A DNA stretch of 64,000 nt from an uncultured Pelagibacteraceae bacterium (GTDB taxonomy: Bacteria; Pseudomonadota; Alphaproteobacteria; Pelagibacterales; Pelagibacteraceae), in the NCBI GenBank assembly GCA_902580275.1, contig CACHJZ010000002.1, forward strand, positions 62,001 through 126,000, in the 5' to 3' direction. This document shows positions 1 to 64,000 of the stretch, in pieces (position 1 is the stretch's first letter; each line of letters opens with the position of its first letter). A program made the position numbers and the translations under genes. A model generated the notes under the pieces. It searched no databases and had not been told where the DNA came from. It saw nothing but the letters and a program-made list of their open reading frames with translations.

Positions 1-484
1 AGTTCTGTTCTTTTCTATAGTTGTATATGTTTTTGGGGCTTATTTAATGTTAGCACAGGAAAAAATTAAAAAAATTAAATCTAATCCATCACTTTCTCCA
101 CGTATTATTTTTGGAATTTTGTCTGGATTTATTTCAGCACCAATGGGTATTACTGGCGCAATGATGAATGTACCAATATTAAGATATTTGGGATATCCGA
201 TTAGCAAATGTATCGGAAGCGCTGCTGCTATTGGTTTTTTTATATCATTTACTGGATCTATAGGCTTTTTAATTTCCGGATTTTATTTTGATGTAAATTT
301 ACCTTTTAGCATTGGTTTTATTAACATTCCTGCTTTTATTCTCTTTGTACCGATTACAAGTTTTATGGCAAGAGTAGGAGCGAATACAGTTTATAAAATG
401 GATAAATTAAAAGCTCAAAGATTGTTTGGAGTTTTTTTATATACTGTAGGTACAATATTTACTTATAGATATTTTAATATTTAA
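1..484 (+). CDS. TSUP (TauE/SafE) family membrane transporter, C-terminal part
   Basis: The reading frame is open from base 2 to the TAA at 482-484, so the gene begins before the window. The visible 160 or so residues are hydrophobic, with about four membrane segments. The stretch GILSGFISAPMGITGAMMNVP is the glycine-rich half-repeat typical of TauE/SafE permeases, which export or import sulfonates, sulfite or other small anions across the inner membrane. The substrate cannot be read from this fragment. Its stop codon touches the stop codon of the convergent mutase gene with no base between them. Confidence 0.8.
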   Translation, partial: VLFFSIVVYVFGAYLMLAQEKIKKIKSNPSLSPRIIFGILSGFISAPMGITGAMMNVPILRYLGYPISKCIGSAAAIGFFISFTGSIGFLISGFYFDVNLPFSIGFINIPAFILFVPITSFMARVGANTVYKMDKLKAQRLFGVFLYTVGTIFTYRYFNI

Positions 485-1930
485 TTAAATTTTTTGATCG
501 TATTCACCAACCTTACCAGTTTGATGTAAAAGATTATCAATAAAATTAAAAATTTCTTTTTTAATTTTATCTGAGGTCGGACTTTCAGTAACTATAACTA
601 GTGAAGGTTTATTTGATGAAGCTCTAATTAATCCCCAAGACCCATCTTTAAGAGTAAATCTTACACCGTTTACTGTCAAAATATCTATTATCTCTTGGCC
701 TTCAATTTTTATATTTTTATTTTTTAAATCTTTAATTTTAAAAGTTATGTCATCTATGACATCATATTTTTCATTATCTTTACAAAAAGGGCCCATAGTA
801 GGACTTTGATATGTTTTTGGTAGAGCATTGATTAAAACATCTAAATATTCATTTTGATTGTCTAATAATTTACATACTTGAATTGCAGAATTAATACCAT
901 CATCATATCCGTATCCTAGTGGTTTATTAAAAAAGAAATGACCACTTTTTTCAAACCCTGCTATTGCATTATCTTCATTTACCTTTCTTTTAATATATGA
1001 ATGGCCCGTCTTCCAATAAATAGTTTCACAGTTATTTTTTTTTAAAATTTCATCTTTCATAAATAATCCTGTTGATTTAACATCTACAACAAACTTTGAA
1101 TTTTTATGAGCATTAGAAATATCTCTTGCAATTAATAGACCAATTTTATCTGCAAATATTTCATTTCCCTTATTATCTATTACACCAACTCTATCACCGT
1201 CCCCATCAAACCCAAAACCAACATCTGCTTTATTTTCTTTAACACATTTAGCGATTTCATGAAGCATCGCCATATCTTCTGGATTAGGGTTATACCTTGG
1301 AAAAGTATAATCTAAATTGCAATCTAATTCTATTACATCACAACCTATACCTCTTAAAATATCTGGGGCAAAAATACCAGCAGTGCCGTTTCCACAAGCT
1401 GCCACTACCTTTAGTTTTTTCTTAATTTTATTTTGTGATAGTTCATGAATGTAAGTTTTATTAAAATCTTTCACCTCTTCATATTTTCCAGATCCTTTTG
1501 AAAATTTTTCATTCAATACTATATCTTTTAGATCTGACATTTCATCCTTGCAATGAGTTAAGCCTTTTTCAATACCCATTTTTATTCCTGTCCATCCGTT
1601 TTCATTATGACTTGCAGTTATCATTGCTACTGCATCAGAATTTAATTTAAATTGAGAAAAATATACTGTAGGTGAGAGGCACAAACCTATATCTTTAACG
1701 TTGCAACCTGTTGATAATAGCCCTTTAACAAAATTTTTTTTTACATTTTCACTATATGATCTATAATCATGTCCAACTATCACTGTTGGATTTTTTATTT
1801 TAGAAATAACTTGAGTCCCAAATCCCTTTCCAACTGAATCGATTCCCTCCTCATTAATGCTTTCTGGAAATAACCACCTTGCGTCATATTCTCTAAAGCC
1901 TAAGGGATCTATTTTTTTAAGATTAGACAT
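485..1930 (-). CDS. Phosphomannomutase/phosphoglucomutase
   Basis: This 481-residue protein belongs to the alpha-D-phosphohexomutase family, which interconverts hexose 6-phosphate and 1-phosphate in the cytoplasm. The phosphoserine loop TASHN is at residues 105-109 (Ser107), the magnesium loop DGDGDR at 242-247, the sugar loop GFEKSGHF near 325, and the phosphate-binding RASSNKPS near the C-terminus. Length fits the AlgC/ManB type. It could supply mannose 1-phosphate to the GDP-mannose-dependent polysaccharide genes at 50-56 kb, but that link is inference. It is divergent from nrdA. Whether it prefers mannose or glucose cannot be told from sequence alone. Confidence 0.88.
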   Translation of the reverse strand: MSNLKKIDPLGFREYDARWLFPESINEEGIDSVGKGFGTQVISKIKNPTVIVGHDYRSYSENVKKNFVKGLLSTGCNVKDIGLCLSPTVYFSQFKLNSDAVAMITASHNENGWTGIKMGIEKGLTHCKDEMSDLKDIVLNEKFSKGSGKYEEVKDFNKTYIHELSQNKIKKKLKVVAACGNGTAGIFAPDILRGIGCDVIELDCNLDYTFPRYNPNPEDMAMLHEIAKCVKENKADVGFGFDGDGDRVGVIDNKGNEIFADKIGLLIARDISNAHKNSKFVVDVKSTGLFMKDEILKKNNCETIYWKTGHSYIKRKVNEDNAIAGFEKSGHFFFNKPLGYGYDDGINSAIQVCKLLDNQNEYLDVLINALPKTYQSPTMGPFCKDNEKYDVIDDITFKIKDLKNKNIKIEGQEIIDILTVNGVRFTLKDGSWGLIRASSNKPSLVIVTESPTSDKIKKEIFNFIDNLLHQTGKVGEYDQKI

Positions 1931-2005
1931 GTTGATATTTGTATATTTTTTTTAATTTTTTATTGCTAAATTTTTTATTATGTTCTATAAATGTTCTGTT
2001 GATTT

Positions 2006-2053
2006 TTAATTCATATAGTGTATTAAAGATATCTTCATACAACATATAGTTGT
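2006..2053 (+). promoter_or_regulatory. Candidate pair of NrdR boxes upstream of nrdA
   Basis: Two elements resemble the NrdR box (consensus ACACTATATATAGTGT). Bases 2006-2021 end in ATATAGTGT and match about 11 of 16 positions. Bases 2039-2053 form a perfect ACAAC-ATATA-GTTGT inverted repeat. Their centres are about 32 bp apart, roughly three helical turns, which is the usual arrangement of NrdR box pairs. They lie directly before nrdA, whose ribosome-binding site AAGGG is at 2066-2070. The left box is weak, so this is a proposal. Confidence 0.42.
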
Positions 2054-2074
2054 TTAACAAATTTTAAGGGATTT

Positions 2075-4015
2075 ATGAACAAATTAGTATCTCAGGCAAT
2101 AAAGAAAGCTGTCTCAGAATATAGCAATAACAACCAGGAGTTGATTAATAAGGATAAAAGACCAGATTTATTCTCCTTAAATAATAATACTGAACTATTT
2201 CAAAACTCTAGAGGCATAACTATCAAAATAGACAGATCAAGAGATAGTAATTTAACAGATTTTGGTAAAGCAACTTTAAGCGATAGATATTTGGGTGAAA
2301 ATGAGTCATTCCAAGATCTCTTTGCAAGGGTTGCTAGTCATTATGCAGATGACAATTTACATGCACAAAGACTTTACAATTACATAAGTCAACTTTGGTT
2401 CATGCCAGCAACACCAGTTTTATCTAATGGTGGAACAACAAGGGGTCTTCCTATTTCGTGTTTTCTCAACGAGGCAGGAGATAGCCTAAACGGAATTTTA
2501 GATTTATGGAGTGAAAATGTTTGGCTAGCAGCTAGAGGAGGAGGAATTGGAAGTTACTGGGGAAACCTTAGATCTATTGGTGAAAAAATTGGAAGAGTAG
2601 GTAAGACTTCTGGAATAATTCCATTTATTAAAGTTATGGACTCTTTGACAATGGCAATAAGTCAGGGTTCTTTGAGAAGAGGATCAGCAGCATGTTATCT
2701 ACCAATTGATCATCCAGAAATTGAAGAGTTTATTGAAATGAGAAGACCTACAGGTGGTGACCCAAACAGAAAAGCTTTAAACTTACATCATGGAGTTTTG
2801 GTATCAGATGCGTTTATGCGAGCAGTAGAGATGGATGAACAGTGGGCGTTAAAAAGTCCAAAAGATGGAGCTGTTCAAGCAACTGTATCAGCAAGAAATT
2901 TATGGATTAGACTTCTAACAGCTAGAATCGAAACTGGTGAACCATATATAATTTATATAGATACAGTTAATAGAATGATCCCACAACATCATAAGCTCGC
3001 AGGTTTAACTGTTAAGACATCAAATCTTTGCAGCGAAATTACTTTACCGACGGGTGTTGACAAAGAGGGTAGAGATAGAACCGCAGTATGTTGTTTGTCC
3101 TCTTTAAATGTAGAAAAATATGACGAATGGAAAGATGATGAAAATTTTATTGGTGATGTAATGAGATTTTTAGACAATGTTCTTACTGATTTTATTGAAA
3201 ATGCACCAGAACAATTTAGTGATGCAACTTACTCTGCGTTAAAAGAAAGAAGTGTTGGATTAGGTGTAATGGGACTCCATTCATTTTTTCAAAAGAAAAT
3301 GATTCCGTTAGAATCTGTTATGAGTAAAGCTTGGAATAAAAAGATTTTTGAACACATTCATAAACATGTTGATAAAGCATCAAAAGATTTAGCTGAAGAA
3401 AGAGGACCTTGTCCTGATGCAGCTGAGTATGGAATTAATGAAAGATTTTCAAATAAAACTGCTATTGCTCCAACAGCATCTATTTCTATTATTTGTGGCG
3501 GAACATCACCAGGTGTTGAACCTATAGCTGCTAATAGTTACACGCATAAAACCTTATCTGGATCATTTAATGTAAAGAATAGACATTTAAAGCAAATCCT
3601 TGCTAAATACGATAAAGATAATGATGAAGTTTGGTCAAGCATTACAACTAATCAAGGATCTGTTTCACATTTAGATTTCTTAAATCAAAATGAAAAAGAT
3701 GTATTTAAAACAGCTTTTGAGCTAGATCAAAAATGGATAATAGAATTGAGCGCTGATAGAACACCTCATATATCTCAAGCTCAATCAATAAACATATTTT
3801 TACCTGCAGATGTGCATAAAAAAGAGCTACATCAAATTCACTTTCAAGCTTGGAAAAAAGGATTGAAAAGCTTGTATTATTGCAGGTCAAAATCAATTCA
3901 ACGTGCTGAAAATGTTAATGATGCAAAATCAACAGATATTACAGCTAACGTTTACAAATCTAACAAACAACAAGACAGTCAACCAGAATATGAGGAGTGT
4001 TTATCATGTCAGTAA
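2075..4015 (+). CDS. nrdA: Ribonucleoside-diphosphate reductase, alpha subunit (class I)
   Basis: The large subunit of class I ribonucleotide reductase reduces NDPs to dNDPs. The active-site set is present: Cys129 in PISC, the thiyl-radical motif NLCSE at 317-321 (Asn317, Cys319, Glu321), the partner cysteine in AVCCLSSLN about 25 residues later, and a C-terminal CLSC pair at 642-645 for regeneration by thioredoxin or glutaredoxin. The 646 residues are shorter than E. coli NrdA (761). The N-terminus passes almost directly into the catalytic domain, and no ATP-cone motif is visible. The end overlaps nrdB by 10 bases, so the two subunits are translationally coupled. Confidence 0.95.
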   Translation: MNKLVSQAIKKAVSEYSNNNQELINKDKRPDLFSLNNNTELFQNSRGITIKIDRSRDSNLTDFGKATLSDRYLGENESFQDLFARVASHYADDNLHAQRLYNYISQLWFMPATPVLSNGGTTRGLPISCFLNEAGDSLNGILDLWSENVWLAARGGGIGSYWGNLRSIGEKIGRVGKTSGIIPFIKVMDSLTMAISQGSLRRGSAACYLPIDHPEIEEFIEMRRPTGGDPNRKALNLHHGVLVSDAFMRAVEMDEQWALKSPKDGAVQATVSARNLWIRLLTARIETGEPYIIYIDTVNRMIPQHHKLAGLTVKTSNLCSEITLPTGVDKEGRDRTAVCCLSSLNVEKYDEWKDDENFIGDVMRFLDNVLTDFIENAPEQFSDATYSALKERSVGLGVMGLHSFFQKKMIPLESVMSKAWNKKIFEHIHKHVDKASKDLAEERGPCPDAAEYGINERFSNKTAIAPTASISIICGGTSPGVEPIAANSYTHKTLSGSFNVKNRHLKQILAKYDKDNDEVWSSITTNQGSVSHLDFLNQNEKDVFKTAFELDQKWIIELSADRTPHISQAQSINIFLPADVHKKELHQIHFQAWKKGLKSLYYCRSKSIQRAENVNDAKSTDITANVYKSNKQQDSQPEYEECLSCQ

Positions 4016-5013
4016 TAAAACAAGAAAAAAAAGAAATTATTCAACCAAAAAAAATGGGTCTATTAGTAGAAAACCCAGTTTATAAACCGTTCAGATATCC
4101 GTGGTGTTACGATGCATGGTTAACACAACAAAGAATTCACTGGCTTCCAGAAGAGGTGCCTTTAGGAGATGATGTAAGGGATTGGCAAAAAAACTTATCC
4201 CAAGCAGAAAAAAATTTATTAACGCAGATTTTTAGATTTTTTACTCAAGCGGATGTTGAAGTAAATAACTGTTATTTAAGACACTACACAACAGTTTTTA
4301 AACCTACAGAAGTATTAATGATGATGACTGCTTTTGCAGCAATGGAAACAGTTCATATAGCAGCGTACTCTCATTTATTAGATACGATCGGTATGCCAGA
4401 GTCTGAATATTCTGCATTCATGAAATACAAAGAAATGAAAGACAAGTACGATTATATGCAAAATTTTAATGTAAACTCAAAAGAAGACATTGCAAAAACT
4501 GTTGCAGTATTTAGTGCTTTTACAGAAGGACTTCAGCTTTTCGCAAGTTTTGCAATTCTCTTAAACTTCCCAAGATTTAATAAAATGAAAGGTATGGGTC
4601 AAATCGTAACTTGGTCAGTTAGAGATGAAACACTTCATTGCAATTCAATGATAAGAATATTTAAAGAGTTCATAAAAGAAAATCCAGAAGTTTGGACGCC
4701 ACAACTTAAAAAAGAACTTTATGAAGCGTGCAGAACAATTATTGAGCATGAAGATGCTTTTATTGATCTAGCTTTTGAAATGGGTCCAATGCAAGGATTA
4801 ACCGCACAGGAAGTAAAAGACTATATTAGGTTTATTGGTAATAGAAGATTATCTCAATTAGGATTAGAACCAATTTACAAAGTTGATAAAAATCCTCTTA
4901 CTTGGTTAGATACCATGTTGAATGCTGTTGAGCACATGAACTTTTTCGAAGGAAGAGCAACAGAATATTCAAAAGCATCAACTAGAGGAAACTGGACTGA
5001 AGCGTTTAGTTAA
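4006..5013 (+). CDS. nrdB: Ribonucleoside-diphosphate reductase, beta subunit (class I)
   Basis: The radical-generating small subunit, 335 residues. Ligands of the di-iron centre are visible: Asp in TQADVEV, ETVH in the next helix, Glu in FTEGLQLF, and Glu/His in RDETLH. The tyrosine in ETVHIAAYSHL sits four residues after the ligand histidine, as Tyr122 does in E. coli, so the protein should carry a tyrosyl radical. I choose ATG 4006 over an in-frame GTG at 3997 because GAGGAG (3992-3997) lies 8 bases upstream of the ATG. The stop codon abuts the convergent prpC stop, leaving no room for a terminator. Confidence 0.95.
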   Translation: MSVIKQEKKEIIQPKKMGLLVENPVYKPFRYPWCYDAWLTQQRIHWLPEEVPLGDDVRDWQKNLSQAEKNLLTQIFRFFTQADVEVNNCYLRHYTTVFKPTEVLMMMTAFAAMETVHIAAYSHLLDTIGMPESEYSAFMKYKEMKDKYDYMQNFNVNSKEDIAKTVAVFSAFTEGLQLFASFAILLNFPRFNKMKGMGQIVTWSVRDETLHCNSMIRIFKEFIKENPEVWTPQLKKELYEACRTIIEHEDAFIDLAFEMGPMQGLTAQEVKDYIRFIGNRRLSQLGLEPIYKVDKNPLTWLDTMLNAVEHMNFFEGRATEYSKASTRGNWTEAFS

Positions 5014-6138
5014 TTATCTCTGATTTAATTGAACAACTTTTCTGTGTTGGTTGCCTTTATAACTAGCTAAAGGTCTGATTAGTTTATTCGCAGCGTGTTG
5101 TTCCATTATGTGTGCTGACCAACCTGTAATTCTAGATATTACAAATATTGGCGTAAAGAAATCTGTATCAAATCCCATTAAGTGATAAGTAGGCCCAGTT
5201 GGGTAATCAACGTTTGGATGTATGTTTTTTCTATCAATCATTACTTTTTCAACAATGTCGTAAATTTTTTCAAACTTTTTATCTTTTTTAATTTTAGCAA
5301 CCTTTGAAAAATATTTTCTCATTGTTGGAACTCTTGAGTCGCCAGACTTATAAACTCTATGACCAAAACCCATAACAACTTCTTTTTTATCTAAAGTATT
5401 ATTAATCCATTTAAGGGCATTTTCAGGTTTCTTAATTTTATTCATCATGTGCATTACTTCTTCGTTTGCACCTCCATGAAGGGGTCCTTTTAAACTGGCA
5501 ATAGCTCCGGTTATTGCTCCATGAATATCAGATAAACTACTTGTAATAGTTCTTGCTGTGAATGTTGATACATTAAAACTATGTTCAGCGTATAAAATTA
5601 GAGAAACATCAAAAGCTTTGACAATTTCCTTTTGTGGCACTTTACCAAAACACATGTAGAAAAAATTTTCAGCAATATTTAAATCTTTTTTAGGTTTAAT
5701 AATTGTTTTTCCTTTTCTCAATCTATAAAAGGCAGCTAAAGCAGTAGGTGTTTTAGCCAAAATTCTAATTGCTTTTCGCATGTTTGCTTCTGGTGAAGAG
5801 TCTGTCGTTTCCTTATCCTCTAAGCCCATTACACTAACAGCTGTTCTTGCTACATCCATTGGATGAGCTTTTTTAGGCATCTTTTTTAAAATTGAATAAA
5901 GGTCTTTAGATAATTCTCTATTATTTTTTTCTTCTTTCTCAAATTTTCTTAGCTGAATAGTATTTGGAAGATCTTTATTTAAAATTAAGTAGGCAACTTC
6001 TTCAAATCTGCAATATTCACATAGGTCTTGAGCCGCATAACCTCTGTAAGTAAGAGAATTGATCTCTGGCATAACTTTTGAAACTTCTGTCTCATCAACA
6101 ACTATTCCAAGTAAACCTTTTTTTATATCTTCACTCAT
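5014..6138 (-). CDS. prpC: 2-methylcitrate synthase
   Basis: A citrate-synthase-fold protein of 374 residues. It carries the family histidines and aspartate: GPLHGGANEE, GFGHRVYKSGD and the PNVDYPTG region. The short length and position directly after prpD and prpB indicate 2-methylcitrate synthase, which joins propionyl-CoA and oxaloacetate, rather than housekeeping citrate synthase. Its ATG shares one base with the prpB stop codon (TAATG), so it is the last gene of the prpDBC operon. Some side activity with acetyl-CoA is common in the family. Confidence 0.88.
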   Translation of the reverse strand: MSEDIKKGLLGIVVDETEVSKVMPEINSLTYRGYAAQDLCEYCRFEEVAYLILNKDLPNTIQLRKFEKEEKNNRELSKDLYSILKKMPKKAHPMDVARTAVSVMGLEDKETTDSSPEANMRKAIRILAKTPTALAAFYRLRKGKTIIKPKKDLNIAENFFYMCFGKVPQKEIVKAFDVSLILYAEHSFNVSTFTARTITSSLSDIHGAITGAIASLKGPLHGGANEEVMHMMNKIKKPENALKWINNTLDKKEVVMGFGHRVYKSGDSRVPTMRKYFSKVAKIKKDKKFEKIYDIVEKVMIDRKNIHPNVDYPTGPTYHLMGFDTDFFTPIFVISRITGWSAHIMEQHAANKLIRPLASYKGNQHRKVVQLNQR

Positions 6139-7034
6139 TACTCATGACCCTTTGTATTAAAATTATAAATTTTCTCGTCTAAACTATTATATTTTTCATA
6201 ATCGACAAGCTCATATAATCTTTTTCTAGTCTGCATTTTATCAATAATATTATTCTGATGTCCATTTACATAAATGTCCCTCAATCCATCCTCAACATTT
6301 TTCATGGCCAATCTTTGTGTTGTTACAGGATAAATTACTATATTGTATCCTAAATTTTCCAATTCTTTGTAGTTTAATAATTTTGTTTTTCCAAACTCTG
6401 TCATATTAGCTAATAAGTAGCACGACAGTTCTTTTCTTACTTTTTCAAAATCTTTTTCATCTGTTAAGGCTTCTGGAAAAATAATTTCTGCTCCTGCATC
6501 AATATATGCTTTACATCTATCAATCATCTTATCAAGTCCTTCAACACTTTTAGCGTCTGACCTTGCTATAATTTTAAAATTTTCATCTTTTCTTGCAGAT
6601 ACACAATCTTTTATTTTTTTTATCATTTCATCTTTTGATATGAGCTCTTTATTATCTAAGTGGCCACATCTTTTTCTTTCAATTTGATCTTCTAAATGCA
6701 CAGCCGTTAGACCAAACTCTTCAAAAGTTTCTATTGTTTCTTTACAAGATTTAAAACCAGTATCAATGTCAACAATTGTTGGAAGATCTGTTACTCTAGA
6801 TATGAGATATGATCTAGTACTTACATCCTCAATAGTAGTCAATCCTATATCAGGGAATCCAAGATCATTTGCCATAACACCTCCAGAAACATAAACAGCG
6901 TCATATCCTATTTCTTGAATTAATTTTGCTGTTAAAGGATTATAAGCACCTGGCGCTCTAATAATTTTTTTAGATTTTAATTTATTTACAAAATCTATTC
7001 TTTTTTGACTAGGATCTTTTTCAACAAAATGCAT
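6138..7034 (-). CDS. prpB: Methylisocitrate lyase
   Basis: A 298-residue member of the isocitrate lyase/PEP mutase family. It cleaves 2-methylisocitrate to pyruvate and succinate, the last step of the methylcitrate cycle. The signature KRCGH with the catalytic cysteine is present around residues 120-124, and YVSGGVMAND with the later DIDTGF segment matches the substrate and magnesium site. Length is normal for PrpB and too short for isocitrate lyase. It overlaps prpD upstream and prpC downstream by single bases (TAATG at each junction), so the three genes form one translationally coupled unit. Confidence 0.92.
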   Translation of the reverse strand: MHFVEKDPSQKRIDFVNKLKSKKIIRAPGAYNPLTAKLIQEIGYDAVYVSGGVMANDLGFPDIGLTTIEDVSTRSYLISRVTDLPTIVDIDTGFKSCKETIETFEEFGLTAVHLEDQIERKRCGHLDNKELISKDEMIKKIKDCVSARKDENFKIIARSDAKSVEGLDKMIDRCKAYIDAGAEIIFPEALTDEKDFEKVRKELSCYLLANMTEFGKTKLLNYKELENLGYNIVIYPVTTQRLAMKNVEDGLRDIYVNGHQNNIIDKMQTRKRLYELVDYEKYNSLDEKIYNFNTKGHE

Positions 7035-8536
7035 TAAAATATAGCTTTTTTTAAATTTCTTTTTAATTTACTTTTTTTAACCACTAAATTCAATTTCCCA
7101 AGTTGACCTGATTTTAGTTTTTTTAGTTTTTGAACAACTTTAATAAATCTATCACTTTCTTTTTTTTCTAGGATACCTTTAGTTAAAGTTAAAAATTTGT
7201 TTATATAATTGTCTCTTTTAAATGGTCTTGCTCCATATGGATGTGCATCAGCCCTTTCAAGTGAGTCGGTGATTTTTTTACCATTATTTAATGTTACTAC
7301 AACTTTTGCTCCAAAAGATTTTCTTTTGGGGTTTGGATCATGATATTTTCTTGTCCATTTTTTATCTTCATGTGTCTTAATAGATTGCCAAATTTTTATT
7401 GTTGATTTCTTAGTTGCTCTCGCTCTCGTATATGATTTTATATGGTGCCAATCTCCATCTTCCAATGCAACTGCAAAAATATACATAATTGAGTGATCTA
7501 AGGTTTCTCTGCTTGCATTTGGATCCATTTTTTGTGGGTCGTTAGCGCCGGTTCCTATTACATAGTGAGTATGGTGGCTCGTAAAAATATCAATTTTTTT
7601 TATCTGATTTAAATTTCTAATTCTCTTTCTTAATTTTTTTGCTAAATCAATCAAGGCTTGAGATTGATATTCAGCTGAATATTCCTTCGTGTATGTTTCT
7701 AGAATTGCTTTTTTTGTTTCACCTCTATTTGGCAATGGAACTTTGTATAAAGCTTTTTTACCATCTAAAATTCTTGCAATAACACTATCTTCGCCTTCAT
7801 AAATTGGACTAGGAGCGCCTTCTCCTCGCATAACTCTATCTACTGCTTCTATAGCCAGTTTGCCTGCATGCGCAGGAGCAAACGCTTTCCAACTTGATAT
7901 TTCACCTTTTCTTGATTGTCTTGTAGAAATAGTTGTATGTAAAGCCTGTTGTATTGCTTGATAAATTGTTTCTGTATTTAATTTAAGCATTGAACCAATC
8001 CCCGCAGCAACACTCGGTCCTAAATGAGCAATGTGGTCAACCTTATGCTTGTGTAAACATATACCTTTCACAAGATTTACTTGGACTTCGTATGCTGTAA
8101 TAATTCCTCTTAGGAGATCTACACCACTTCTTTTTTTTTGTTGGGCAACGCTTAAAAGTGGAGGAATATTATCACCTGGATGACTGTAATCTGCAGCTAA
8201 AAAAGTATCGTGAAAATCCAATTCTCTTACCGCTGTACCATTTGACCACGCAACCCATTCACAATCGTATTTTAGATTTGAATTAACACCAAATAACATT
8301 GCTCCATTTTTTCTTGGGTGTTTAAATGCCATTTCTCTTGATGAGATTACAGGTTTTCTATTTAGAGATGCGATAGCTACAGATGCATTGTCTATAATTC
8401 TATTAATAACCATCTCAACAGACTCTTTATTTAATTTAGCATTATCACTTGCTATCTCTGCAATTTTCCATGCCAATTGTTTTTTTTTGGGACAATCTCT
8501 TTTTGATGGATAAACTTTTACTTTGTGTATAATCAA
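7034..8536 (-). CDS. prpD: 2-methylcitrate dehydratase (MmgE/PrpD family)
   Basis: This 500-residue protein belongs to the MmgE/PrpD family and should dehydrate 2-methylcitrate to 2-methylaconitate. Recognisable blocks include the ADYSHPGDN segment, [23 protein letters not shown] and [11 protein letters not shown]. The start is a TTG. Reading the minus strand, AAGGAGA lies 6 bases before it, a strong ribosome-binding site that supports this start. It is the first gene of prpD-prpB-prpC, which converts propionyl-CoA plus oxaloacetate into pyruvate and succinate. The 38 bp to the upstream lysE-like gene may hold a promoter, but none is obvious. Confidence 0.9.
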
Positions 8537-8574
8537 ATTATCTCCTTAAATTCTCATACAGTAATAATGACTTA

Positions 8575-9174
8575 TTAATCAATTACAATCAAAATGGCGG
8601 TTATTAAAAGTAAAAATGCTAAAAAAAACTCTATTATTACTTTTATTTTATTATTCTTTACTAAATTTTTAATACCTGATCCAAAAGCAGCCCAAGGAGA
8701 AATTGAGATTGGACAAATTATAAGAGCAATACACGAGATAAATAATATAGATATGATTAAATTACCATCTTTTGGTAAAAAACCGGAAGCGGCCATACTT
8801 GAAATAGTCCATGCTTTTGGATTTACTATTTGAAATAATGCTGCCTCATAGAATTTCAGTGGCCTTGAATCATCATCTTTAATTTTACTAAATGAACCAA
8901 TTATTTTATAACCAAGATAAATTAAGTAGATTGCACATAGTATTTTCAATATATTTTGTAATTCTGGGAATATTTGAAAAATTTTTCCTAATCCAAGACA
9001 AACCAAAATCAATTGAGTTACATGACCAATAGTTATACCTGTCATGTGGGGAATACTTTTTAAAAAACCGAATTTTAATCCTGAAGCAAGAACCATGGCA
9101 TTATTTGGTCCTGGAGTTACATACATAACAAAATAAAAACTTATTAGTGCGAAGATTAAATTAGTATCAAACAT
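8575..9174 (-). CDS. LysE/RhtB family amino-acid exporter
   Basis: A 199-residue inner-membrane protein with about six hydrophobic segments. It carries the LysE-family signatures TPGPNN near the N-terminus and IVNPKAW in the middle. Such proteins export amino acids or related small molecules; the substrate cannot be predicted. Its start overlaps the end of gph by 8 bases, so the two are probably co-translated, although no functional connection is known. It precedes prpD on the same strand. Confidence 0.85.
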   Translation of the reverse strand: MFDTNLIFALISFYFVMYVTPGPNNAMVLASGLKFGFLKSIPHMTGITIGHVTQLILVCLGLGKIFQIFPELQNILKILCAIYLIYLGYKIIGSFSKIKDDDSRPLKFYEAALFQIVNPKAWTISSMAASGFLPKDGNLIISILFISCIALIICPISISPWAAFGSGIKNLVKNNKIKVIIEFFLAFLLLITAILIVID

Positions 9175-9856
9175 CTAAATATTTGGAGACAATTTTTTCT
9201 ACATTTACAAAATCTGATATGAGATGATTATGATAAATTTGTTCTATTTTTTTATCGGTATAACCATCCTCTAAAAGGATCATTGGAATATTAGCAGCCC
9301 TTGCAGCATCAGCATCGTTTTCACTATCACCGAACATTAAACATTTATCTAATTTTCCATCAATTATTTCAATTATACTAGTTAAATGTCTTGGATCAGG
9401 TTTGCAGTAATCAAATGTATTTCCTCCTGCAACATATTCAAAATAATGATATATGTTAATTTTTTTTAACAAGTCAATTGCAAGATGCTCCTGCTTATTT
9501 GTGCATACAGCCATTGAGATATCTTTCGATTTTGCCCAATCTAAAAATTCTTGAACTCCTTTAATTAACTTACTTTCAATAACTAAATTTTTACCATAAA
9601 AATCAATAAATTCTTTTACCATTTCATTTTTAATTTTTTCGTCTGTTATTTTAGAAAATTCTTTTTTTGCAGCACCCCAAATTGATCTACCAATTAAAAC
9701 AGCAGCTCCTTTACCTACCAAGTTCCTAATTTCATCTACACTTTTTGTGCTATAACCAAATTTTTTCATTACATGATTGTGTGCAGCCATTAAATCAGGA
9801 GCTGTGTCAACTAATGTGCCATCTAGATCAAATAGAATTGTATATTTTTGACTCAT
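9167..9856 (-). CDS. gph: HAD-family phosphatase, probably phosphoglycolate phosphatase
   Basis: A 229-residue HAD hydrolase. Motif I is FDLDGTLVDTAPD at residues 10-22, motif II is VCTNK, a Lys lies in KPDP, and motif IV is FGDSENDADAA. The alpha-helical cap between motifs I and II places it with Gph/PGP-type enzymes that dephosphorylate 2-phosphoglycolate. Other small phosphosugars are possible substrates. It is divergent from the glmU-glmS pair, with 70 bp between them that must hold both promoters. Confidence 0.82.
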   Translation of the reverse strand: MSQKYTILFDLDGTLVDTAPDLMAAHNHVMKKFGYSTKSVDEIRNLVGKGAAVLIGRSIWGAAKKEFSKITDEKIKNEMVKEFIDFYGKNLVIESKLIKGVQEFLDWAKSKDISMAVCTNKQEHLAIDLLKKINIYHYFEYVAGGNTFDYCKPDPRHLTSIIEIIDGKLDKCLMFGDSENDADAARAANIPMILLEDGYTDKKIEQIYHNHLISDFVNVEKIVSKYLDV

Positions 9857-9926
9857 TTTAAAAGTATTATTAAGAAATAATTTGTGAATTAAAGATCATA
9901 CATACTTAATTATAAGAAAAAACTAA

Positions 9927-10541
9927 ATGAGACAAACAAATTTAAACATAAAATTGAGAGAAAAATTTATTAAACAAGGAGTTAAAATGATTGCTCCTGA
10001 AACTGTATTTTTTTCAAAAGATACTAAAATTGGTAAAAATGTAATTATAGAACCTTACGTAGTGTTTGGAAAAAAAGTAAAAATCAAAAATAATGTTAAA
10101 ATTTTAGGCTTTTCTCATGTTGAGGGAGTCGTTATAGAGCAAAATTGTGTAATAGGACCCTTTGCCAGATTAAGACCTGGAACAAAATTAGAAAAAAATT
10201 CTAAAGTTGGAAATTTTGTTGAGATTAAAAAAAGTACGCTTAAAAAAAATTCAAAAGTAAATCATCTTTCTTATATTGGCGACAGTCTAATTGGCCAATC
10301 AACAAACATTGGTGCTGGAACTATTACTTGCAATTATGATGGGGTGAGTAAAAACAAAACAATCGTTGAAGATAATGTTTTTATCGGATCTAATTCATCT
10401 TTAGTAGCACCATTAAAAATTAGAAGAAATGCAGTCATTGGAGCAGGATCTGTTATTACCAAAAATGTAAATAAAAATAGTTTAGCTTTGACAAGACCAA
10501 ATCAAGTTGAGAAAAAAAATTATAAAAGAAAAAAAAAATAA
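9927..10541 (+). CDS. glmU: GlmU-type acetyltransferase (left-handed beta-helix domain only)
   Basis: This 204-residue protein aligns by eye with the C-terminal half of GlmU, which acetylates glucosamine 1-phosphate. It begins at the linker helix, where E. coli GlmU residue 223 or so would be. Hexapeptide repeats follow, then [28 protein letters not shown] (with the catalytic histidine) and [11 protein letters not shown]. The N-terminal uridylyltransferase domain is absent, and the 70 bp upstream cannot hold a remnant. Its stop shares one base with the glmS start, which supports an amino-sugar role. A separate uridylyltransferase must then exist elsewhere. Confidence 0.85.
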
Positions 10542-12361
10542 TGTGTGGAATTATTGGAATTACTAGCAATAAACCTGTCTCTTCATCGATATTAAATTCA
10601 CTCAAAAAACTTGAGTATAGAGGGTATGACTCTGCAGGTATAGCAACAATAAATGATGGTTTAATAAATGAAGTTAAATGCCAGGGGAGAGTTGACGTAT
10701 TAGAAAAAAATATTTCACAAATTAATCTTTTAGGAAATGTTGGAATTGGACATGTCAGATGGGCAACGCATGGCATACCCAGTACAATTAATGCCCATCC
10801 TCATTCAACTGAAAGTATTTCAGTTGTTCATAATGGAATAATTGAAAATTCGGCTGATCTAAAAAAAGAATTAATTAATAAAGGACATAAATTTAAATCA
10901 CAAACTGATACCGAAGTTATTGTTCATCTTTTAGTTGAATATTTAAAAAATAATAAACTCAATGAAGCTATTATTAAAACTTTAAATGATTTAGATGGAA
11001 GTTTTGCTTTGGGTATAATTTTTAAAGATATGCCTGATCTTATTATTGGCGCGAGGAGAGGTTCACCATTAGCTGTAGGATACGGTCCAAATGAAAATTA
11101 TCTAGGCTCAGATTCATATGCTTTAAAATCAATGACAAATAAGATTACTTATTTAAATGATGGTGAGTTCTGCATAATCAAAAAAAAAGATATTGATTTT
11201 TTCGACTCCAAAGGAAAAAAAGTAAATAAAAAAATTTTACATTTATCATCGAGTGATCAAAATTATGAAAAAGGTGAATATAAACACTTTATGGCAAAAG
11301 AGATAGATGAACAACCAATTACAATTAAAAACTGCGTAAATGAATATATTGATAAAATTAATAATGAAATAAATCTTCACAATTTTCCATGGAAAAAAGA
11401 TGAAATTAAATCAATCAAACTAATTGGATGCGGAACTGCGTTTCATTCTTGTTTAGTAGGTAAATATTGGTTTGAACAATTAACCAATTTAGATGTACAA
11501 GTAGATATTGCTTCTGAATTTAGGTACAGAAAAAACAAGTTCAACGAAGATTGCCTATATATTTTTATTTCTCAATCCGGAGAAACTGCAGATACTTATG
11601 CTGCTTTAGATTTATGTAATAAAAATAACATGAAAACATGCAGTATTGTAAATGTAGTAGAAAGCTCGATCGCAAGAGATTCTAAATTTGTATTACCAAT
11701 TCATTGTGGTCCAGAAATTGGTGTTGCGTCCACAAAAGCATTTTTAGGACAAATGTTAGTTATTTATTTATTATGTGTAAAAATTTCTTTTTTCAAAGGC
11801 GATATTAATAAACACAAATATATTGAAAAAATTAAAAATCTTAAATTACTTTCTGAATTAGTTAACAAAACTATTTCTGCAGAAAATAAAATTCAATTAA
11901 TTTGTAATACTTTTGCTAATGCAAAAGGATCAATGTTTTTAGGTAGAGGTTACTCATATCCTATTGCACTTGAAGGAGCTCTAAAATTGAAAGAATTAGC
12001 ATATATACATGCCGAGGGATACCCAGCAGGTGAAATGAAACATGGTCCATTAGCCTTAATTGAAGATGGCATGCCAGTTGTGGTGATTGCTCCAAAAGAC
12101 GAGCATTACAAAAAAACTATTTCAAATATGCAAGAGGTTATAGCAAGAGGTGCTAAAGTATTATTGATAACTAATAAAGAGGATAGCCAAGTAGTATCAG
12201 AAAATATTTGGCAAAAAATCGAAATTGAAAATATAGAAAATGATTTGTATCCTTTTTTAGTGACTATACCTTTGCAAAAGTTAGCATATTACACAGCTCT
12301 TAAAAAAGGCTATGATATAGATAAACCAAGAAATCTAGCTAAATCAGTTACAGTTGAATAA
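10541..12361 (+). CDS. glmS: Glutamine-fructose-6-phosphate aminotransferase (isomerizing)
   Basis: The full-length 606-residue GlmS makes glucosamine 6-phosphate from fructose 6-phosphate and glutamine, the first step to UDP-GlcNAc. The N-terminal nucleophile Cys2 is in MCGIIGI, followed by the glutaminase blocks YRGYDSAG and VRWATHG. Two SIS sugar-isomerase domains follow, with SQSGETADT and KELAYIHAEGYPAGEMKHGP, and the protein ends in the family's AKSVTVE tail. It overlaps glmU by one base (TAATG), so the two amino-sugar enzymes are coupled. Confidence 0.97.
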   Translation: MCGIIGITSNKPVSSSILNSLKKLEYRGYDSAGIATINDGLINEVKCQGRVDVLEKNISQINLLGNVGIGHVRWATHGIPSTINAHPHSTESISVVHNGIIENSADLKKELINKGHKFKSQTDTEVIVHLLVEYLKNNKLNEAIIKTLNDLDGSFALGIIFKDMPDLIIGARRGSPLAVGYGPNENYLGSDSYALKSMTNKITYLNDGEFCIIKKKDIDFFDSKGKKVNKKILHLSSSDQNYEKGEYKHFMAKEIDEQPITIKNCVNEYIDKINNEINLHNFPWKKDEIKSIKLIGCGTAFHSCLVGKYWFEQLTNLDVQVDIASEFRYRKNKFNEDCLYIFISQSGETADTYAALDLCNKNNMKTCSIVNVVESSIARDSKFVLPIHCGPEIGVASTKAFLGQMLVIYLLCVKISFFKGDINKHKYIEKIKNLKLLSELVNKTISAENKIQLICNTFANAKGSMFLGRGYSYPIALEGALKLKELAYIHAEGYPAGEMKHGPLALIEDGMPVVVIAPKDEHYKKTISNMQEVIARGAKVLLITNKEDSQVVSENIWQKIEIENIENDLYPFLVTIPLQKLAYYTALKKGYDIDKPRNLAKSVTVE

Positions 12362-12396
12362 TTAATAAACTCTGCTACAACACCTTTAGGTTGAAT

Positions 12397-13776
12397 ATGA
12401 AAAAATGGACTACAAATAGCTGGAGAAAATTTCCTGTAAAACACATCCCAAAATACGAGGATGACAAGGAATTAAATTTAGTTTTAAATAAACTAAAGTC
12501 TTTTCCACCTTTAGTATTTGCAGGAGAAACAACACACCTGAAGAAACAGCTTGCTGAAGTTGTAGATGGAAAAGCTTTTTTACTTCAAGGTGGAGATTGC
12601 GCAGAAAGTTTTGCTGAGTTTAATCCAGATAACATAAGAGACTATTTTAAAGTCTTTTTACAAATGTCTCTTGTCTTAACATACTCAGCATCTTTACCAG
12701 TTGTAAAATTAGGAAGAATTGCAGGCCAATTCTCAAAACCAAGAAGTGCGCCAACAGAAAAACAAGGTGATAAAGAATTACCAAGCTATCTTGGAGACAA
12801 TATAAACGCTATAGAATTTACTGAAAAAGCAAGAAGACCTGATCCAAAAAGATTGTTCAAAGCATATTCACAGTCAGCATCAACACTAAACTTAATTAGA
12901 GCTTTCTGTCATGGTGGTTTTGCTGATTTAAAAAAAGTTCATTTATGGAATCTAGGTTATATCAAAAAAAGTCCTCAAGCTAAAAAATTTAAAGAGCTAG
13001 AAGATAAAATAGCAGATGCTTTAGCATTCATGGATGCTTGTGGAATAAATGCTGAATTTAATAGAAGATTAAAAACCGTAAACTTTTGGACTTCACATGA
13101 AGCTTTATTGCTACCATTTGAAGAAGCCATGACTAGAATAGACTCAACATCAGGGCAGTACCATGATACTTCTGCTCACTTTGTATGGATTGGAGATAGA
13201 ACAAGACAAATCGATGGTGGCCATGTCGAATTTTGTAGAGGTATTGAAAATCCAATAGGAATTAAATGTGGTCCTACTTCAAAAGCAGATGAAATAGCAA
13301 AAATTTGTGAACTTATTAATCCAGATAACGAAAAAGGTAAAATTACTCTAATATCTAGATTTGGACATGACAAAGTAGAGAAGTTTCTACCTAAACTTAT
13401 AAGAGGAATTAAAAAAGAAGGTTTAAATGTAATTTGGTCTTGTGATCCTATGCATGGTAATACATTAGTCTCTTCTACTGGTTTTAAAACTAGACCATTC
13501 AACAATGTTTTAAATGAAGTTAAAAATGTATTCCAAGTACATCAAAGTGAGGGATCATATGCAGGAGGTCTTCATATAGAAATGACAGGGCAGAATGTGA
13601 CAGAATGTACAGGTGGTGCAAAAAATATATCAGATCAAGACTTATCAAGCAGATACCACACACACTGTGACCCAAGATTAAATGCAGATCAATCTATTGA
13701 ACTGGCATTTTTAATTTCTGATGAAATTAAGAAAAACTCTAATTACGCTAAAAATATTATTAAAGCAGCTTCTTAA
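12397..13776 (+). CDS. Class II 3-deoxy-7-phosphoheptulonate (DAHP) synthase
   Basis: A 459-residue class II (plant-type) DAHP synthase. It condenses PEP and erythrose 4-phosphate at the entry to the shikimate pathway. Diagnostic blocks are LLQGGDCAESF, the RIAGQFSKPRS loop, NFWTSHEALLLPFE, GIKCGPTS, RFGHDKVE, WSCDPMHGNT and GGLHIEMTGQNVTEC. Together these give the metal-binding Cys, His, Glu and Asp. I start at ATG 12397; an in-frame TTG six bases earlier is less likely because AGG at 12388-12390 is better spaced from the ATG. It follows glmS after 35 bp. Confidence 0.93.
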   Translation: MKKWTTNSWRKFPVKHIPKYEDDKELNLVLNKLKSFPPLVFAGETTHLKKQLAEVVDGKAFLLQGGDCAESFAEFNPDNIRDYFKVFLQMSLVLTYSASLPVVKLGRIAGQFSKPRSAPTEKQGDKELPSYLGDNINAIEFTEKARRPDPKRLFKAYSQSASTLNLIRAFCHGGFADLKKVHLWNLGYIKKSPQAKKFKELEDKIADALAFMDACGINAEFNRRLKTVNFWTSHEALLLPFEEAMTRIDSTSGQYHDTSAHFVWIGDRTRQIDGGHVEFCRGIENPIGIKCGPTSKADEIAKICELINPDNEKGKITLISRFGHDKVEKFLPKLIRGIKKEGLNVIWSCDPMHGNTLVSSTGFKTRPFNNVLNEVKNVFQVHQSEGSYAGGLHIEMTGQNVTECTGGAKNISDQDLSSRYHTHCDPRLNADQSIELAFLISDEIKKNSNYAKNIIKAAS

Positions 13777-13856
13777 TAGCTTATTTAAACAAATGAGCCT
13801 ATTAAGTATAACTATTTATCTATACAATATAAAACTAAAGTGACTATATCTTAAAT

Positions 13857-15515
13857 ATGAATAAAAAAATTAAAATTGCACTAGCTCAATTAAATCCATT
13901 GGTTGGAGATGTTTCGGGAAATGTTGATAAATTATTAAAAATCAGATCTGAATTAAAGAATGATGTTGATTTATTGGTAGCCCCAGAGCTTTATATTTCT
14001 GGATATCCAATAGATGATTTAGTTTTGAGAGAGGATTTTTTAAATTTAGTAGAAGTTGAGATAAAAAGACTTGTCGAAAATACAAAAGATGGAAAATCAG
14101 CAATAATATTTGGCGCACCTAGAAGAGATAAGACATTAATTAAAAATTCAGTATATGTAGTCGAAAATGGTAAAATAGGGGCCATTAAAGATAAATATGA
14201 GCTTCCTAATACTGGAGTTTTTGATGAACAAAGAATATTTTCCGAGGGTGAATTAGAAGATTGTGTAAAAATAAAAGATATTAATTTTGGATTACCTATT
14301 TGCGAAGATATTTGGGAAAAAACAGTTTTAGATAATTTATCTAAATCCGGAGCAGAGATAATTATTGCAATAAATGCATCACCTTTTACGATTTCAAAAA
14401 GTTCTGAGAGAAGTCATATAGCTTTATCAAGAGTTAAAGAGACTAAGCTTCCACTCATATATTTAAACAGGACAGGGGGGCAAGATGAACTGATATTTGA
14501 TGGCACATCTTTTGCCTTGAATCACGATGGAAATAAATTTTTTTGTTCCGCAGAATTTAAAGAAGAGATTTCAATTTTAGATTTTGAGAGAAAAAATGGC
14601 AAATGGATAGGAAATGGAAATATAACTAAAAGTTCATCAGAAATTGAGAGACTATATAAAGCATTGGTTCTTGGACTAAGGGATTATGTCAATAATAATA
14701 AATTTCCTGGAGTTGTCCTAGGTTTATCAGGTGGAATTGACTCCGCTCTTGTTGCAGCAATTGCAACAGATGCATTTGGACCAAGCTTGGTTCAATCAAT
14801 TATGCTTCCTAGTAACTTTACAGGGCAAGATAGTTTAAATGACGCTAAAGATACCGCAAATCTTTTAAAAATTAATTTTTCAAATTTAGAAATTAACGAA
14901 GCTATGAAAATAGTTGATAAAACTTTAGGGAAATTTAATGGAAAAAGTTTTTCACCAGGCATTACAGAAGAAAATATTCAGTCAAGACTAAGAGGTTTGT
15001 TACTTATGGCATTATCAAACCGTTATGGTTATATGGTATTAGCAACTGGTAATAAATCAGAATATGCCGTTGGATATTCAACTTTATATGGTGATATGTG
15101 TGGTGGTTTTGCACCAATTAAAGATGTATGGAAAACAGATGTTTTTAAATTATGCAGATGGAGAAATGAAAATTTTTCTGAATTATTTAAAGGACCCAAA
15201 GGAAGAGTTATTCCAGAAAATATTATTACCAAAGCACCAACTGCTGAATTAAGAGAGAACCAAAAAGATACAGATAGTTTACCAGAATATGAAATTTTGG
15301 ATGAAATATTAAAAGGTCTTGTGGAAAAAGAAATTTCAGTTGAAAAGATTGTATCAAAAGGTTTTGAAAGAGAAATTGTAGAGAAGACAGCACACTTACT
15401 AGCTAGATCCGAATATAAAAGATTTCAATCTGCACCTGGGCCAAAAGTAACATCGAAAGCTTTTGGTAGAGACAGAAGATTTCCACTTACAAGTGGATTT
15501 AGAAATTGGAACTAA
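13857..15515 (+). CDS. nadE: Glutamine-dependent NAD+ synthetase
   Basis: A two-domain NadE of 552 residues. The N-terminal nitrilase-fold glutaminase (about 1-260) has Glu44 in APELY, Lys in KDKYELPN and Cys in PICEDIW. The C-terminal ATP-pyrophosphatase domain has the P-loop LSGGIDSAL near 290 and KSEYAVGYSTLYGD. It amidates nicotinic acid adenine dinucleotide to NAD using glutamine nitrogen. The cysS start codon follows its stop with no gap. The 80 bp before it are A+T rich and may contain a promoter. Confidence 0.96.
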   Translation: MNKKIKIALAQLNPLVGDVSGNVDKLLKIRSELKNDVDLLVAPELYISGYPIDDLVLREDFLNLVEVEIKRLVENTKDGKSAIIFGAPRRDKTLIKNSVYVVENGKIGAIKDKYELPNTGVFDEQRIFSEGELEDCVKIKDINFGLPICEDIWEKTVLDNLSKSGAEIIIAINASPFTISKSSERSHIALSRVKETKLPLIYLNRTGGQDELIFDGTSFALNHDGNKFFCSAEFKEEISILDFERKNGKWIGNGNITKSSSEIERLYKALVLGLRDYVNNNKFPGVVLGLSGGIDSALVAAIATDAFGPSLVQSIMLPSNFTGQDSLNDAKDTANLLKINFSNLEINEAMKIVDKTLGKFNGKSFSPGITEENIQSRLRGLLLMALSNRYGYMVLATGNKSEYAVGYSTLYGDMCGGFAPIKDVWKTDVFKLCRWRNENFSELFKGPKGRVIPENIITKAPTAELRENQKDTDSLPEYEILDEILKGLVEKEISVEKIVSKGFEREIVEKTAHLLARSEYKRFQSAPGPKVTSKAFGRDRRFPLTSGFRNWN

Positions 15516-16877
15516 ATGAATAAGGATATTTTTTTATCTAATAGTTTAGGAAATAAAAAAGAGAAATTTATCCCAATTGATCAAAAAAAAGTTGGTATGT
15601 ATGTTTGTGGGCCAACCGTTTATGATGATCCACACATTGGAAATGCCAGACCCTTAGTCGTCTTTGATTTACTATTTAAAGTTCTAAAATGTAAATATGG
15701 AAATAAATCCGTTATATATGTAAGAAATATTACAGATATTGACGACAAAATTATTCAATCATCAAAAGAAAAAAATATTTCAATATCTGAGTTAACATCA
15801 AATATTACCGAAAAATTCCATGATGATTGTAAGTACTTAAATTGTGAAATTCCTACTCATGAGCCTAAAGCAACAGAAAATATTGAGTTAATGGTGAACA
15901 TGATACAGGAATTATTGAAAAATAAATTTGCATATGAAAATAAAAAACACGTTTATTTTAAAGTTAAAAATTTTAGAGATTATGGAAAACTTTCAAACAA
16001 AAATCTTGATGATTTAATTGCAGGATCAAGAGTAGAATTATCTGATAAAAAAGAAAATCCCGAGGATTTTGTTTTATGGAAACCCTCAAATGATAATGAA
16101 CCATCATGGGACTCTCCTTGGGGAAAGGGTAGACCTGGTTGGCACTTAGAATGCTCTGTTATGTCAAAAAAATATCTGGGAAATACTTTTGATATTCATG
16201 GAGGTGGAAGAGACCTAATATTTCCTCATCATGAAAATGAAATTGCCCAATCAGTATGTGCAAATAAAACTGAAAAATTTGCAAATTATTGGGTTCATAA
16301 TAATTTTATAACGATGTCAAAAGAGAAAATGGCAAAGTCGCAGGGAAATATTTTGAAAATAAGCGATTTTAAAAAAAAATATAATGGTCAGGTTTTAAGA
16401 TTAGCTTTAATGAGCACTCATTATAGCCAACCATTAGACTGGAATGAAAAACTAATGGATGAATGTCAGAGAACTTTAGACAAATGGTATAATTGTTATG
16501 TGCCAGTAAATAAAAAAATATTTATTCAAGATGACGATTTAAATCCTTTATATGATGATTTAAATACTCCAGGCTTTATTGCTGTTCTTCATAAACTTTA
16601 TGATAAAGCTAAAGAAGGAAAGCAAGAAGAGAAAGAAATATTTACAACTGCATGTAAATTTATTGGCCTTTTAGATCAGTCAAAAGAAGAGTGGGATAGT
16701 TTTAAAAAACAAAATTTGAAACTTTCCGAAAATGATATTTTGAAGAAAATTGAAGATAGAAATAAAGCAAGAGATAAAAAAGATTACGAATTAGCTGATA
16801 AAATTAGAAATGAGTTATTAGACAAAGGTATTTTAATTGAAGATAAAGATGGTAAAACAACCTGGAAAATTAAATGA
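15516..16877 (+). CDS. cysS: Cysteinyl-tRNA synthetase
   Basis: A class I aminoacyl-tRNA synthetase of 453 residues that charges tRNA-Cys. The HIGH-like motif is GPTVYDDPHIGNAR with the zinc cysteine in MYVCGPTVYD. The remaining zinc ligands are in HLECSVM and the HHENE region, and the KMSKS-like loop reads MSKEKMAKSQGN. Length is normal. Its last four bases overlap the cimA start (ATGA). Confidence 0.97.
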   Translation: MNKDIFLSNSLGNKKEKFIPIDQKKVGMYVCGPTVYDDPHIGNARPLVVFDLLFKVLKCKYGNKSVIYVRNITDIDDKIIQSSKEKNISISELTSNITEKFHDDCKYLNCEIPTHEPKATENIELMVNMIQELLKNKFAYENKKHVYFKVKNFRDYGKLSNKNLDDLIAGSRVELSDKKENPEDFVLWKPSNDNEPSWDSPWGKGRPGWHLECSVMSKKYLGNTFDIHGGGRDLIFPHHENEIAQSVCANKTEKFANYWVHNNFITMSKEKMAKSQGNILKISDFKKKYNGQVLRLALMSTHYSQPLDWNEKLMDECQRTLDKWYNCYVPVNKKIFIQDDDLNPLYDDLNTPGFIAVLHKLYDKAKEGKQEEKEIFTTACKFIGLLDQSKEEWDSFKKQNLKLSENDILKKIEDRNKARDKKDYELADKIRNELLDKGILIEDKDGKTTWKIK

Positions 16878-18475
16878 GTAAAGAAAGACTATATATATTT
16901 GATACAACGTTGAGAGATGGGGCTCAAACCCAAGGTGTACATTTTTCTCTTGATGAAAAAACCAAAATTGCTCATGCATTAGATGCTTTAGGTGTAGATT
17001 ATATAGAAGGAGGTTGGCCAGGTGCTAATCCTTCTGATACGGAATTTTTTCAAAAAGGTTTAAATTTAAAAAATTCAACCTTTACTGCTTTTGGAATGAC
17101 TAAAAAAGCAGGACGTAGTGCTGAAAATGATCCTGGTTTATCGTCAATTTTAAATTCAAACACAACATCAGTTTGTCTTGTCGGAAAAGCATGGGATTTT
17201 CATGTTGATGTTGCTCTAGGTATTTCAAAAGAAGAAAATTTAGAAAACATAAGTGAAACCACTAAACACTTTGTTAAAAATAATAAAGAATTCATGTTTG
17301 ATGCGGAACATTTTTTTGACGGTTATAAATCAAATCCTAAATATGCTTTAGAATGCATTAAAGCAGCTTATGATAATGGAGCTAAATGGATAGTTTTATG
17401 TGATACTAATGGTGGAACATTGCCTCATGAAGTAACTAAAATAGTAAAAGAAGTATCTAAACATGTACCAGGAAAAAATTTGGGTATTCACGCACATAAC
17501 GATACTGGTAATGCTGTTGCAAATTCAATTGCTGCTGTTTTATCTGGTGCTCGTCAAATACAAGGTACTATCAATGGTTTAGGTGAAAGATGTGGTAATG
17601 CTAATTTAATGTCAATTATTCCAACATTTCATCTTAAAAAAGAATTATCAGATAAATTTGAAATAAATATTAAAGAAAAAAATATAAAGCACATTACCCA
17701 ATGTTCAAGATTACTAGATGAAATTTTAAATAGAAAACCTAATAAACATTTACCATATGTTGGAGCTGCAGCATTTTCGCATAAAGGTGGCCTGCATGTT
17801 TCAGCAGTACAAAAAGACCCAAAAACATATGAACACATTGATCCCTCAGATGTTGGTAATGCAAGAAACATAGTTGTTTCAGATCAGTCAGGTAAATCAA
17901 ATATTTTATCTAGACTAAAAACAATTGGAATAGAAATTGAGGAAAATGACCCGAAAGTCAAAAAACTATTAGAAGAAGTAAAAGATAGAGAGTTTATTGG
18001 TTATAGTTATGATGGAGCTGATGCATCATTCGAACTATTAGCTAGAAGAGTAATAGGTGAAATTCCAAGGTATATATCAATAAAAGAATATGACGTTTCA
18101 GTTTCAAAAAATGATCAAGATAAAATCATTTCTAGAGCAAAAGCAAAATTAGAGGTGGATGGAGAGCAGATTGTCTGTGAAGGTGAAGGTAATGGACCTG
18201 TTCATGCTCTAGATAACGCTATAAGAAAAAATGTTACCAGATTAGAAAAATATTCAGAATATTTAAAAGATCTAAAATTAGTTGATTACAAGGTAAGAAT
18301 TTTAAATACAGGGACTGAGGCCACTACTAGGGTCTCGATTGAAAGCACAGACTCTAAAGGGAAGAATTGGTTTACTATTGGAGTTTCGCCAAACATAATA
18401 GATGCATCGTTTAAAGCTCTTATTGATAGTTTAGATTTCAAATTATTTAAGGATAAAGCTCCCGCAAGTAAATAA
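16874..18475 (+). CDS. cimA: (R)-citramalate synthase
   Basis: A 533-residue member of the isopropylmalate synthase family. The N-terminal HMGL/TIM-barrel domain starts with DTTLRDGAQTQGV and has HAHNDTGNA and GTINGLGERCGNANL. A C-terminal LeuA-type allosteric domain follows from about residue 390. The phrase YIEGGWPGANPSDTEFF fits CimA rather than LeuA. The enzyme condenses pyruvate and acetyl-CoA to citramalate, opening a threonine-independent route to isoleucine. It overlaps cysS by 4 bases and is followed directly by the DUF1989 gene. Confidence 0.88.
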   Translation: MSKERLYIFDTTLRDGAQTQGVHFSLDEKTKIAHALDALGVDYIEGGWPGANPSDTEFFQKGLNLKNSTFTAFGMTKKAGRSAENDPGLSSILNSNTTSVCLVGKAWDFHVDVALGISKEENLENISETTKHFVKNNKEFMFDAEHFFDGYKSNPKYALECIKAAYDNGAKWIVLCDTNGGTLPHEVTKIVKEVSKHVPGKNLGIHAHNDTGNAVANSIAAVLSGARQIQGTINGLGERCGNANLMSIIPTFHLKKELSDKFEINIKEKNIKHITQCSRLLDEILNRKPNKHLPYVGAAAFSHKGGLHVSAVQKDPKTYEHIDPSDVGNARNIVVSDQSGKSNILSRLKTIGIEIEENDPKVKKLLEEVKDREFIGYSYDGADASFELLARRVIGEIPRYISIKEYDVSVSKNDQDKIISRAKAKLEVDGEQIVCEGEGNGPVHALDNAIRKNVTRLEKYSEYLKDLKLVDYKVRILNTGTEATTRVSIESTDSKGKNWFTIGVSPNIIDASFKALIDSLDFKLFKDKAPASK

Positions 18476-19336
18476 ATGAAAATTAAGAAGTTTTCAAAGA
18501 AACCTACTGACATTAATAGCAGGGTAGGAGCTGAACCTGTTATTTGCTACCCAAATGATGATATAAATGACAATCTTCAAATTTTACATGAAGCAAGAAA
18601 ACATATTAAACAAATTGATGAGATTATAGTCCCACCAAGAGATGCAAAAACTTTTAAAGTTAAATCAGGTAATTTTTTTAGAATAGAAAGTATTGAAGGA
18701 CCACAAGTTGGAGACTTAAATCTATTTCAAGCTGATAATTTAGAGGAAAAGTTTTATTCTGGAAAAACCAGAGCTCTTTACGGAACACATGTTTCAGTTG
18801 GAGATAAAATGCTTAGTAGCTTTCCATACCTAAGATCATTAGCAACAATTACTTGGGATACATTAGACTGGTATGGCTACGATAAGGACGGAGGTTCTGT
18901 TCATGACGTCATAGGTACAAGATGTGATCCTTACACATATAAGCTAACATCAAATAATGATTATCATTACTGTTGTCATTCAAATTTAACTAGAGCTTTA
19001 GTAGCAGAAAAAAAAATCAGACTAGACGATGCAGAAAAAATTGTTCATGATGTGTTAAATGTATTTATGCTCACTGGTTTTACCAACGAAACCAAACAAT
19101 ATTTTATGAAGTCTAGTCCAGTAAGACCTGGCGATTTTTTAGAATTTTTTGCAGAAACAGATTTATTAGGTGTTTTATCTGCTTGTCCAGGAGGAGACTG
19201 TGGATCAGAACATTCATCTGATGTTGCAAAATGTTACCCATTAAAGGTTTCAATTTGGGATGTTGATAAAAAATTCTTAAAAGGAATTAATCCTTCGACA
19301 GCGTCAAATTATAATAGAAATCATGGCATCAAATAA
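18476..19336 (+). CDS. DUF1989 / urea-carboxylase-associated family protein
   Basis: A 286-residue cytoplasmic protein of the DUF1989 family, often annotated as urea carboxylase-associated or aminomethyltransferase-like. Typical blocks are EGPQVGDLNLF, SFPYLRSLATIT, DVIGTRCDPY, HSNLTRAL and RPGDFLEFFAETDLL followed by SACPGGDCG. The conserved cysteines and histidines suggest a metal site. The biochemical function is not established. Here it begins immediately after cimA with no gap, and no urea carboxylase or allophanate hydrolase gene is in the window. Confidence 0.82.
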   Translation: MKIKKFSKKPTDINSRVGAEPVICYPNDDINDNLQILHEARKHIKQIDEIIVPPRDAKTFKVKSGNFFRIESIEGPQVGDLNLFQADNLEEKFYSGKTRALYGTHVSVGDKMLSSFPYLRSLATITWDTLDWYGYDKDGGSVHDVIGTRCDPYTYKLTSNNDYHYCCHSNLTRALVAEKKIRLDDAEKIVHDVLNVFMLTGFTNETKQYFMKSSPVRPGDFLEFFAETDLLGVLSACPGGDCGSEHSSDVAKCYPLKVSIWDVDKKFLKGINPSTASNYNRNHGIK

Positions 19337-20062
19337 ATGAACAGTAATAAAGTTACATTCATTTTACACAAACCTCAGCTTTCAGAAAATATTGGTGCAT
19401 GTGCAAGAGCAATAAAGAATTTTAATTTTCAAAAATTGTATCTGATTGAACCAAAACCAATCTTTCCTAATGATAAAATATTAGCAACATCGGTAGGAGC
19501 AAAAGACATTATAAAGAAAACTAAAGTATTCACTAATTTAGAAAGTTCTCTTGGTGATATTGATATATTAATTGCAACATCTGCAAGATTTAGAAACAAA
19601 AATGTAAAACATATTAATCTTGAGAATTTAAAGAAAATAGATTTTAGAAAAAAAATTGGATTTTTATTTGGATCTGAAGCATCAGGGTTATCAAATAAAG
19701 AGATTAGTTATGCAAATTATACTTTACAAATTCCAACGAATATTAATTTTAAATCTCTAAATTTATCACATAGTGTAATAATAATTGCACAATTCATATC
19801 AAGTTTTTTAAACTCTAAATCAAATAATTTTAAAAAGTCAAAAAAGGTAAAGAAAGCTTCTAAAAAAGAAATTCAATCAATGATTAATTTATGTATTAGT
19901 AATCTGCACGAAATAAATTTTTTTAAGCATAAAGAAAAAAAACCTATAATGCTTGAAAATTTAAGAAACATTTTTTATAGAATGGAACTTTCAGATAAAG
20001 AAACACGTATTTTATCTAGTGTATTTGCAAGTTTAGCTAAAAAAGGTCGATTGACAAAATGA
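19337..20062 (+). CDS. trmJ: tRNA (cytidine/uridine-2'-O-)-methyltransferase TrmJ
   Basis: A SPOUT-fold methyltransferase of 241 residues. The three knot motifs are visible: LSENIGACARAIKNF at the N-terminus, FLFGSEASGLSNKE in the middle, and NLSHSVIIIAQF. The extra C-terminal helical region of about 80 residues fits TrmJ, which methylates the 2'-hydroxyl of position 32 in tRNAs. Other TrmH-family specificities cannot be excluded. The start abuts the DUF1989 gene, and rpsD follows after 28 bp. Confidence 0.85.
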   Translation: MNSNKVTFILHKPQLSENIGACARAIKNFNFQKLYLIEPKPIFPNDKILATSVGAKDIIKKTKVFTNLESSLGDIDILIATSARFRNKNVKHINLENLKKIDFRKKIGFLFGSEASGLSNKEISYANYTLQIPTNINFKSLNLSHSVIIIAQFISSFLNSKSNNFKKSKKVKKASKKEIQSMINLCISNLHEINFFKHKEKKPIMLENLRNIFYRMELSDKETRILSSVFASLAKKGRLTK

Positions 20063-20090
20063 AGAGTAAGTTTATAAACCCCTTTATTAA

Positions 20091-20708
20091 ATGACAAAAA
20101 GATTAAACTCAAAACACAAAGTTGATAGAAGATTAAAAGTAAATCTTTGGGGAAGGCCTAAGAGTCCTTTCAATACTAGAGGTTATCCACCAGGACAGCA
20201 TGGACAAAGTAAATCTGCTAAACCATCTGACTTTGGTGTTCAATTGCAAGCTAAACAAAAACTTAAATGTTATTATGGAAATATGAACGAAAGACAGTTC
20301 AGAAATGTTTATAAAAAAGCAATTATGAAAAAAGGTGATAGTGCAGAAAATTTAATTGGTTTACTTGAGAGAAGATTGGATGCAATTGTTTATAGAGCAA
20401 AATTAGCTACTACAATATTTTCAGCAAGACAACTTATTAACCACGGACATCTTAAAGTGAATGGTAAAAAAGTTAACATTTCAAGCTATCAAGTTAGAGA
20501 GGAAGACACTATAGAAGTTAGAGATAAATCCAAACAATTAGCTTTAATAGATGTGGCTCTTGCAAATAAAGAGAGGGAAGTACCTGAATATTTACAAGTT
20601 GATGAGAAAAATAAAAAAGTAAAATTTGTCAGAGTTCCAAAATTTGAAGAAGTTCCTTATCCAGTAGTTATGGAACCAAACCTAGTAATAGAGTATTATT
20701 CAAGGTAG
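20091..20708 (+). CDS. rpsD: 30S ribosomal protein S4
   Basis: Full-length S4, 205 residues. The N-terminal region has [15 protein letters not shown] and GYPPGQHGQ, and the S4 RNA-binding domain contains [12 protein letters not shown] and [18 protein letters not shown]. It is an early-assembly small-subunit protein binding 16S rRNA. It stands alone here rather than within an alpha-operon, which is common in alphaproteobacteria. A membrane-protein gene starts at TTG on the next base after its stop. Confidence 0.97.
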
Positions 20709-22289
20709 TTGAATTTATCTTTTAAAAAAATTTCAGTTTTTCTAGCTTTTGCTTATTTGGCTTTAGGCATTTATCTTTCCATAAATACGGGAATATCTCA
20801 TGATGAATTTCATGAACAACAAAATTGGACTTACAATGTTCAAGCAGTTAAAGATTTTTTAAGTACAGGTCAATATGATAGTTTTTTAAGTTTCAAGGAT
20901 AGATATCACGGCATAGGCTTCCATTATATCAGTCAACCAGTACAATTTTTATTTTCTGATTTAGTAAGAAAAACTTTTCAATTAAGTGAATATGGTGGAT
21001 TATTAATCTCAAAGCATATCGCTGTTTTTTTAATCTTTTTTACTTCAGGAATTTTTCTCTTTAAAATCTTAAAAATTATCAATGATGATGATAATTTTGC
21101 TATCATTTCTACAGGAATTTATTTTCTATTCCCTTATCTATTTGGTCATTCTTTATTTAACCCTAAAGACATACCATTTTTGTCGGTTTGGGTAATTTGC
21201 TCTTATTATATAATTATATTAATTCAAAATTTTAAAACTAATAATTATATATCCTTAAAATTGCTTCTAATTTTATCGTCCTTAACTGCATTTTTGATTT
21301 CTATAAGGACTCTTGGTTTTCTTATTTTTTTACAATACTTAATATTTTTAATTGTATTTTCTGAAACATATAAACAAGATCTCTTAATATTAATCAAAAA
21401 ACAAAGAAAAAATTTATTAATATTTACCTCTTCTACATTATTTCTGATTTATATCATGAACCCAATTTTCTGGCATAATCCACTTGAAATAATTAATTCA
21501 ATTGCGTGGATGGGAAAGTATCAACAAGATGTTTGTACAACAACTTTGGGAAAATGTATGAAAGCACTGGATCTTCCTGCAAGCTATTATTTTATTTGGT
21601 TATTTTTTAAATTACCAATTATTGTATTATTTGGCTTAGCTTTATATCCTTTTTGCGAAAGTAAACTATCCAAAAATAAATTTGCAAACTTTATTATTAT
21701 ATCTCTTTTGATAACCTCAACTTCTGTTTTGGCTATTTTTATTATTTTCAAGGTTGCTATTTACGATGAACTTAGACATATTATGTTCTTAATCCCTCTA
21801 ATACTTATAATAAGCTTAAGCTGTATTTACTTATATAATAAAAAAATATTTGTAATATTTGGAGTTATTACTTCAATATTTTTTGTAGCTGAAAATATTT
21901 CTATAAACCCTTATCAGTACACATGGATGAATTCTTTTGCAAAATTTTATAATATAAATAAAAACTTTGAAATAGATTATTGGGGTATAAGTAATAAATC
22001 ATTAAGTAATCAGATTATAAAAGATTATAAAAATAAAGAATTTAAAAAAAGTAATTGTATTTATGGAGGCCAATATTCAGATGTTTTTTTACAAAATTAT
22101 GGTTTCAAGTGTTTTAAATCATATAGTGAATTAGACACTGCGAAAGATAGACCATATTATGTAATAAAAAATGTTAGAAATATAAAACGTTCAAATCCAA
22201 AAGATTGTGAACTAGTTAAAAATGAAACGTTTAATTATTTATTTGATTTAAGATCTATAAGTGCTGGAAGTTTGTGGTACTGTAACTAA
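20709..22289 (+). CDS. Multi-pass membrane protein, GT-C glycosyltransferase-like
   Basis: A 526-residue protein with about ten to twelve hydrophobic segments. The first extracytoplasmic loop contains SHDEFHE, an acidic motif like the catalytic Asp-Glu of PMT/ArnT-type GT-C enzymes, followed by HSLFNPKDIPF. The fold suggests transfer of a sugar from a lipid carrier on the periplasmic face, but family and substrate are not certain. The start is a TTG directly after the rpsD stop, with AAGGT just upstream. The 3' end overlaps the convergent small membrane gene by 4 bases. Confidence 0.65.
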   Translation: MNLSFKKISVFLAFAYLALGIYLSINTGISHDEFHEQQNWTYNVQAVKDFLSTGQYDSFLSFKDRYHGIGFHYISQPVQFLFSDLVRKTFQLSEYGGLLISKHIAVFLIFFTSGIFLFKILKIINDDDNFAIISTGIYFLFPYLFGHSLFNPKDIPFLSVWVICSYYIIILIQNFKTNNYISLKLLLILSSLTAFLISIRTLGFLIFLQYLIFLIVFSETYKQDLLILIKKQRKNLLIFTSSTLFLIYIMNPIFWHNPLEIINSIAWMGKYQQDVCTTTLGKCMKALDLPASYYFIWLFFKLPIIVLFGLALYPFCESKLSKNKFANFIIISLLITSTSVLAIFIIFKVAIYDELRHIMFLIPLILIISLSCIYLYNKKIFVIFGVITSIFFVAENISINPYQYTWMNSFAKFYNINKNFEIDYWGISNKSLSNQIIKDYKNKEFKKSNCIYGGQYSDVFLQNYGFKCFKSYSELDTAKDRPYYVIKNVRNIKRSNPKDCELVKNETFNYLFDLRSISAGSLWYCN

Positions 22290-22552
22290 TCTGAGCTTTC
22301 TCTAATTTCTTTTTTTATTTTTTGAATAAATTGATTTATCAATTTGGCATCTTCTTTAGATAAATAACGCTCTTTTTTTACAGCTTTTTTTAATTCTTCC
22401 CTGATTTTGTTTACTCCATCCTTACGACCTTCTTTTGTCATAAGAACCTCACTTTGAGATGTAAACTCCTTAATCTGTTTTGCAATCGTTAATTCATAAA
22501 CTAAAACTATAGCAACAACTGCTATTAAAGTTTTATAAATGAATTGCTTCAT
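22286..22552 (-). CDS. Small single-pass membrane protein of unknown function
   Basis: An 88-residue protein with one N-terminal hydrophobic segment (about residues 5-22), followed by a strongly charged, probably helical tail rich in lysine and glutamate. I do not recognise a family. It overlaps grxD by 4 bases and closes the long minus-strand run from sfsA through the purine genes, bolA and grxD, so it is very likely translated. Its stop overlaps the end of the convergent membrane protein gene by 4 bases. Confidence 0.65.
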   Translation of the reverse strand: MKQFIYKTLIAVVAIVLVYELTIAKQIKEFTSQSEVLMTKEGRKDGVNKIREELKKAVKKERYLSKEDAKLINQFIQKIKKEIRESSD

Positions 22553-22881
22553 GATTTATGAGGTATATTTTTATCCTTCAAAACTTTTTTCAATTCGCCA
22601 TTTTCGAACATTTCTTTGATGATATCACACCCACCAATAAATTCATTTTTGATATATAGTTGAGGTATAGTTGGCCAATCACTATAATCTTTTATGCCTT
22701 GTCGTATATCTTGGTTTTGCAAAACATCTACACTTTTAAAATTTACTTCTAAAACTTTTAATATATTAGCTACTGCTAAAGAAAAACCACACTGAGGCGC
22801 GTCAGGCGAACCTTTCATAAAGAGGCATACGTCATTGCCTTTAATCTCGTTACTTATTGTTTCTTTAATTTGTTGATCCAT
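22549..22881 (-). CDS. grxD: Monothiol glutaredoxin (Grx4/GrxD type)
   Basis: A 110-residue monothiol glutaredoxin with the CGFS active site in DAPQCGFS, the TIPQLYI cis-proline block and GGCDI. Proteins of this type hold a [2Fe-2S] cluster with glutathione and deliver it to targets, commonly with a BolA partner. That partner is encoded immediately upstream and overlaps by 17 bases. A role in iron-sulfur cluster trafficking or iron sensing is therefore well supported by family knowledge and context. Confidence 0.94.
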   Translation of the reverse strand: MDQQIKETISNEIKGNDVCLFMKGSPDAPQCGFSLAVANILKVLEVNFKSVDVLQNQDIRQGIKDYSDWPTIPQLYIKNEFIGGCDIIKEMFENGELKKVLKDKNIPHKS

Positions 22882-23110
22882 TTTTCTCCTTAGTTTTCAA
22901 GGCAAGCGCATGTAACTGATTTCCCATTTTGCCTTTCAGAGAACTATATACCATTTTATGCTGTTCTATTTTACTTTTTCCTACAAAATGAGACGAGATT
23001 ACTGTCGCAGAATAATGATTTTCATCACCCGCTAAGTCTTGAATCTCAACGGTTGCATCTGGAAAAGCCTCTTTAATAAGAGCTTCCAATTCTTTTACAT
23101 TCATTGCCAT
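22865..23110 (-). CDS. bolA: BolA family protein
   Basis: A small BolA-fold protein of about 81 residues, with the helix-turn segment VISSHFVGKSKIEQHKMVY and the C-terminal HALALKT. BolA proteins pair with monothiol glutaredoxins to form [2Fe-2S] heterocomplexes. I start at ATG 23110, which shares one base with the purL stop (TAATG). ATG 23104 would give an almost identical protein. A further in-frame ATG at 23137 lies inside purL and would add a non-family extension. It overlaps grxD by 17 bases. Confidence 0.9.
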   Translation of the reverse strand: MAMNVKELEALIKEAFPDATVEIQDLAGDENHYSATVISSHFVGKSKIEQHKMVYSSLKGKMGNQLHALALKTKEKNGSTN

Positions 23111-25305
23111 TATTGCTCCATGTACTCCATTAGCCAATTTTTATTATGTTTAGATAATTCGTCAACTGATATCTTTTCGCTATCTATATTAATATAATTA
23201 TCTTTTTGAACTTCCCCTAAATTATCAAAGTGTACTGAGTTCTCTTTTAAGATATTTTCAACTTTTTTTAAGTTTTTCTTAGAAACTTCAATTATGTATC
23301 TTCCTTGATCTTCACTGAAAAAAAACTCAAATTTATTTATTAAGCTTTTCAATTTATTTAATTTAACTCCTTTTTTTCCTTTAATACACATTTTCGCAAT
23401 AGCTACAAGAATTCCACCAAGGGATACATCTCTACAAGATAGTATAAGTTTTTCTCTCATTAATTTCATAACTGTAGAACCATTGTTTTTTTCATTAAAA
23501 AGATTAATTTCTGGTGGAGGACCTTTTTTTTCATTTAGAATGCTTCTCGCAAACACGCTTTGGTCTAGATGACCTTCAGTTTTACCAATAACAAGTATTA
23601 CATTGCCCTCGTTTTTGAGATCCATAGTTAACATATTTTTGTAATTTTTTAATAATCCAACTCCACCAATTGATGGGGTGGGCTTAATACCTTTGTCTTT
23701 TGTTTCATTATAAAAAGAAACATTTCCAGAAACGACCGGGAAATTTAAATATTTACATGCCTCAGATATGCCCTGTACACATTCAACGAACTCACCCATA
23801 TTTTTTTCTTTCTCAGGATTTCCAAAATTTAAGCAATTAGTTATTGCAATTGGCTCAGCACCTACTGAAATAAGATTTCTCCAACTTTCGCATACTACTT
23901 GCTTCCCTCCAGTTAACGGATGGGCAAAACAATATGTCGCTGAAGAATCCACACTTGCAGCAACTGCTTTCTCAGTTCCATGAATTCTTACAACACCAGC
24001 ATCTCCACCAGGTTTTTGTATGGTGTCTCCCATAACTGTGTGATCGTACTGGTTCCATATCCATTTTTTTTCACAAATATTTGGATTTGAAAGTAATTTT
24101 ATTAAACAATTATTTATCTTAAGAGATTTAAAATTCTCTTTTTTAAATTTTATTTTTTGAGGAATTTTTGTTTTCTTCCATTTGCGATCATATTCTGGTG
24201 CATCTTCAGCTAAAAAATCTATTGGAATATCTGCAACTTTTTTACTGTCGAAATAAAGTTCAATTTTTTTTGAGGTTGTTGTTTTTCCAATTACAGCAAA
24301 ATCCAAATCCCATTTATCAAATATTTTTTTCGCATTTTCCTCTTTTCCATTCTCAAGCACAATAAGCATTCTTTCTTGACTCTCAGATAGCATAATTTCA
24401 TAAGGTGTCATTTTTTCTTCCCTGCATGGAACTTTGCTTAAGTCTAGTTCTATTCCCAATTTACCTTTTGAAGCCATTTCAATGCTTGACGATGTTAATC
24501 CAGCTGCACCCATATCTTGAATTGATATAATAGAATCGTCAGCCATTAATTCTAAACATGCCTCTAATAAAAGTTTTTCTGTAAACGGATCTCCAACTTG
24601 AACAGTTGGTTTTTTTTCCTCAATTTTATCGTCAAATACTGCTGAAGCCATGCTAGCACCATGTATTCCATCTCTCCCAGTTTTTGATCCAACATAAATT
24701 ACAGGTTTACCAATACCAGCTGCTTTTGAATAAAAAATTTTTTTCTTATTAACTAAACCAAGAGTCATTGCATTAACTAAAATATTTCCATTATAAGACT
24801 CGTCAAAACATGTTTGACCTCCAATTGTTGGAACACCAATGCAATTTCCATAACCACCAATTCCTTTAACAACTCCTCTTAATAAATTTTTAGTTTTTTT
24901 GTGTTGAGTTGATCCAAAATGTATTGAATTTAAATTAGCAATAGGTCTTGCACCCATTGTAAAAACATCTCTCATGATACCACCTACACCAGTTGCAGCA
25001 CCTTGATAAGGTTCTATAAATGAGGGGTGATTATGACTTTCAATTTTAAAAACAATAGCATCTTCATCATCAACATCGATAACACCAGCATTTTCACCTG
25101 GTCCCTGTATCACTCTTTTACCTTGCGTGTGAAGATTTTTTAAGTGCTTCCTCGAAGATTTATATGAACAGTGTTCATTCCACATAGCTGAAAAAATTCC
25201 GAGTTCAGTTAGATTTGGCGTTCTTTTCATAAGATCACAAATCTTTTTAAACTCATCTTTTTTTAATCCATGATCTATAGCTACTTGTTCGTTTACTGTT
25301 GTCAT
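23110..25305 (-). CDS. purL: Phosphoribosylformylglycinamidine synthase subunit PurL
   Basis: The 731-residue synthetase subunit of FGAM synthase (small PurL form), which works with PurQ and PurS to convert FGAR to FGAM with ATP and glutamine. Typical blocks are NEHCSYKSSRKHLK, KIESHNHPSFIEPYQGAATGVGG, IQDMGAAGLTSSS and PVVSGNVSFYNET. It overlaps purQ by 4 bases and bolA by 1. The order purC-purS-purQ-purL makes a compact block for consecutive purine steps. Confidence 0.97.
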   Translation of the reverse strand: MTTVNEQVAIDHGLKKDEFKKICDLMKRTPNLTELGIFSAMWNEHCSYKSSRKHLKNLHTQGKRVIQGPGENAGVIDVDDEDAIVFKIESHNHPSFIEPYQGAATGVGGIMRDVFTMGARPIANLNSIHFGSTQHKKTKNLLRGVVKGIGGYGNCIGVPTIGGQTCFDESYNGNILVNAMTLGLVNKKKIFYSKAAGIGKPVIYVGSKTGRDGIHGASMASAVFDDKIEEKKPTVQVGDPFTEKLLLEACLELMADDSIISIQDMGAAGLTSSSIEMASKGKLGIELDLSKVPCREEKMTPYEIMLSESQERMLIVLENGKEENAKKIFDKWDLDFAVIGKTTTSKKIELYFDSKKVADIPIDFLAEDAPEYDRKWKKTKIPQKIKFKKENFKSLKINNCLIKLLSNPNICEKKWIWNQYDHTVMGDTIQKPGGDAGVVRIHGTEKAVAASVDSSATYCFAHPLTGGKQVVCESWRNLISVGAEPIAITNCLNFGNPEKEKNMGEFVECVQGISEACKYLNFPVVSGNVSFYNETKDKGIKPTPSIGGVGLLKNYKNMLTMDLKNEGNVILVIGKTEGHLDQSVFARSILNEKKGPPPEINLFNEKNNGSTVMKLMREKLILSCRDVSLGGILVAIAKMCIKGKKGVKLNKLKSLINKFEFFFSEDQGRYIIEVSKKNLKKVENILKENSVHFDNLGEVQKDNYINIDSEKISVDELSKHNKNWLMEYMEQ

Positions 25306-25985
25306 TTAAGATTATTTAATAAATTTTTAAAAAAAATTGACCCATCTTCTCCCGAAAGATACTTATCAATCATCCTTTCAGGATGTGGCATCATTCCTAA
25401 AATATTCTTTTCTTTATTAAATATACCAGCAATATTTTGTAATGCTCCATTGGGATTTGATTTCTCATTTACTTCACCTTTTTCATTGCAATAAGAAACT
25501 GCTATTAAATTGTTATCTTCAAGCATTTTTAACTCGTCATTTGTACAGAAATAATTACCCTCATTGTGAGCAATATGAAGTTCTAAAACGTCTTTATCTA
25601 TACTATTAAAGTATTTATTATTTTTGTTGTTAACTTTTACAAATACATTTTTACATATAAATTCAATATTTTTATTTTGTTGAAGAACACCAGGCAGCAG
25701 ACCAGTCTCTGTTAATATTTGAAAACCATTACAAATACCTAAAACTAACCCGCCTTTTGCTGCAAAATCTACTACAGATTTAATAATTTTACTTTTACCA
25801 GCTATACTTCCACATCTAAGATAATCACCGTATGAAAACCCTCCTGGTAGAACAATTAAGTCTGATTTAGGTAGTTGTTCATCATCGTGCCATACCATCT
25901 CATTTTTAAAGCCGAATTTTTTTAGCGCTACATCCATGTCTCTGTCACAATTTGAGCCTGGAAAAATAATAACAGATGAATTCAT
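25302..25985 (-). CDS. purQ: Phosphoribosylformylglycinamidine synthase subunit PurQ
   Basis: A class I glutamine amidotransferase of 227 residues that supplies ammonia to PurL. The nucleophile is Cys85 in VLGICNGFQIL, and the His/Glu pair is in MMPHPERM near residue 203. The N-terminal FPGSNCDRDMD and LPGGFSYGDYLRCG are standard PurQ motifs. It starts 6 bp after purS and overlaps purL by 4 bases. Confidence 0.97.
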   Translation of the reverse strand: MNSSVIIFPGSNCDRDMDVALKKFGFKNEMVWHDDEQLPKSDLIVLPGGFSYGDYLRCGSIAGKSKIIKSVVDFAAKGGLVLGICNGFQILTETGLLPGVLQQNKNIEFICKNVFVKVNNKNNKYFNSIDKDVLELHIAHNEGNYFCTNDELKMLEDNNLIAVSYCNEKGEVNEKSNPNGALQNIAGIFNKEKNILGMMPHPERMIDKYLSGEDGSIFFKNLLNNLK

Positions 25986-25991
25986 TATTGA

Positions 25992-26225
25992 TTATAAAAT
26001 TTCAAAATTTTCAATTACCAGATTTGCTAAAAGTTTTTTACACATATCTTCAACTTTGATTTTTGCCTTAGCTTCATCCTTTTCATTAACGTCAACTTCA
26101 AAGAATTTGCCCTGTCTAACTTCATTTACAGACGAAAAGCCCATCCCGTTTAATGTTTGCTGAATCGCTTTACCTTGTGGATCTAAAACACCATTTTTAA
26201 GTGTTACTATTACTTTTATTTTCAT
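25992..26225 (-). CDS. purS: Phosphoribosylformylglycinamidine synthase subunit PurS
   Basis: The small 77-residue subunit that bridges PurL and PurQ. It shows the PurS pattern VTLKNGVLDPQGKAIQQTL with a following beta-alpha-beta core. Its presence agrees with the small form of PurL found here. It overlaps purC by 4 bases. Confidence 0.95.
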   Translation of the reverse strand: MKIKVIVTLKNGVLDPQGKAIQQTLNGMGFSSVNEVRQGKFFEVDVNEKDEAKAKIKVEDMCKKLLANLVIENFEIL

Positions 26226-27007
26226 TTATTTTTTATTTTTACAGCTTTTGGTTTTGGAAATCTTAGTGGTCTAACATTAGATTGTTCATGTAAAATTCCT
26301 AGTCTTTTTGCGACCTCTTGATAAGCTTCTATGAGATTACCTAAATTTTTTCTAAACCTATCCTTATCAAGTTTTTTTTCAGTATTCATGTCCCACAACC
26401 TGCAAGTATCAGGACTTATTTCATCAGCTAATAGAATTTCATTTTTACTATTATTTTTGTATCTTCCAAACTCAACTTTGAAATCCACCAGTTTAATTCC
26501 TATTCCCCTAAACAGACCTACTAAAAAGTCATTAATCCTTAATAGTTGTCTATCAATCTTCTCTATTTCTCTTCTAGTTGCCCATTTAAAAGTATAAATA
26601 TGTTCCTTAGAAATAAGAGGATCGCCTAGCTTGTCATCTTTTAAGCAATACTCAATTAATGTAGAGTCTAAAACAGTACCTTCTTCGATACCGAGTCTAT
26701 TTGTAAGAGATCCAGTGGCAATGTTACGAACAACAAACTCAATAGGTATAATTTCTACACGCTTAATAAGCTGCTCCCTCATATTTAATCTTTTTACTAA
26801 ATGATTTTTAATTCCTACCTGAGATAAATATGTAAGAATATGTTCAGATATTCTATTATTTAGAATGCCTTTGCCATCTATGACTGATTTCTTTTTATTA
26901 TTGAAAGCCGTCGCATCATCTTTGAAATGCTGAATAACTAAATTTTTCTCACTACTTGCATAAACTATTTTTGCTTTACCCTCGTATAGTTTTTTGCCTT
27001 TTTTCAT
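26222..27007 (-). CDS. purC: SAICAR synthetase
   Basis: Phosphoribosylaminoimidazole-succinocarboxamide synthase, 261 residues. It joins CAIR and aspartate with ATP. Diagnostic blocks are LYEGKAKIVY at the N-terminus, EFVVRNIATGSL, and DEISPDTCRLWD with the metal/ADP-binding acidic residues. It begins 3 bases after a GT2 glycosyltransferase gene that separates it from purB, and overlaps purS by 4 bases. Confidence 0.96.
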   Translation of the reverse strand: MKKGKKLYEGKAKIVYASSEKNLVIQHFKDDATAFNNKKKSVIDGKGILNNRISEHILTYLSQVGIKNHLVKRLNMREQLIKRVEIIPIEFVVRNIATGSLTNRLGIEEGTVLDSTLIEYCLKDDKLGDPLISKEHIYTFKWATRREIEKIDRQLLRINDFLVGLFRGIGIKLVDFKVEFGRYKNNSKNEILLADEISPDTCRLWDMNTEKKLDKDRFRKNLGNLIEAYQEVAKRLGILHEQSNVRPLRFPKPKAVKIKNK

Positions 27008-27010
27008 TGG

Positions 27011-27787
27011 TTAAAATATTTTATTAAAGAATCTAGTTACTCTGTAATCTAATGTTTTATCATGATCTATATTTTTTTTCTTTAAAATTTCTATTAAAAA
27101 ATCAAAAGATTGACTTCGTCTTTTCCACCACCTAGGAGTGTATTTTTTATAGTTATTCTCATTTCCCTCATTATTACTTAAATATCTTGTAAGCATTTGA
27201 TCAGTTATTGATAAGTTCTGTTTAAAATTAAAAAAATAAGAAACTAATCTAAAATCAATAGCAAGCTCAGAGTATTCTTTTTCAAATTCTTCATTTATAA
27301 AATTTGAAAAGCTATCTCTCCTTATTGAAATTGTACTAGTAGGAAAAATAGTAGGCCATCTTTCTTTAAAGTTCGTGTTGTTTGTGTAACTAAATTTTTT
27401 TGCTGTTTTACTATAATTGATAATTTGTGGTAAATCACACAAACATTCTTTTGATTTATCTTCATCAAAAATTTTGGATATTTTTTTTAGCTTATTTTTT
27501 TCAAAACAATCATCTGAGTCTAATAATAAAATTATTTCTCCTTTTGACGACTGAAATAGATTTTTAATAATATTGATTTGATTTAATTCAGCAGTTGGAA
27601 ATTTTCTCTCTATATTAAATAGCTTAATATTTTCGAAAGAATTTATTATTTCAATGGATTTATCTTGTGAACCATTATCTCCAATTAGGATTTCGAAATC
27701 AATATAATCTTGATTTATGCAAGAAGATAAACATTCTTTCAGATATTTTTCTTTGTTGTAATTAGATATAAGTATAGAACAATACAT
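27011..27787 (-). CDS. Family 2 glycosyltransferase inside the purine operon
   Basis: A 258-residue GT-A glycosyltransferase. The N-terminal SILISNYNKEKYLKECLSS and IGDNGSQDKS are typical of family 2, and LLLDSDD supplies the metal-binding DxD. The acceptor and donor are unknown; surface polysaccharide is the usual target. It lies between purB (1-base overlap, TAATG) and purC (3-base gap), so it is transcribed with them although it has no known purine role. It looks like an insertion that kept the operon intact. Confidence 0.82.
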   Translation of the reverse strand: MYCSILISNYNKEKYLKECLSSCINQDYIDFEILIGDNGSQDKSIEIINSFENIKLFNIERKFPTAELNQINIIKNLFQSSKGEIILLLDSDDCFEKNKLKKISKIFDEDKSKECLCDLPQIINYSKTAKKFSYTNNTNFKERWPTIFPTSTISIRRDSFSNFINEEFEKEYSELAIDFRLVSYFFNFKQNLSITDQMLTRYLSNNEGNENNYKKYTPRWWKRRSQSFDFLIEILKKKNIDHDKTLDYRVTRFFNKIF

Positions 27788-29079
27788 TAATCAAATACTC
27801 TTTTAAAAATACGATTAATATTTTTAAAATGTTTTTTATAAACAAAAATTTGCTTCAATTCTTTTTCTGAAATTAGTTTTGAAACTTCTTTATCTGAAAT
27901 TAGTAAATCCAATAAATTAATATCCTTTTCAATACTTTTTTTGGCATTTTTCTGAACTTTTCTATAAGCCAACTCTCTACTTATGCCTTTTTGGGTAAGT
28001 TTAAGCATTACCTCTTGGGAAAATACCACTCCATTTGTCAAATTTAGATTTTTCAACATCTTTTTTGGATAAACAATCATTTGATCCAAGATGTTTCCAA
28101 GTCTTACTAAAGCAAAATCTAAAGTAATATTAGCATCCGGTCCTATATTTCTTTCAACGCTCGAATGAGAAATATCTCTTTCATGCCATAGAGCAATATT
28201 CTCTAATGCTGGGAACACGTAACTTCTAACCATTCTTGCTAATCCTGTTAAATTTTCACTTAGAATAGGATTTTTTTTATGAGGCATCGCTGAAGATCCT
28301 TTTTGATCTTTAGAAAAGTATTCTTGTAATTCATAAACCTCACTTCTTTGCAAATGTCTGATTTCAGTAGAGACTCTTTCAATTGATCCCGCAATTATTC
28401 CCAGGACTGAAAAATAATATGCATGTCTATCTCTCGGAATTATTTGTGTAGAAATTGTTTCAGGCTTTAGCTTTAGTTTTTTTGCAACATGTAATTCAAT
28501 TCTAGGATCAATATTAGCATATGTGCCAACAGCACCAGATATTGCACAAGTTGATATTTCATGAATTGCATTTTCAAGCCTTTTTTTGTTTCTTTTAAAT
28601 TCTGCATAATAAGATGCAAGTTTTAAACCAAATGTTATAGGTTCTGCATGAATTCCATGACTTCTACCAATACATGGAGTGAACTTATATTTTTTTGCTT
28701 TCCTTTTTAAAACTGAAAGTATTTTTTCAATATCTTTAAGAAGAATATTTCCTGATTGAACTAATTGAATATTAAAACTTGTATCTAAAACATCTGACGA
28801 GGTCATGCCTTGATGTAAATATCTTGCTTTAATTCCTGCTTGTTCTGTGATTGATGTTAAAAAAGCTATTACATCGTGCTTAACTTTTCTTTCAATATCG
28901 TGAATTCTTTTTACTTTAATTTTACCTTTTTTTTGTACAATTTTAGATACACCCTTTGGAATAATTTTATATTTTTCCATTGCTTGTGCAGCTGCTACTT
29001 CTATATCTAGCCAAACTTTATACTTGTTTTCTTCTGACCAAATTTTAACTAATTCTTTTCTTGAATAACGAGATATCAT
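27787..29079 (-). CDS. purB: Adenylosuccinate lyase
   Basis: A 430-residue member of the fumarase/aspartase superfamily that removes fumarate from SAICAR and adenylosuccinate. The signature loop is SSAMPHKKNPILSEN with the catalytic serine, TSSDVLDT provides part of the active site, and GRSHGIHAEP holds the catalytic histidine. It is coupled to map upstream and to the GT2 gene downstream by single-base overlaps. Confidence 0.96.
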   Translation of the reverse strand: MISRYSRKELVKIWSEENKYKVWLDIEVAAAQAMEKYKIIPKGVSKIVQKKGKIKVKRIHDIERKVKHDVIAFLTSITEQAGIKARYLHQGMTSSDVLDTSFNIQLVQSGNILLKDIEKILSVLKRKAKKYKFTPCIGRSHGIHAEPITFGLKLASYYAEFKRNKKRLENAIHEISTCAISGAVGTYANIDPRIELHVAKKLKLKPETISTQIIPRDRHAYYFSVLGIIAGSIERVSTEIRHLQRSEVYELQEYFSKDQKGSSAMPHKKNPILSENLTGLARMVRSYVFPALENIALWHERDISHSSVERNIGPDANITLDFALVRLGNILDQMIVYPKKMLKNLNLTNGVVFSQEVMLKLTQKGISRELAYRKVQKNAKKSIEKDINLLDLLISDKEVSKLISEKELKQIFVYKKHFKNINRIFKRVFD

Positions 29080-29849
29080 TAGTACGGGGGCTTTGTATAA
29101 CCTTTATCAGATTCTGTAAAAATTTCATAACCATTTTCTGTAATTCCAACTGTATGTTCAAACTGTGCAGAAAGTGATTTATCTTTTGTTACTGCTGTCC
29201 ATCCATCATTTAACAGCTTAGATTCAAATTTGCCTGCATTTATCATCGGCTCAATAGTAAAAGTCATTCCAGGAGTTAACTCTTTTCCGGTATTTTTATT
29301 GCCATAGTGTAAGACATTAGGTGGTTCATGAAATACATCGCTAATACCATGACCACAAAAATCTCTTACGACACTAAATCCTTTAGCTTCAACGTAAGTC
29401 TGTATCTCGTATCCAATATCTCCAAGTTTTACTCCAGGTTTTAGAATTTTGATTGAATTTATTAATGACTCGTAAGTTGCATCAATCAAATTTTTTGCTT
29501 TAATAGAAATATCTGGCACAACAAACATTCGACTTGTATCCCCATAAAAATCATTCACGACAGCAGTAACATCAATATTTAATATATCACCCTCAACAAG
29601 CGTTCTATCTGATGGAACTCCATGACAAATAACATGATTTAAGGATGTGCAAACAGATTTTTTATATCCTCGATAAAACAAAGGTGCAGAATATCCACCA
29701 TTATCTCTAATATACTCAAAACATAAATTATCAATTTTTTCGGTGCTTATTCCTGGTTTAATATGATCGGTAATCATATCTAATGTATTGGATGCAAGTT
29801 TTCCTGCAATCCTCATTTTTTCAAATTTCTCAGAATAATTACTCATCAA
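29079..29849 (-). CDS. map: Methionine aminopeptidase, type I
   Basis: A 256-residue pita-bread peptidase that removes N-terminal methionine from new proteins. The five metal ligands are visible: Asp in NIDVTAVVNDFYGD (two aspartates), His in GHGISDVFHEPPN, Glu in TIEPMIN and Glu in QFEHTVGIT. There is no N-terminal zinc-finger extension, as expected for bacterial type Ia. Its start overlaps the end of sfsA by 11 bases, and its stop shares a base with the purB start. Confidence 0.96.
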   Translation of the reverse strand: MMSNYSEKFEKMRIAGKLASNTLDMITDHIKPGISTEKIDNLCFEYIRDNGGYSAPLFYRGYKKSVCTSLNHVICHGVPSDRTLVEGDILNIDVTAVVNDFYGDTSRMFVVPDISIKAKNLIDATYESLINSIKILKPGVKLGDIGYEIQTYVEAKGFSVVRDFCGHGISDVFHEPPNVLHYGNKNTGKELTPGMTFTIEPMINAGKFESKLLNDGWTAVTKDKSLSAQFEHTVGITENGYEIFTESDKGYTKPPY

Positions 29850-30525
29850 TAATTTTAATTTTCTTTTCTATCTTAATTTCTTTGTTGTTAATTTCACATC
29901 TGTAAGCAATGAATTTAACACCATGTTTTTTAGCTAAAAGATAATTTTCGTAATATTTTTCATCAATATCCTTAGCGATTTTAAATTTTTTTATACCCTG
30001 AATTTGAGTTAAAAATAAGACATAGGGTTTATAGCCCTTTTTGATTGATTCTTTAAGATTAAGTAAATGTTTTGACCCCCTGCTTGTTATTGCATCTGGA
30101 AATTCACTTATCTCATTTTCACGATTTAAAGTAACATTTTTGACTTCGATTAAGTTTTTATCGCACAAGAAATCAAACCTTGTATCCTTTGAATATTTAA
30201 ATTCTGGTTTTATATTTTTTATATTTTTAAATTCTTGCATTAATTTATTTTCAAGAGCATGTTTTACAATTTTATTTGCTTTATGAGTATTCACTCCAAC
30301 TAAATTATTTTTAACTTTGATAACTTCTAATGTGAATTTAAGTTTACGATTTGGATCATCATTTTTCGTTAACCAAACTTCGCTACCTTTATCTAGTAGT
30401 CCTTGCATTGAACCAGTATTTGGACAATGAGCAGTTATGACTGCATTTTTTACTTTTATATCTACAAAAAATCTTTTATATCTTTTGATTAATTTGCCTT
30501 TAATTAAACTATTGGTAAACTTCAT
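29839..30525 (-). CDS. sfsA: SfsA family DNA/RNA nuclease-like protein
   Basis: A 228-residue SfsA homolog, first described as sugar fermentation stimulation protein. The family blocks AHCPNTGSMQGLL, VGVNTHKAN, RFDFLCDKNLIEVKNVTL and FPDAITSRGSKHL are present. The last two resemble a PD-(D/E)XK nuclease core, and the role in vivo is unclear. It is the first gene of the long minus-strand operon and is followed by map with an 11-base overlap. The 22 bp to the divergent cinA-like gene must contain both starts' upstream signals. Confidence 0.9.
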   Translation of the reverse strand: MKFTNSLIKGKLIKRYKRFFVDIKVKNAVITAHCPNTGSMQGLLDKGSEVWLTKNDDPNRKLKFTLEVIKVKNNLVGVNTHKANKIVKHALENKLMQEFKNIKNIKPEFKYSKDTRFDFLCDKNLIEVKNVTLNRENEISEFPDAITSRGSKHLLNLKESIKKGYKPYVLFLTQIQGIKKFKIAKDIDEKYYENYLLAKKHGVKFIAYRCEINNKEIKIEKKIKIIDE

Positions 30526-30547
30526 TGAAATTTATTTATATTTGTAA

Positions 30548-31294
30548 ATGACAAATAAAAAAGAAATAATTGCAGGAATTATAATAATAGGTAATGAAAT
30601 ATTATCTGGTAGAACTCAAGATATTAACACAAAAACTATATCCTTATGGTTGAATACTATTGGTATTAAGGTAACTGAGGTAACAGTCATACCTGATGTA
30701 GAAAAAACAATCATTGATACTGTTAATGAGTTTAAAAAAAGATTTAATTATGTATTTACCTCAGGTGGTATTGGACCAACACATGACGATATCACTGCCC
30801 AATCTGTTTCAAAAGCTTTTAATATTGAATACGGACCACACAAAGAAGCAATGAAGATTTTAGAAAATTATTACCAATCAGGAGAATTTTCAGAGGGTAG
30901 ACAGAAAATGGCATGGATGCCTGTTTCAGCAAAATTAATATATAACCCGAGTAGTGGCGCACCAGGTTTTAATGTTGAAAATGTTTATTGTTTACCTGGT
31001 GTACCATCTATTCTTAAATCTATGATTGGAGGTTTAACCAACGAATTAGTTGGTGGAGATCCAATTATTAGTCAGACGCTCAGTTTAAGAACTGTAGAAA
31101 GTGAAATTGCAAAATCCCTATCTAACGTTCAAGAGAATAATAAAGATGTAGATATTGGCAGTTATCCATTCTTTAAAGCTGGAAAATTAGGTGTGTCAAT
31201 AGTGCTAAGATCTCCAGAGCAAAATAAAATTGATAAATGTAATTCTGAAATACTAAAATTTGTTAAAGAAAAAAATATATATATAATTGAATAA
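30548..31294 (+). CDS. CinA N-terminal-like molybdopterin-binding domain protein
   Basis: A 248-residue protein of the MoCF/CinA N-terminal family. The motif IIIGNEILSGRTQDIN and the loop TSGGIGPTHDDIT are characteristic. The C-terminal nicotinamide-mononucleotide deamidase domain of full CinA is missing, which is usual for the alphaproteobacterial stand-alone form. CinA-type COG1058 domains can hydrolyse ADP-ribose or NAD-related compounds, so a housekeeping role in nucleotide clean-up is possible. It is divergent from sfsA. Confidence 0.85.
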   Translation: MTNKKEIIAGIIIIGNEILSGRTQDINTKTISLWLNTIGIKVTEVTVIPDVEKTIIDTVNEFKKRFNYVFTSGGIGPTHDDITAQSVSKAFNIEYGPHKEAMKILENYYQSGEFSEGRQKMAWMPVSAKLIYNPSSGAPGFNVENVYCLPGVPSILKSMIGGLTNELVGGDPIISQTLSLRTVESEIAKSLSNVQENNKDVDIGSYPFFKAGKLGVSIVLRSPEQNKIDKCNSEILKFVKEKNIYIIE

Positions 31295-31306
31295 AGATTC
31301 ATTTAT

Positions 31307-33652
31307 ATGATCCTATTTTTAAAAAATAACAAAATTAAATTTACAATTGTAGCAATTTTATTACCAATTTTTTTATATTATTTCTTTTTAGATAATAAAT
31401 GTTTAAACGTAAACAAATTATATAAAAGCTATATAGATTTTGGATACTCTAATATAAAGCCATGCTATTTAACGAAGTCAAAAAAAATTATTCAGCAAAA
31501 GTTACCATATTTTTTTGAAATAAGTTCAGATATTTACAGATATTATTTCAGTAATTTTGATAAAGATATTTTAGATTTAGACACAACAATAAACTACGAG
31601 AAAAAAGAAAAAAAACTTTTTACTGAGGTAATAAATTTAGCAAAAACGGGTATGCTAGGTGTAGTAAATGACGAAAAATTCCAGTCTGATTATACTGAAT
31701 TAAAAAATAAAAATTCATTTAAATATTATTTTAGACAGAATAAAGACCATTCTAATACAAAATTTTACGACAAAATAAACTTAGGAAAAATTAGTGAACA
31801 AAACCAACCTAAATTAGAGTGGAAACATGTTTCACTGGCTCCAAATAGCAAATTAAAAAATTGGAAAAGTCTAATTGAAACATCACCTGTATATATTAAT
31901 GGTAAAATAATTTATGTCTCTGCGGATTTAAAATTAATATCTTTGGATGCAACAACTGGAAAAGTTATTTGGCAGAAAGAATTATTGCATAGGCCAAGTA
32001 TGAGAGGTTTTATAGTAGAAACCAATTTAATTGGTGAGGAAAATTTATTTATTTGTGTAGGTTCAAATATTTATAAAATAAATGCCAAGAACGGTCAGGT
32101 GTTGAAAAACTTTGGAGTAAATGGATTTGTAAGTGCTTGGACTGCATTTTCTCCTGTAATTTATAAAAATTATCTTGTTGTTGTTTCAAGAAATAGTGTG
32201 CATGCATTTGATAAAACTTCAGGTGAAAAAAAATTTAGTATCCCGATATTTAAAAAAAAATCATTTCTTGGAGCGTTACCTTGGGGTGGAATGGCATTGG
32301 ATGAAAACAGTGGAACAATTTATTTTTCAACGGGAAACCCAAGACCAAAAGTATATGGCGTTAAAAGAGAGGGAATAAACGAAGGAAGCAATAGTATAAT
32401 TGCTATCGATTTAAATAAGAAAAAAATAATTTGGCAGTTTAAAGAAACTTTTCATGATTTGTGGAATTTGGATGTAGCCTTCCCCCCAATATTGGCAGAT
32501 ATAGATATCAAAAATAAATCTTATAAAGTCTTAATCTCCTCAACAAAGATTGGAAATATATTAATGCTAGAGAGATTTACTGGTAGACCTATTTTTGACA
32601 TCGATTTTATAAAAACACCTAAATCAAAAATTAATAATGAAATAGTTTCACCATTTCAGCCAAAGATAAATAAACCAGTGCCAGTTACAAAATTTGAATG
32701 GACACCTAAAGACATAGATAAATTAAATAATGAATATTCAAAAAAAATTTTAAATAATTTGATTGATTATGAATTTGGATTATTTACACCTCCTGCACCT
32801 AACAAAGCTTTTGTTTACATGGCTGAGGGCCCTATATGGGAAGGTGGTGCATTCAATTCAAAAAATAATCAAATGTATTTAGCGGTAAATCAAACCTCAA
32901 CAATAATAAGAACTCACTTAAGATCTTTATGGCCTCATAGTAAAATTACTAAAGATTTTACTGATGAATTTAATATTTATAAGAATAATTGTTCTAGCTG
33001 TCATGGAAAAAATAGAAATGGAGTTTATTTGCAAGGAAAACAACCAAATAATAAACAAATGGAGATTAAAGTTATACCAAGTTTAGTTGGTCATCATTTA
33101 TTTAAAGATTTAAATAATAAAATTAATAATTATGAAAATTACAAAAAAAAACATAAAGAAAGTACAATTGATAAAAATACTTACGATAAAATTAATCGAT
33201 TATTTAAAGCATGGGATAAAGATTTACTCAAAAATAAAAGAATATCAGTCAACGAGATGTCTTCATTTTTTACAGATGAAAACAAAAATTTTATGAATAA
33301 CTATCCCCAAGGTGAAATAGTTTCTTATAATATGTCTACTGGAAATATAATTTGGAAAGTCCCCTTTGGATACGAAGGCAAAAAAAAGGTTGGAACTTTT
33401 AATAGGGGAGGCCTGTCTCTTACCAACGATGGAATTTTATTTGCCACAGGTACTCCTGATAAAAAAATTATTGCAATTGATACTGATAATGGTGATGAAT
33501 TATGGTCTTACCAAATGGAATTATCTGGTAATGCACCACCTACAATATTTGAGTTAAATGGATCTAAATATATATCTGTAATTGCAACAGGTGGATATAA
33601 CTTTAAATTTCCTGATCGAGGATCAATTTTATATACATTTAAAATGCAATAA
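31307..33652 (+). CDS. PQQ-dependent dehydrogenase-like quinohemoprotein with inserted cytochrome c domain
   Basis: A 781-residue protein. Residues about 8-27 form an N-terminal membrane anchor or uncleaved signal. From about 170 come PQQ-type beta-propeller repeats with AxDxxTGKxxW patterns (SLDATTGKVIWQ, AIDLNKKKIIWQF). A heme c site CSSCH is at residues 562-566, and propeller blades then resume to the end (YNMSTGNIIWKV, IDTDNGDELWSY). The cytochrome therefore interrupts the propeller rather than following it. It should oxidise an alcohol or sugar in the periplasm and pass electrons through heme c. The substrate is unknown. Confidence 0.8.
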   Translation: MILFLKNNKIKFTIVAILLPIFLYYFFLDNKCLNVNKLYKSYIDFGYSNIKPCYLTKSKKIIQQKLPYFFEISSDIYRYYFSNFDKDILDLDTTINYEKKEKKLFTEVINLAKTGMLGVVNDEKFQSDYTELKNKNSFKYYFRQNKDHSNTKFYDKINLGKISEQNQPKLEWKHVSLAPNSKLKNWKSLIETSPVYINGKIIYVSADLKLISLDATTGKVIWQKELLHRPSMRGFIVETNLIGEENLFICVGSNIYKINAKNGQVLKNFGVNGFVSAWTAFSPVIYKNYLVVVSRNSVHAFDKTSGEKKFSIPIFKKKSFLGALPWGGMALDENSGTIYFSTGNPRPKVYGVKREGINEGSNSIIAIDLNKKKIIWQFKETFHDLWNLDVAFPPILADIDIKNKSYKVLISSTKIGNILMLERFTGRPIFDIDFIKTPKSKINNEIVSPFQPKINKPVPVTKFEWTPKDIDKLNNEYSKKILNNLIDYEFGLFTPPAPNKAFVYMAEGPIWEGGAFNSKNNQMYLAVNQTSTIIRTHLRSLWPHSKITKDFTDEFNIYKNNCSSCHGKNRNGVYLQGKQPNNKQMEIKVIPSLVGHHLFKDLNNKINNYENYKKKHKESTIDKNTYDKINRLFKAWDKDLLKNKRISVNEMSSFFTDENKNFMNNYPQGEIVSYNMSTGNIIWKVPFGYEGKKKVGTFNRGGLSLTNDGILFATGTPDKKIIAIDTDNGDELWSYQMELSGNAPPTIFELNGSKYISVIATGGYNFKFPDRGSILYTFKMQ

Positions 33653-33654
33653 CT

Positions 33655-34062
33655 ATGCTTTATTTTGCTTACGGCAGTAATTTAAATCACTTTCAAATGA
33701 AGAGAAGGTGTAAAGATTCTATATTTCTAAAAAAATATAACCTTAAGGACTTTAAACTTACTTTTAGAAGCAAATATAGAGCCGCAGATATAGAAAGAAA
33801 AAAAAATTCAATTGTTCCAGGTGGTATTTTTGAAATTTCAAAAAGTGATGAGAAAAAATTAGATCTTTATGAGGATTTTCCAGTTTTATACAAAAAAATC
33901 TATATCAATTATTATAATAAAAAAATGATGACCTATACTATGGTTGATAAAACTGAATTTAGGTATCCAACTGAAAGATATTTAAATGTAGTAAAAAGGG
34001 GATACAAGGATTGTAATTTAGATATGAAATATTTAATTACTGCTTTAAAGAATACTAGATAA
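33655..34062 (+). CDS. Gamma-glutamylcyclotransferase (AIG2-like) family protein
   Basis: A 135-residue protein of the GGCT fold. It starts with the nucleotide-free substrate loop FAYGSNLNHFQM and has the catalytic glutamate in LDLYEDFPVLY. Members release 5-oxoproline from gamma-glutamyl amino compounds; the exact substrate cannot be assigned. It begins 2 bases after the PQQ dehydrogenase stop, so the two are probably co-transcribed. Its 3' end overlaps the convergent membrane gene by 8 bases. Confidence 0.82.
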   Translation: MLYFAYGSNLNHFQMKRRCKDSIFLKKYNLKDFKLTFRSKYRAADIERKKNSIVPGGIFEISKSDEKKLDLYEDFPVLYKKIYINYYNKKMMTYTMVDKTEFRYPTERYLNVVKRGYKDCNLDMKYLITALKNTR

Positions 34063-34393
34063 AAGAAACAAAATATTTATGTATTAAATAGCCAACTACC
34101 AATAACAGTATTCCTGATCCATAAATTAAATAAAAATTCATACCGAAAAATTTTGAAAAGAAAAAAGGCAAAAAGAACAAATAACTTACTGGAATCGCAA
34201 TTAATATACTCTTTGTAAAAGTTACAGTTTTATCTACGTCTTTGTATTCGTAGTATGAAAATAAAATTGCTATTAATGAGACGATTGGTAATGCAATAAT
34301 AAACCCTGCTAATTTTGGGTAAATACCAGATAACCAACTAGAAAAAGCTATTATTAATGCTGCCACAATTACTTTAAATGTAAAAAATATCAT
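34055..34393 (-). CDS. Small DUF3147-like inner-membrane protein
   Basis: A 112-residue hydrophobic protein with four predicted membrane segments, resembling DUF3147 proteins. The function is unknown. It starts 3 bases after zur and is the last gene of the znuC-znuB-zur run, so it may be expressed with zinc uptake genes. A role in zinc biology is inference from position only. Confidence 0.6.
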   Translation of the reverse strand: MIFFTFKVIVAALIIAFSSWLSGIYPKLAGFIIALPIVSLIAILFSYYEYKDVDKTVTFTKSILIAIPVSYLFFLPFFFSKFFGMNFYLIYGSGILLLVVGYLIHKYFVSFI

Positions 34394-34396
34394 GTT

Positions 34397-34795
34397 TTAC
34401 TTTTTACATTTTTTACATAATCCAAAAAATTCTAAATTATACTTGTTATATCTCATACCAGTCTCATCCTGAAAATTAGCTAAATATTTAGAAAGTTTCG
34501 GATTGCTTATTTCTGTAACCATTTCACAACTATCACATATTGAAAAAGCTGTTGCGTTAGATATAGTACAACTATCGTTTTTACATGCTACAAAAGCATT
34601 TTTACTTTCAATTTTGTGAATTTTTCCAAGTTTAATTAATCTATCGAGCGCTCTATATACTTGCGGGGGTGCTTTAATTCCTTTTTTTTGAACACTGAAT
34701 AAAATTGAATAAGCTTTTAAAGGTTCTTTAGCTTTTTCAATAATTTCTAAAACTATTTGTTGGTTTTTTGAGAGAAAATCTATTTTTTGTGTCAT
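34397..34795 (-). CDS. zur: Fur-family regulator, probably Zur
   Basis: A 132-residue Fur superfamily repressor. The N-terminal winged helix includes QVYRALDRLIKLGKIHKIE. The C-terminal half has two structural-zinc pairs, CDSC and CKKC. Its location between znuB and a small membrane gene, and the Zur-type operators at the divergent znu promoter, point to zinc-dependent repression of zinc uptake. It begins 22 bp after the znuB stop. Confidence 0.88.
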   Translation of the reverse strand: MTQKIDFLSKNQQIVLEIIEKAKEPLKAYSILFSVQKKGIKAPPQVYRALDRLIKLGKIHKIESKNAFVACKNDSCTISNATAFSICDSCEMVTEISNPKLSKYLANFQDETGMRYNKYNLEFFGLCKKCKK

Positions 34796-34817
34796 AAGTT
34801 ATTTTATCAAGTTCACA

Positions 34818-35621
34818 TTATTTTTTCAATTGTTTGAATTTTTTTATATTAAACATAGAAAGAATAAACAAAACTAACGCCGCTGTTATAATAGATGGAC
34901 CAGATGCCGTATTAAATTCCAGTGATGAATATAAACCTAATACCACCGCCAAAAGTCCACCAATAATTGAAATAATAATCATTTGTTTTGGATTGTTAGC
35001 TAAATTTCTAGCCATTGCCGCAGGTATAATAAGCATTCCTGTAATTAATAATATTCCAACCATTTTAATTGATATCGCAATAATTGCTGCCATCAATATT
35101 GTAAATACTGCATTTGTTTTTTCAGGTTTCATTCCTTCAGCTTCAGCAAGTTCGTAATTTACTGTCGATGCGAACAAAGGTTTCCAAATTAACTTAAGAA
35201 CCAGTAGTATTATTGCACCACCTACCCATATAACTAATAAATCTTTTTTGTTAACCGCAAGAATATCTCCAAACAATAAACCCATTATATCAAATCGGAT
35301 ATATGATAAAAAGCCGATAACAACCAATCCTATTGCAAGGGATGAGTGGGCTAACAAACCTAATAAAGCATCACTTGGGAGCTTAGTTGTTTTTTGTAAT
35401 CTTAATAAAATTAATGCTACAGCAGATGAAATTAACAATACCGAAAAAGAGATATTGATATCAAACGAAAAAGCAAGGGTTACGCCTAATAATGAAGAAT
35501 GTGCCAATGTACCAGCAAAGAAAGATAATCTTCTCCAAATTACAAAACAACCAAGAGGTCCTGTTACTAAAGCCACACCAAGACCAGCAACAAGTGCTCT
35601 TATAAAAAAATCATCAAACAT
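34818..35621 (-). CDS. znuB: Zinc ABC transporter permease
   Basis: A 267-residue ABC-3 family permease with eight or nine membrane segments. Characteristic stretches are GPLGCFVIWRRLSFF, ALLGLLAHSSLA and GILLITGMLIIPAAMA. It forms the inner-membrane channel of the high-affinity zinc importer. Its ATG directly follows the znuC stop codon without a gap, consistent with stoichiometric synthesis of the two subunits. Confidence 0.93.
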   Translation of the reverse strand: MFDDFFIRALVAGLGVALVTGPLGCFVIWRRLSFFAGTLAHSSLLGVTLAFSFDINISFSVLLISSAVALILLRLQKTTKLPSDALLGLLAHSSLAIGLVVIGFLSYIRFDIMGLLFGDILAVNKKDLLVIWVGGAIILLVLKLIWKPLFASTVNYELAEAEGMKPEKTNAVFTILMAAIIAISIKMVGILLITGMLIIPAAMARNLANNPKQMIIISIIGGLLAVVLGLYSSLEFNTASGPSIITAALVLFILSMFNIKKFKQLKK

Positions 35622-36371
35622 TTATTTTTTTGTCTCTATTGTTCCATCTGGTGAATGAGTATGATCGTGGTCGTGCTCATAAACTGATAAAATTGTTGAT
35701 GCACGATCACCAAATAACTCTTTATACTTACTGTCTTTTACAACTGCGTGTGGTGTTCCAGAGCAACACACGTGTCCATTAAGGCATAAAACATGGTCCG
35801 TTGCGGACATAACCACATGTAAATCGTGAGATATAAGTAATATACCACAACCTAGTTTTTCAGAAATTTCTTTTATCAATTCATATAAAGCTAACTCACC
35901 TTTAAAGTCTACTCCTTGAACTGGTTCATCTAATACTAAAAGATCTGGTTTTTTTGATATAGCTCTTGCAATCAGTACTCTTTGAAATTCACCACCAGAT
36001 AAATTTCTTAAATCATTATTTTTTAAGTGTTCAACGCCAGTAAGTTTTAGTGCATTATTAATTTCATCATTAGTGAGAACTTCAGTTAACGACATAAAAT
36101 CAGATACCCTGATAGGTAAAGTCCAATCAATTGAAATTTTCTGAGGCACATAGCCAATTTTGTCTGTAAATTTTTCTACTTTTCCTTCAATATTTTTATA
36201 AATGCCTAAAGCAATTTTAGCTGTTGTAGATTTTCCAGATCCATTTGGTCCTATTAAAGTAACAATTTTTCCTTTTTTAACCTCTAAGGAAACACCTTTT
36301 ACTAACCACTTGTTATCAAGCATAACGCCGGTGTTTTCTAACTTAACTAGAATATTATTATTTAAACTCAT
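35622..36371 (-). CDS. znuC: Zinc ABC transporter ATP-binding protein
   Basis: A 249-residue ABC ATPase. Walker A is GPNGSGKST at about residues 41-49, the signature is LSGGEFQRVLIARA, and Walker B is LLVLDEPVQGVD. The C-terminal tail is histidine-rich (EHDHDHTHSP), a feature that could bind zinc. It is the first gene of the minus-strand znuC-znuB-zur run and faces znuA across a 67 bp control region. Confidence 0.94.
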   Translation of the reverse strand: MSLNNNILVKLENTGVMLDNKWLVKGVSLEVKKGKIVTLIGPNGSGKSTTAKIALGIYKNIEGKVEKFTDKIGYVPQKISIDWTLPIRVSDFMSLTEVLTNDEINNALKLTGVEHLKNNDLRNLSGGEFQRVLIARAISKKPDLLVLDEPVQGVDFKGELALYELIKEISEKLGCGILLISHDLHVVMSATDHVLCLNGHVCCSGTPHAVVKDSKYKELFGDRASTILSVYEHDHDHTHSPDGTIETKK

Positions 36372-36395
36372 TTTTTTTGTTGACTAATCATATTT

Positions 36396-36426
36396 GTTAT
36401 AATATTACGCTTTGTTATAATATAAC
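36396..36426 (+). promoter_or_regulatory. Tandem Zur operators between znuC and znuA
   Basis: Bases 36414-36426 read GTTATAATATAAC, a perfect inverted repeat with six-base arms and the core of the proteobacterial Zur box. Bases 36396-36408 read GTTATAATATTAC, the same box with one mismatch. Their centres are 18 bp apart, and both lie in the 67 bp between divergent znuC and znuA. A zinc-loaded Zur dimer on each would shut both promoters. The regulator itself is encoded in the same locus. Confidence 0.8.
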
Positions 36427-36438
36427 ATATTTAAAATT

Positions 36439-37446
36439 ATGCACTTAAAAAGAAAAATTCCACTAATTATATCAATAATTTCAACTTTATTTTATTTTTC
36501 TGCATTAAAAGCAGAAATTAAAGTAGTAACTTCAATAAAACCAATACATTCATTAGTAAGCTATATTATGGAAGGCATTGGCTCACCTGATTTAATCGTT
36601 GATGGTTACAATTCTCCACACGGATTTAGCTTAAAACCATCTCATGCTAAAATGCTCCAAGAGGCTGATATTGTAATATACGTTGGAGAAGGCCTTGAGG
36701 AATTCTTGGAAAAACCTTTAGAGTCTTTGGCTCAGAACGCTGTTAAATTTGAATTACTAAAGCAAAGCGGAATGAAAAAATTAAAGTTTAGAGAAAGAAA
36801 TATTTTTGAAGGTCACGATGATCATGACGATCATGGACATGGAAAAAAGAAAAAAGATGACCACGATGATCACGACCATGACAAAAAAGCTAAGAAAGAG
36901 GATCATGATGACCACGGACATGACGACCATGGACACGGACATGGCGAGTTTGATCCACATATTTGGTTAGATCCAATGAATGCAAAAATAATTGTTAAAA
37001 AGGTAACAAATCAGTTATCAAAATTAGATAAAGATAACAGCTCAACCTATAAATCAAATTCTAAAAAAGCTTTAAAAGAAATTGATAATCTTATTAAACA
37101 AGTAAAATCAGATATTAACAAAAGCGCTAAGGTTGTAGTATTTCATGATGCATACCAATATTTTGAAAAAAGATTTGATGTAAATATTATTGGAGCATTA
37201 ACGGTTAACACAGATGTTTTACCTGGAGCAGAACAACTAGCTGAGATTAGAGAAGTAATAGAACATGAAAAAGTTACATGTGTTCTCTCAGAGCCACAGT
37301 TTAATCCAGATATTGTTAAGACGATTGCAAATGATACAAATATAAATATGGGTGTTTTAGATCCTTTAGGTGCAAAACTGGATAAAGGAAGAACCCTATA
37401 TTTCAATCTAATTAGTAATATATCTTCATCTCTGAAGAACTGCTAA
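36439..37446 (+). CDS. znuA: Zinc ABC transporter periplasmic binding protein
   Basis: A 335-residue cluster A-I metal-binding protein. Residues 1-25 are a signal peptide ending near ALKAE. Metal ligands include His61 in SPHGFSL, His174 in DPHIWLDP, and a later histidine in VVFHDAYQYF. Residues about 126-170 form a loop very rich in His and Asp, the hallmark of zinc-specific ZnuA, thought to capture or sense zinc. It is transcribed divergently from znuC under shared Zur boxes. Confidence 0.96.
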   Translation: MHLKRKIPLIISIISTLFYFSALKAEIKVVTSIKPIHSLVSYIMEGIGSPDLIVDGYNSPHGFSLKPSHAKMLQEADIVIYVGEGLEEFLEKPLESLAQNAVKFELLKQSGMKKLKFRERNIFEGHDDHDDHGHGKKKKDDHDDHDHDKKAKKEDHDDHGHDDHGHGHGEFDPHIWLDPMNAKIIVKKVTNQLSKLDKDNSSTYKSNSKKALKEIDNLIKQVKSDINKSAKVVVFHDAYQYFEKRFDVNIIGALTVNTDVLPGAEQLAEIREVIEHEKVTCVLSEPQFNPDIVKTIANDTNINMGVLDPLGAKLDKGRTLYFNLISNISSSLKNC

Positions 37447-37498
37447 TAAGTCAATTTTGACCATCTCAATTGGTCTAAGTTTTTGATAATTTATTGAT

Positions 37499-38002
37499 AT
37501 GAATAAAATCATTTATTTCATATTTGCTCTTCTAATCTGTTCAGTATCTTTTGCTGATAAAAATATGAAGATCGGATCTAAGGGAAAATCATCAGATGTA
37601 ACAAGAACTATAGTAGTTAAAATGTATGACAACTATTATGAGCCTAACACCTTTAATATTAAAAAAGGCGAAACTGTAAAATTTGAAGTTAAAAATTTAG
37701 GAGAATTGGTTCACGAGTTTAATATCGCCAATCCAATGATGCATATTAAACATCAGCCAGAGATGGAACTCATGGTCGAGAATGAAATATTATTAGGTGA
37801 TAGAATTGATAAAGACAAAATGCAAAAAATGGCAGCAATGGATAAATCAATGGGCCATTCCCACAGCAATAGTGTTTTATTAGCTCCAAAAGAAGAGGGG
37901 ACTTTAATTTGGAAATTTGAAAACGCTGTAAATATCGAGATAGCATGTAATGTTCCTGGTCATTATCAAGCTGGCATGATTGCAGCAGTTAATCTAGACT
38001 AA
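37499..38002 (+). CDS. Periplasmic cupredoxin-like copper protein
   Basis: A 167-residue secreted protein with a signal peptide (about 1-19, ending SFADK). The cupredoxin fold carries a type 1 copper set: His in GELVHEFN, and Cys, His and Met in ACNVPGHYQAGM. A central insertion is rich in Met and His (NPMMHIKHQPEME, MAAMDKSMGHSHS), which may bind extra copper. It may carry electrons or buffer copper in the periplasm. It follows znuA by 52 bp on the same strand. Confidence 0.82.
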   Translation: MNKIIYFIFALLICSVSFADKNMKIGSKGKSSDVTRTIVVKMYDNYYEPNTFNIKKGETVKFEVKNLGELVHEFNIANPMMHIKHQPEMELMVENEILLGDRIDKDKMQKMAAMDKSMGHSHSNSVLLAPKEEGTLIWKFENAVNIEIACNVPGHYQAGMIAAVNLD

Positions 38003-38014
38003 AGTTTTTTAACA

Positions 38015-38458
38015 ATGAGTTCTGAAGCGATTAAATTTAATTGGAATTGTAAACATACTTGGAGAAGAAGCGCTAAAAATACTGCCTGGTGTTTACTTGG
38101 TTGTGCAATTGGGGATTTTGGAACAATTTTATTTTTTCAAATAACAAAAATACCATTTCCTGTTCTAGGAATAATGACACTTGCAATCATTAATGGATTA
38201 ATAACAAGTATTATTTTAGAAACTATAATTTTGTTACGACAAAATTTTAAATTTTCTAATGCTTTAAAAACAGCATTAGGAATGAGCTTTATCTCTATGA
38301 TCAGTATGGAAGTTGCAATGAATTTAACTGATTTTCTACTTACTGGTGGCGCGATACTTACATGGTGGGTTGTACCAATTATGCTTATAGTAGGATTTAT
38401 AACCCCTTGGCCTTATAATTATTGGAGATTAAAGAAGTTCAATATTAGTTGTCACTAA
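38015..38458 (+). CDS. DUF4396 family membrane protein
   Basis: A 147-residue protein with about four membrane segments. The N-terminal part WRRSAKNTAWCLLGCAIGDFGTILFF matches DUF4396 proteins, whose function is unknown and which often lie near copper or heavy-metal genes. It starts 12 bp after the cupredoxin, so the two are probably co-transcribed. A metal-handling role is inference from that neighbour. Confidence 0.75.
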   Translation: MSSEAIKFNWNCKHTWRRSAKNTAWCLLGCAIGDFGTILFFQITKIPFPVLGIMTLAIINGLITSIILETIILLRQNFKFSNALKTALGMSFISMISMEVAMNLTDFLLTGGAILTWWVVPIMLIVGFITPWPYNYWRLKKFNISCH

Positions 38459-38461
38459 TTT

Positions 38462-40183
38462 TTAATTAGATAGCCAAATAGTTTGAAAAGGATCTAAAGT
38501 AATATTATTTTTACTAACTGTAGTTCCGACTATTAATTCTCTATACTTTTTATTTGTTAGTTGGATTTTAATATTTTGAGTTTTTGAACTTAAGTTTGAA
38601 ATACACATAACAGTTTGTTTTTTATCTAAGCTTATCCTTTTAAATGCAAATATCTTTGGTCCAAAGTTCATCGTTTTTCTTAATGCATTAGGGTGAAAAG
38701 CTTTATTTTTTCGCTTGATATTTAATAAATTACTTATTTCCTCGTAAATTAAATAATGCTTTGAGTTCTTATTTTTTAATAATTTATTCAAACGTTCTGC
38801 ACTCCATTTATATCTATTTAAATCTCTCTTATTATTTGAAATAATGTATTTATTAATATCATTTGAAGTTCCAAACATTGAATTAAAATAAATTGCTGGA
38901 ATACCTTCAAAAGAAATCATTATTGCATGAGCACATAGATATCTTGCATAATGAAATTTTCCTTTAAGATCGGTATCAGTTTTTTGAAATGCGTTATATA
39001 AAGTAATATTAGCCTCATATACCTTTTTTGATTTTCCTTGGACTTTTCTAAACGAAAATTCTCCACCATTTTTTTTAAGCCTTTTAAACATTTTATTGAT
39101 GGCATCTTTATTTAAAAGACCTTCAACTGGCCTCATACCAATACCGTCATGTGATGCAATAAAATTTAAATAACTATTGCCTAATTTGTTTTGTGGCAAT
39201 TTTTTACTCCAAGAAGTTATTTTCCTACTATCCTCAAATAACAACGAATGAACCAAAAGGGGAGGTAACGAAAAATTATAAATCCAGTTTGCCTCATCAT
39301 TGTTACCAAAGTAACTAATGTTTTCATTTTCAGGCAAGTTTGTTTCGGTCACAATTATTGCTGATTTGTTTAAGCTATTACAAACAATTCTTAATATTTT
39401 AATGATTTCGTGAGTTTGTTTTAAATTAATGCATTTAGTTCCACTTTCTTTCCAAAGATAAGCTATAGCATCCAATCTAAATATATTTACCCCATGATTA
39501 ATCAAATTAATTATAATTTTGATAAATCTAATTAAAACTTTTGGATTTTTAAAATTTAAATCGATCTGATCGTTACTAAATGTTCGCCAAAGATATCTAT
39601 TTTCACCAAAAATATTCACTTTCTTTAATAAACGATGTTCTCGTGGTCTAACTACATTTTTTGAATTAAATTTTTTATTAACAGTAAAAAAATAATTTTT
39701 TCCTGGTGAATTATTTCTTAAGTAGTTTTTAAACCAAAGACCCCTGGATGATGAATGATTAATTACAACATCAGCCATAATAAAACTATTTTTTGAAAAA
39801 CTTTTAATATCACTCCATTTACCTAACCTTGGATCAATTTTATAATGATCCTTAACAGCAAAACCACTGTCGCTACTTGATGGATAAAAGGGTAGAAAGT
39901 GAACAGAATTGAAAGATTTACTTAAGTAATTTTTATGAAACTTTTTAAACTCTGTAATAGATTTATTTGTTTTTGTACCTAAAACACTATCTCCATAACA
40001 AATTAATAGTGAAGTTTTTTCTGATAAATTAAAATTTTTCTTTGAATTTTTTATTTTATTAGACTTACTAATGCTTTTAACTATGTCATCAGTAAAACTT
40101 AGTAATTCTTTATTAGTAAAGATTGGTTTATAAATTTTTCTTAATTTAAGGTTAATTTGATTTCGGATTTCTGAGGAATTCAT
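38462..40183 (-). CDS. GH13 sugar phosphorylase, probably glucosylglycerate phosphorylase type
   Basis: A 573-residue GH13 enzyme of the sucrose phosphorylase-like subfamily (GH13_18). Catalytic residues are Asp238 in FRLDAIAYLW (nucleophile), Glu280 in IVTETNLPE (acid/base) and His345-Asp346 in IASHDGIG (transition state). Members phosphorolyse sucrose, glucosylglycerol or glucosylglycerate. Its one-base overlap with the glucosyl-3-phosphoglycerate synthase gene makes glucosylglycerate the best guess. There is no signal peptide, so it should be cytoplasmic. Confidence 0.78.
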   Translation of the reverse strand: MNSSEIRNQINLKLRKIYKPIFTNKELLSFTDDIVKSISKSNKIKNSKKNFNLSEKTSLLICYGDSVLGTKTNKSITEFKKFHKNYLSKSFNSVHFLPFYPSSSDSGFAVKDHYKIDPRLGKWSDIKSFSKNSFIMADVVINHSSSRGLWFKNYLRNNSPGKNYFFTVNKKFNSKNVVRPREHRLLKKVNIFGENRYLWRTFSNDQIDLNFKNPKVLIRFIKIIINLINHGVNIFRLDAIAYLWKESGTKCINLKQTHEIIKILRIVCNSLNKSAIIVTETNLPENENISYFGNNDEANWIYNFSLPPLLVHSLLFEDSRKITSWSKKLPQNKLGNSYLNFIASHDGIGMRPVEGLLNKDAINKMFKRLKKNGGEFSFRKVQGKSKKVYEANITLYNAFQKTDTDLKGKFHYARYLCAHAIMISFEGIPAIYFNSMFGTSNDINKYIISNNKRDLNRYKWSAERLNKLLKNKNSKHYLIYEEISNLLNIKRKNKAFHPNALRKTMNFGPKIFAFKRISLDKKQTVMCISNLSSKTQNIKIQLTNKKYRELIVGTTVSKNNITLDPFQTIWLSN

Positions 40184-41403
40184 TATTTATGTTTTTTATT
40201 GTCCTCATCAACTGCATGTTTTAATCTTTCTAGAAAATCTGGTATTGCGCTTTTAACTCGGCTCCATGTTGGTATAAAAGGAGTATCCATAGGATTTTTA
40301 AAAAACGACTCTCCTGCTTTCATTATATTTAGCGCAAATAATTCAACTGCCTTTTCCTCAGTATGAGAGTCGAACTTTAAGCCATTCATTTCAGCATCAC
40401 TTCTATATGTATCTATTAAGTCTAATGCAGATCTATAGTAAGTTGCTTTTAAAGATCTAAAAGTTTCAAGACTGAATGAATTTCCTTGTGTTGCGAGCTT
40501 TCTAATTAATGTTTTAATAATATCTGTAGACATTCTTGAAAGCCCTTTTTTATCATCCCCAATAGATAATTCTTGGTGTTTATGATCATAAGTATCAGCT
40601 AAATCAACTTGGCAAATATTATTTGGTGAAAAATTCCTTTGCATTTCAGATAATACTCCAACTTCAATTCCCCAATCAGATGATATTCTTAACTCCGATA
40701 ATACATTTCTTCTAAAAGAAAATTCTCCAGCTAAAGGATATTTAAATGACTTCATAAATTCTAAATAGTCACTTCTACCAATTGTTTTTTCTAATGCGGT
40801 TATTAAAGGAAATACAAGCAGTCTTGCTACCCGGCCATTCATTTTACCTTGCGCTACCCTTGGATAATAACCTTTACAAAATTCGAAGTTAAAAAATGGA
40901 TTAACAACTGGATAAAATAATTTTGCTAGCATTCGTCTATCATAAGTTTTTATATCACAATCATGCAAAGCAACTGATCTTGCATTGTCCCTTGCAATAC
41001 ACATACCAAGGCAATACCAAACATTTCTTCCTTTACCGAGTTCATTAGGTGCAAGATTTTTTTTCTTTAATTCGTTATGGAGTTTTTTTAATCTTGGTCC
41101 GTCATTCCATAAAATTGAGAAAGGCGTTTTGAGTTTTTTAAAGAATTTATGGGCTTTATCTGCTTGTTTTTTATTTGCTCTGTCTAAACCAATAATTATA
41201 TGACTAAGATAATTTACTTTACTTATTTCACTAACAATTCTTGGTAATGCATCTCCCTCAAGTTCTGAATAAAGACTTGGAAGAATTAACTCCATTTTTC
41301 TCTCTTTAGAAAATTTTAATAAATCTTTTTCTATGTCCTTAGTAGATTTTGTGCCGAAATCATGCAAACTTGAAATAATACCGTTCTGAGAAAAATCACT
41401 CAT
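40183..41403 (-). CDS. gpgS: Glucosyl-3-phosphoglycerate synthase
   Basis: A 406-residue GT-A glycosyltransferase of the GpgS type, which transfers glucose from an NDP-glucose to 3-phosphoglycerate. Visible features are ILPSLYSELEGDALP near the N-terminus, GKGRNVWYCLG, the metal-binding HDCDIKTYDR, and GEFSFRRNVL followed by DWGIEVGVL. The neighbouring phosphatase would remove phosphate to give glucosylglycerate, a compatible solute made by marine bacteria, often under nitrogen limitation. A mannosyl donor is an alternative. The stop shares one base with the GH13 start. Confidence 0.85.
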   Translation of the reverse strand: MSDFSQNGIISSLHDFGTKSTKDIEKDLLKFSKERKMELILPSLYSELEGDALPRIVSEISKVNYLSHIIIGLDRANKKQADKAHKFFKKLKTPFSILWNDGPRLKKLHNELKKKNLAPNELGKGRNVWYCLGMCIARDNARSVALHDCDIKTYDRRMLAKLFYPVVNPFFNFEFCKGYYPRVAQGKMNGRVARLLVFPLITALEKTIGRSDYLEFMKSFKYPLAGEFSFRRNVLSELRISSDWGIEVGVLSEMQRNFSPNNICQVDLADTYDHKHQELSIGDDKKGLSRMSTDIIKTLIRKLATQGNSFSLETFRSLKATYYRSALDLIDTYRSDAEMNGLKFDSHTEEKAVELFALNIMKAGESFFKNPMDTPFIPTWSRVKSAIPDFLERLKHAVDEDNKKHK

Positions 41404-41420
41404 AATAAATTTTAATCCGT

Positions 41421-42218
41421 TTATTTAATTTTTTCTAGCGCCAATTTGACAACTTCTTCCCATCCAAGTGGAGCAGATTGTTTCGAAACTAAGCAATTAT
41501 TTATATTTATTGGCTCCATAAGAAATTGATCGTTAAATACTAGACATGCAATGTTACTATTTCTTAACATGTCTAGATCATTGTAATTATCACCAACACC
41601 AATTGTTTTAACTTCATCTTCAGTTTTTTTAATTATTTTGATAACTCTATTCATCGCTTTTAGTTTACTTACATTATCGCAAATATTTATCACACGCCCA
41701 CCTTCGTGGAGAGACAAACCAATATTTTTTACAATCTTAAACAAATCTTTTTTTTGCTCACTATTTCCTTTAAATAAAATAGGAGTTGAATAATTTCTAT
41801 TAAGAACATTTCTCAAGTTTTTGTCTGATAATCCAAAAATTTCACGTTGAGTTTTTCTTTCCATTTTCGAAATAAATTTACATTTAGATCTTAAATTCTC
41901 AGGCACCTCTTTTTGAAAAACTTTTAATGTGATTTCTTTCTCCCTACTTAAAACAATGTTATTTGGGAAATTTTTATTTACATTATCTAATCCAAATATT
42001 GCTGACCCATTTTCAGAAATAAAGGGTAAACTTAAATCTAGTTTTTTATTAAAATCTTCAATCTCTACTTGGGTTTTACTTGTATTAGGAATTATGATTA
42101 TTCTCTCGCTAACAAGGCTTTTTATATAGTCTTTTATTTCATCAAATTTAAAAGTATCCCTATTTAATAGTGTACCATCTAAATCAGTAAAAATAATTAC
42201 TGAATGTTTTTTTTTCAT
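41421..42218 (-). CDS. gpgP: Glucosyl/mannosyl-3-phosphoglycerate phosphatase (HAD family)
   Basis: A 265-residue HAD phosphatase of the Cof/MPGP type. Motif I is FTDLDGTLLN with Asp12 and Asp14, SENGSAIF follows, and the C-terminal motif is GVGDNYNDLDML. The cap and length match mannosyl-3-phosphoglycerate phosphatase, which also acts on the glucosyl compound. It lies 17 bp upstream of gpgS and 29 bp downstream of the ABC ATPase gene on the same strand. Confidence 0.85.
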   Translation of the reverse strand: MKKKHSVIIFTDLDGTLLNRDTFKFDEIKDYIKSLVSERIIIIPNTSKTQVEIEDFNKKLDLSLPFISENGSAIFGLDNVNKNFPNNIVLSREKEITLKVFQKEVPENLRSKCKFISKMERKTQREIFGLSDKNLRNVLNRNYSTPILFKGNSEQKKDLFKIVKNIGLSLHEGGRVINICDNVSKLKAMNRVIKIIKKTEDEVKTIGVGDNYNDLDMLRNSNIACLVFNDQFLMEPININNCLVSKQSAPLGWEEVVKLALEKIK

Positions 42219-42247
42219 TATATTATTTTTGGGTTTATCTTTATTGA

Positions 42248-43300
42248 TTATCTTATCCTATTTCTATTTTTGTCAAATAGATATATTTTCTCTTTTGAGA
42301 AAGATATTTTTAAAGTCTTACCTGATACATTATCTGATGTTTTTACATTAATCTCTTTGTTTGATGCAGTTGAATAGATAATTTTTTCAAATCCTAAATT
42401 TTCTACAAGATCAACTTTAACATCTATCTTTATTGGATGTGAGTCTTTTACACTTATATCCTCAGGCCTTATACCTAAATAAATTTCATCTTTAAAATTG
42501 ATATTTTCAAACATAATTTCATTATTAAAAAAATTTATTGTATTTTTATTAACAATATTCTCTTTTTCTAATTTAATTATATTCATCTTCGGTGAACCAA
42601 TAAATTCTGCAACAAAAACATTATTTGGATCAGCATAAATTTCATTAGGTGTACCAAACTGTTCAATATTTCCATTGTTTAAAATCACTATTCTGTCAGC
42701 CAGTGTCATTGCTTCAACCTGATCATGAGTGACATAAATAATATTAGAATTCATTTTCTTGTGAAGTTTTGAAATTTCTACTCTCATCTCTGATCTTAAT
42801 GCTGCATCTAAATTAGATAGTGGTTCATCAAATAAAAAAAGTTTAGGATTTCTTGTTATTGCTCTGCCTATAGCAACTCTTTGTCTTTGACCTCCAGAAA
42901 GTTCTTTTGGTTTTCTATCTAGCAAATCTTGGATTTGAAGTGTTTTAGCAGCCTCGTTTACTTTTTTTTCAATATCACTTTTAGAATGTTTTTCCATTTT
43001 AAGACCGAAAGACATGTTTTCATAAACATTCATATGTGGATATAAAGCATATGATTGAAAAACCATTGCTATTCCTCTTTTTGAAGGAATTAAATTATTA
43101 ATTAATTTGTTATCTAAAAAAATTTCTCCTACATCAACTGACTCTAAACCAGAGATCATTCTTAAAAGTGTAGACTTTCCACAACCTGATGGACCAACTA
43201 AAACAACAAATTCTCCATCATTTATTTTTATATCAAATTTATTTATTACCTTGTTTGATCCAAAACTTTTTTCAATATTTTTTAATTCAATAGATGCCAT
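42248..43300 (-). CDS. MalK/UgpC-type sugar ABC transporter ATP-binding protein
   Basis: A 350-residue ABC ATPase of the carbohydrate CUT1 family. Walker A is GPSGCGKST at about residues 36-44, the signature is [14 protein letters not shown], and Walker B is [12 protein letters not shown]. The C-terminal TOBE/OB regulatory domain includes YLGIRPEDI. It should energise the MalE-F-G-like proteins encoded divergently. Being the first gene of malK-gpgP-gpgS-GH13 ties the importer to the glucosylglycerate genes. Confidence 0.92.
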
Positions 43301-43464
43301 AAAAAATTTTCAACCCAAGGTTTAGTTTATATTTTAAAGATTTTATTTTAACAAAAAAATAACGTTAATGTAAAATTTGCATACCTGTCATATGTTTTTC
43401 TGATGGTCTATAATTCCGATAAATTTGCTAAATTTTTTATAAATTTAAAATAGAGGGGGATATA
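43301..43464. promoter_or_regulatory. Divergent control region between the sugar ABC ATPase and binding-protein genes
   Basis: This 164 bp is the only sizeable gap in the locus and must hold both divergent promoters. It contains a palindrome TAACGTTA at 43360-43367, with a central CG as in many LacI-family operators. That is only eight bases and may be chance. A strong ribosome-binding site GAGGGGGA (43453-43460) precedes the binding-protein ATG. No regulator gene is adjacent. Confidence 0.35.
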
Positions 43465-44787
43465 ATGAAAAAAATATTAGTATTCATATTTGCTTTTTCT
43501 TTTTTAGTTAACTCAAGTAACGCCGGAATTACTTTCTGGACTACTGAAGTTCAACCAGAAAGAATGGAAAAACAAAAAATAATGGCCAAAGCTTTTGAGG
43601 CTAAAACTGGTATTAGCGTTGAAGTCATTCCTGTTGAGGAAAAAGATCTTGGAACAAGAGCAACGGCAGCTGCAGCTGCTGGCGATCTACCAGATGTAAT
43701 ATATCATACATTACAATATGTGTTGCCTTGGGCAGAAGCTGGTATCTTGGATGTTGATGCAAATAATGCTGTAGTAAAAGATTTGGGTAAAAAAACTTTT
43801 GCTCCTGGAGCATTAAACATGGCTAAGTCTGGATCAAAGATTGCAGCTGTTCCAGTTGACGGTTGGACGCAAATGGTTGTTTACAGAAAAGACTTATTTC
43901 AAAAAGCAGGTCTCGAACCACCAACAAACTATGCAAATATAGTTAAAGCAATTAATGCACTATCAAATGACAATATGTATGGTTTTGTTGCAGCAACAAA
44001 AACTGATGAAAATTTTATGAGTCAGGTTTTAGAGCATGTGCTTTTAGCAAACGGAGTAAATCTTGTTAAAAAAGGTGGAACAAAGAAACAAGGTAAAGCC
44101 TTAAAAAATTCTCTAGAGTTTTACAAAGTTTTAGCTAAGGCAAGTCCTAAAGGTGAATTATTTTGGAAGCAATCTAGAGCTTTATATTTTGCTGGAAGAA
44201 CACCAATGATAATTTGGTCACCATTTATAATGGATGAGTTAGCTGGTTTGAGAGACTCAGCTCCACCAACATTTAACGTTGATCCAACATCTAATGAGTT
44301 AGCTCAAAAAACTGGTTTCATCACTAATTTCAGCGGTCCTGATAATAAAAAAGGAGCAGCTTGGGCTGATATTAGATACTTTGGTATAACTGCAGATGCT
44401 GATACAGATGAAGCTAAAAAGTTCATTATGTATTCTATGAACGAAGGTTACACAGCTACATTAGGTATTGCACCTGAAGGAAAATTTCCTGTAAGAAGAG
44501 GAAATACAAGTGATCCAAATGCTTATACTAAAGCTTGGAGTAAACTTCCAGTTGGCGTAGATAGAAAGGCTCCTTTAACTGATCTTTATTCTTCTGATGT
44601 TATTAATAACATTGTTGCAGGATTAGACACTGCGAGCAGATGGGGAGTTAAAGAAGGTGAGCTTTCAAGAGCATCAAAAATAATTAATTCTCAATTCTTA
44701 AATAGAATCACGAGAGAATTCATTGATGATCAAATTTCAGTTGATGAGGCAGTTAAGAAAATTAACGCTGAATTGGCTAAGTTTTAG
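43465..44787 (+). CDS. Sugar ABC transporter periplasmic binding protein (family 1)
   Basis: A 440-residue extracellular solute-binding protein family 1 member with a signal peptide (about 1-21, ending NSSNAG). The mature protein begins ITFWTTEVQPERMEKQK and has the family region AAAGDLPDVIYHTLQYVLPWAE. The substrate is unknown; a glucosylated osmolyte or disaccharide fits the neighbourhood. Its ribosome-binding site is the strongest in the window, and a terminator hairpin follows the gene, as expected for a protein needed in excess over its permeases. Confidence 0.92.
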   Translation: MKKILVFIFAFSFLVNSSNAGITFWTTEVQPERMEKQKIMAKAFEAKTGISVEVIPVEEKDLGTRATAAAAAGDLPDVIYHTLQYVLPWAEAGILDVDANNAVVKDLGKKTFAPGALNMAKSGSKIAAVPVDGWTQMVVYRKDLFQKAGLEPPTNYANIVKAINALSNDNMYGFVAATKTDENFMSQVLEHVLLANGVNLVKKGGTKKQGKALKNSLEFYKVLAKASPKGELFWKQSRALYFAGRTPMIIWSPFIMDELAGLRDSAPPTFNVDPTSNELAQKTGFITNFSGPDNKKGAAWADIRYFGITADADTDEAKKFIMYSMNEGYTATLGIAPEGKFPVRRGNTSDPNAYTKAWSKLPVGVDRKAPLTDLYSSDVINNIVAGLDTASRWGVKEGELSRASKIINSQFLNRITREFIDDQISVDEAVKKINAELAKF

Positions 44788-44800
44788 TCAATAAGATTTA

Positions 44801-44835
44801 AAAAAAGCGGGTAATATATTATTATCCGCTTTTTT
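44801..44835 (+). terminator. Rho-independent terminator between binding-protein and permease genes
   Basis: AAAAAAGCGG at 44801-44810 pairs perfectly with CCGCTTTTTT at 44826-44835. The stem continues inward with a G-T pair and TAAT/ATTA, leaving a five-base loop, and it ends in a T run. It sits 13 bp after the binding-protein stop and 3 bp before the first permease ATG. It probably stops most transcripts so that the binding protein is made in excess, with read-through feeding the permeases. Confidence 0.85.
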
Positions 44836-44838
44836 CTT

Positions 44839-46098
44839 ATGAGTGACACTTTATCTAAAATAGAAAAAAGAACTGCGTATACATTACTTTTACCAGCAGT
44901 TTTTTTAGTTTTTTCTATAATATTATTTCCTATTTTTGCAAATATTTGGATAAGCTTTAAAGAAGTTAGTTTAAAAGATATTAGAATTCCAGAACCAAGG
45001 GCAAAAAAAATTGTAAAAAGCATATCAGACAATAATTCTGAATTAAAAATTGTTTACAAATTAAGAAATAGCTCCTTAATTCAAAAAATATCAGATGTAG
45101 AATTTAAGGATAAACTTCCGAGCAATGTAATACCTGTAGATCTAGATTCTAGATGTGAATTTAAATCAAAGATAATTAAATGTCAGTTCGGTGAATGGGA
45201 AGCAAAATATAGAGAAAATTTTGAGGTATTAATTAAGAATGAAAATAATAATGAAATAGATAAAAAAATAGTTAAATCTCAAAAACCATCCTTAAGTGGA
45301 AAAGCCGATAACATCCTTCTAACTACAAATTTTACATTAAAGAACTTTAAGAAAGTTTTTTATGAAGATGATTTTGTTGATTTACTTCTAACCACATTTT
45401 ACTTCACTTTTTTTGGTACAATTGGAGCAATATTCTTTGGAATTTTAGCTGCGCAGCTAGTTAATCAAAATTTTTATGGCAGATCATTTATGAGAAGTAT
45501 TTTACTTTTTCCATATGTTGGACCTGTAGTAGCTTTAGCTTACACTTGGACTTTATTACTTGATCCAAATAGCGGAACCTTCAATGCTTTGATGGTGAAT
45601 TTTAATATTTTTGATGAACCTATTAATTTACTGGGTCAAAAATATATGTTGATGAACATTTTTGGCTTTGAGTTAAAATTAAGACTAGCATTAACCACAG
45701 TTATATTTTTTGAGATTTGGCGATATTTTCCTCTAGCTTTTCTATTTATTCTTGCAAGGCTTCAAGCTGTACCTAAAGATTTATATGAAGCTGCAGAAGT
45801 TGATGGAGCAGGGCCGCTTAAAAAGTTTATACACATCACTCTTCCACAAATAACAGCCATCATATCAATTTTATTTATGATTAGATTTATTTGGAATTTT
45901 AACAAATTCGAGGATATTTTTTTATTAACTGGCGGCGCGTCAGGGACGAGGACATTACCAATAAATGTTTATCAGCAAGGTTTTGCAATATCAGATATAG
46001 GCATGGGATCTGCTGTCTCTATAGTAATAGTGTTATTGCTTATAATTTTTATGTTTATTTATTTTAAATTAATTGGAAGAAAGGCAAATGAAATTTAA
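44839..46098 (+). CDS. Sugar ABC transporter permease (MalF-like)
   Basis: A 419-residue inner-membrane permease. After a first membrane segment (about 15-36) comes a large hydrophilic region (about 40-180), comparable to the periplasmic P2 loop of MalF. The core permease follows, with the EAA loop EAAEVDGAGPLKKFIHITLP that contacts the ATPase. The ATG lies 3 bp after the terminator stem, so its ribosome-binding region is within the hairpin. That could further limit translation on read-through transcripts. Confidence 0.9.
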   Translation: MSDTLSKIEKRTAYTLLLPAVFLVFSIILFPIFANIWISFKEVSLKDIRIPEPRAKKIVKSISDNNSELKIVYKLRNSSLIQKISDVEFKDKLPSNVIPVDLDSRCEFKSKIIKCQFGEWEAKYRENFEVLIKNENNNEIDKKIVKSQKPSLSGKADNILLTTNFTLKNFKKVFYEDDFVDLLLTTFYFTFFGTIGAIFFGILAAQLVNQNFYGRSFMRSILLFPYVGPVVALAYTWTLLLDPNSGTFNALMVNFNIFDEPINLLGQKYMLMNIFGFELKLRLALTTVIFFEIWRYFPLAFLFILARLQAVPKDLYEAAEVDGAGPLKKFIHITLPQITAIISILFMIRFIWNFNKFEDIFLLTGGASGTRTLPINVYQQGFAISDIGMGSAVSIVIVLLLIIFMFIYFKLIGRKANEI

Positions 46099-47281
46099 GT
46101 CATTATCTATATATTTATTAACATCATCTATATTTTTATTATGTTTGTTGTCTATATTAAAAATAATGTCTACCTTACAAGGTATAAAGTTTACAAATCT
46201 AAATATTAGTCAGAATTTCATTCTTGGAATATGTTTATCTTTTGGATTATTATTTATAGGGAATAAATTTAATCATTTAATTAAGATCTTTTCTTTTACA
46301 TCAATATTTACAATTTTTTATCTATATATTAATGAGAGCGCTCCAATTTGGTATTATATTAGTGTATTCATAATTATCTTATTTTTTTCACACAAAGTTA
46401 AAAATTATAATTTAAATTATTTAAAAGAAGATTTCGTATCAGAAAAAATAATTTTTGATTTTATAACTTTATTTGGAATTATATTTTTTGCCTTTGTTAT
46501 TTTATTTCCATTTTACATAATGCTTGTGACAAGTTTTAAAACCCAAATTGCTTTATTAGTTAATCCCCTAGATTTCAGTTTAGATTTTAAAAAAGATATA
46601 TCTGATTTATTCAAATCATATTTCGTAATCTTTGATACCTATAATTTTGGAAGGTATATTCTTATAAGCTCATTTGTTTCTATAGGAACAGTAATAATAA
46701 CCTTAATGTTTGCAATTCCTGCAGCTTATGCCGTAGCTAGGTTAAACTTTTTTGGTAAAACTTTTTTATCATCTTCAATATTAATAATTTATATGTTCCC
46801 AGCTATAGTTCTTGTAATTCCTTTGTATACAGTCTTTAGCCAACTTGGTTTAAGAAATTCAGTTTTAGGTCTTTTAATTGTTTACACAGCAACTACCTTA
46901 CCTGTAGCAATTTATATGTTGCAAGGTTATTTCAAAAGTATTCCTAAAGAGATTGAAGATGCTGGTATTATGGATGGTCATAGTTGGTTTGGCATCATTT
47001 TAAAAATTATAATTCCATTAAGCCTTCCCGCTATCGCATCTGTCGCGTTATATGTATTCATGATAGCTTGGAATGAATTTTTGTTCTCTTTAATGTTTTT
47101 GGATAATCCAAAATTTTTTACACTTTCAAGGGCTATTCAATATTTAACTGGAGATGCTGAAACGCCAAGACAATACTTAATGGCAGGATCTGTTGTTGTT
47201 ACATTGCCAGTTCTTATAATATTTATTTATTTTGAAAAATACTTAGTAAGCGGTTTAACAGCTGGAAGTGTAAAAGGTTAA
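46088..47281 (+). CDS. Sugar ABC transporter permease (MalG-like)
   Basis: A 397-residue permease, longer than usual MalG (about 280-300) because of an extra N-terminal block with four or so membrane segments (residues 1-110). The core has the EAA loop EIEDAGIMDGHSWFGIILKI and the family end GLTAGSVKG. I choose ATG 46088, preceded by GGAAGAAAGG, over an in-frame TTG 15 bases upstream. It overlaps the first permease by 11 bases. Confidence 0.9.
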   Translation: MKFKSLSIYLLTSSIFLLCLLSILKIMSTLQGIKFTNLNISQNFILGICLSFGLLFIGNKFNHLIKIFSFTSIFTIFYLYINESAPIWYYISVFIIILFFSHKVKNYNLNYLKEDFVSEKIIFDFITLFGIIFFAFVILFPFYIMLVTSFKTQIALLVNPLDFSLDFKKDISDLFKSYFVIFDTYNFGRYILISSFVSIGTVIITLMFAIPAAYAVARLNFFGKTFLSSSILIIYMFPAIVLVIPLYTVFSQLGLRNSVLGLLIVYTATTLPVAIYMLQGYFKSIPKEIEDAGIMDGHSWFGIILKIIIPLSLPAIASVALYVFMIAWNEFLFSLMFLDNPKFFTLSRAIQYLTGDAETPRQYLMAGSVVVTLPVLIIFIYFEKYLVSGLTAGSVKG

Positions 47282-47349
47282 CAATACCTAAATACCAAAA
47301 CAAGTTTATCGTTGATTAAAAGCGAAAATTATTTAAATTAAAACTTCAA

Positions 47350-47532
47350 ATGAATCCTACTGATATATTACTGAGTATAGCAATCGTTGGAATATATACA
47401 TTAATTTATGTTTATTTAAGACATAACTATAAAAATTATAAAAAGATTTTTAAACTTTTTAGTGAAGGTTTTGTTTATGCAACAGTGATTACTGGTATCC
47501 TTTATTATTTAATTAAGCATATAGCCTCATAG
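47350..47532 (+). CDS. Small two-pass membrane protein of unknown function
   Basis: A 60-residue protein with two hydrophobic segments (about 5-23 and 41-57) separated by a short basic loop (RHNYKNYKK). No family is recognised. It lies 68 bp after the permease and only 3 bp before a secreted serine hydrolase gene, so translation with that gene is likely. It could be an accessory of the hydrolase or a spurious frame. The tight spacing argues it is real. Confidence 0.5.
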   Translation: MNPTDILLSIAIVGIYTLIYVYLRHNYKNYKKIFKLFSEGFVYATVITGILYYLIKHIAS

Positions 47533-47535
47533 TGT

Positions 47536-48897
47536 ATGAAAAAAATATTCATAATTTTAACATTTTGCTTTTTAGCAATAAACAATCTATTTGCTGAGGA
47601 GTTTAAAATAAGAATTTTTAATGAGTGGCTTTTTAAAAATGGATATCATCAATATTTAAACTTAGAACAAAACCAATTATGCAAGGACGAACCAAAATTT
47701 AGTAATAATTGGTATTATAATAATTGTGATAAATTTCAAGGAACTAACAATCTTAATATCAAAACAAAAAATAAAAAATTATCAGGTACCAATATTGCAT
47801 ATCATTCAAACCCAAACAGGGACTCGCTGATTTATTATTTATGGAAATACTCGTATAGAGATAGAAGTTCACATTTAAAAGAGTTTAAATCTACAAATAA
47901 TTCATACGATTTTAAATTTAATTTAATTGAAGATAAATTTGTAAAGAAGCAATTGAAAACAAAAGGAATCTTGAGTTATTTATATTATCAAGATGGCGAA
48001 GTATTGATTGATGAATTTTCTCCTAAAGAAAGATTGGGGGAGTTTTTAAATAATGAGACAAAATTCTATTCAATGTCGATGGGCAAGTCAGTAACATCTT
48101 ATATATTAGGTCACGCGATATGCGATGGCTATATTGATGGTGTTGATGCAACAATGAATGATTGGCCTCAATTACAAAATTCGATTTACTATAATCAAAA
48201 ATTAATTAATTTTTTGAACATGAATACTGGTGATCAAAAATATATTAATGAATTTGAAGATGGTACCAGTAAATTAGGGGCATATGAAGATAGAGACATT
48301 CAAACAACTATGCTCATATACTTTAGAAATAAAGATACAAAAAAATCTGCTGAAACATATAATTATAATGGATTTGTTTCTCAGTTAATTTTGAATTATG
48401 TAAAATTTAAAACAGGTGAAAATTATGAAAAACTTTATAGTAAAATTTTCAATGATAAAATAAAAATCAAACATAGCATTCTTTATGGTTTTACTGGTCA
48501 ACGAGAAGAAAATGGAAATGGACATCCAAATATAAGCGCGACAAGATTTGATTATCTAAGAATAGCAAAAGCTATGATGGATGATTATCAAAATGACACT
48601 TGTGTTGGTAAATATTTAAAAGAAATTCACAAAAGAAGAATTCCAAAAAATTATAATAATAATAAAAATGAACCAGAATATAATCGTACAAAATCATATG
48701 GAGGACAATTCCATATGGATTATCCAGGGTTAAAAGATAAAGTTATATTTGGCATGGGTGGTTATGGTGGTCAAGCTATCCTAATAGATATGGAAAACTC
48801 AAGAATTGTTGTTCTAAATTCGCTTCATTATAATAATGGGGCATATAAATATAATGTTAAAAAACTTTTAATTGATCCAATAAAAAAAGGTAAATAA
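47536..48897 (+). CDS. Secreted serine hydrolase, beta-lactamase class C-like
   Basis: A 453-residue protein with a signal peptide (about 1-20, ending LFAEE). The beta-lactamase/transpeptidase-like fold shows the SxxK nucleophile motif at 181-184 (SMGK), a YxN-type motif in TYNYNGFV, and a late GMGGYGGQ that stands where KTG/HxG normally lies. Members are peptidases, esterases or cell-wall enzymes in the periplasm; the substrate cannot be named. It faces the membrane-protein gene at 48911 with 13 bp between the convergent stops. Confidence 0.8.
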   Translation: MKKIFIILTFCFLAINNLFAEEFKIRIFNEWLFKNGYHQYLNLEQNQLCKDEPKFSNNWYYNNCDKFQGTNNLNIKTKNKKLSGTNIAYHSNPNRDSLIYYLWKYSYRDRSSHLKEFKSTNNSYDFKFNLIEDKFVKKQLKTKGILSYLYYQDGEVLIDEFSPKERLGEFLNNETKFYSMSMGKSVTSYILGHAICDGYIDGVDATMNDWPQLQNSIYYNQKLINFLNMNTGDQKYINEFEDGTSKLGAYEDRDIQTTMLIYFRNKDTKKSAETYNYNGFVSQLILNYVKFKTGENYEKLYSKIFNDKIKIKHSILYGFTGQREENGNGHPNISATRFDYLRIAKAMMDDYQNDTCVGKYLKEIHKRRIPKNYNNNKNEPEYNRTKSYGGQFHMDYPGLKDKVIFGMGGYGGQAILIDMENSRIVVLNSLHYNNGAYKYNVKKLLIDPIKKGK

Positions 48898-48910
48898 AAG
48901 ATTTTTTAAA

Positions 48911-50200
48911 TTACTTAAGAAAATTTAATATCAAGAATATTAAGTAGAATAAATTTAATACAGCAATATTATTAATATTAAAGTATTTTTTGCTGAATTT
49001 AAGATCAAAAATTGTAAAGATCAAAAAAATTAACAAAGGGTCATAATATTTATGATAGATCGTTAGCTGAGGATTTGTTAAAATAATAATAAGTAATACT
49101 AAAATATTATCAATATTTTTCCTTTTTATTAATAATACATATATAAAAAACATTGAGTAAGTCGATATTACAAAAAAAAGTAAATTATTATTAAATACAA
49201 GATTTGAAATTTTAAAAAATATTCCTCCACCAGTAAAAAATAAATCGTAATTAAATAGATGAATATTTATTGCTGAAAAAATTAATAAAAAAGTTATTTC
49301 TTTAAAATTGATATGTTTTAATAAAAAATAGTCTTTAAAATAATTAAAAAATGGGATCAAATAAAAAAAAACTATTGAACTTAATATTAATATTTTGTTT
49401 GCATAATTAAAGTTATTCTTAATTCCCAAAGAGTTTATTTCATTTCCAGGTGTGAGACCAGGATCAATAAAAAAAACATCAAGAATAAATAAATAATAGT
49501 AAGCCGGAAAAGCTAAAACGAAATTTAAGATTAAATATATTATTAACTTTTTATTTTTTATTAAATCTTTATAAAATTTATAAAAAAAGAAAATTCCAAA
49601 TAAACAAAAATTTACACTGAAATAAGAAGCAATTGCTAAAAAAATAACATTCAAATAACAATTAATTACTTTTTTTTGACTATGAAAATATTTGAGATAG
49701 TAGAAAACACTAATAGTAAAAAAATGAAAACCTATAATTCTACTATCAGGCCATACACTTAGAGATCTAAAAACTGGTGATAAAAAAAATATTAAAGACA
49801 GAAGAAACAAATAATTACTTGGAACAGTCTTAAATTTTATCTTCAAACATTTATAAAAAAAAATAATAGAGATAATAGAAAAGTTAAAGAATATAAATCT
49901 AATTAATGTATCGCTTAGTTCTATTTTATATAAATAAGATAACAAAATAATTATTATAGGAGAGTGTCTTTCTCCCAGTTGGTCAAATGACAGCAATGTT
50001 CCACTAAAATCATGGATGAATAAATCCATAATACCTTTGTAAGCAGTATAATCCTGATAAGCTCCACCTGTAGAATTTTCATCTATTAGAAAAGCTACTA
50101 AGAAAGCAATATAGAAAATAGGAAATATGATTAATTTATAATTATTATTTTGTTTTTTCAAAAAAGAAATTGTCATAATAAGTTTTATTTTATAATACAA
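48911..50200 (-). CDS. Multi-pass membrane protein of unknown function
   Basis: A 429-residue protein made almost entirely of hydrophobic segments (about ten to eleven), rich in Ile, Leu, Phe and Asn codons made of A/T. It resembles polymerase- or GT-C-like proteins of polysaccharide clusters in overall shape, but I see no decisive motif. The start may be eight codons further in (MTISFLKK). It is divergent from the GT2-gmd polysaccharide operon, 35 bp away, which suggests a surface-glycan role. Confidence 0.6.
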   Translation of the reverse strand: MYYKIKLIMTISFLKKQNNNYKLIIFPIFYIAFLVAFLIDENSTGGAYQDYTAYKGIMDLFIHDFSGTLLSFDQLGERHSPIIIILLSYLYKIELSDTLIRFIFFNFSIISIIFFYKCLKIKFKTVPSNYLFLLSLIFFLSPVFRSLSVWPDSRIIGFHFFTISVFYYLKYFHSQKKVINCYLNVIFLAIASYFSVNFCLFGIFFFYKFYKDLIKNKKLIIYLILNFVLAFPAYYYLFILDVFFIDPGLTPGNEINSLGIKNNFNYANKILILSSIVFFYLIPFFNYFKDYFLLKHINFKEITFLLIFSAINIHLFNYDLFFTGGGIFFKISNLVFNNNLLFFVISTYSMFFIYVLLIKRKNIDNILVLLIIILTNPQLTIYHKYYDPLLIFLIFTIFDLKFSKKYFNINNIAVLNLFYLIFLILNFLK

Positions 50201-50235
50201 TTTATATACAGGTTTATTTAGTTTTAATAAATAAA

Positions 50236-50940
50236 ATGATAGAAAAAGAAAATATTGAAATTTTGATACCGACTTTAAACGAAGAGGGTAACATTGCAGA
50301 AACTATCAAAAATCTAAAGTTGCAAGGTTTTAATAATTTAACAATTATCGACGATAACTCACAAGACAAAACTGTAAAAATATGTAGAGAGCTTGGATGT
50401 AATGTGCTTGAAAATATAAATTTATCTAGGCTGGGATTTGGAAAGTCAGTAATAAAAGCTTTAAAAAATTCCAACTCAAAATATTGTTGTATATTTGATG
50501 GTGATAACTCTTTTGACCCTAGCTCTTTAGAACTAATGGTAGACAAAATAGAGAACAAATTTGATTTTGTTTTTTGTTCTAGATATAAGGATAATAATGT
50601 TAGCGAAGACGATACAATAATTAGAAAATTTGGAAATTTTTTCTTTACAAAATTAGTAAATATACTTTTTAGAATTAATACAACTGACGTACTCTTTCTA
50701 TATGTAATGGGCAAAAGAGAAGACTTTCTCTCACTAAATTTAAACTCTGCTGACTATAGAATTTGCACTGAAATTCTTTTAAAATGTTATATTAACTTTA
50801 ACTGCGCTGAAATTTTATCGATTGAAAGAAAAAGAAAATTTGGAAAAAGCAAGGTAAATGCAGCATTAGATGGATTTAAAATTTTGATGAATATTTTTTA
50901 TTATTATATTAAGAGTTTTTCGAATAAAAAATTAATTTAA
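50236..50940 (+). CDS. Family 2 glycosyltransferase, polyprenol-phosphate sugar type
   Basis: A 234-residue GT-A enzyme resembling dolichol-phosphate mannose synthases. It begins ILIPTLNEEGNIAETI, with IIDDNSQDKT and the metal-binding FDGDNSFDP. A late arginine/lysine-rich ERKRKFGKSKVN matches the usual R/K-S block. It would load a sugar onto a lipid carrier for surface polysaccharide assembly. It is the first gene of a seven-gene plus-strand operon running to 56114. Confidence 0.85.
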   Translation: MIEKENIEILIPTLNEEGNIAETIKNLKLQGFNNLTIIDDNSQDKTVKICRELGCNVLENINLSRLGFGKSVIKALKNSNSKYCCIFDGDNSFDPSSLELMVDKIENKFDFVFCSRYKDNNVSEDDTIIRKFGNFFFTKLVNILFRINTTDVLFLYVMGKREDFLSLNLNSADYRICTEILLKCYINFNCAEILSIERKRKFGKSKVNAALDGFKILMNIFYYYIKSFSNKKLI

Positions 50941-51963
50941 ATGAAAAAAGTAGCATTTATAACAGGAGTTACTGGTCAAGACGGATCTTATTTAGCTGAA
51001 TTACTTATAAGCAAAAATTATATAGTCCATGGTTTATTAAGAAGAACAAGTTTTTTAAATCTGGATAGAATTCAAGACATCATTGATAAATATGAGAGTA
51101 AGGGTATTTTGAATCTTCACTATATTGATTTAACAGATACCTCTAGTATTACGAATTTAATTATAAAATATAAACCGCACGAATTTTATAATTTGGCATC
51201 TATGAGTCATGTAGGAATTAGTTATTTTACAGGTGAGGCAACTTTAAATATAAACGCTATAGCAACTTATAGAATACTAGAGTCAATTTTAAAAAATCAC
51301 AAAAAATGTAAATTTTACCAGGCATCCTCAAGTGAAATGTTTGGTTCAACACCTCCACCACAAAATGAAAAAACTCCTTTTAATCCCCAAAGTCCTTATG
51401 GAATATCAAAAGTTTCTGCTTATTACACAACTAGATATTTTAGACAAGCACATGGCTTGTTTGCTGCTAATGGAATCTTATTTAATCATGAGTCCCCTAG
51501 ACGTGGATTAAATTTTGTAACAAGAAAAATTACTCATTCGTTAGCAAGAATTTTATCTGGTTATGAGAAGAAAATTTATTTAGGAGATATTTCAACAAAG
51601 AGAGATTGGGGACATTCAAAGGATTATGTAAGAGGAATATGGATGATCCTACAGTACAAAAACCCCGAGGACTTTGTTTTGTCAACTGGAAAAAATTATT
51701 CTATTGAAGATTTTGTTAAAAAGGTATTTAAAATTTTAGGTCTAAATTGGAAAAAATTTGTGTCAACAAATAATAAAAATTTTCTTAGACCATCAGAGGT
51801 AAGAAGCCTTCAAGGTGATAGCAGGAAAGCTAGAAAATTATTGAAGTGGAAACCACAATATAATTTAGATACATTGTGTTTAGATATGTTAAAAAGTGAC
51901 TTAAAATTATATGGAATGACACTAGATCAAGCAAAACAGATAGCTAAAAAATTATCAAAGTAA
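50941..51963 (+). CDS. gmd: GDP-mannose 4,6-dehydratase
   Basis: A 340-residue short-chain dehydrogenase of the extended family. The Rossmann motif is TGVTGQDGSYLAE, substrate blocks are LLRRTSFLN and SSSEMFGSTPPPQ, and the catalytic tyrosine-lysine is in SPYGISKV. NFVTRKITH and KRDWGHSKDYV are GMD-specific. It makes GDP-4-keto-6-deoxymannose, the precursor of fucose, perosamine, colitose and others. It starts directly after the GT2 stop. Confidence 0.92.
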   Translation: MKKVAFITGVTGQDGSYLAELLISKNYIVHGLLRRTSFLNLDRIQDIIDKYESKGILNLHYIDLTDTSSITNLIIKYKPHEFYNLASMSHVGISYFTGEATLNINAIATYRILESILKNHKKCKFYQASSSEMFGSTPPPQNEKTPFNPQSPYGISKVSAYYTTRYFRQAHGLFAANGILFNHESPRRGLNFVTRKITHSLARILSGYEKKIYLGDISTKRDWGHSKDYVRGIWMILQYKNPEDFVLSTGKNYSIEDFVKKVFKILGLNWKKFVSTNNKNFLRPSEVRSLQGDSRKARKLLKWKPQYNLDTLCLDMLKSDLKLYGMTLDQAKQIAKKLSK

Positions 51964-51969
51964 TATCCA

Positions 51970-53040
51970 GTGATTTATCAAATTAAACCAGTAATTGGAA
52001 AAAATGCAAAAAAAAATTTAATAAATTATATTAATAAAGATAACTGGTTAACCGAGTACAAAAATACACGTGATTTTGAAAAAAAATTCGCAAAATTTAC
52101 TACTTCAAAAAACTGTATCACTTTTCCAAATGGAACTCTCACAATGTACGCTATTTTAAGTTGCTTAAACTTAAAAAAATCATCAGAAGTTTTAGTCTCA
52201 AATTATACTATGGTTGCCACAGCTAATGTTGTCAAAATGGCTGGTTTGAAGCTGAAATTAGTTGATATAACTGATGAAGATTTTTGTATGTGTCCTAAGG
52301 ATTTATTGAAAAAAATTACAAAAAGAACAAAAGCCGTCATTTATACTCAGATGAATGGAAGAAATGGTAAAATAGATGAAATATCAAAAATATGTAAAAA
52401 AAAGAATATATTTTTAATAGAGGATGCCGCTCATGCTATTGGTAGTTATATAAAAAACAAACATGCAGGGAACCATGGTATAGCATCTTCTTTTTCATTT
52501 AGTATGCCAAAATTAATAACAATGGGTCAAGGTGGCTCTGTAATTACCAATAATTCAAAGCTTGCAAAAAAACTTAGATTATTCAAAAACTTTGGAAGAA
52601 AAATAGATGGCTTAGATATTCATAATTATCTTGGATATAATTTTAAAATTACGGATTTACAATCTATTTTAGCTACCTCTCAACTACAGGATATAAAAAA
52701 AAGAATAAATTTAAAAAAAAAAATTTTTCTTAGATATTTTAACAAATTAAAAAATAATAAAAAAATTAAAATATTAAAAATGAAACCAAAAGAAACCCCT
52801 TGGTCTGTAGATATATATGCTAAAAATATCAATAAACTTAAACAAAAACTCAAAAGTCAAAATATTTTGACAAGGAATGTTTATCCTCCATTGAACAGTC
52901 AAAAAATATATAAGAAATATAAAGGACTTCCTGTATCAAATAATTATTGTAAAAATGGACTTTGGCTACCATCAAGCTTAGACATTAAAATGTCTCAAAT
53001 TGATAAGATATCTAGTATAATAAATAAATTTTATAGATAG
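51970..53040 (+). CDS. DegT/DnrJ/EryC1/StrS-type sugar aminotransferase
   Basis: A 356-residue PLP-dependent sugar aminotransferase-fold protein. The pyridoxal site reads FSFSMPKLITMGQGGSV with the Schiff-base lysine, LIEDAAHAIGS precedes it, and NYLGYNFKITDLQS follows. Together with gmd this suggests a 4-amino-4,6-dideoxy (perosamine-type) or similar sugar. Deoxygenating relatives (ColD-like) have His in place of the PLP-binding Lys, and that is not seen here. The start is GTG at 51970, 6 bp after gmd. Confidence 0.83.
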   Translation: MIYQIKPVIGKNAKKNLINYINKDNWLTEYKNTRDFEKKFAKFTTSKNCITFPNGTLTMYAILSCLNLKKSSEVLVSNYTMVATANVVKMAGLKLKLVDITDEDFCMCPKDLLKKITKRTKAVIYTQMNGRNGKIDEISKICKKKNIFLIEDAAHAIGSYIKNKHAGNHGIASSFSFSMPKLITMGQGGSVITNNSKLAKKLRLFKNFGRKIDGLDIHNYLGYNFKITDLQSILATSQLQDIKKRINLKKKIFLRYFNKLKNNKKIKILKMKPKETPWSVDIYAKNINKLKQKLKSQNILTRNVYPPLNSQKIYKKYKGLPVSNNYCKNGLWLPSSLDIKMSQIDKISSIINKFYR

Positions 53041-53047
53041 ATCCAAA

Positions 53048-54253
53048 ATGCAATTTCGTAAGAGATGTTTATCTTGTAATAAAAAAAATTTAAAAGAAAT
53101 AATTAATCTTGGTTCCCATTCATTTGCAGACAGATTTATTGAAAAAAAAAATTTAAAAAAAAAAGATCCTTTGTATCCATTGATTCTGGATTTTTGTCCT
53201 AACTGTTTATTTATTCAGTCAAGAGTGATAACAAATCCTAAGCAAAGATATTCTGCAGTAGATTATTCCTATACGTCATCTAACTCTAATTATGCAAAAA
53301 ACCACTGGATTGAATTTGCTAAAAGTCTGAATAAAAAATTTTCATTAAGAGGTAAAAAAATATTAGAAATTGGTTCTAACGATGGTTTTTTATGTAATGA
53401 ATTAAAAAAAAAAGGATCAAGATGTGTTGGGGTTGATGCTTCAAAATTTATGACCAAGCTTTCATCCAAAAAAAAAATTAATTCAATTACCTCGATATTT
53501 AATTATAACGAGAGCAAAAAAATAAAAAAAAAATTTGGGCAGTTTGATTTTATAATTGCCAATAATGTTTTTAATCATTCTAATACTCCATCAAATTTTT
53601 TAAAAGGTGTATTCAATCTGCTAAATAATGACGGTATTTTTATATTTGAGCAACCAGATTTTGCTATTGGTGCAATTTCATTAAAATTTGATCAAATATA
53701 TCATGAACATGTATCTTATCTTACAACTAAAAATATAAAATCTATTCTAAATTATAATAATTTTAAATTAACATATATAGATAGAAATGAATATCATGGA
53801 GGAAGTTTAAGATCATTTGCACAAAAAAAAAATTCAAAAATACTTAATAGCATTATTGAACCAAAAAAAATTCAAAATTATGACCAAATATATAATTTAA
53901 GGTTTTATCAAAATATGATGAAAAAAATTAAAAAGAAAAAAAATATTCTTTTGAAAAAAATTTCAAATCTCAGAAATGCTGGTTATGTAATTTGTGGTAT
54001 TGGCGCAGGTGCAAAAGCAAATACATTTTTAACTTATTATGGTTTAGATTATAAAATTGTAGATTTCATAACAGATGCTTCAAAATTTAAAAAAAATAAA
54101 TTTACCCCTTTTACAAAAATACCGATTAAAGATGATTTACAACTTAAAAAATTTAAAAAAATTGCTTGTATAATTTTAACATGGAATATAAGTAGCTTAG
54201 TTATTAAAAAAATCAAAAAATTAAATAAAAAAATTATAATTTTATATAATTAA
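53048..54253 (+). CDS. NDP-sugar C-methyltransferase-like, class I SAM methyltransferase
   Basis: A 401-residue three-part protein typical of sugar C-methyltransferases. It has an N-terminal zinc-binding region (CLSCNKK and CPNC), a SAM-binding domain with LEIGSNDGFLCNEL, and a C-terminal Rossmann-like part with GIGAGAKANTFLTYYG. The active-site region DQIYHEHVSYLT is conserved in TylC3/CloU-like enzymes. It would add a methyl branch to a keto-sugar nucleotide. The C-terminal region is lysine-rich and coded by long A runs. Confidence 0.83.
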   Translation: MQFRKRCLSCNKKNLKEIINLGSHSFADRFIEKKNLKKKDPLYPLILDFCPNCLFIQSRVITNPKQRYSAVDYSYTSSNSNYAKNHWIEFAKSLNKKFSLRGKKILEIGSNDGFLCNELKKKGSRCVGVDASKFMTKLSSKKKINSITSIFNYNESKKIKKKFGQFDFIIANNVFNHSNTPSNFLKGVFNLLNNDGIFIFEQPDFAIGAISLKFDQIYHEHVSYLTTKNIKSILNYNNFKLTYIDRNEYHGGSLRSFAQKKNSKILNSIIEPKKIQNYDQIYNLRFYQNMMKKIKKKKNILLKKISNLRNAGYVICGIGAGAKANTFLTYYGLDYKIVDFITDASKFKKNKFTPFTKIPIKDDLQLKKFKKIACIILTWNISSLVIKKIKKLNKKIIILYN

Positions 54254-54255
54254 AT

Positions 54256-54642
54256 ATGAAGTACAAAAAATTAAAAACTAATTTCAAAGATAAAAGAGGT
54301 TCAATCACTGACATTTTTTATAAAAAAAATATACAACATGTTGCGATTATTAAATCTAAACCAAACGTAAGAAGAGGTGATCATTATCATAAAAAAACAA
54401 CACAATGGATGTATATAACCCAAGGCTCTTTAGAATATTGGTATAAACCTGTAAATTCAAAAAAAAAACCAAAAATGAAATTATTAAAAGTTGGGGATCT
54501 GGTTGAAACACCTCCTTATGAAATGCATGCCTTAAAGATTGGCAAGAAAGGGAATGAATTTGTAGTTTTTACCATTGGTAAAAGAGGCGGAAAAGATTAT
54601 GAAGGTGATACCTTTAGATTTAAACCAACATTAATTAAATAA
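54256..54642 (+). CDS. Cupin-domain sugar isomerase/epimerase-like (WxcM/FdtA type)
   Basis: A 128-residue single-domain cupin. RRGDHYHKKTTQWMYITQGS carries the metal-type histidines HYH, and VETPPYEMHAL provides a late histidine. It resembles FdtA/WxcM C-terminal 3,4-ketoisomerases of deoxy-sugar pathways. In this operon it could isomerise the 4-keto sugar made by Gmd before amination. Activity and position specificity are inference. Confidence 0.72.
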   Translation: MKYKKLKTNFKDKRGSITDIFYKKNIQHVAIIKSKPNVRRGDHYHKKTTQWMYITQGSLEYWYKPVNSKKKPKMKLLKVGDLVETPPYEMHALKIGKKGNEFVVFTIGKRGGKDYEGDTFRFKPTLIK

Positions 54643-54645
54643 TTA

Positions 54646-55071
54646 ATGTTTAAAATATATTCTAAAATAAAAAAAAAAAAACTTTTACATATTTTTTTTA
54701 AATCAAAAAATTTTAAAGGTAGACAAAATCTTTCACCTAATAATGAATTTCTACAAGCTTCAGTAATTAACTTTACATCGAAGAAAGTAATTAATTCTCA
54801 TCATCATCTAAAACACGAAATATCTAATAAAAAAAGACCAATTCAGGAGTCGTGGATATTAATTAAGGGAGAAGCTAAAATTACATACTTTGATGTTAAC
54901 AAAAAAAAAATAAAATCCTTTACGATGAGACCAGGTGATATTTCAATAACTTATTACGGAGGACATGAATTGAAAATTATAAAAAAAAATAGTTTGCTTT
55001 ATGAGTACAAAACTGGACCATACAAAGGTAGTGAAAAAGATCTAAAATATTTTAAAAAAACAAAAAAATGA
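54646..55071 (+). CDS. Second cupin-like protein of the polysaccharide operon
   Basis: A 141-residue protein with a cupin-type core: NSHHHLKHEI, ESWILIKGEAKITYFD and RPGDISITYYGGHE. The N-terminus is short and highly basic. It differs clearly from the preceding cupin, so it is not a recent duplicate. Its function is unknown; sugar isomerase or binding protein is plausible from the neighbours. It overlaps the acyltransferase by 4 bases. Confidence 0.65.
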   Translation: MFKIYSKIKKKKLLHIFFKSKNFKGRQNLSPNNEFLQASVINFTSKKVINSHHHLKHEISNKKRPIQESWILIKGEAKITYFDVNKKKIKSFTMRPGDISITYYGGHELKIIKKNSLLYEYKTGPYKGSEKDLKYFKKTKK

Positions 55072-56114
55072 TTTTACCTTTAGAAACATTTAGAGGTATT
55101 TTTGCACTAGTAATTGTATTACATCATCTTAAAATAGACACTTTTATTCAAAAATCTAATTTTATAATTAATGGTGGTTTAGTTGTAGATTTTTTTTTTG
55201 TATTAAGTGGTTTTGTAATAAGCCTAAATTATCTTGATAAAATAAAATCAAAAAATGATTTAATTATTTTTCAAAAAAAAAGGTTTTTAAGGTTGTACCC
55301 CTTACATTTATTAACACTACTGATGTTTATAATCATAGAGGTAATTAAATTGATGGTAAACACTTACACCAGTTTACAATCTACATATGTTCCATTCTCA
55401 GGCTTGAATAATATATACTCCTTGGTAGCAAATTTTTTTTTAATTCATGGTTGGTACGGCTGGTCTTTTAATTTACCGAGCTGGTCAATCTCTACAGAAT
55501 TTTATACTTATTTTATTTTTGCCCTAATTATTCTAAATTTTAGATACAGATTATTTTTTTTTGTTACTTTAGTTTTATTTTCATTAATACTTTTTTATTT
55601 AAATAACACTGGAGTAAATACACTTAATAATTTTATTTATCCAATAAGATGTATTTATAGCTTTTTTCTTGGCTCATTAACTTTTATTATCTTCAAAAAA
55701 TTAAATAAAAATTTTTCTGATTTTTTTTCGTATTTACTAATTTTTTTTAGTTTATTAATCATAAATTTTAGTGACCAACTATTTATGAATAACAAATATA
55801 TTATTGCATCATTTATATTTAGTTTAACAATATTATTTGTTTCAAGTTTGCATAAATCTTCATCTTTAAAAAAAATACTATCTAACAAATATACTGTTTT
55901 TTTAGGTAGTATAAGCTATGGCATATATATGATACATTTTGGTGTTGTTTGGTTTTTTAGACAATTTAGTAAATATATCTTGGATATAAAAGAAGAAGCA
56001 AATTACTTAGTATTTAATTATTATTTAGGTGAATTATTCACAATCCTTTTTGTATTGTTTATTATATTTTTATCTTATTTATCCTTAAAATATTTTGAAA
56101 ATAGATTTAGATAA
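55068..56114 (+). CDS. Acyltransferase 3 family membrane protein
   Basis: A 348-residue integral membrane acyltransferase with about ten segments. The N-terminal signature LETFRGIFALVIVLHHL holds the conserved Arg and His, and FFFVLSGFVIS and RFLRLYPLHLL are also typical. Such enzymes (OafA type) acetylate or succinylate O-antigen and other glycans. It is the last gene of the operon. The tRNA-Leu fragment that marks the mobile element starts 72 bp downstream. Confidence 0.88.
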   Translation: MILPLETFRGIFALVIVLHHLKIDTFIQKSNFIINGGLVVDFFFVLSGFVISLNYLDKIKSKNDLIIFQKKRFLRLYPLHLLTLLMFIIIEVIKLMVNTYTSLQSTYVPFSGLNNIYSLVANFFLIHGWYGWSFNLPSWSISTEFYTYFIFALIILNFRYRLFFFVTLVLFSLILFYLNNTGVNTLNNFIYPIRCIYSFFLGSLTFIIFKKLNKNFSDFFSYLLIFFSLLIINFSDQLFMNNKYIIASFIFSLTILFVSSLHKSSSLKKILSNKYTVFLGSISYGIYMIHFGVVWFFRQFSKYILDIKEEANYLVFNYYLGELFTILFVLFIIFLSYLSLKYFENRFR

Positions 56115-56125
56115 TATTAAATAAT

Positions 56126-56226
56126 TTTACTTATTAGACTTGTTCAATTATAAATATTAGCATAAACACTCATGAAAATAACTCATGCCCTCGTGGTGAA
56201 ATTGGTAGACACAAAGGACTTAAAAT
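56126..56226 (+). repeat. Left copy of 101-bp direct repeat: tRNA-Leu upstream region plus 5' half (att-left)
   Basis: This segment matches 58697-58797 without gaps and with only five mismatches, all in its first 35 bases; the last 67 bp are identical. It spans about 60 bp upstream of tRNA-Leu and the tRNA sequence up to the anticodon loop, where identity ends abruptly at TTAAAAT. It marks the left end of the inserted element. Confidence 0.9.
56187..56226 (+). pseudogene. Truncated tRNA-Leu(UAA), 5' half only
   Basis: The 40 bases from GCCCTCG to TTAAAAT equal positions 1-40 of the intact tRNA-Leu at 58758. The sequence then switches to unrelated DNA, so no anticodon 3' stem, variable arm, T arm or acceptor 3' strand follows. 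It cannot give a tRNA. Its upstream region is also duplicated, so a short non-functional transcript could still be made. Confidence 0.9.
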
Positions 56227-56250
56227 AGTTTGAATTGAGGAATTTAAAAG

Positions 56251-56280
56251 TCCCTAATAGTCTCTAATAGTCTTAATCCC
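56251..56280 (+). repeat. 10-bp-phased short repeats next to the left attachment core
   Basis: Bases 56251-56280 read as TCCCTAATAG, TCTCTAATAG and TCTTAATCCC: two near-identical 10-mers and a decayed third, one per helical turn. They lie 25 bp inside the left att repeat, where recombinase or bending-protein sites are expected. Similar short AATCCTAT-type sequence occurs downstream at 56284 and, inverted, near 58646. Confidence 0.5.
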
Positions 56281-56351
56281 TTATAATCCTATATATTTTA
56301 AAACCATCGAATTATTTTTATTGGAAAATCTTACTTATTAATTTTAAGATT

Positions 56352-56380
56352 CTCGGACCATTCTCGGACATAGTGAGATA
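56352..56380 (+). repeat. 29-bp direct repeat, left copy, two CTCGGAC units
   Basis: CTCGGAC occurs twice, 11 bp apart, within a 29-bp sequence that matches 58656-58684 with one mismatch (T56374 against G58678). It stops 10 bp before the ATG of the first element gene. In the circular form it would lie about 125 bp from the core on one side, fitting an integrase arm site. Confidence 0.85.
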
Positions 56381-56390
56381 TATTATTATT

Positions 56391-56975
56391 ATGAGAATTT
56401 TTGGTGATGCAATTGATGATAAAATTTTTCCTAAAAAAATTAAAAGATTTACACAAGAAGAAAAAAATTTAATTGAGAAGTTTGTAAATTCTATATTGAG
56501 AAACGACAAATACTCTGAACTAGAGAATTCCGAGATAAATCAATTTAATGATAGATTGGATGGTATAACTGAAGAAATACACAAATACTTTATTTTCAAA
56601 AAATCAGAGATCTCATTAAGATTTAGCAAATATTATACTAACGAAAAAAAAAAGTGTAATTATATTACTGAATTTGCTTATGATGGCAGAGGTACTTTTA
56701 ATGGTTCTCCTTCCAAAAGTTTAATTAATGACTTTGAAAAAGATAAGTCAATAACTGGTATATATGTAAAAGGTTTCTACAAACTTGATCTTGAATTTAT
56801 GTTAGAATCTGAATATCCCAAAGATTATCCAAAAACTGACGAGTTAGCGATTAGAACCAGATATGAAGATGCAGGGAGTGGTGGGAGTAGTTTAACAAAA
56901 GAATGTAAAAGAAGAATTGAGAAAGTTCATTTTAAAATTATTAACAATGCTATTTTAAAGGCTGTAAAAAGATGA
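56391..56975 (+). CDS. Element gene 1: protein of unknown function
   Basis: A 194-residue soluble protein with no motif I recognise. The N-terminal third is charged and helical (KKIKRFTQEEKNLIEKFV). The middle and C-terminal parts look like mixed alpha/beta, with EFAYDGRGTFNG, GIYVKGFYKLDLEF and a glycine/serine-rich DAGSGGSS. I start at ATG 56391; an in-frame GTG at 56373 lies inside the 29-bp repeat. The stop overlaps gene 2 by 4 bases, so the four genes are probably translated as a set. Confidence 0.7.
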   Translation: MRIFGDAIDDKIFPKKIKRFTQEEKNLIEKFVNSILRNDKYSELENSEINQFNDRLDGITEEIHKYFIFKKSEISLRFSKYYTNEKKKCNYITEFAYDGRGTFNGSPSKSLINDFEKDKSITGIYVKGFYKLDLEFMLESEYPKDYPKTDELAIRTRYEDAGSGGSSLTKECKRRIEKVHFKIINNAILKAVKR

Positions 56976-57403
56976 AAAAACTAATACCAAAAAATAAGAG
57001 ATTTATAGAGAGTATCAATGCTACTACAGAGGATATTGAAGATCTTTATTATGTTGTGATGCTTTATAACTTATCAATGCATTTTGAAAAAAAGATATTT
57101 AAGAAACCAAAAAAATTTCTCAAGTGGTGTCATAAATCACATCAAAAAAAAATTAAATCAATTAAAAGTCCATTTAGTCAATTTACATTTACACAAATGA
57201 ATGATGGCATCTTTTATACTGTAGATGGTATTCCAGTTGCCCTAAGACATATATTAAAAAAAGCTAAGTATGGTGAAAATATAAGAGATAGTGTGAATAA
57301 TTGGATATACAAGGAATTAACAAATTATGTAAGCAATGATGAACGTACTGAAGTCTGGGAAGAATTTGGAAATATTTTTTACAAATATAGTAATATGGAA
57401 TAA
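56972..57403 (+). CDS. Element gene 2: protein of unknown function
   Basis: A 143-residue, lysine-rich protein, probably helical, with no recognised family. There is one phrase of interest, GIFYTVDGIPVALRHILKKA, but no catalytic pattern. It overlaps gene 1 by 4 bases (ATGA) and gene 3 by 1 base (TAATG). The overlaps and sustained length make it very likely a real gene. It may be a partner or immunity-type component of the nuclease encoded last in the set; that is speculation from position. Confidence 0.68.
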   Translation: MKKLIPKNKRFIESINATTEDIEDLYYVVMLYNLSMHFEKKIFKKPKKFLKWCHKSHQKKIKSIKSPFSQFTFTQMNDGIFYTVDGIPVALRHILKKAKYGENIRDSVNNWIYKELTNYVSNDERTEVWEEFGNIFYKYSNME

Positions 57404-57729
57404 TGCCACTAAGTTATAAAAAAGCTGATCCTTTAATTTATGGAGCCGTAAAGAATTTAACTTGTATAACAGAGGCAGACAAACAACCACATCACGAGGA
57501 ACAATATTATTATATTTTTTGGGTATCACATATTGATAAAGTTCATATGTCTGGTGGACTGAATAAATCTCAAGTCAAAGAATGGTTTAAAATTTCAGAT
57601 TATGAATTCGATCAAAAGTTAGAATTAAAAGAATTCTTTTGCAAGGTTTGCAATACAGAGAGCGATACTGCTTTTGCAAGATTGGCTAAAGAAGGCAACA
57701 AAACATGTATAAATTGTTTAAATAAATGA
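57403..57729 (+). CDS. Element gene 3: small zinc-ribbon-like protein
   Basis: A 108-residue protein with two CxxC pairs near the C-terminus, CKVC and CINC, about 20 residues apart. These probably form one zinc ribbon. Upstream is a segment GLNKSQVKEWFKISDYEFDQKL that could be a small helix-turn-helix. Such small zinc proteins can be DNA-binding or adaptor proteins. It could be the element's regulator, but no homologous family is recognised. It overlaps both neighbours. Confidence 0.7.
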   Translation: MPLSYKKADPLIYGAVKNLTCITEADKQPHHEEQYYYIFWVSHIDKVHMSGGLNKSQVKEWFKISDYEFDQKLELKEFFCKVCNTESDTAFARLAKEGNKTCINCLNK

Positions 57730-58637
57730 AAGATAGAAATTCTCATGATAAATATAAAACCTATTCATATAGTAAATTATCAGTTATTGAAAAATCTTTA
57801 CCAAGACAATTGAGTCAATTGGAGCATTTAATAGACAAAACTCAAGATAAAATAAATATTTATAAAAATAAAGTTTATGAGATAGAGCAAAAAATTCAAA
57901 AAAATATTGAAAATAAAATTGGAACGAATCAATCAAATAATAATGGATTACATATTATTTCTTATTTTATTTGTTTTATCCCAATAACATTATATTTATA
58001 CTTAAAAACAGATGCAGATATAAGTAGTAGTTTATTTGTAGCATTTTTTATAAGTTTTTTTCCTTATGGATTTGTTTATTTTTTATTTGAAAAATTGATC
58101 TCTTCAAGTTCGGCACTACAAAAATTAGACTACGATAAGACTTATGAAAAAATTTATAAAGCAAAAACTAAAAATAACTCCAGATTCAAAAATACTAATA
58201 AAAAATTAAAAAATTTAGAAAGAAAAATTGAAATTTTAGATAATAATTTTTGGAAATTAAAAAATCTGAATAGAAATATTGGTTCTTTTAAAAAAAGAGC
58301 TAAACGGAGAGAAGAAAGATCAAAAATAGTAGCATTTGATAAGAAAGCTAGAGATGGAGCTCAAATTGTAAGGAGAGATCTGTTAAATAGTATAACATCC
58401 AAACAAAATTGGAAATGTCCATATTGTAATTTAAATAAAAAAATAAGTTTTTCACAAGCAGATCATATTCATCCGATCAACAAAGGAGGTTTGAGTACAT
58501 ACCAAAATATGGTTTTAATTTGCAGAGAATGTAATTCTAATAAAAAAGCATTAACTTTAAGAGTATTTGCAAAAAATATGAATTATAACTTCAATAAAAT
58601 ATGCGATAGATTAGAATTATTAGGTAAAGATGTTTAA
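57726..58637 (+). CDS. Element gene 4: membrane-anchored HNH endonuclease
   Basis: A 303-residue protein in four parts: a coiled-coil-like N-terminus (about 15-65), two membrane segments (about 75-93 and 102-124), a second coiled-coil region (about 135-200), and a C-terminal HNH nuclease. The HNH domain has CPYC at 231-234, DHIHP at 246-250, Asn261 and CREC at 266-269, so zinc ligands and catalytic histidine are complete. Both membrane segments precede the nuclease, which probably faces the cytoplasm. A nuclease held at the membrane suggests action on entering or phage DNA. It is the last of four overlapping genes. Confidence 0.85.
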   Translation: MKDRNSHDKYKTYSYSKLSVIEKSLPRQLSQLEHLIDKTQDKINIYKNKVYEIEQKIQKNIENKIGTNQSNNNGLHIISYFICFIPITLYLYLKTDADISSSLFVAFFISFFPYGFVYFLFEKLISSSSALQKLDYDKTYEKIYKAKTKNNSRFKNTNKKLKNLERKIEILDNNFWKLKNLNRNIGSFKKRAKRREERSKIVAFDKKARDGAQIVRRDLLNSITSKQNWKCPYCNLNKKISFSQADHIHPINKGGLSTYQNMVLICRECNSNKKALTLRVFAKNMNYNFNKICDRLELLGKDV

Positions 58638-58655
58638 TAGGATTTTATAGGATAA

Positions 58656-58684
58656 CTCGGACCATTCTCGGACATAGGGAGATA
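58656..58684 (+). repeat. 29-bp direct repeat, right copy, two CTCGGAC units
   Basis: This copy of the 56352-56380 sequence, with one mismatch, lies 19 bp after the stop of the HNH gene and 12 bp before the right 101-bp repeat. With the left copy it brackets the gene set exactly. In the circular form the two copies would flank the attachment core. Confidence 0.85.
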
Positions 58685-58696
58685 AAATAAAAAAAA

Positions 58697-58797
58697 TTTA
58701 CTTATTCATCTTGTTCAATTATAAATAATGGCATAAACACTCATGAAAATAACTCATGCCCTCGTGGTGAAATTGGTAGACACAAAGGACTTAAAAT
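58697..58797 (+). repeat. Right copy of 101-bp direct repeat (att-right)
   Basis: Matches 56126-56226 at a constant offset of 2571 bp. It supplies the upstream sequence and 5' half of the functional tRNA-Leu. The region TTGTTCAATTATAAAT in both copies may include the tRNA promoter. Five substitutions in the first 35 bp distinguish the two copies. Confidence 0.9.
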
Positions 58798-58843
58798 CCT
58801 TGCCCTTTTGGGAGTGCCAGTTCGAGTCTGGCCGAGGGCACCA
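58758..58843 (+). tRNA. tRNA-Leu(UAA)
   Basis: An intact 86-base tRNA with encoded CCA. The acceptor stem GCCCTCG/CGAGGGC pairs perfectly, the anticodon arm AAGGA-CTTAAAA-TCCTT shows anticodon TAA, a long variable arm is present as expected for leucine, and the T arm is GCCAG-TTCGAGT-CTGGC. The 5' half lies in the right copy of the element's repeat, so the present gene is a chimera of element and chromosomal DNA. The nadK start codon follows the CCA after only 4 bases. Confidence 0.96.
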
Positions 58844-58847
58844 GTAA

Positions 58848-59612
58848 ATGGTTAAGCCTAATATTATTTCAGATCAGAATAAAAAGTCATTAAAAATTAA
58901 ATCTTTAATTCAAAAAAAATTAAATAAAATTTATTTTAAAAATTTAAATATCGTAATTGGTGGAGACGGTTTTATGCTCAAAACTTTAAAAAAAAATAAG
59001 TTTTCCTCTAAATTTTTTTATGGATTAAATTCTGGTGACTATGGTTTTTTAATGAATAAATTTTCGTTAAATTCTTTTATTAGAAATTTAAATGAATCAA
59101 AATTAATTACTATCTCCCCACTAGAAATGAAAGTGATCAATAAAAAAGGTCACAAAAAAAAATTTTTAGCAATCAATGAAGTTTCAATTTTAAGACAAAG
59201 CAGACAGGCAGCATCTCTCCAAATTAAGGTAGGATCGAAAACAATAATTAAAAGATTAATTTCTGATGGGGTATTAGTTTCTACACCAGCTGGTAGCACC
59301 GCATATAATTTATCTGTAAGAGGTCCTATTTTGAGTTTAAACTCAAAAAAATTATCGATTGCTCCAATTAGTCCTTTCAGACCAAGAAAATGGAAAGGAA
59401 AAATAGTTACAGATAAATTAAAGGTATCAATAAAAAACCTTAATACAATTAAAAGACCAATAAGCGCAGTTGCTGATAATTTAGAGATAAGAAATGCAAG
59501 ATATATTGAAGTAAAGATAAATAATAAAATAAAATTTAGATTATTGTATGATAAAAATAGAAGCTTACAAAAAAAAATTAAATTAGAACAATTGAGAAAA
59601 GAAACTAATTAA
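58848..59612 (+). CDS. nadK: NAD kinase
   Basis: A 254-residue ATP-NAD kinase that makes NADP. The glycine-rich GGDG is at residues 38-41, followed by GLNSGDYGFLMN, ISDGVLVSTPAGSTAYNLS and the SPFRPRKW block. These match the family, although the usual GGDGTFL reads GGDGFML. Only 4 bases separate the start codon from the tRNA-Leu CCA end, with no room for a ribosome-binding site outside the tRNA. Translation may be leaderless after tRNA processing. Confidence 0.92.
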   Translation: MVKPNIISDQNKKSLKIKSLIQKKLNKIYFKNLNIVIGGDGFMLKTLKKNKFSSKFFYGLNSGDYGFLMNKFSLNSFIRNLNESKLITISPLEMKVINKKGHKKKFLAINEVSILRQSRQAASLQIKVGSKTIIKRLISDGVLVSTPAGSTAYNLSVRGPILSLNSKKLSIAPISPFRPRKWKGKIVTDKLKVSIKNLNTIKRPISAVADNLEIRNARYIEVKINNKIKFRLLYDKNRSLQKKIKLEQLRKETN

Positions 59613-59613
59613 G

Positions 59614-61257
59614 ATGGAGTTGATCTTATTTATTTGTACATATTTTCTTTTAACTTTAAATGTAATTGGTTTTGGCTATTTTTTTGCAAAAAATGTTTCA
59701 TCTTATAATCGCGACTCAAACATCGGATATATTGGCTTATATGGGATATTTTTTCTAACCTTAATTTCATATTTAACAAATTTAGTCGTAAAACATGGTT
59801 ATTTACATAATTATTTATTGTTAATTTTTGGGATATTTTATTTCATTAAATTTTTACTAAGTTTTAAAAATTTTAAAAAAAATAAAGACTTAAAATATTT
59901 AATTTTTTTCTTATTCTTATCAGTAATCTCTATTCTATATTTTAAAAGTCATGATGATTTTCCATATTATCATTTAAGCTTTATCCATAACCTTACTGTA
60001 AATAAAATTGAATTTGGATTAGGAAATTTTGACTTAGCATTTAATCACGTATCATCTCTATTTTTTTTTCACTCTTTATTTAAATTACCCTTTACTGGAG
60101 ATTACTTTTATTTTTTAGGACCTGCATTAATAATGGTTTTTACAAATATAATTTTGGTTAAAAGTATCTTGAACTATAAAAAAAAAATAACATTTATTTT
60201 TTTTCTAAAATTATTTATTTTTGTTTTTATTAACGTTTTTTTCTATAGACTTGCTGAGCATGGTACTGACAGATCAGCAATAATCCTTATTTTTTTAAGT
60301 ATTTTGTTAATTTTTCAAATAACAGAAAGTAAATTTTTAAATAATAAGAAATTTGAGAATTTAATAATATTATTAACTTTTATAATTAGTTTAAAATCCT
60401 TTTATGTAATTTACAGTCTATTTTTTTTTATAATTTTTTTTAAATATTTTAATTTCTCAAGAATACCAATCTTTTACAAAAGTTATAAAATAATTAATAT
60501 TTCTATAATTTTTGGTTTTCTTATTTTATTTTACAATATTGCGTACACCGGATGTTTAATCTACCCAATAGGTTTGACCTGTTTTGATAATTTTTATTGG
60601 AGCATGGATTCTTCTAGAATCGAATTAGCTGCAAATTGGTATGAACTTTGGTCTAAAGCAGGAGCTACACCAAATTATAGAGTTGATAATCCACAAGACT
60701 ATGTAAAAAGTTTCAACTGGTTGGGTGTTTGGATAGAAAATTATTTCTTTAATAAAGTTTCAGACAATATACTTGGTCTATTTGTAACAGTTTTAATTTT
60801 TTTAATAATACTAAGACCTTTAAAAATCAGATTCCATATTTCAACAAAATATTATCTAATGTTTATGACTTTATTCATTTTTTTAGTAGAATGGTTTTTA
60901 AACCATCCATCACTTAGATATGGTGGATACCATTTATTGGCTTTAATATTTTTTATTCCAGCTAGTATACTATTAGCATCACAGAAATTTAATTATTTAA
61001 AAATTATTAAAAAAATTCAATTTATCTTAGTATTAGGAATTTTAATATTTTGTTTTAGAAATATTGACAGAATTATTAATGAGAATGAGATTTATGACTA
61101 TAATCCGTTAAAATCCCCAAGATATAAAATTAGTTTAAGCGATTATTATCTAAAAAAAAATAAGAAAATTATTTTAAAAGAAACCAAAGAGTGCACAATA
61201 TTATTTGAAAAAGATAAAAATTGTAAATTAGTTAATTCTTATAGAATTTTTTACTAG
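59614..61257 (+). CDS. Large multi-pass membrane protein, glycan-associated
   Basis: A 547-residue protein with about twelve or more hydrophobic segments. The loop SHDDFPYYHLSFIHNL has an acidic pair after a membrane segment, as GT-C glycosyltransferases and related LIC_10190-type proteins do. A second conserved-looking stretch is GLTCFDNFYWSMDSSR. Donor and acceptor are unknown. It starts 1 base after nadK and precedes the unusual tRNA-Val and a GT4 glycosyltransferase. Confidence 0.6.
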   Translation: MELILFICTYFLLTLNVIGFGYFFAKNVSSYNRDSNIGYIGLYGIFFLTLISYLTNLVVKHGYLHNYLLLIFGIFYFIKFLLSFKNFKKNKDLKYLIFFLFLSVISILYFKSHDDFPYYHLSFIHNLTVNKIEFGLGNFDLAFNHVSSLFFFHSLFKLPFTGDYFYFLGPALIMVFTNIILVKSILNYKKKITFIFFLKLFIFVFINVFFYRLAEHGTDRSAIILIFLSILLIFQITESKFLNNKKFENLIILLTFIISLKSFYVIYSLFFFIIFFKYFNFSRIPIFYKSYKIINISIIFGFLILFYNIAYTGCLIYPIGLTCFDNFYWSMDSSRIELAANWYELWSKAGATPNYRVDNPQDYVKSFNWLGVWIENYFFNKVSDNILGLFVTVLIFLIILRPLKIRFHISTKYYLMFMTLFIFLVEWFLNHPSLRYGGYHLLALIFFIPASILLASQKFNYLKIIKKIQFILVLGILIFCFRNIDRIINENEIYDYNPLKSPRYKISLSDYYLKKNKKIILKETKECTILFEKDKNCKLVNSYRIFY

Positions 61258-61287
61258 TATAAAATATTATGTTGTATAATCAATTAA

Positions 61288-61362
61288 GGGACTGTAGCTC
61301 AATAGTAGAGTACCTCGTTGACATCGAGGGGGTAGTAGGAGCGTAACCTACCAGTCCCACCA
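61288..61362 (+). tRNA. Non-canonical tRNA-Val(GAC)
   Basis: A 75-base cloverleaf with encoded CCA. The acceptor stem GGGACTG/CAGTCCC, anticodon stem CCTCG/CGAGG and T stem GTAGG/CCTAC are perfect, and the D stem GCTC/GAGT has one G-T pair. The anticodon loop TTGACAT reads valine GAC. The D-loop AATAGTA lacks the GG pair, the T-loop AGCGTAA lacks TTC and A58, and position 48 is A. These bases normally build the tRNA elbow. It may be functional but diverged, specialised, or a young pseudogene. Confidence 0.75.
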
Positions 61363-61401
61363 TTTTGACAAAATTATTAGTTATAAAAAAAATAAAGATA
61401 T

Positions 61402-62502
61402 ATGACATCAAAAAAAAAATTAATAATTTTTATTCCATCAATTGAACAAGGAGGTGTTGAAAAAAATTTATTTCTAATATCAAATTTTCTTGCAACAAAA
61501 ATTAACAATGTCAAATTAATTACAGTAAATAAAGAAAAAAAATATTTTAGAAAAATAAATATAATAAATCCAAAATCGAAAATTTGGGTGAATGCAAATA
61601 GATATTCAAAATATTTTATATGTTTATTGATACTTTTTAAATTATTTTTAAAAAATAGAAATTATGTAGTATTAGCGTTTCAGGCAAACCTATACTGTAT
61701 CTTAATATGTAAGCTATTCGGAATAAAAATATTAGTAAGATCAAATACTTCATCAGTTGGCTGGTCACAAAACTTAATAAAAAAATTTTTTTATAAAAAA
61801 ATATTGAATATTGCTGATCAAGTTATCGTTAATAGTAATGATTTTAAGAAAGAATTAAAAAAATCTTTTTCAATCAATGCAAAATGTATTTATAATCCAT
61901 TAAATAAAAATGAAATAATCAAAAAATCTAAAGAAAAACTTCAATTAAATTTTCTTAAAACAAGTTCAATTAAGATTATTAATATAGCAAGATTTACAGA
62001 TCAAAAGGATCATTTGACATTACTTAACGCCATGAAGAAAATTAAAAGTAAAATAAAATTTCGTTTAGTTATAATTGGAGGCGGTCCAAATAGAAATTTA
62101 ATAAAAAAATATATTTTAGAAAATAATTTAAAAAAAAATATTAAAATATTAAATTACCAAAAAAACCCATTTAAATTTATAAAAAACTCTGATATATTTA
62201 TTTTAACATCAAAATTTGAAGGATTACCAAACGTACTCCTAGAAGCAGCTGTATTAAAAAAATTTATTATTTCAACAAATTGTCCAACAGGACCAAGGGA
62301 AATATTATCAAATGGAAAAGGTGGTGAATTAGTAAAAATAGGAAATTTCAAGTCAATTTCTGAAAAAATTATATCTTATAGTAAAAACAAAAATAAATTT
62401 GTAAAAAAAATTAATTATAATTTTAAATCACTTAATAAGTTTGACTATTACAATAACTTAAATGCATATTTGCTACTTGTTCAAAAATATTTAAAAAAAT
62501 AA
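61402..62502 (+). CDS. Family 4 glycosyltransferase
   Basis: A 366-residue GT-B glycosyltransferase. The N-terminal PSIEQGGVEKNLFLIS and the C-terminal donor-binding part INIARFTDQKDHLTLL, IIGGGPNRN, and FEGLPNVLLEAAVLKKF followed by PTGPREIL are classic for family 4. It would extend a surface glycan in the cytoplasm. It is very lysine- and A-rich in codons, like the cluster at 50-56 kb. It stands alone between tRNA-Val and the oppositely oriented tRNA-Thr. Confidence 0.88.
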   Translation: MTSKKKLIIFIPSIEQGGVEKNLFLISNFLATKINNVKLITVNKEKKYFRKINIINPKSKIWVNANRYSKYFICLLILFKLFLKNRNYVVLAFQANLYCILICKLFGIKILVRSNTSSVGWSQNLIKKFFYKKILNIADQVIVNSNDFKKELKKSFSINAKCIYNPLNKNEIIKKSKEKLQLNFLKTSSIKIINIARFTDQKDHLTLLNAMKKIKSKIKFRLVIIGGGPNRNLIKKYILENNLKKNIKILNYQKNPFKFIKNSDIFILTSKFEGLPNVLLEAAVLKKFIISTNCPTGPREILSNGKGGELVKIGNFKSISEKIISYSKNKNKFVKKINYNFKSLNKFDYYNNLNAYLLLVQKYLKK

Positions 62503-62509
62503 ATTTTAT

Positions 62510-62585
62510 TGGTGCCCCCGCACGGACTCGAACCGCGGACCTATTGATTACAAATCAATTGCTCTACCAGCTGAGCTACAAGGGC
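62510..62585 (-). tRNA. tRNA-Thr(UGU)
   Basis: Reading the minus strand, the 76-base gene runs from GCCCTTG to CCA. The acceptor pairs with CGGGGGC using two G-T pairs, the D arm GCTCAGCTGGTAGAGC and the T arm with GTTCGAGTC are standard, and the loop TTTGTAA gives anticodon TGT. It lies 32 bp downstream of rlmB on the same strand and may be processed from that transcript. Confidence 0.95.
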
Positions 62586-62617
62586 ACAAAGGTTTTTTAG
62601 TATTATTTGCGGGATTA

Positions 62618-63358
62618 TCAAGTATTTTTTTTTGACTTTATATAGTGAAAAGCAATAGCGGCACTATTGGAGACATTAAGACTCTCTACTTTTTTATTAA
62701 TGTTTATTTTGACTAAAAAATCAATATATTTTTTTGTATGCATTTTTATTCCATAGCCTTCTGAACCAAATAATAATACTTTATTTCCTGACCATTGAAT
62801 TTCCGTAAAATCTTTTTCTGAATTTGAATCAAAACCATAAATCCAAAAATTACACTCTCTAAGATATTTAAGTGTAGTATTTATATTAGCCACTTCAAAA
62901 ACTTGCATGTTTTCAACAGCGCCACTAGCCGATTTATACATTAACTTACTTTCTGATGGATATGATCTTTGTTTTATTAAAATTCCGTCTATTTCAAATG
63001 ATGTTGCACTTCTTATTATTGATCCAATATTTCTTGGATCAGTAATTTCATCTAAACAAACTAATGTTATGTCTGACTTATTTTTAATAAATTTCTTTAA
63101 TTCAATTTGTTCTAAATGTTCAATTTCTGCAACAAATCCTTGATGTTGGATGCCATCATTATTTGAATATTTGTCTAATTCTTTTTTAGTTTTGAAAAAA
63201 ATTTTTATATCTTTGAGTAAATTTTTACTAGGGCTTAATCGATGAATTGTTTTTTTACTTTCTTCAGTCAAAAAAAGTCTTAAAACTTTTCTTTTTGGAT
63301 TTTTAAGTGCTTCTATTACCGCATGCTTGCCAATTATAAAAAATGACGATTTTGTCAT
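62618..63358 (-). CDS. rlmB: 23S rRNA (guanosine-2'-O-)-methyltransferase RlmB
   Basis: A 246-residue TrmH/SpoU methyltransferase. An N-terminal substrate-binding domain (IGKHAVIEAL and NDGIQHQGFVAEI) precedes the knotted SAM domain with DEITDPRNIGSIIRSA, LFGSEGYGI and VESLNVSNSAAIAF. It methylates G2251 of 23S rRNA. A generic TrmH-family RNA methyltransferase is the alternative. It is divergent from the tRNA-Tyr/tRNA-Gly/tuf unit. Confidence 0.92.
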   Translation of the reverse strand: MTKSSFFIIGKHAVIEALKNPKRKVLRLFLTEESKKTIHRLSPSKNLLKDIKIFFKTKKELDKYSNNDGIQHQGFVAEIEHLEQIELKKFIKNKSDITLVCLDEITDPRNIGSIIRSATSFEIDGILIKQRSYPSESKLMYKSASGAVENMQVFEVANINTTLKYLRECNFWIYGFDSNSEKDFTEIQWSGNKVLLFGSEGYGIKMHTKKYIDFLVKININKKVESLNVSNSAAIAFHYIKSKKNT

Positions 63359-63409
63359 AAAATTAAGCCATTTATATCCATTTTTTAACTAATTTCCTTT
63401 AATTTCTAA

Positions 63410-63484
63410 TATTGCATTTATGCAATAAAAATATATAAAACGCTTGTTGTTTAAAGCTTTATTGAACAAGGGGACGCTTCCCCT
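63410..63484 (+). promoter_or_regulatory. Control region of the tRNA-Tyr/tRNA-Gly/tuf unit with two inverted repeats
   Basis: Bases 63410-63427 form an 18-bp palindrome, TATTGCAT-TT-ATGCAATA. Bases 63469-63484 form a compact hairpin, AGGGGA-CGCT-TCCCCT, ending 8 bp before tRNA-Tyr. Between them, CTTGTT and AACAAG flank a central AAAGCTTT. The unit encodes highly expressed RNAs and EF-Tu, so a strong promoter is expected here, but I cannot place -35 and -10 boxes with certainty. Confidence 0.45.
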
Positions 63485-63492
63485 ACTGAAAA

Positions 63493-63578
<86 letters not shown>

Positions 63579-63618
63579 TGTCAAAGCTTTAAAGACTTGG
63601 AGTGATGTACTTGGTTAT

Positions 63619-63692
63619 GCGGGTGTAGTTCAATGGTAGAACGCTAGCCTTCCAAGCTGGATGTAAGGGTTCGATTCCCTTTACCCGCTCCA
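63619..63692 (+). tRNA. tRNA-Gly(UCC)
   Basis: A 74-base tRNA with encoded CCA. The acceptor GCGGGTG pairs with TACCCGC (one G-T), the D arm is GTTCAATGGTAGAAC, the loop CTTCCAA gives anticodon TCC, and the T arm has GGGTTCGATTCCC. It lies 40 bp after tRNA-Tyr and 38 bp before tuf, probably in one transcript. Confidence 0.96.
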
Positions 63693-63730
63693 AAAATTAA
63701 AAGAAAAAGTAATGTAAGGATAAAAAAGTA

Positions 63731-64000
63731 ATGTCGAAGGAAAAATTTAATAGAAATAAACCACATTGTAACATAGGTACAATAGGTCACGTAGATCATG
63801 GTAAAACAACTTTAACTGCAGCTATTACAAAAGTACTATCAGAAACTGGAGGAGCTCAGTTTACAGCTTACGATCAAATAGATAAAGCGCCTGAGGAAAA
63901 AGAGAGAGGTATTACTATTTCAACAGCTCACGTAGAATATGAGACTGAAAAAAGACATTACGCTCACGTTGATTGTCCTGGACACGCAGATTATGTTAAA
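63731..64000 (+). CDS. tuf: Elongation factor Tu, N-terminal part
   Basis: The first 90 codons of EF-Tu, cut by the window end. The protein starts [20 protein letters not shown]; the P-loop is GHVDHGKTT, the switch I threonine region ERGITIS is present, and the G3 motif DCPGHADY closes the visible part. EF-Tu delivers aminoacyl-tRNA to the ribosome. GTAAGGA lies upstream of the ATG as ribosome-binding site. It follows tRNA-Tyr and tRNA-Gly. Confidence 0.97.

What the first reader, a model, noticed from the sequence alone, without database searches (positions are those of the whole stretch)
56126..58843. Integrase-less mini-element integrated in the tRNA-Leu(UAA) anticodon loop
Seen directly: a 101-bp direct repeat (five mismatches, last 67 bp identical) at a constant 2571-bp offset, ending exactly in the tRNA anticodon loop; an intact tRNA on the right and a 5'-half fragment on the left; four coupled genes between them. 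Known: tyrosine recombinases of phages and islands use tRNA anticodon loops, and phages of SAR11 that integrate in tRNA genes have been described. Inference: this is a helper-dependent satellite or mobile cassette, because no integrase, excisionase or virion gene fits inside 2.57 kb. Such small elements in streamlined SAR11 genomes appear little described.
Basis: partly seen in the sequence, partly recalled or inferred. Interest (0 to 1): 0.87.

Follow-up and report, generated by a model that had tools for sequence, protein, structure and literature searches.

The report
Integrase-less gene cassettes in SAR11 tRNAs
The segment is one of a large and diverse set of small gene cassettes inserted in a tRNA gene of ocean SAR11 bacteria, nearly all without an integrase gene of their own but with matching short address boxes at both ends.

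Summary
In detail: a 2571-bp segment between a 5'-half copy and an intact tRNA-Leu(UAA), four genes, no integrase. It is not a one-off. In SAR11 relatives 60 of 144 genomes with a match (201 searched) and 24 of 57 (65 searched) hold two or more copies of this tRNA half. Between copies lie mostly 1-6-kb cassettes with unlike cargo, sometimes in tandem. Empty sites exist, and some cassettes are 97-99.8% identical in hosts whose nadK is only 73-79% identical. Of 109 segments, 2 hold the ~550-aa tyrosine integrase that marks 7.7-8.8-kb primase-bearing elements with the same end geometry. Cassettes share a frame: crossover in the 7-nt anticodon loop and a pair of 7-mers ('box') near +126 and -103. 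Boxes vary between elements but match within one (0 of 20,000 permutations). Cargo and frame assort separately; tRNA-Ser(UGA) shows the same design more rarely. Best reading: trans-mobilised integrative cassettes, a new variant of CIME-like elements. Not shown: excision, and the recombinase serving this subtype.

The parts
56187..56225 (+). left remnant: 5' half of tRNA-Leu(UAA) up to and including the anticodon loop (attL side); native promoter region upstream from about 56109
56219..56225 (+). left copy of CTTAAAA, the anticodon loop and inferred 7-bp strand-exchange region
   Evidence: copies part here in the window and in other elements
56226..58796 (+). the cassette (2571 bp) if exchange takes place in CTTAAAA
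   Evidence: empty sites of related cassettes
56226..56245 (+). type C core-proximal sequence TAGTTTGAATTGAGGAATTT
   Evidence: shared with 13 other segments of the 109 (alignment of nine)
56249..56278 (+). three AGTC(C/T) repeats, 10-bp period
   Evidence: read; seen by eye in the alignments
56352..56373 (+). left box: CTCGGAC twice, 11 bp apart, +126 from the core
56391..56975 (+). cargo ORF1, 194 aa, no family
56972..57403 (+). cargo ORF2, 143 aa, only sub-threshold matches (thymidine kinase fragment 0.001, below the cut-off)
57403..57729 (+). cargo ORF3, 108 aa, CxxC pairs near the end (seen by eye), no trusted family match
57726..58637 (+). cargo ORF4, 303 aa, HNH nuclease at the C-terminus; relatives in tRNA-Ser and tRNA-Met cassettes
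58638..58655 (+). right-end motif TAGGATTTTATAGGATAA, recurring at cassette right ends
   Evidence: also at tRNA-Ser
58656..58677 (+). right box: CTCGGAC twice, 11 bp apart, -103 from the tRNA half
58680..58757 (+). promoter region brought by the cassette
   Evidence: in L089, L072 and other pairs the right-hand version differs from the native left one
58758..58843 (+). restored intact tRNA-Leu(UAA); its 5' part up to 58796 comes with the cassette
58848..59612 (+). nadK-like gene, fixed right neighbour
   Evidence: PF20143

Best explanation
The segment is a non-autonomous integrative cassette. A tyrosine recombinase acting in trans joins its circular form to tRNA-Leu(UAA) by strand exchange in the 7-nt anticodon loop CTTAAAA. 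The cassette brings its own promoter and 5' half, so the tRNA stays intact, and leaves the native 5' half as a stub on the left. In the circle its ends (right box, arm, promoter, tRNA 5' half, core, AGTC repeats, left box) form one contiguous portable attP of about 270-290 bp that can carry any cargo. The paired 7-mers are most likely arm-type sites read by the integrase or its partner protein, so that a cassette is moved by helpers with the same address. Shown: anatomy, hotspot, empty sites, transfer between hosts, fixed geometry, left-right box matching, separate assortment of cargo and frame, same geometry in integrase-bearing 7.7-8.8-kb elements. Inferred: excision as a circle, integrase in trans, boxes as protein sites. 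The helper of this subtype (C, box CTCGGAC) was not found.
For: Hotspot; empty sites with the same left flank for five pairs, of which L120 against L074 is a box-free empty site for a type C cassette; near-identical cargo in unlike hosts; integrase homologue in 2 of 109 segments; box statistics; integrase-bearing elements with the right pair at -102 to -104 in 7 of 7; circular contig L131; same design at tRNA-Ser(UGA), also in the window's own genome; pelagiphages that use the same tRNA half.
Against: No circle of a cassette and no excision was seen. No integrase with type C ends was found in 14 type C segments, in the 12 loci or in viral contigs. 2 of 109 is a lower bound on homologues: distant recombinases could be missed, and integrase-bearing elements that are not bounded in my regions (L160 in G373, L156) are outside the 109. 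30 of 109 segments lack a canonical box pair.
Confidence: 0.75

Rival explanations
1. Decay product: a once complete element at tRNA-Leu lost its integrase and is now a fixed remnant (classical CIME), moved at most together with a neighbour.
For: Degenerate halves and lost borders exist (L052_0, L090_1); mismatched box pairs occur (L057_0, L183_0, L186_0); complete elements use the same site.
Against: Cargo is unlike and is not a subset of the integrase-bearing elements' genes; boxes are kept in register in 79 of 109; cassettes of 97-99.8% identity in hosts with nadK at 73-79% point to recent movement as units.
Confidence: 0.12
2. The boxes are sites of a second recombination system that exchanges cargo, or operators that control promoters, rather than arm sites of the tRNA integrase.
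For: Identity between L074 and L078 breaks at the box edges; L064 is a 267-bp frame with a single box; the tRNA-Met cassette L178 has three boxes around two cargo blocks.
Against: Fixed distance to the core whatever the cargo; same distances in integrase-bearing elements, inside the int gene; a similar geometry at tRNA-Ser with another promoter.
Confidence: 0.2
3. Integrases of tRNA-Leu pelagiphages (HTVC105P type, 297 aa) move the cassettes.
For: Identical tRNA half beside the integrase gene.
Against: By eye the phage attP has no pair of identical 7-mers like the boxes, and its core-right flank differs; the ~550-aa elements share both geometry and, for A1, the flank GGATTCACA.
Confidence: 0.1
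4. Ordinary local duplication of the tRNA 5' half with resident genes.
For: A direct repeat alone would allow it.
Against: Empty sites, unlike cargo in relatives, near-identical cargo in unlike hosts.
Confidence: 0.01

Closest known systems
CIME (cis-mobilisable element) and integrase-less ssrA islands of Dehalococcoides
   Same: att-flanked cargo without integration genes beside related elements that have them, in tandem at an RNA gene. PMC5704250 gives the CIME definition; PMC3146451 reports 15 ssrA islands without integration modules (passages seen).
   Different: Here the integrase-less form is the rule, frames are conserved with matched variable boxes, the crossover is in the anticodon loop with a restored 5' half, and cargo switches frames.
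Tycheposons and VEIMEs of marine bacteria
   Same: Marine, tRNA-targeted, tyrosine recombinase, cargo and satellite-like forms (from passages in citing papers PMC10872708, PMC11389934, PMC10803314).
   Different: I did not see the primary papers. As cited, tycheposons are 4-200 kb and carry a recombinase; these cassettes are mostly 1-6 kb without one.
PICMI and other phage satellites
   Same: The integrase-bearing elements here have an integrase and a DUF5906 primase and no capsid gene in the ORFs scanned; the PICMI core is int, alpA and primase (passages of PMC10803314).
   Different: No AlpA or Fis family match in the L082 ORFs scanned; no packaging shown; the cassettes carry none of these genes.
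Integron cassettes and CALIN arrays
   Same: Works like: arrays of small cargo units moved by an integrase encoded elsewhere (PMC11389934, passage).
   Different: No integron integrase or attC search was made; site is a tRNA gene, units hold 1-6 or more genes and a duplicated tRNA half.
tRNA-Leu pelagiphages (HTVC105P, MedDCM-OCT-S35-C6)
   Same: Same tRNA half and core in attP; a 46-bp tRNA-Leu match of a pelagiphage contig is reported in PMC3861242 (passage).
   Different: Complete 42-kb phages with a 297-aa integrase.

Membership tests
CIME | attL and attR retained, no integration or transfer genes | tested here: met
   repeat and ORFs of the window
CIME | derived by decay from an ICE or IME | tested here: inconclusive
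   no conjugation genes seen in the integrase-bearing elements scanned; cargo not a subset of theirs
CIME | mobilised by a related element's integrase | not testable with these tools
   needs a recombination assay; matching att geometry shown
Phage satellite (PICMI-like) | own integrase, AlpA-type regulator and primase | tested here: not met
   window cassette has none; L082 and L131 have integrase and primase, no AlpA family match in the ORFs scanned
Phage satellite (PICMI-like) | packaged in helper virions | not testable with these tools
   four related integrase-bearing contigs are in a viral collection, which is not proof of packaging
Tycheposon | encodes a tyrosine recombinase, tRNA at the border | tested here: not met
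   tRNA border yes, recombinase no in the window cassette
Integron cassette / CALIN | attC sites and IntI-type integrase | not tested
   no attC model was run; the border is a tRNA half
Prophage | virion or replication genes | tested here: not met
   PHROGs scan of the four ORFs gives HNH endonuclease families and no trusted virion match

The most novel reading that the evidence does not exclude
SAR11 runs a cassette system distinct from integrons: a portable attP module of about 270 bp with a four-copy address box, interchangeable between cargos, aimed at the anticodon loops of at least two tRNA genes (Leu-UAA, Ser-UGA). Each address names the integrase that may move the cassette, and cargo-only units far outnumber integrase-bearing elements. 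It would be a main route of gene exchange in one of the most abundant bacterial groups of the ocean.
Probability: 0.4. Interest if true: 0.92.

Novelty: new variant of a known kind. Interest (0 to 1): 0.82.

Why it matters
How streamlined SAR11 genomes exchange genes is an open question. One tRNA gene that holds exchangeable cassettes (restriction-modification genes, proteases, transporters, nucleases) in roughly two fifths of the sampled genomes with a match gives a concrete, testable route. The matched boxes are a natural experiment on how an integrase knows its own DNA, and they would let cassettes be paired with helpers by sequence alone.

Tried and rejected
Local duplication: rejected by empty sites and unlike cargos. 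Hidden integrase in the window cassette: none in Pfam, PHROGs or PADLOC. Helper through the box: 7 viral contigs hold CTCGGACNNTTCTCGGAC, none with a tblastn match to five integrases of the two families. Type C attP in viral contigs: 0. RNA structure of the half-tRNA stub: no more stable than shuffles for three types (z between -0.06 and 0.05). A role of the boxes in keeping neighbours in an array apart was not tested. My notes gave 11 bp for the AGTC repeat period; it is 10 bp.

Limits of the counts. 'Two or more copies' means pattern matches with up to 3 mismatches, now and then on different contigs (G129, G444, G042, G007); the second match of G364 is doubtful. Regions were chosen mostly for having two or more copies, for one copy, mixed, so only serve for occupancy. 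The 109 segments include intervals behind degenerate halves (for example L052_0, L060_0, L203_0, L213_0) that may not be cassettes, and my type labels are simple string rules that put those four under A2. Dropped before counts: 10 of 57 segments (weak boxes) and L064 (size); 30 of 109, among them the two integrase-bearing segments, whose left box is imperfect. Of the 12 genomes, G373 (L164) and G406 (L175) look like chance matches without a frame. The 93 ORFs scanned for cargo are a selection from the first batch, and only the first 25 of 76 Pfam and of 167 PADLOC families were listed. L102, the empty partner of L061, has an older box upstream, so it is not a clean empty site. In the 27 single-copy tRNA-Ser loci the best pair scores 4-8, in occupied ones 8-10; two single-copy loci reach 8 (L226, which looks like a box, and L231). 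Not run: structure prediction, fold search, the tenth literature search.
Full report
What is there. The window carries an intact tRNA-Leu(UAA) at 58758-58843 directly before a nadK-like gene, and 2571 bp upstream a second copy of its 5' half with the same upstream region (118 nt, 92%). The copies part after the 7-nt anticodon loop CTTAAAA and one further T. Between them lie four overlapping genes, all read away from the left half; only the last is recognisable (HNH nuclease).

The tRNA is a hotspot. A pattern for the 5' half matched in 144 of 201 genus genomes; 84 had one copy, 48 two and 12 three. In 65 further genomes not preselected, 57 had a match and 24 had two or more. For comparison tRNA-Ser(UGA) in the same 65 genomes: 61 with a match, 3 with two or more. 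I fetched 120 tRNA-Leu regions; with the window they give 109 inter-copy segments. In the first batch of 57 the median length is 2571 bp and 48 are 1-6 kb. Tandem arrays, also of mixed type, occur. In the first batch, integrase-bearing elements and the 15-kb one set aside, 122 of 130 ORFs of 100 aa or more read away from the left half.

These are insertions. Five empty/occupied pairs share 83-94% identical left flanks running to the tRNA half or to within 5 bp of it, and in most the occupied copy has another promoter version before the restored tRNA. L120 against L074 is a box-free empty site for a cassette of the window's own type C; L102 against L061 is less clean, because L102 keeps an older box. 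Of 34 single-copy tRNA-Leu loci 22 have no right box and 12 have one, so some 'single' loci are old or cut-off occupied sites. Transfer: the type C ATP-grasp cassette in L074, L078 and L203 is 99.7-99.8% identical over 2352 bp while nadK is 77-79% identical (a fourth copy, L191, has no nadK value); L051 and L063 share 96.9% against 73%.

Integrase is nearly always absent. Homologues of nine integrases of the ~550-aa family lie in 2 of 109 segments (L072, L082). Two more integrase-bearing elements, L156 and L160, lie outside the 109. A profile of four of them matched 4 of 397 family genomes. Pfam Phage_integrase in 53 genomes was inside bounded hotspot elements only in G120 and G168; most other hits are 300-340-aa proteins elsewhere, Xer-like by length, which is inference. 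The window's own genome has one such hit, 310 aa, about 90 kb away. The element family (L072, L082, L156 in genomes; L131, L146, L150, L154 in viral contigs) has integrases of 544-551 aa. Where both ends are seen (L072, L082, L131, L156) the length is 7.7-8.8 kb. L082 also encodes an AEP/DUF5906 primase-helicase and a RusA-like endonuclease, and none of its eight ORFs scanned matched a virion family; L131 has the same primase and nuclease. L131 ends in a 99-bp overlap, as expected of a 7.7-kb circle.

A common frame. Types differ just after the core (A1 ..GGATTCACA, A2 ..GGATAGAAG, B AACATAGGG, C TAGTTTGA; the window is C, one of 14 of 109). AGTC repeats at 10-bp period follow in most, by eye. 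In 79 of 109 segments both boxes are canonical, near +126 and -103. Left and right boxes of one element agree in 0.930 of 7-mer letters against 0.670 for other elements of the same type; 0 of 20,000 within-type permutations reach this (maximum 0.772); all four 7-mers are identical in 56 of 79; the own right box is the best match (ties allowed) in 65 of 79; 25 right 7-mers occur. Boxes were picked by similarity within one side, not between sides, so the left-right test is not circular, but related cassettes are counted separately. In the seven integrase-bearing elements the right pair lies at -102 to -104 and 11 bp on; in the six with the left arm present, copies lie at +128 to +130 and +140 or +141 (the first imperfect in four) and a third near +165, inside the 5' end of the int gene.

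A second tRNA. At tRNA-Ser(UGA) the occupied loci L177, L251 and L253 carry matched pairs at +118 and -94 to -96; L252 is imperfect. The window's own genome has the two ends of such a cassette on two contigs (L254 +117, L255 -95, imperfect). The half ends in the anticodon loop CTTGAAA. Of 27 single-copy loci one (L226) shows a box-like pair.

Frame and cargo assort. Type C cargo of 99.7-99.9% identity occurs with two box addresses and left arms of 78-98% identity. Homologous cargo occurs in A1 and B frames (L199 against L205 and L186_1; L087 against L187). In a circle the frame is contiguous from box to box, and L064 holds just this 267-bp unit with one box pair. One replacement of an attP block would explain the joint change of both boxes; this is inference.

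Cargo. Among 93 ORFs scanned together (a selection) the families listed include trypsin-like proteases, DNA methylases and specificity subunits, caspase-like and MORN proteins, ABC transporter parts and ATP-grasp enzymes. The window HNH protein has two relatives in 399 genus genomes, both in cassettes at other tRNA genes, Ser(UGA) and Met(CAU). Its role is unknown; a nuclease against incoming DNA is my guess.

Standing. In nine literature searches (listings, and passages of nine papers) I found no description of these cassettes. PMC12416821 notes tyrosine recombinases and tRNA genes beside a phosphonate operon in Pelagibacterales (passage), and PMC3861242 the pelagiphage tRNA-Leu match (passage). 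Subscription papers and preprints were not searchable, so priority is not claimed. The family is best filed as a new variant of CIME-like, trans-mobilised elements; it works like a cassette system.

Noticed in passing
L064 (G077), oriented 2508-2775: Type C frame of 267 bp with a single CTCGGAC box pair and no cargo: an empty attP module or a deletion product.
   Followed up: partly
L178 (G008) 1353-3670: Cassette at tRNA-Met(CAU): 67-bp tRNA repeat reaching the T-loop, three boxes GGTCCACT.. and two cargo blocks, one with the HNH relative.
   Followed up: partly
L254 and L255 (own genome, C2 end and C16): The window's own genome seems to hold a second cassette, in tRNA-Ser(UGA), split over two contigs with box CTTGTACG.
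   Followed up: partly
L075_0 (G064) and L184_1 (G373): A 5.7-kb cassette with ten or more copies of one 160-190-aa protein family in a row; a related array in L184.
   Followed up: no
L059, L191_1, L194_1, L196, L201: A further frame class (AGTATTC../AGTGTTC..) with right box CTAGTGTA at -85 instead of -103.
   Followed up: no
L160 (G373:C16) and L161 (G384:C13): Distant integrase relatives (26-36% identity); L160 sits behind the tRNA-Leu half with attL TATTCCAGTC, L161 shows no tRNA-Leu half and CTAG-type repeats in its 5' coding part.
   Followed up: partly
L085, L179_0, L185_0, L193_0: Segments of 11-15 kb at the hotspot, three of them sharing cargo, without a match to the nine integrases used.
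   Followed up: no
window 51970-56114: The left flank reads like sugar or polysaccharide modification genes; only the acyltransferase was scanned (PF01757).
   Followed up: no
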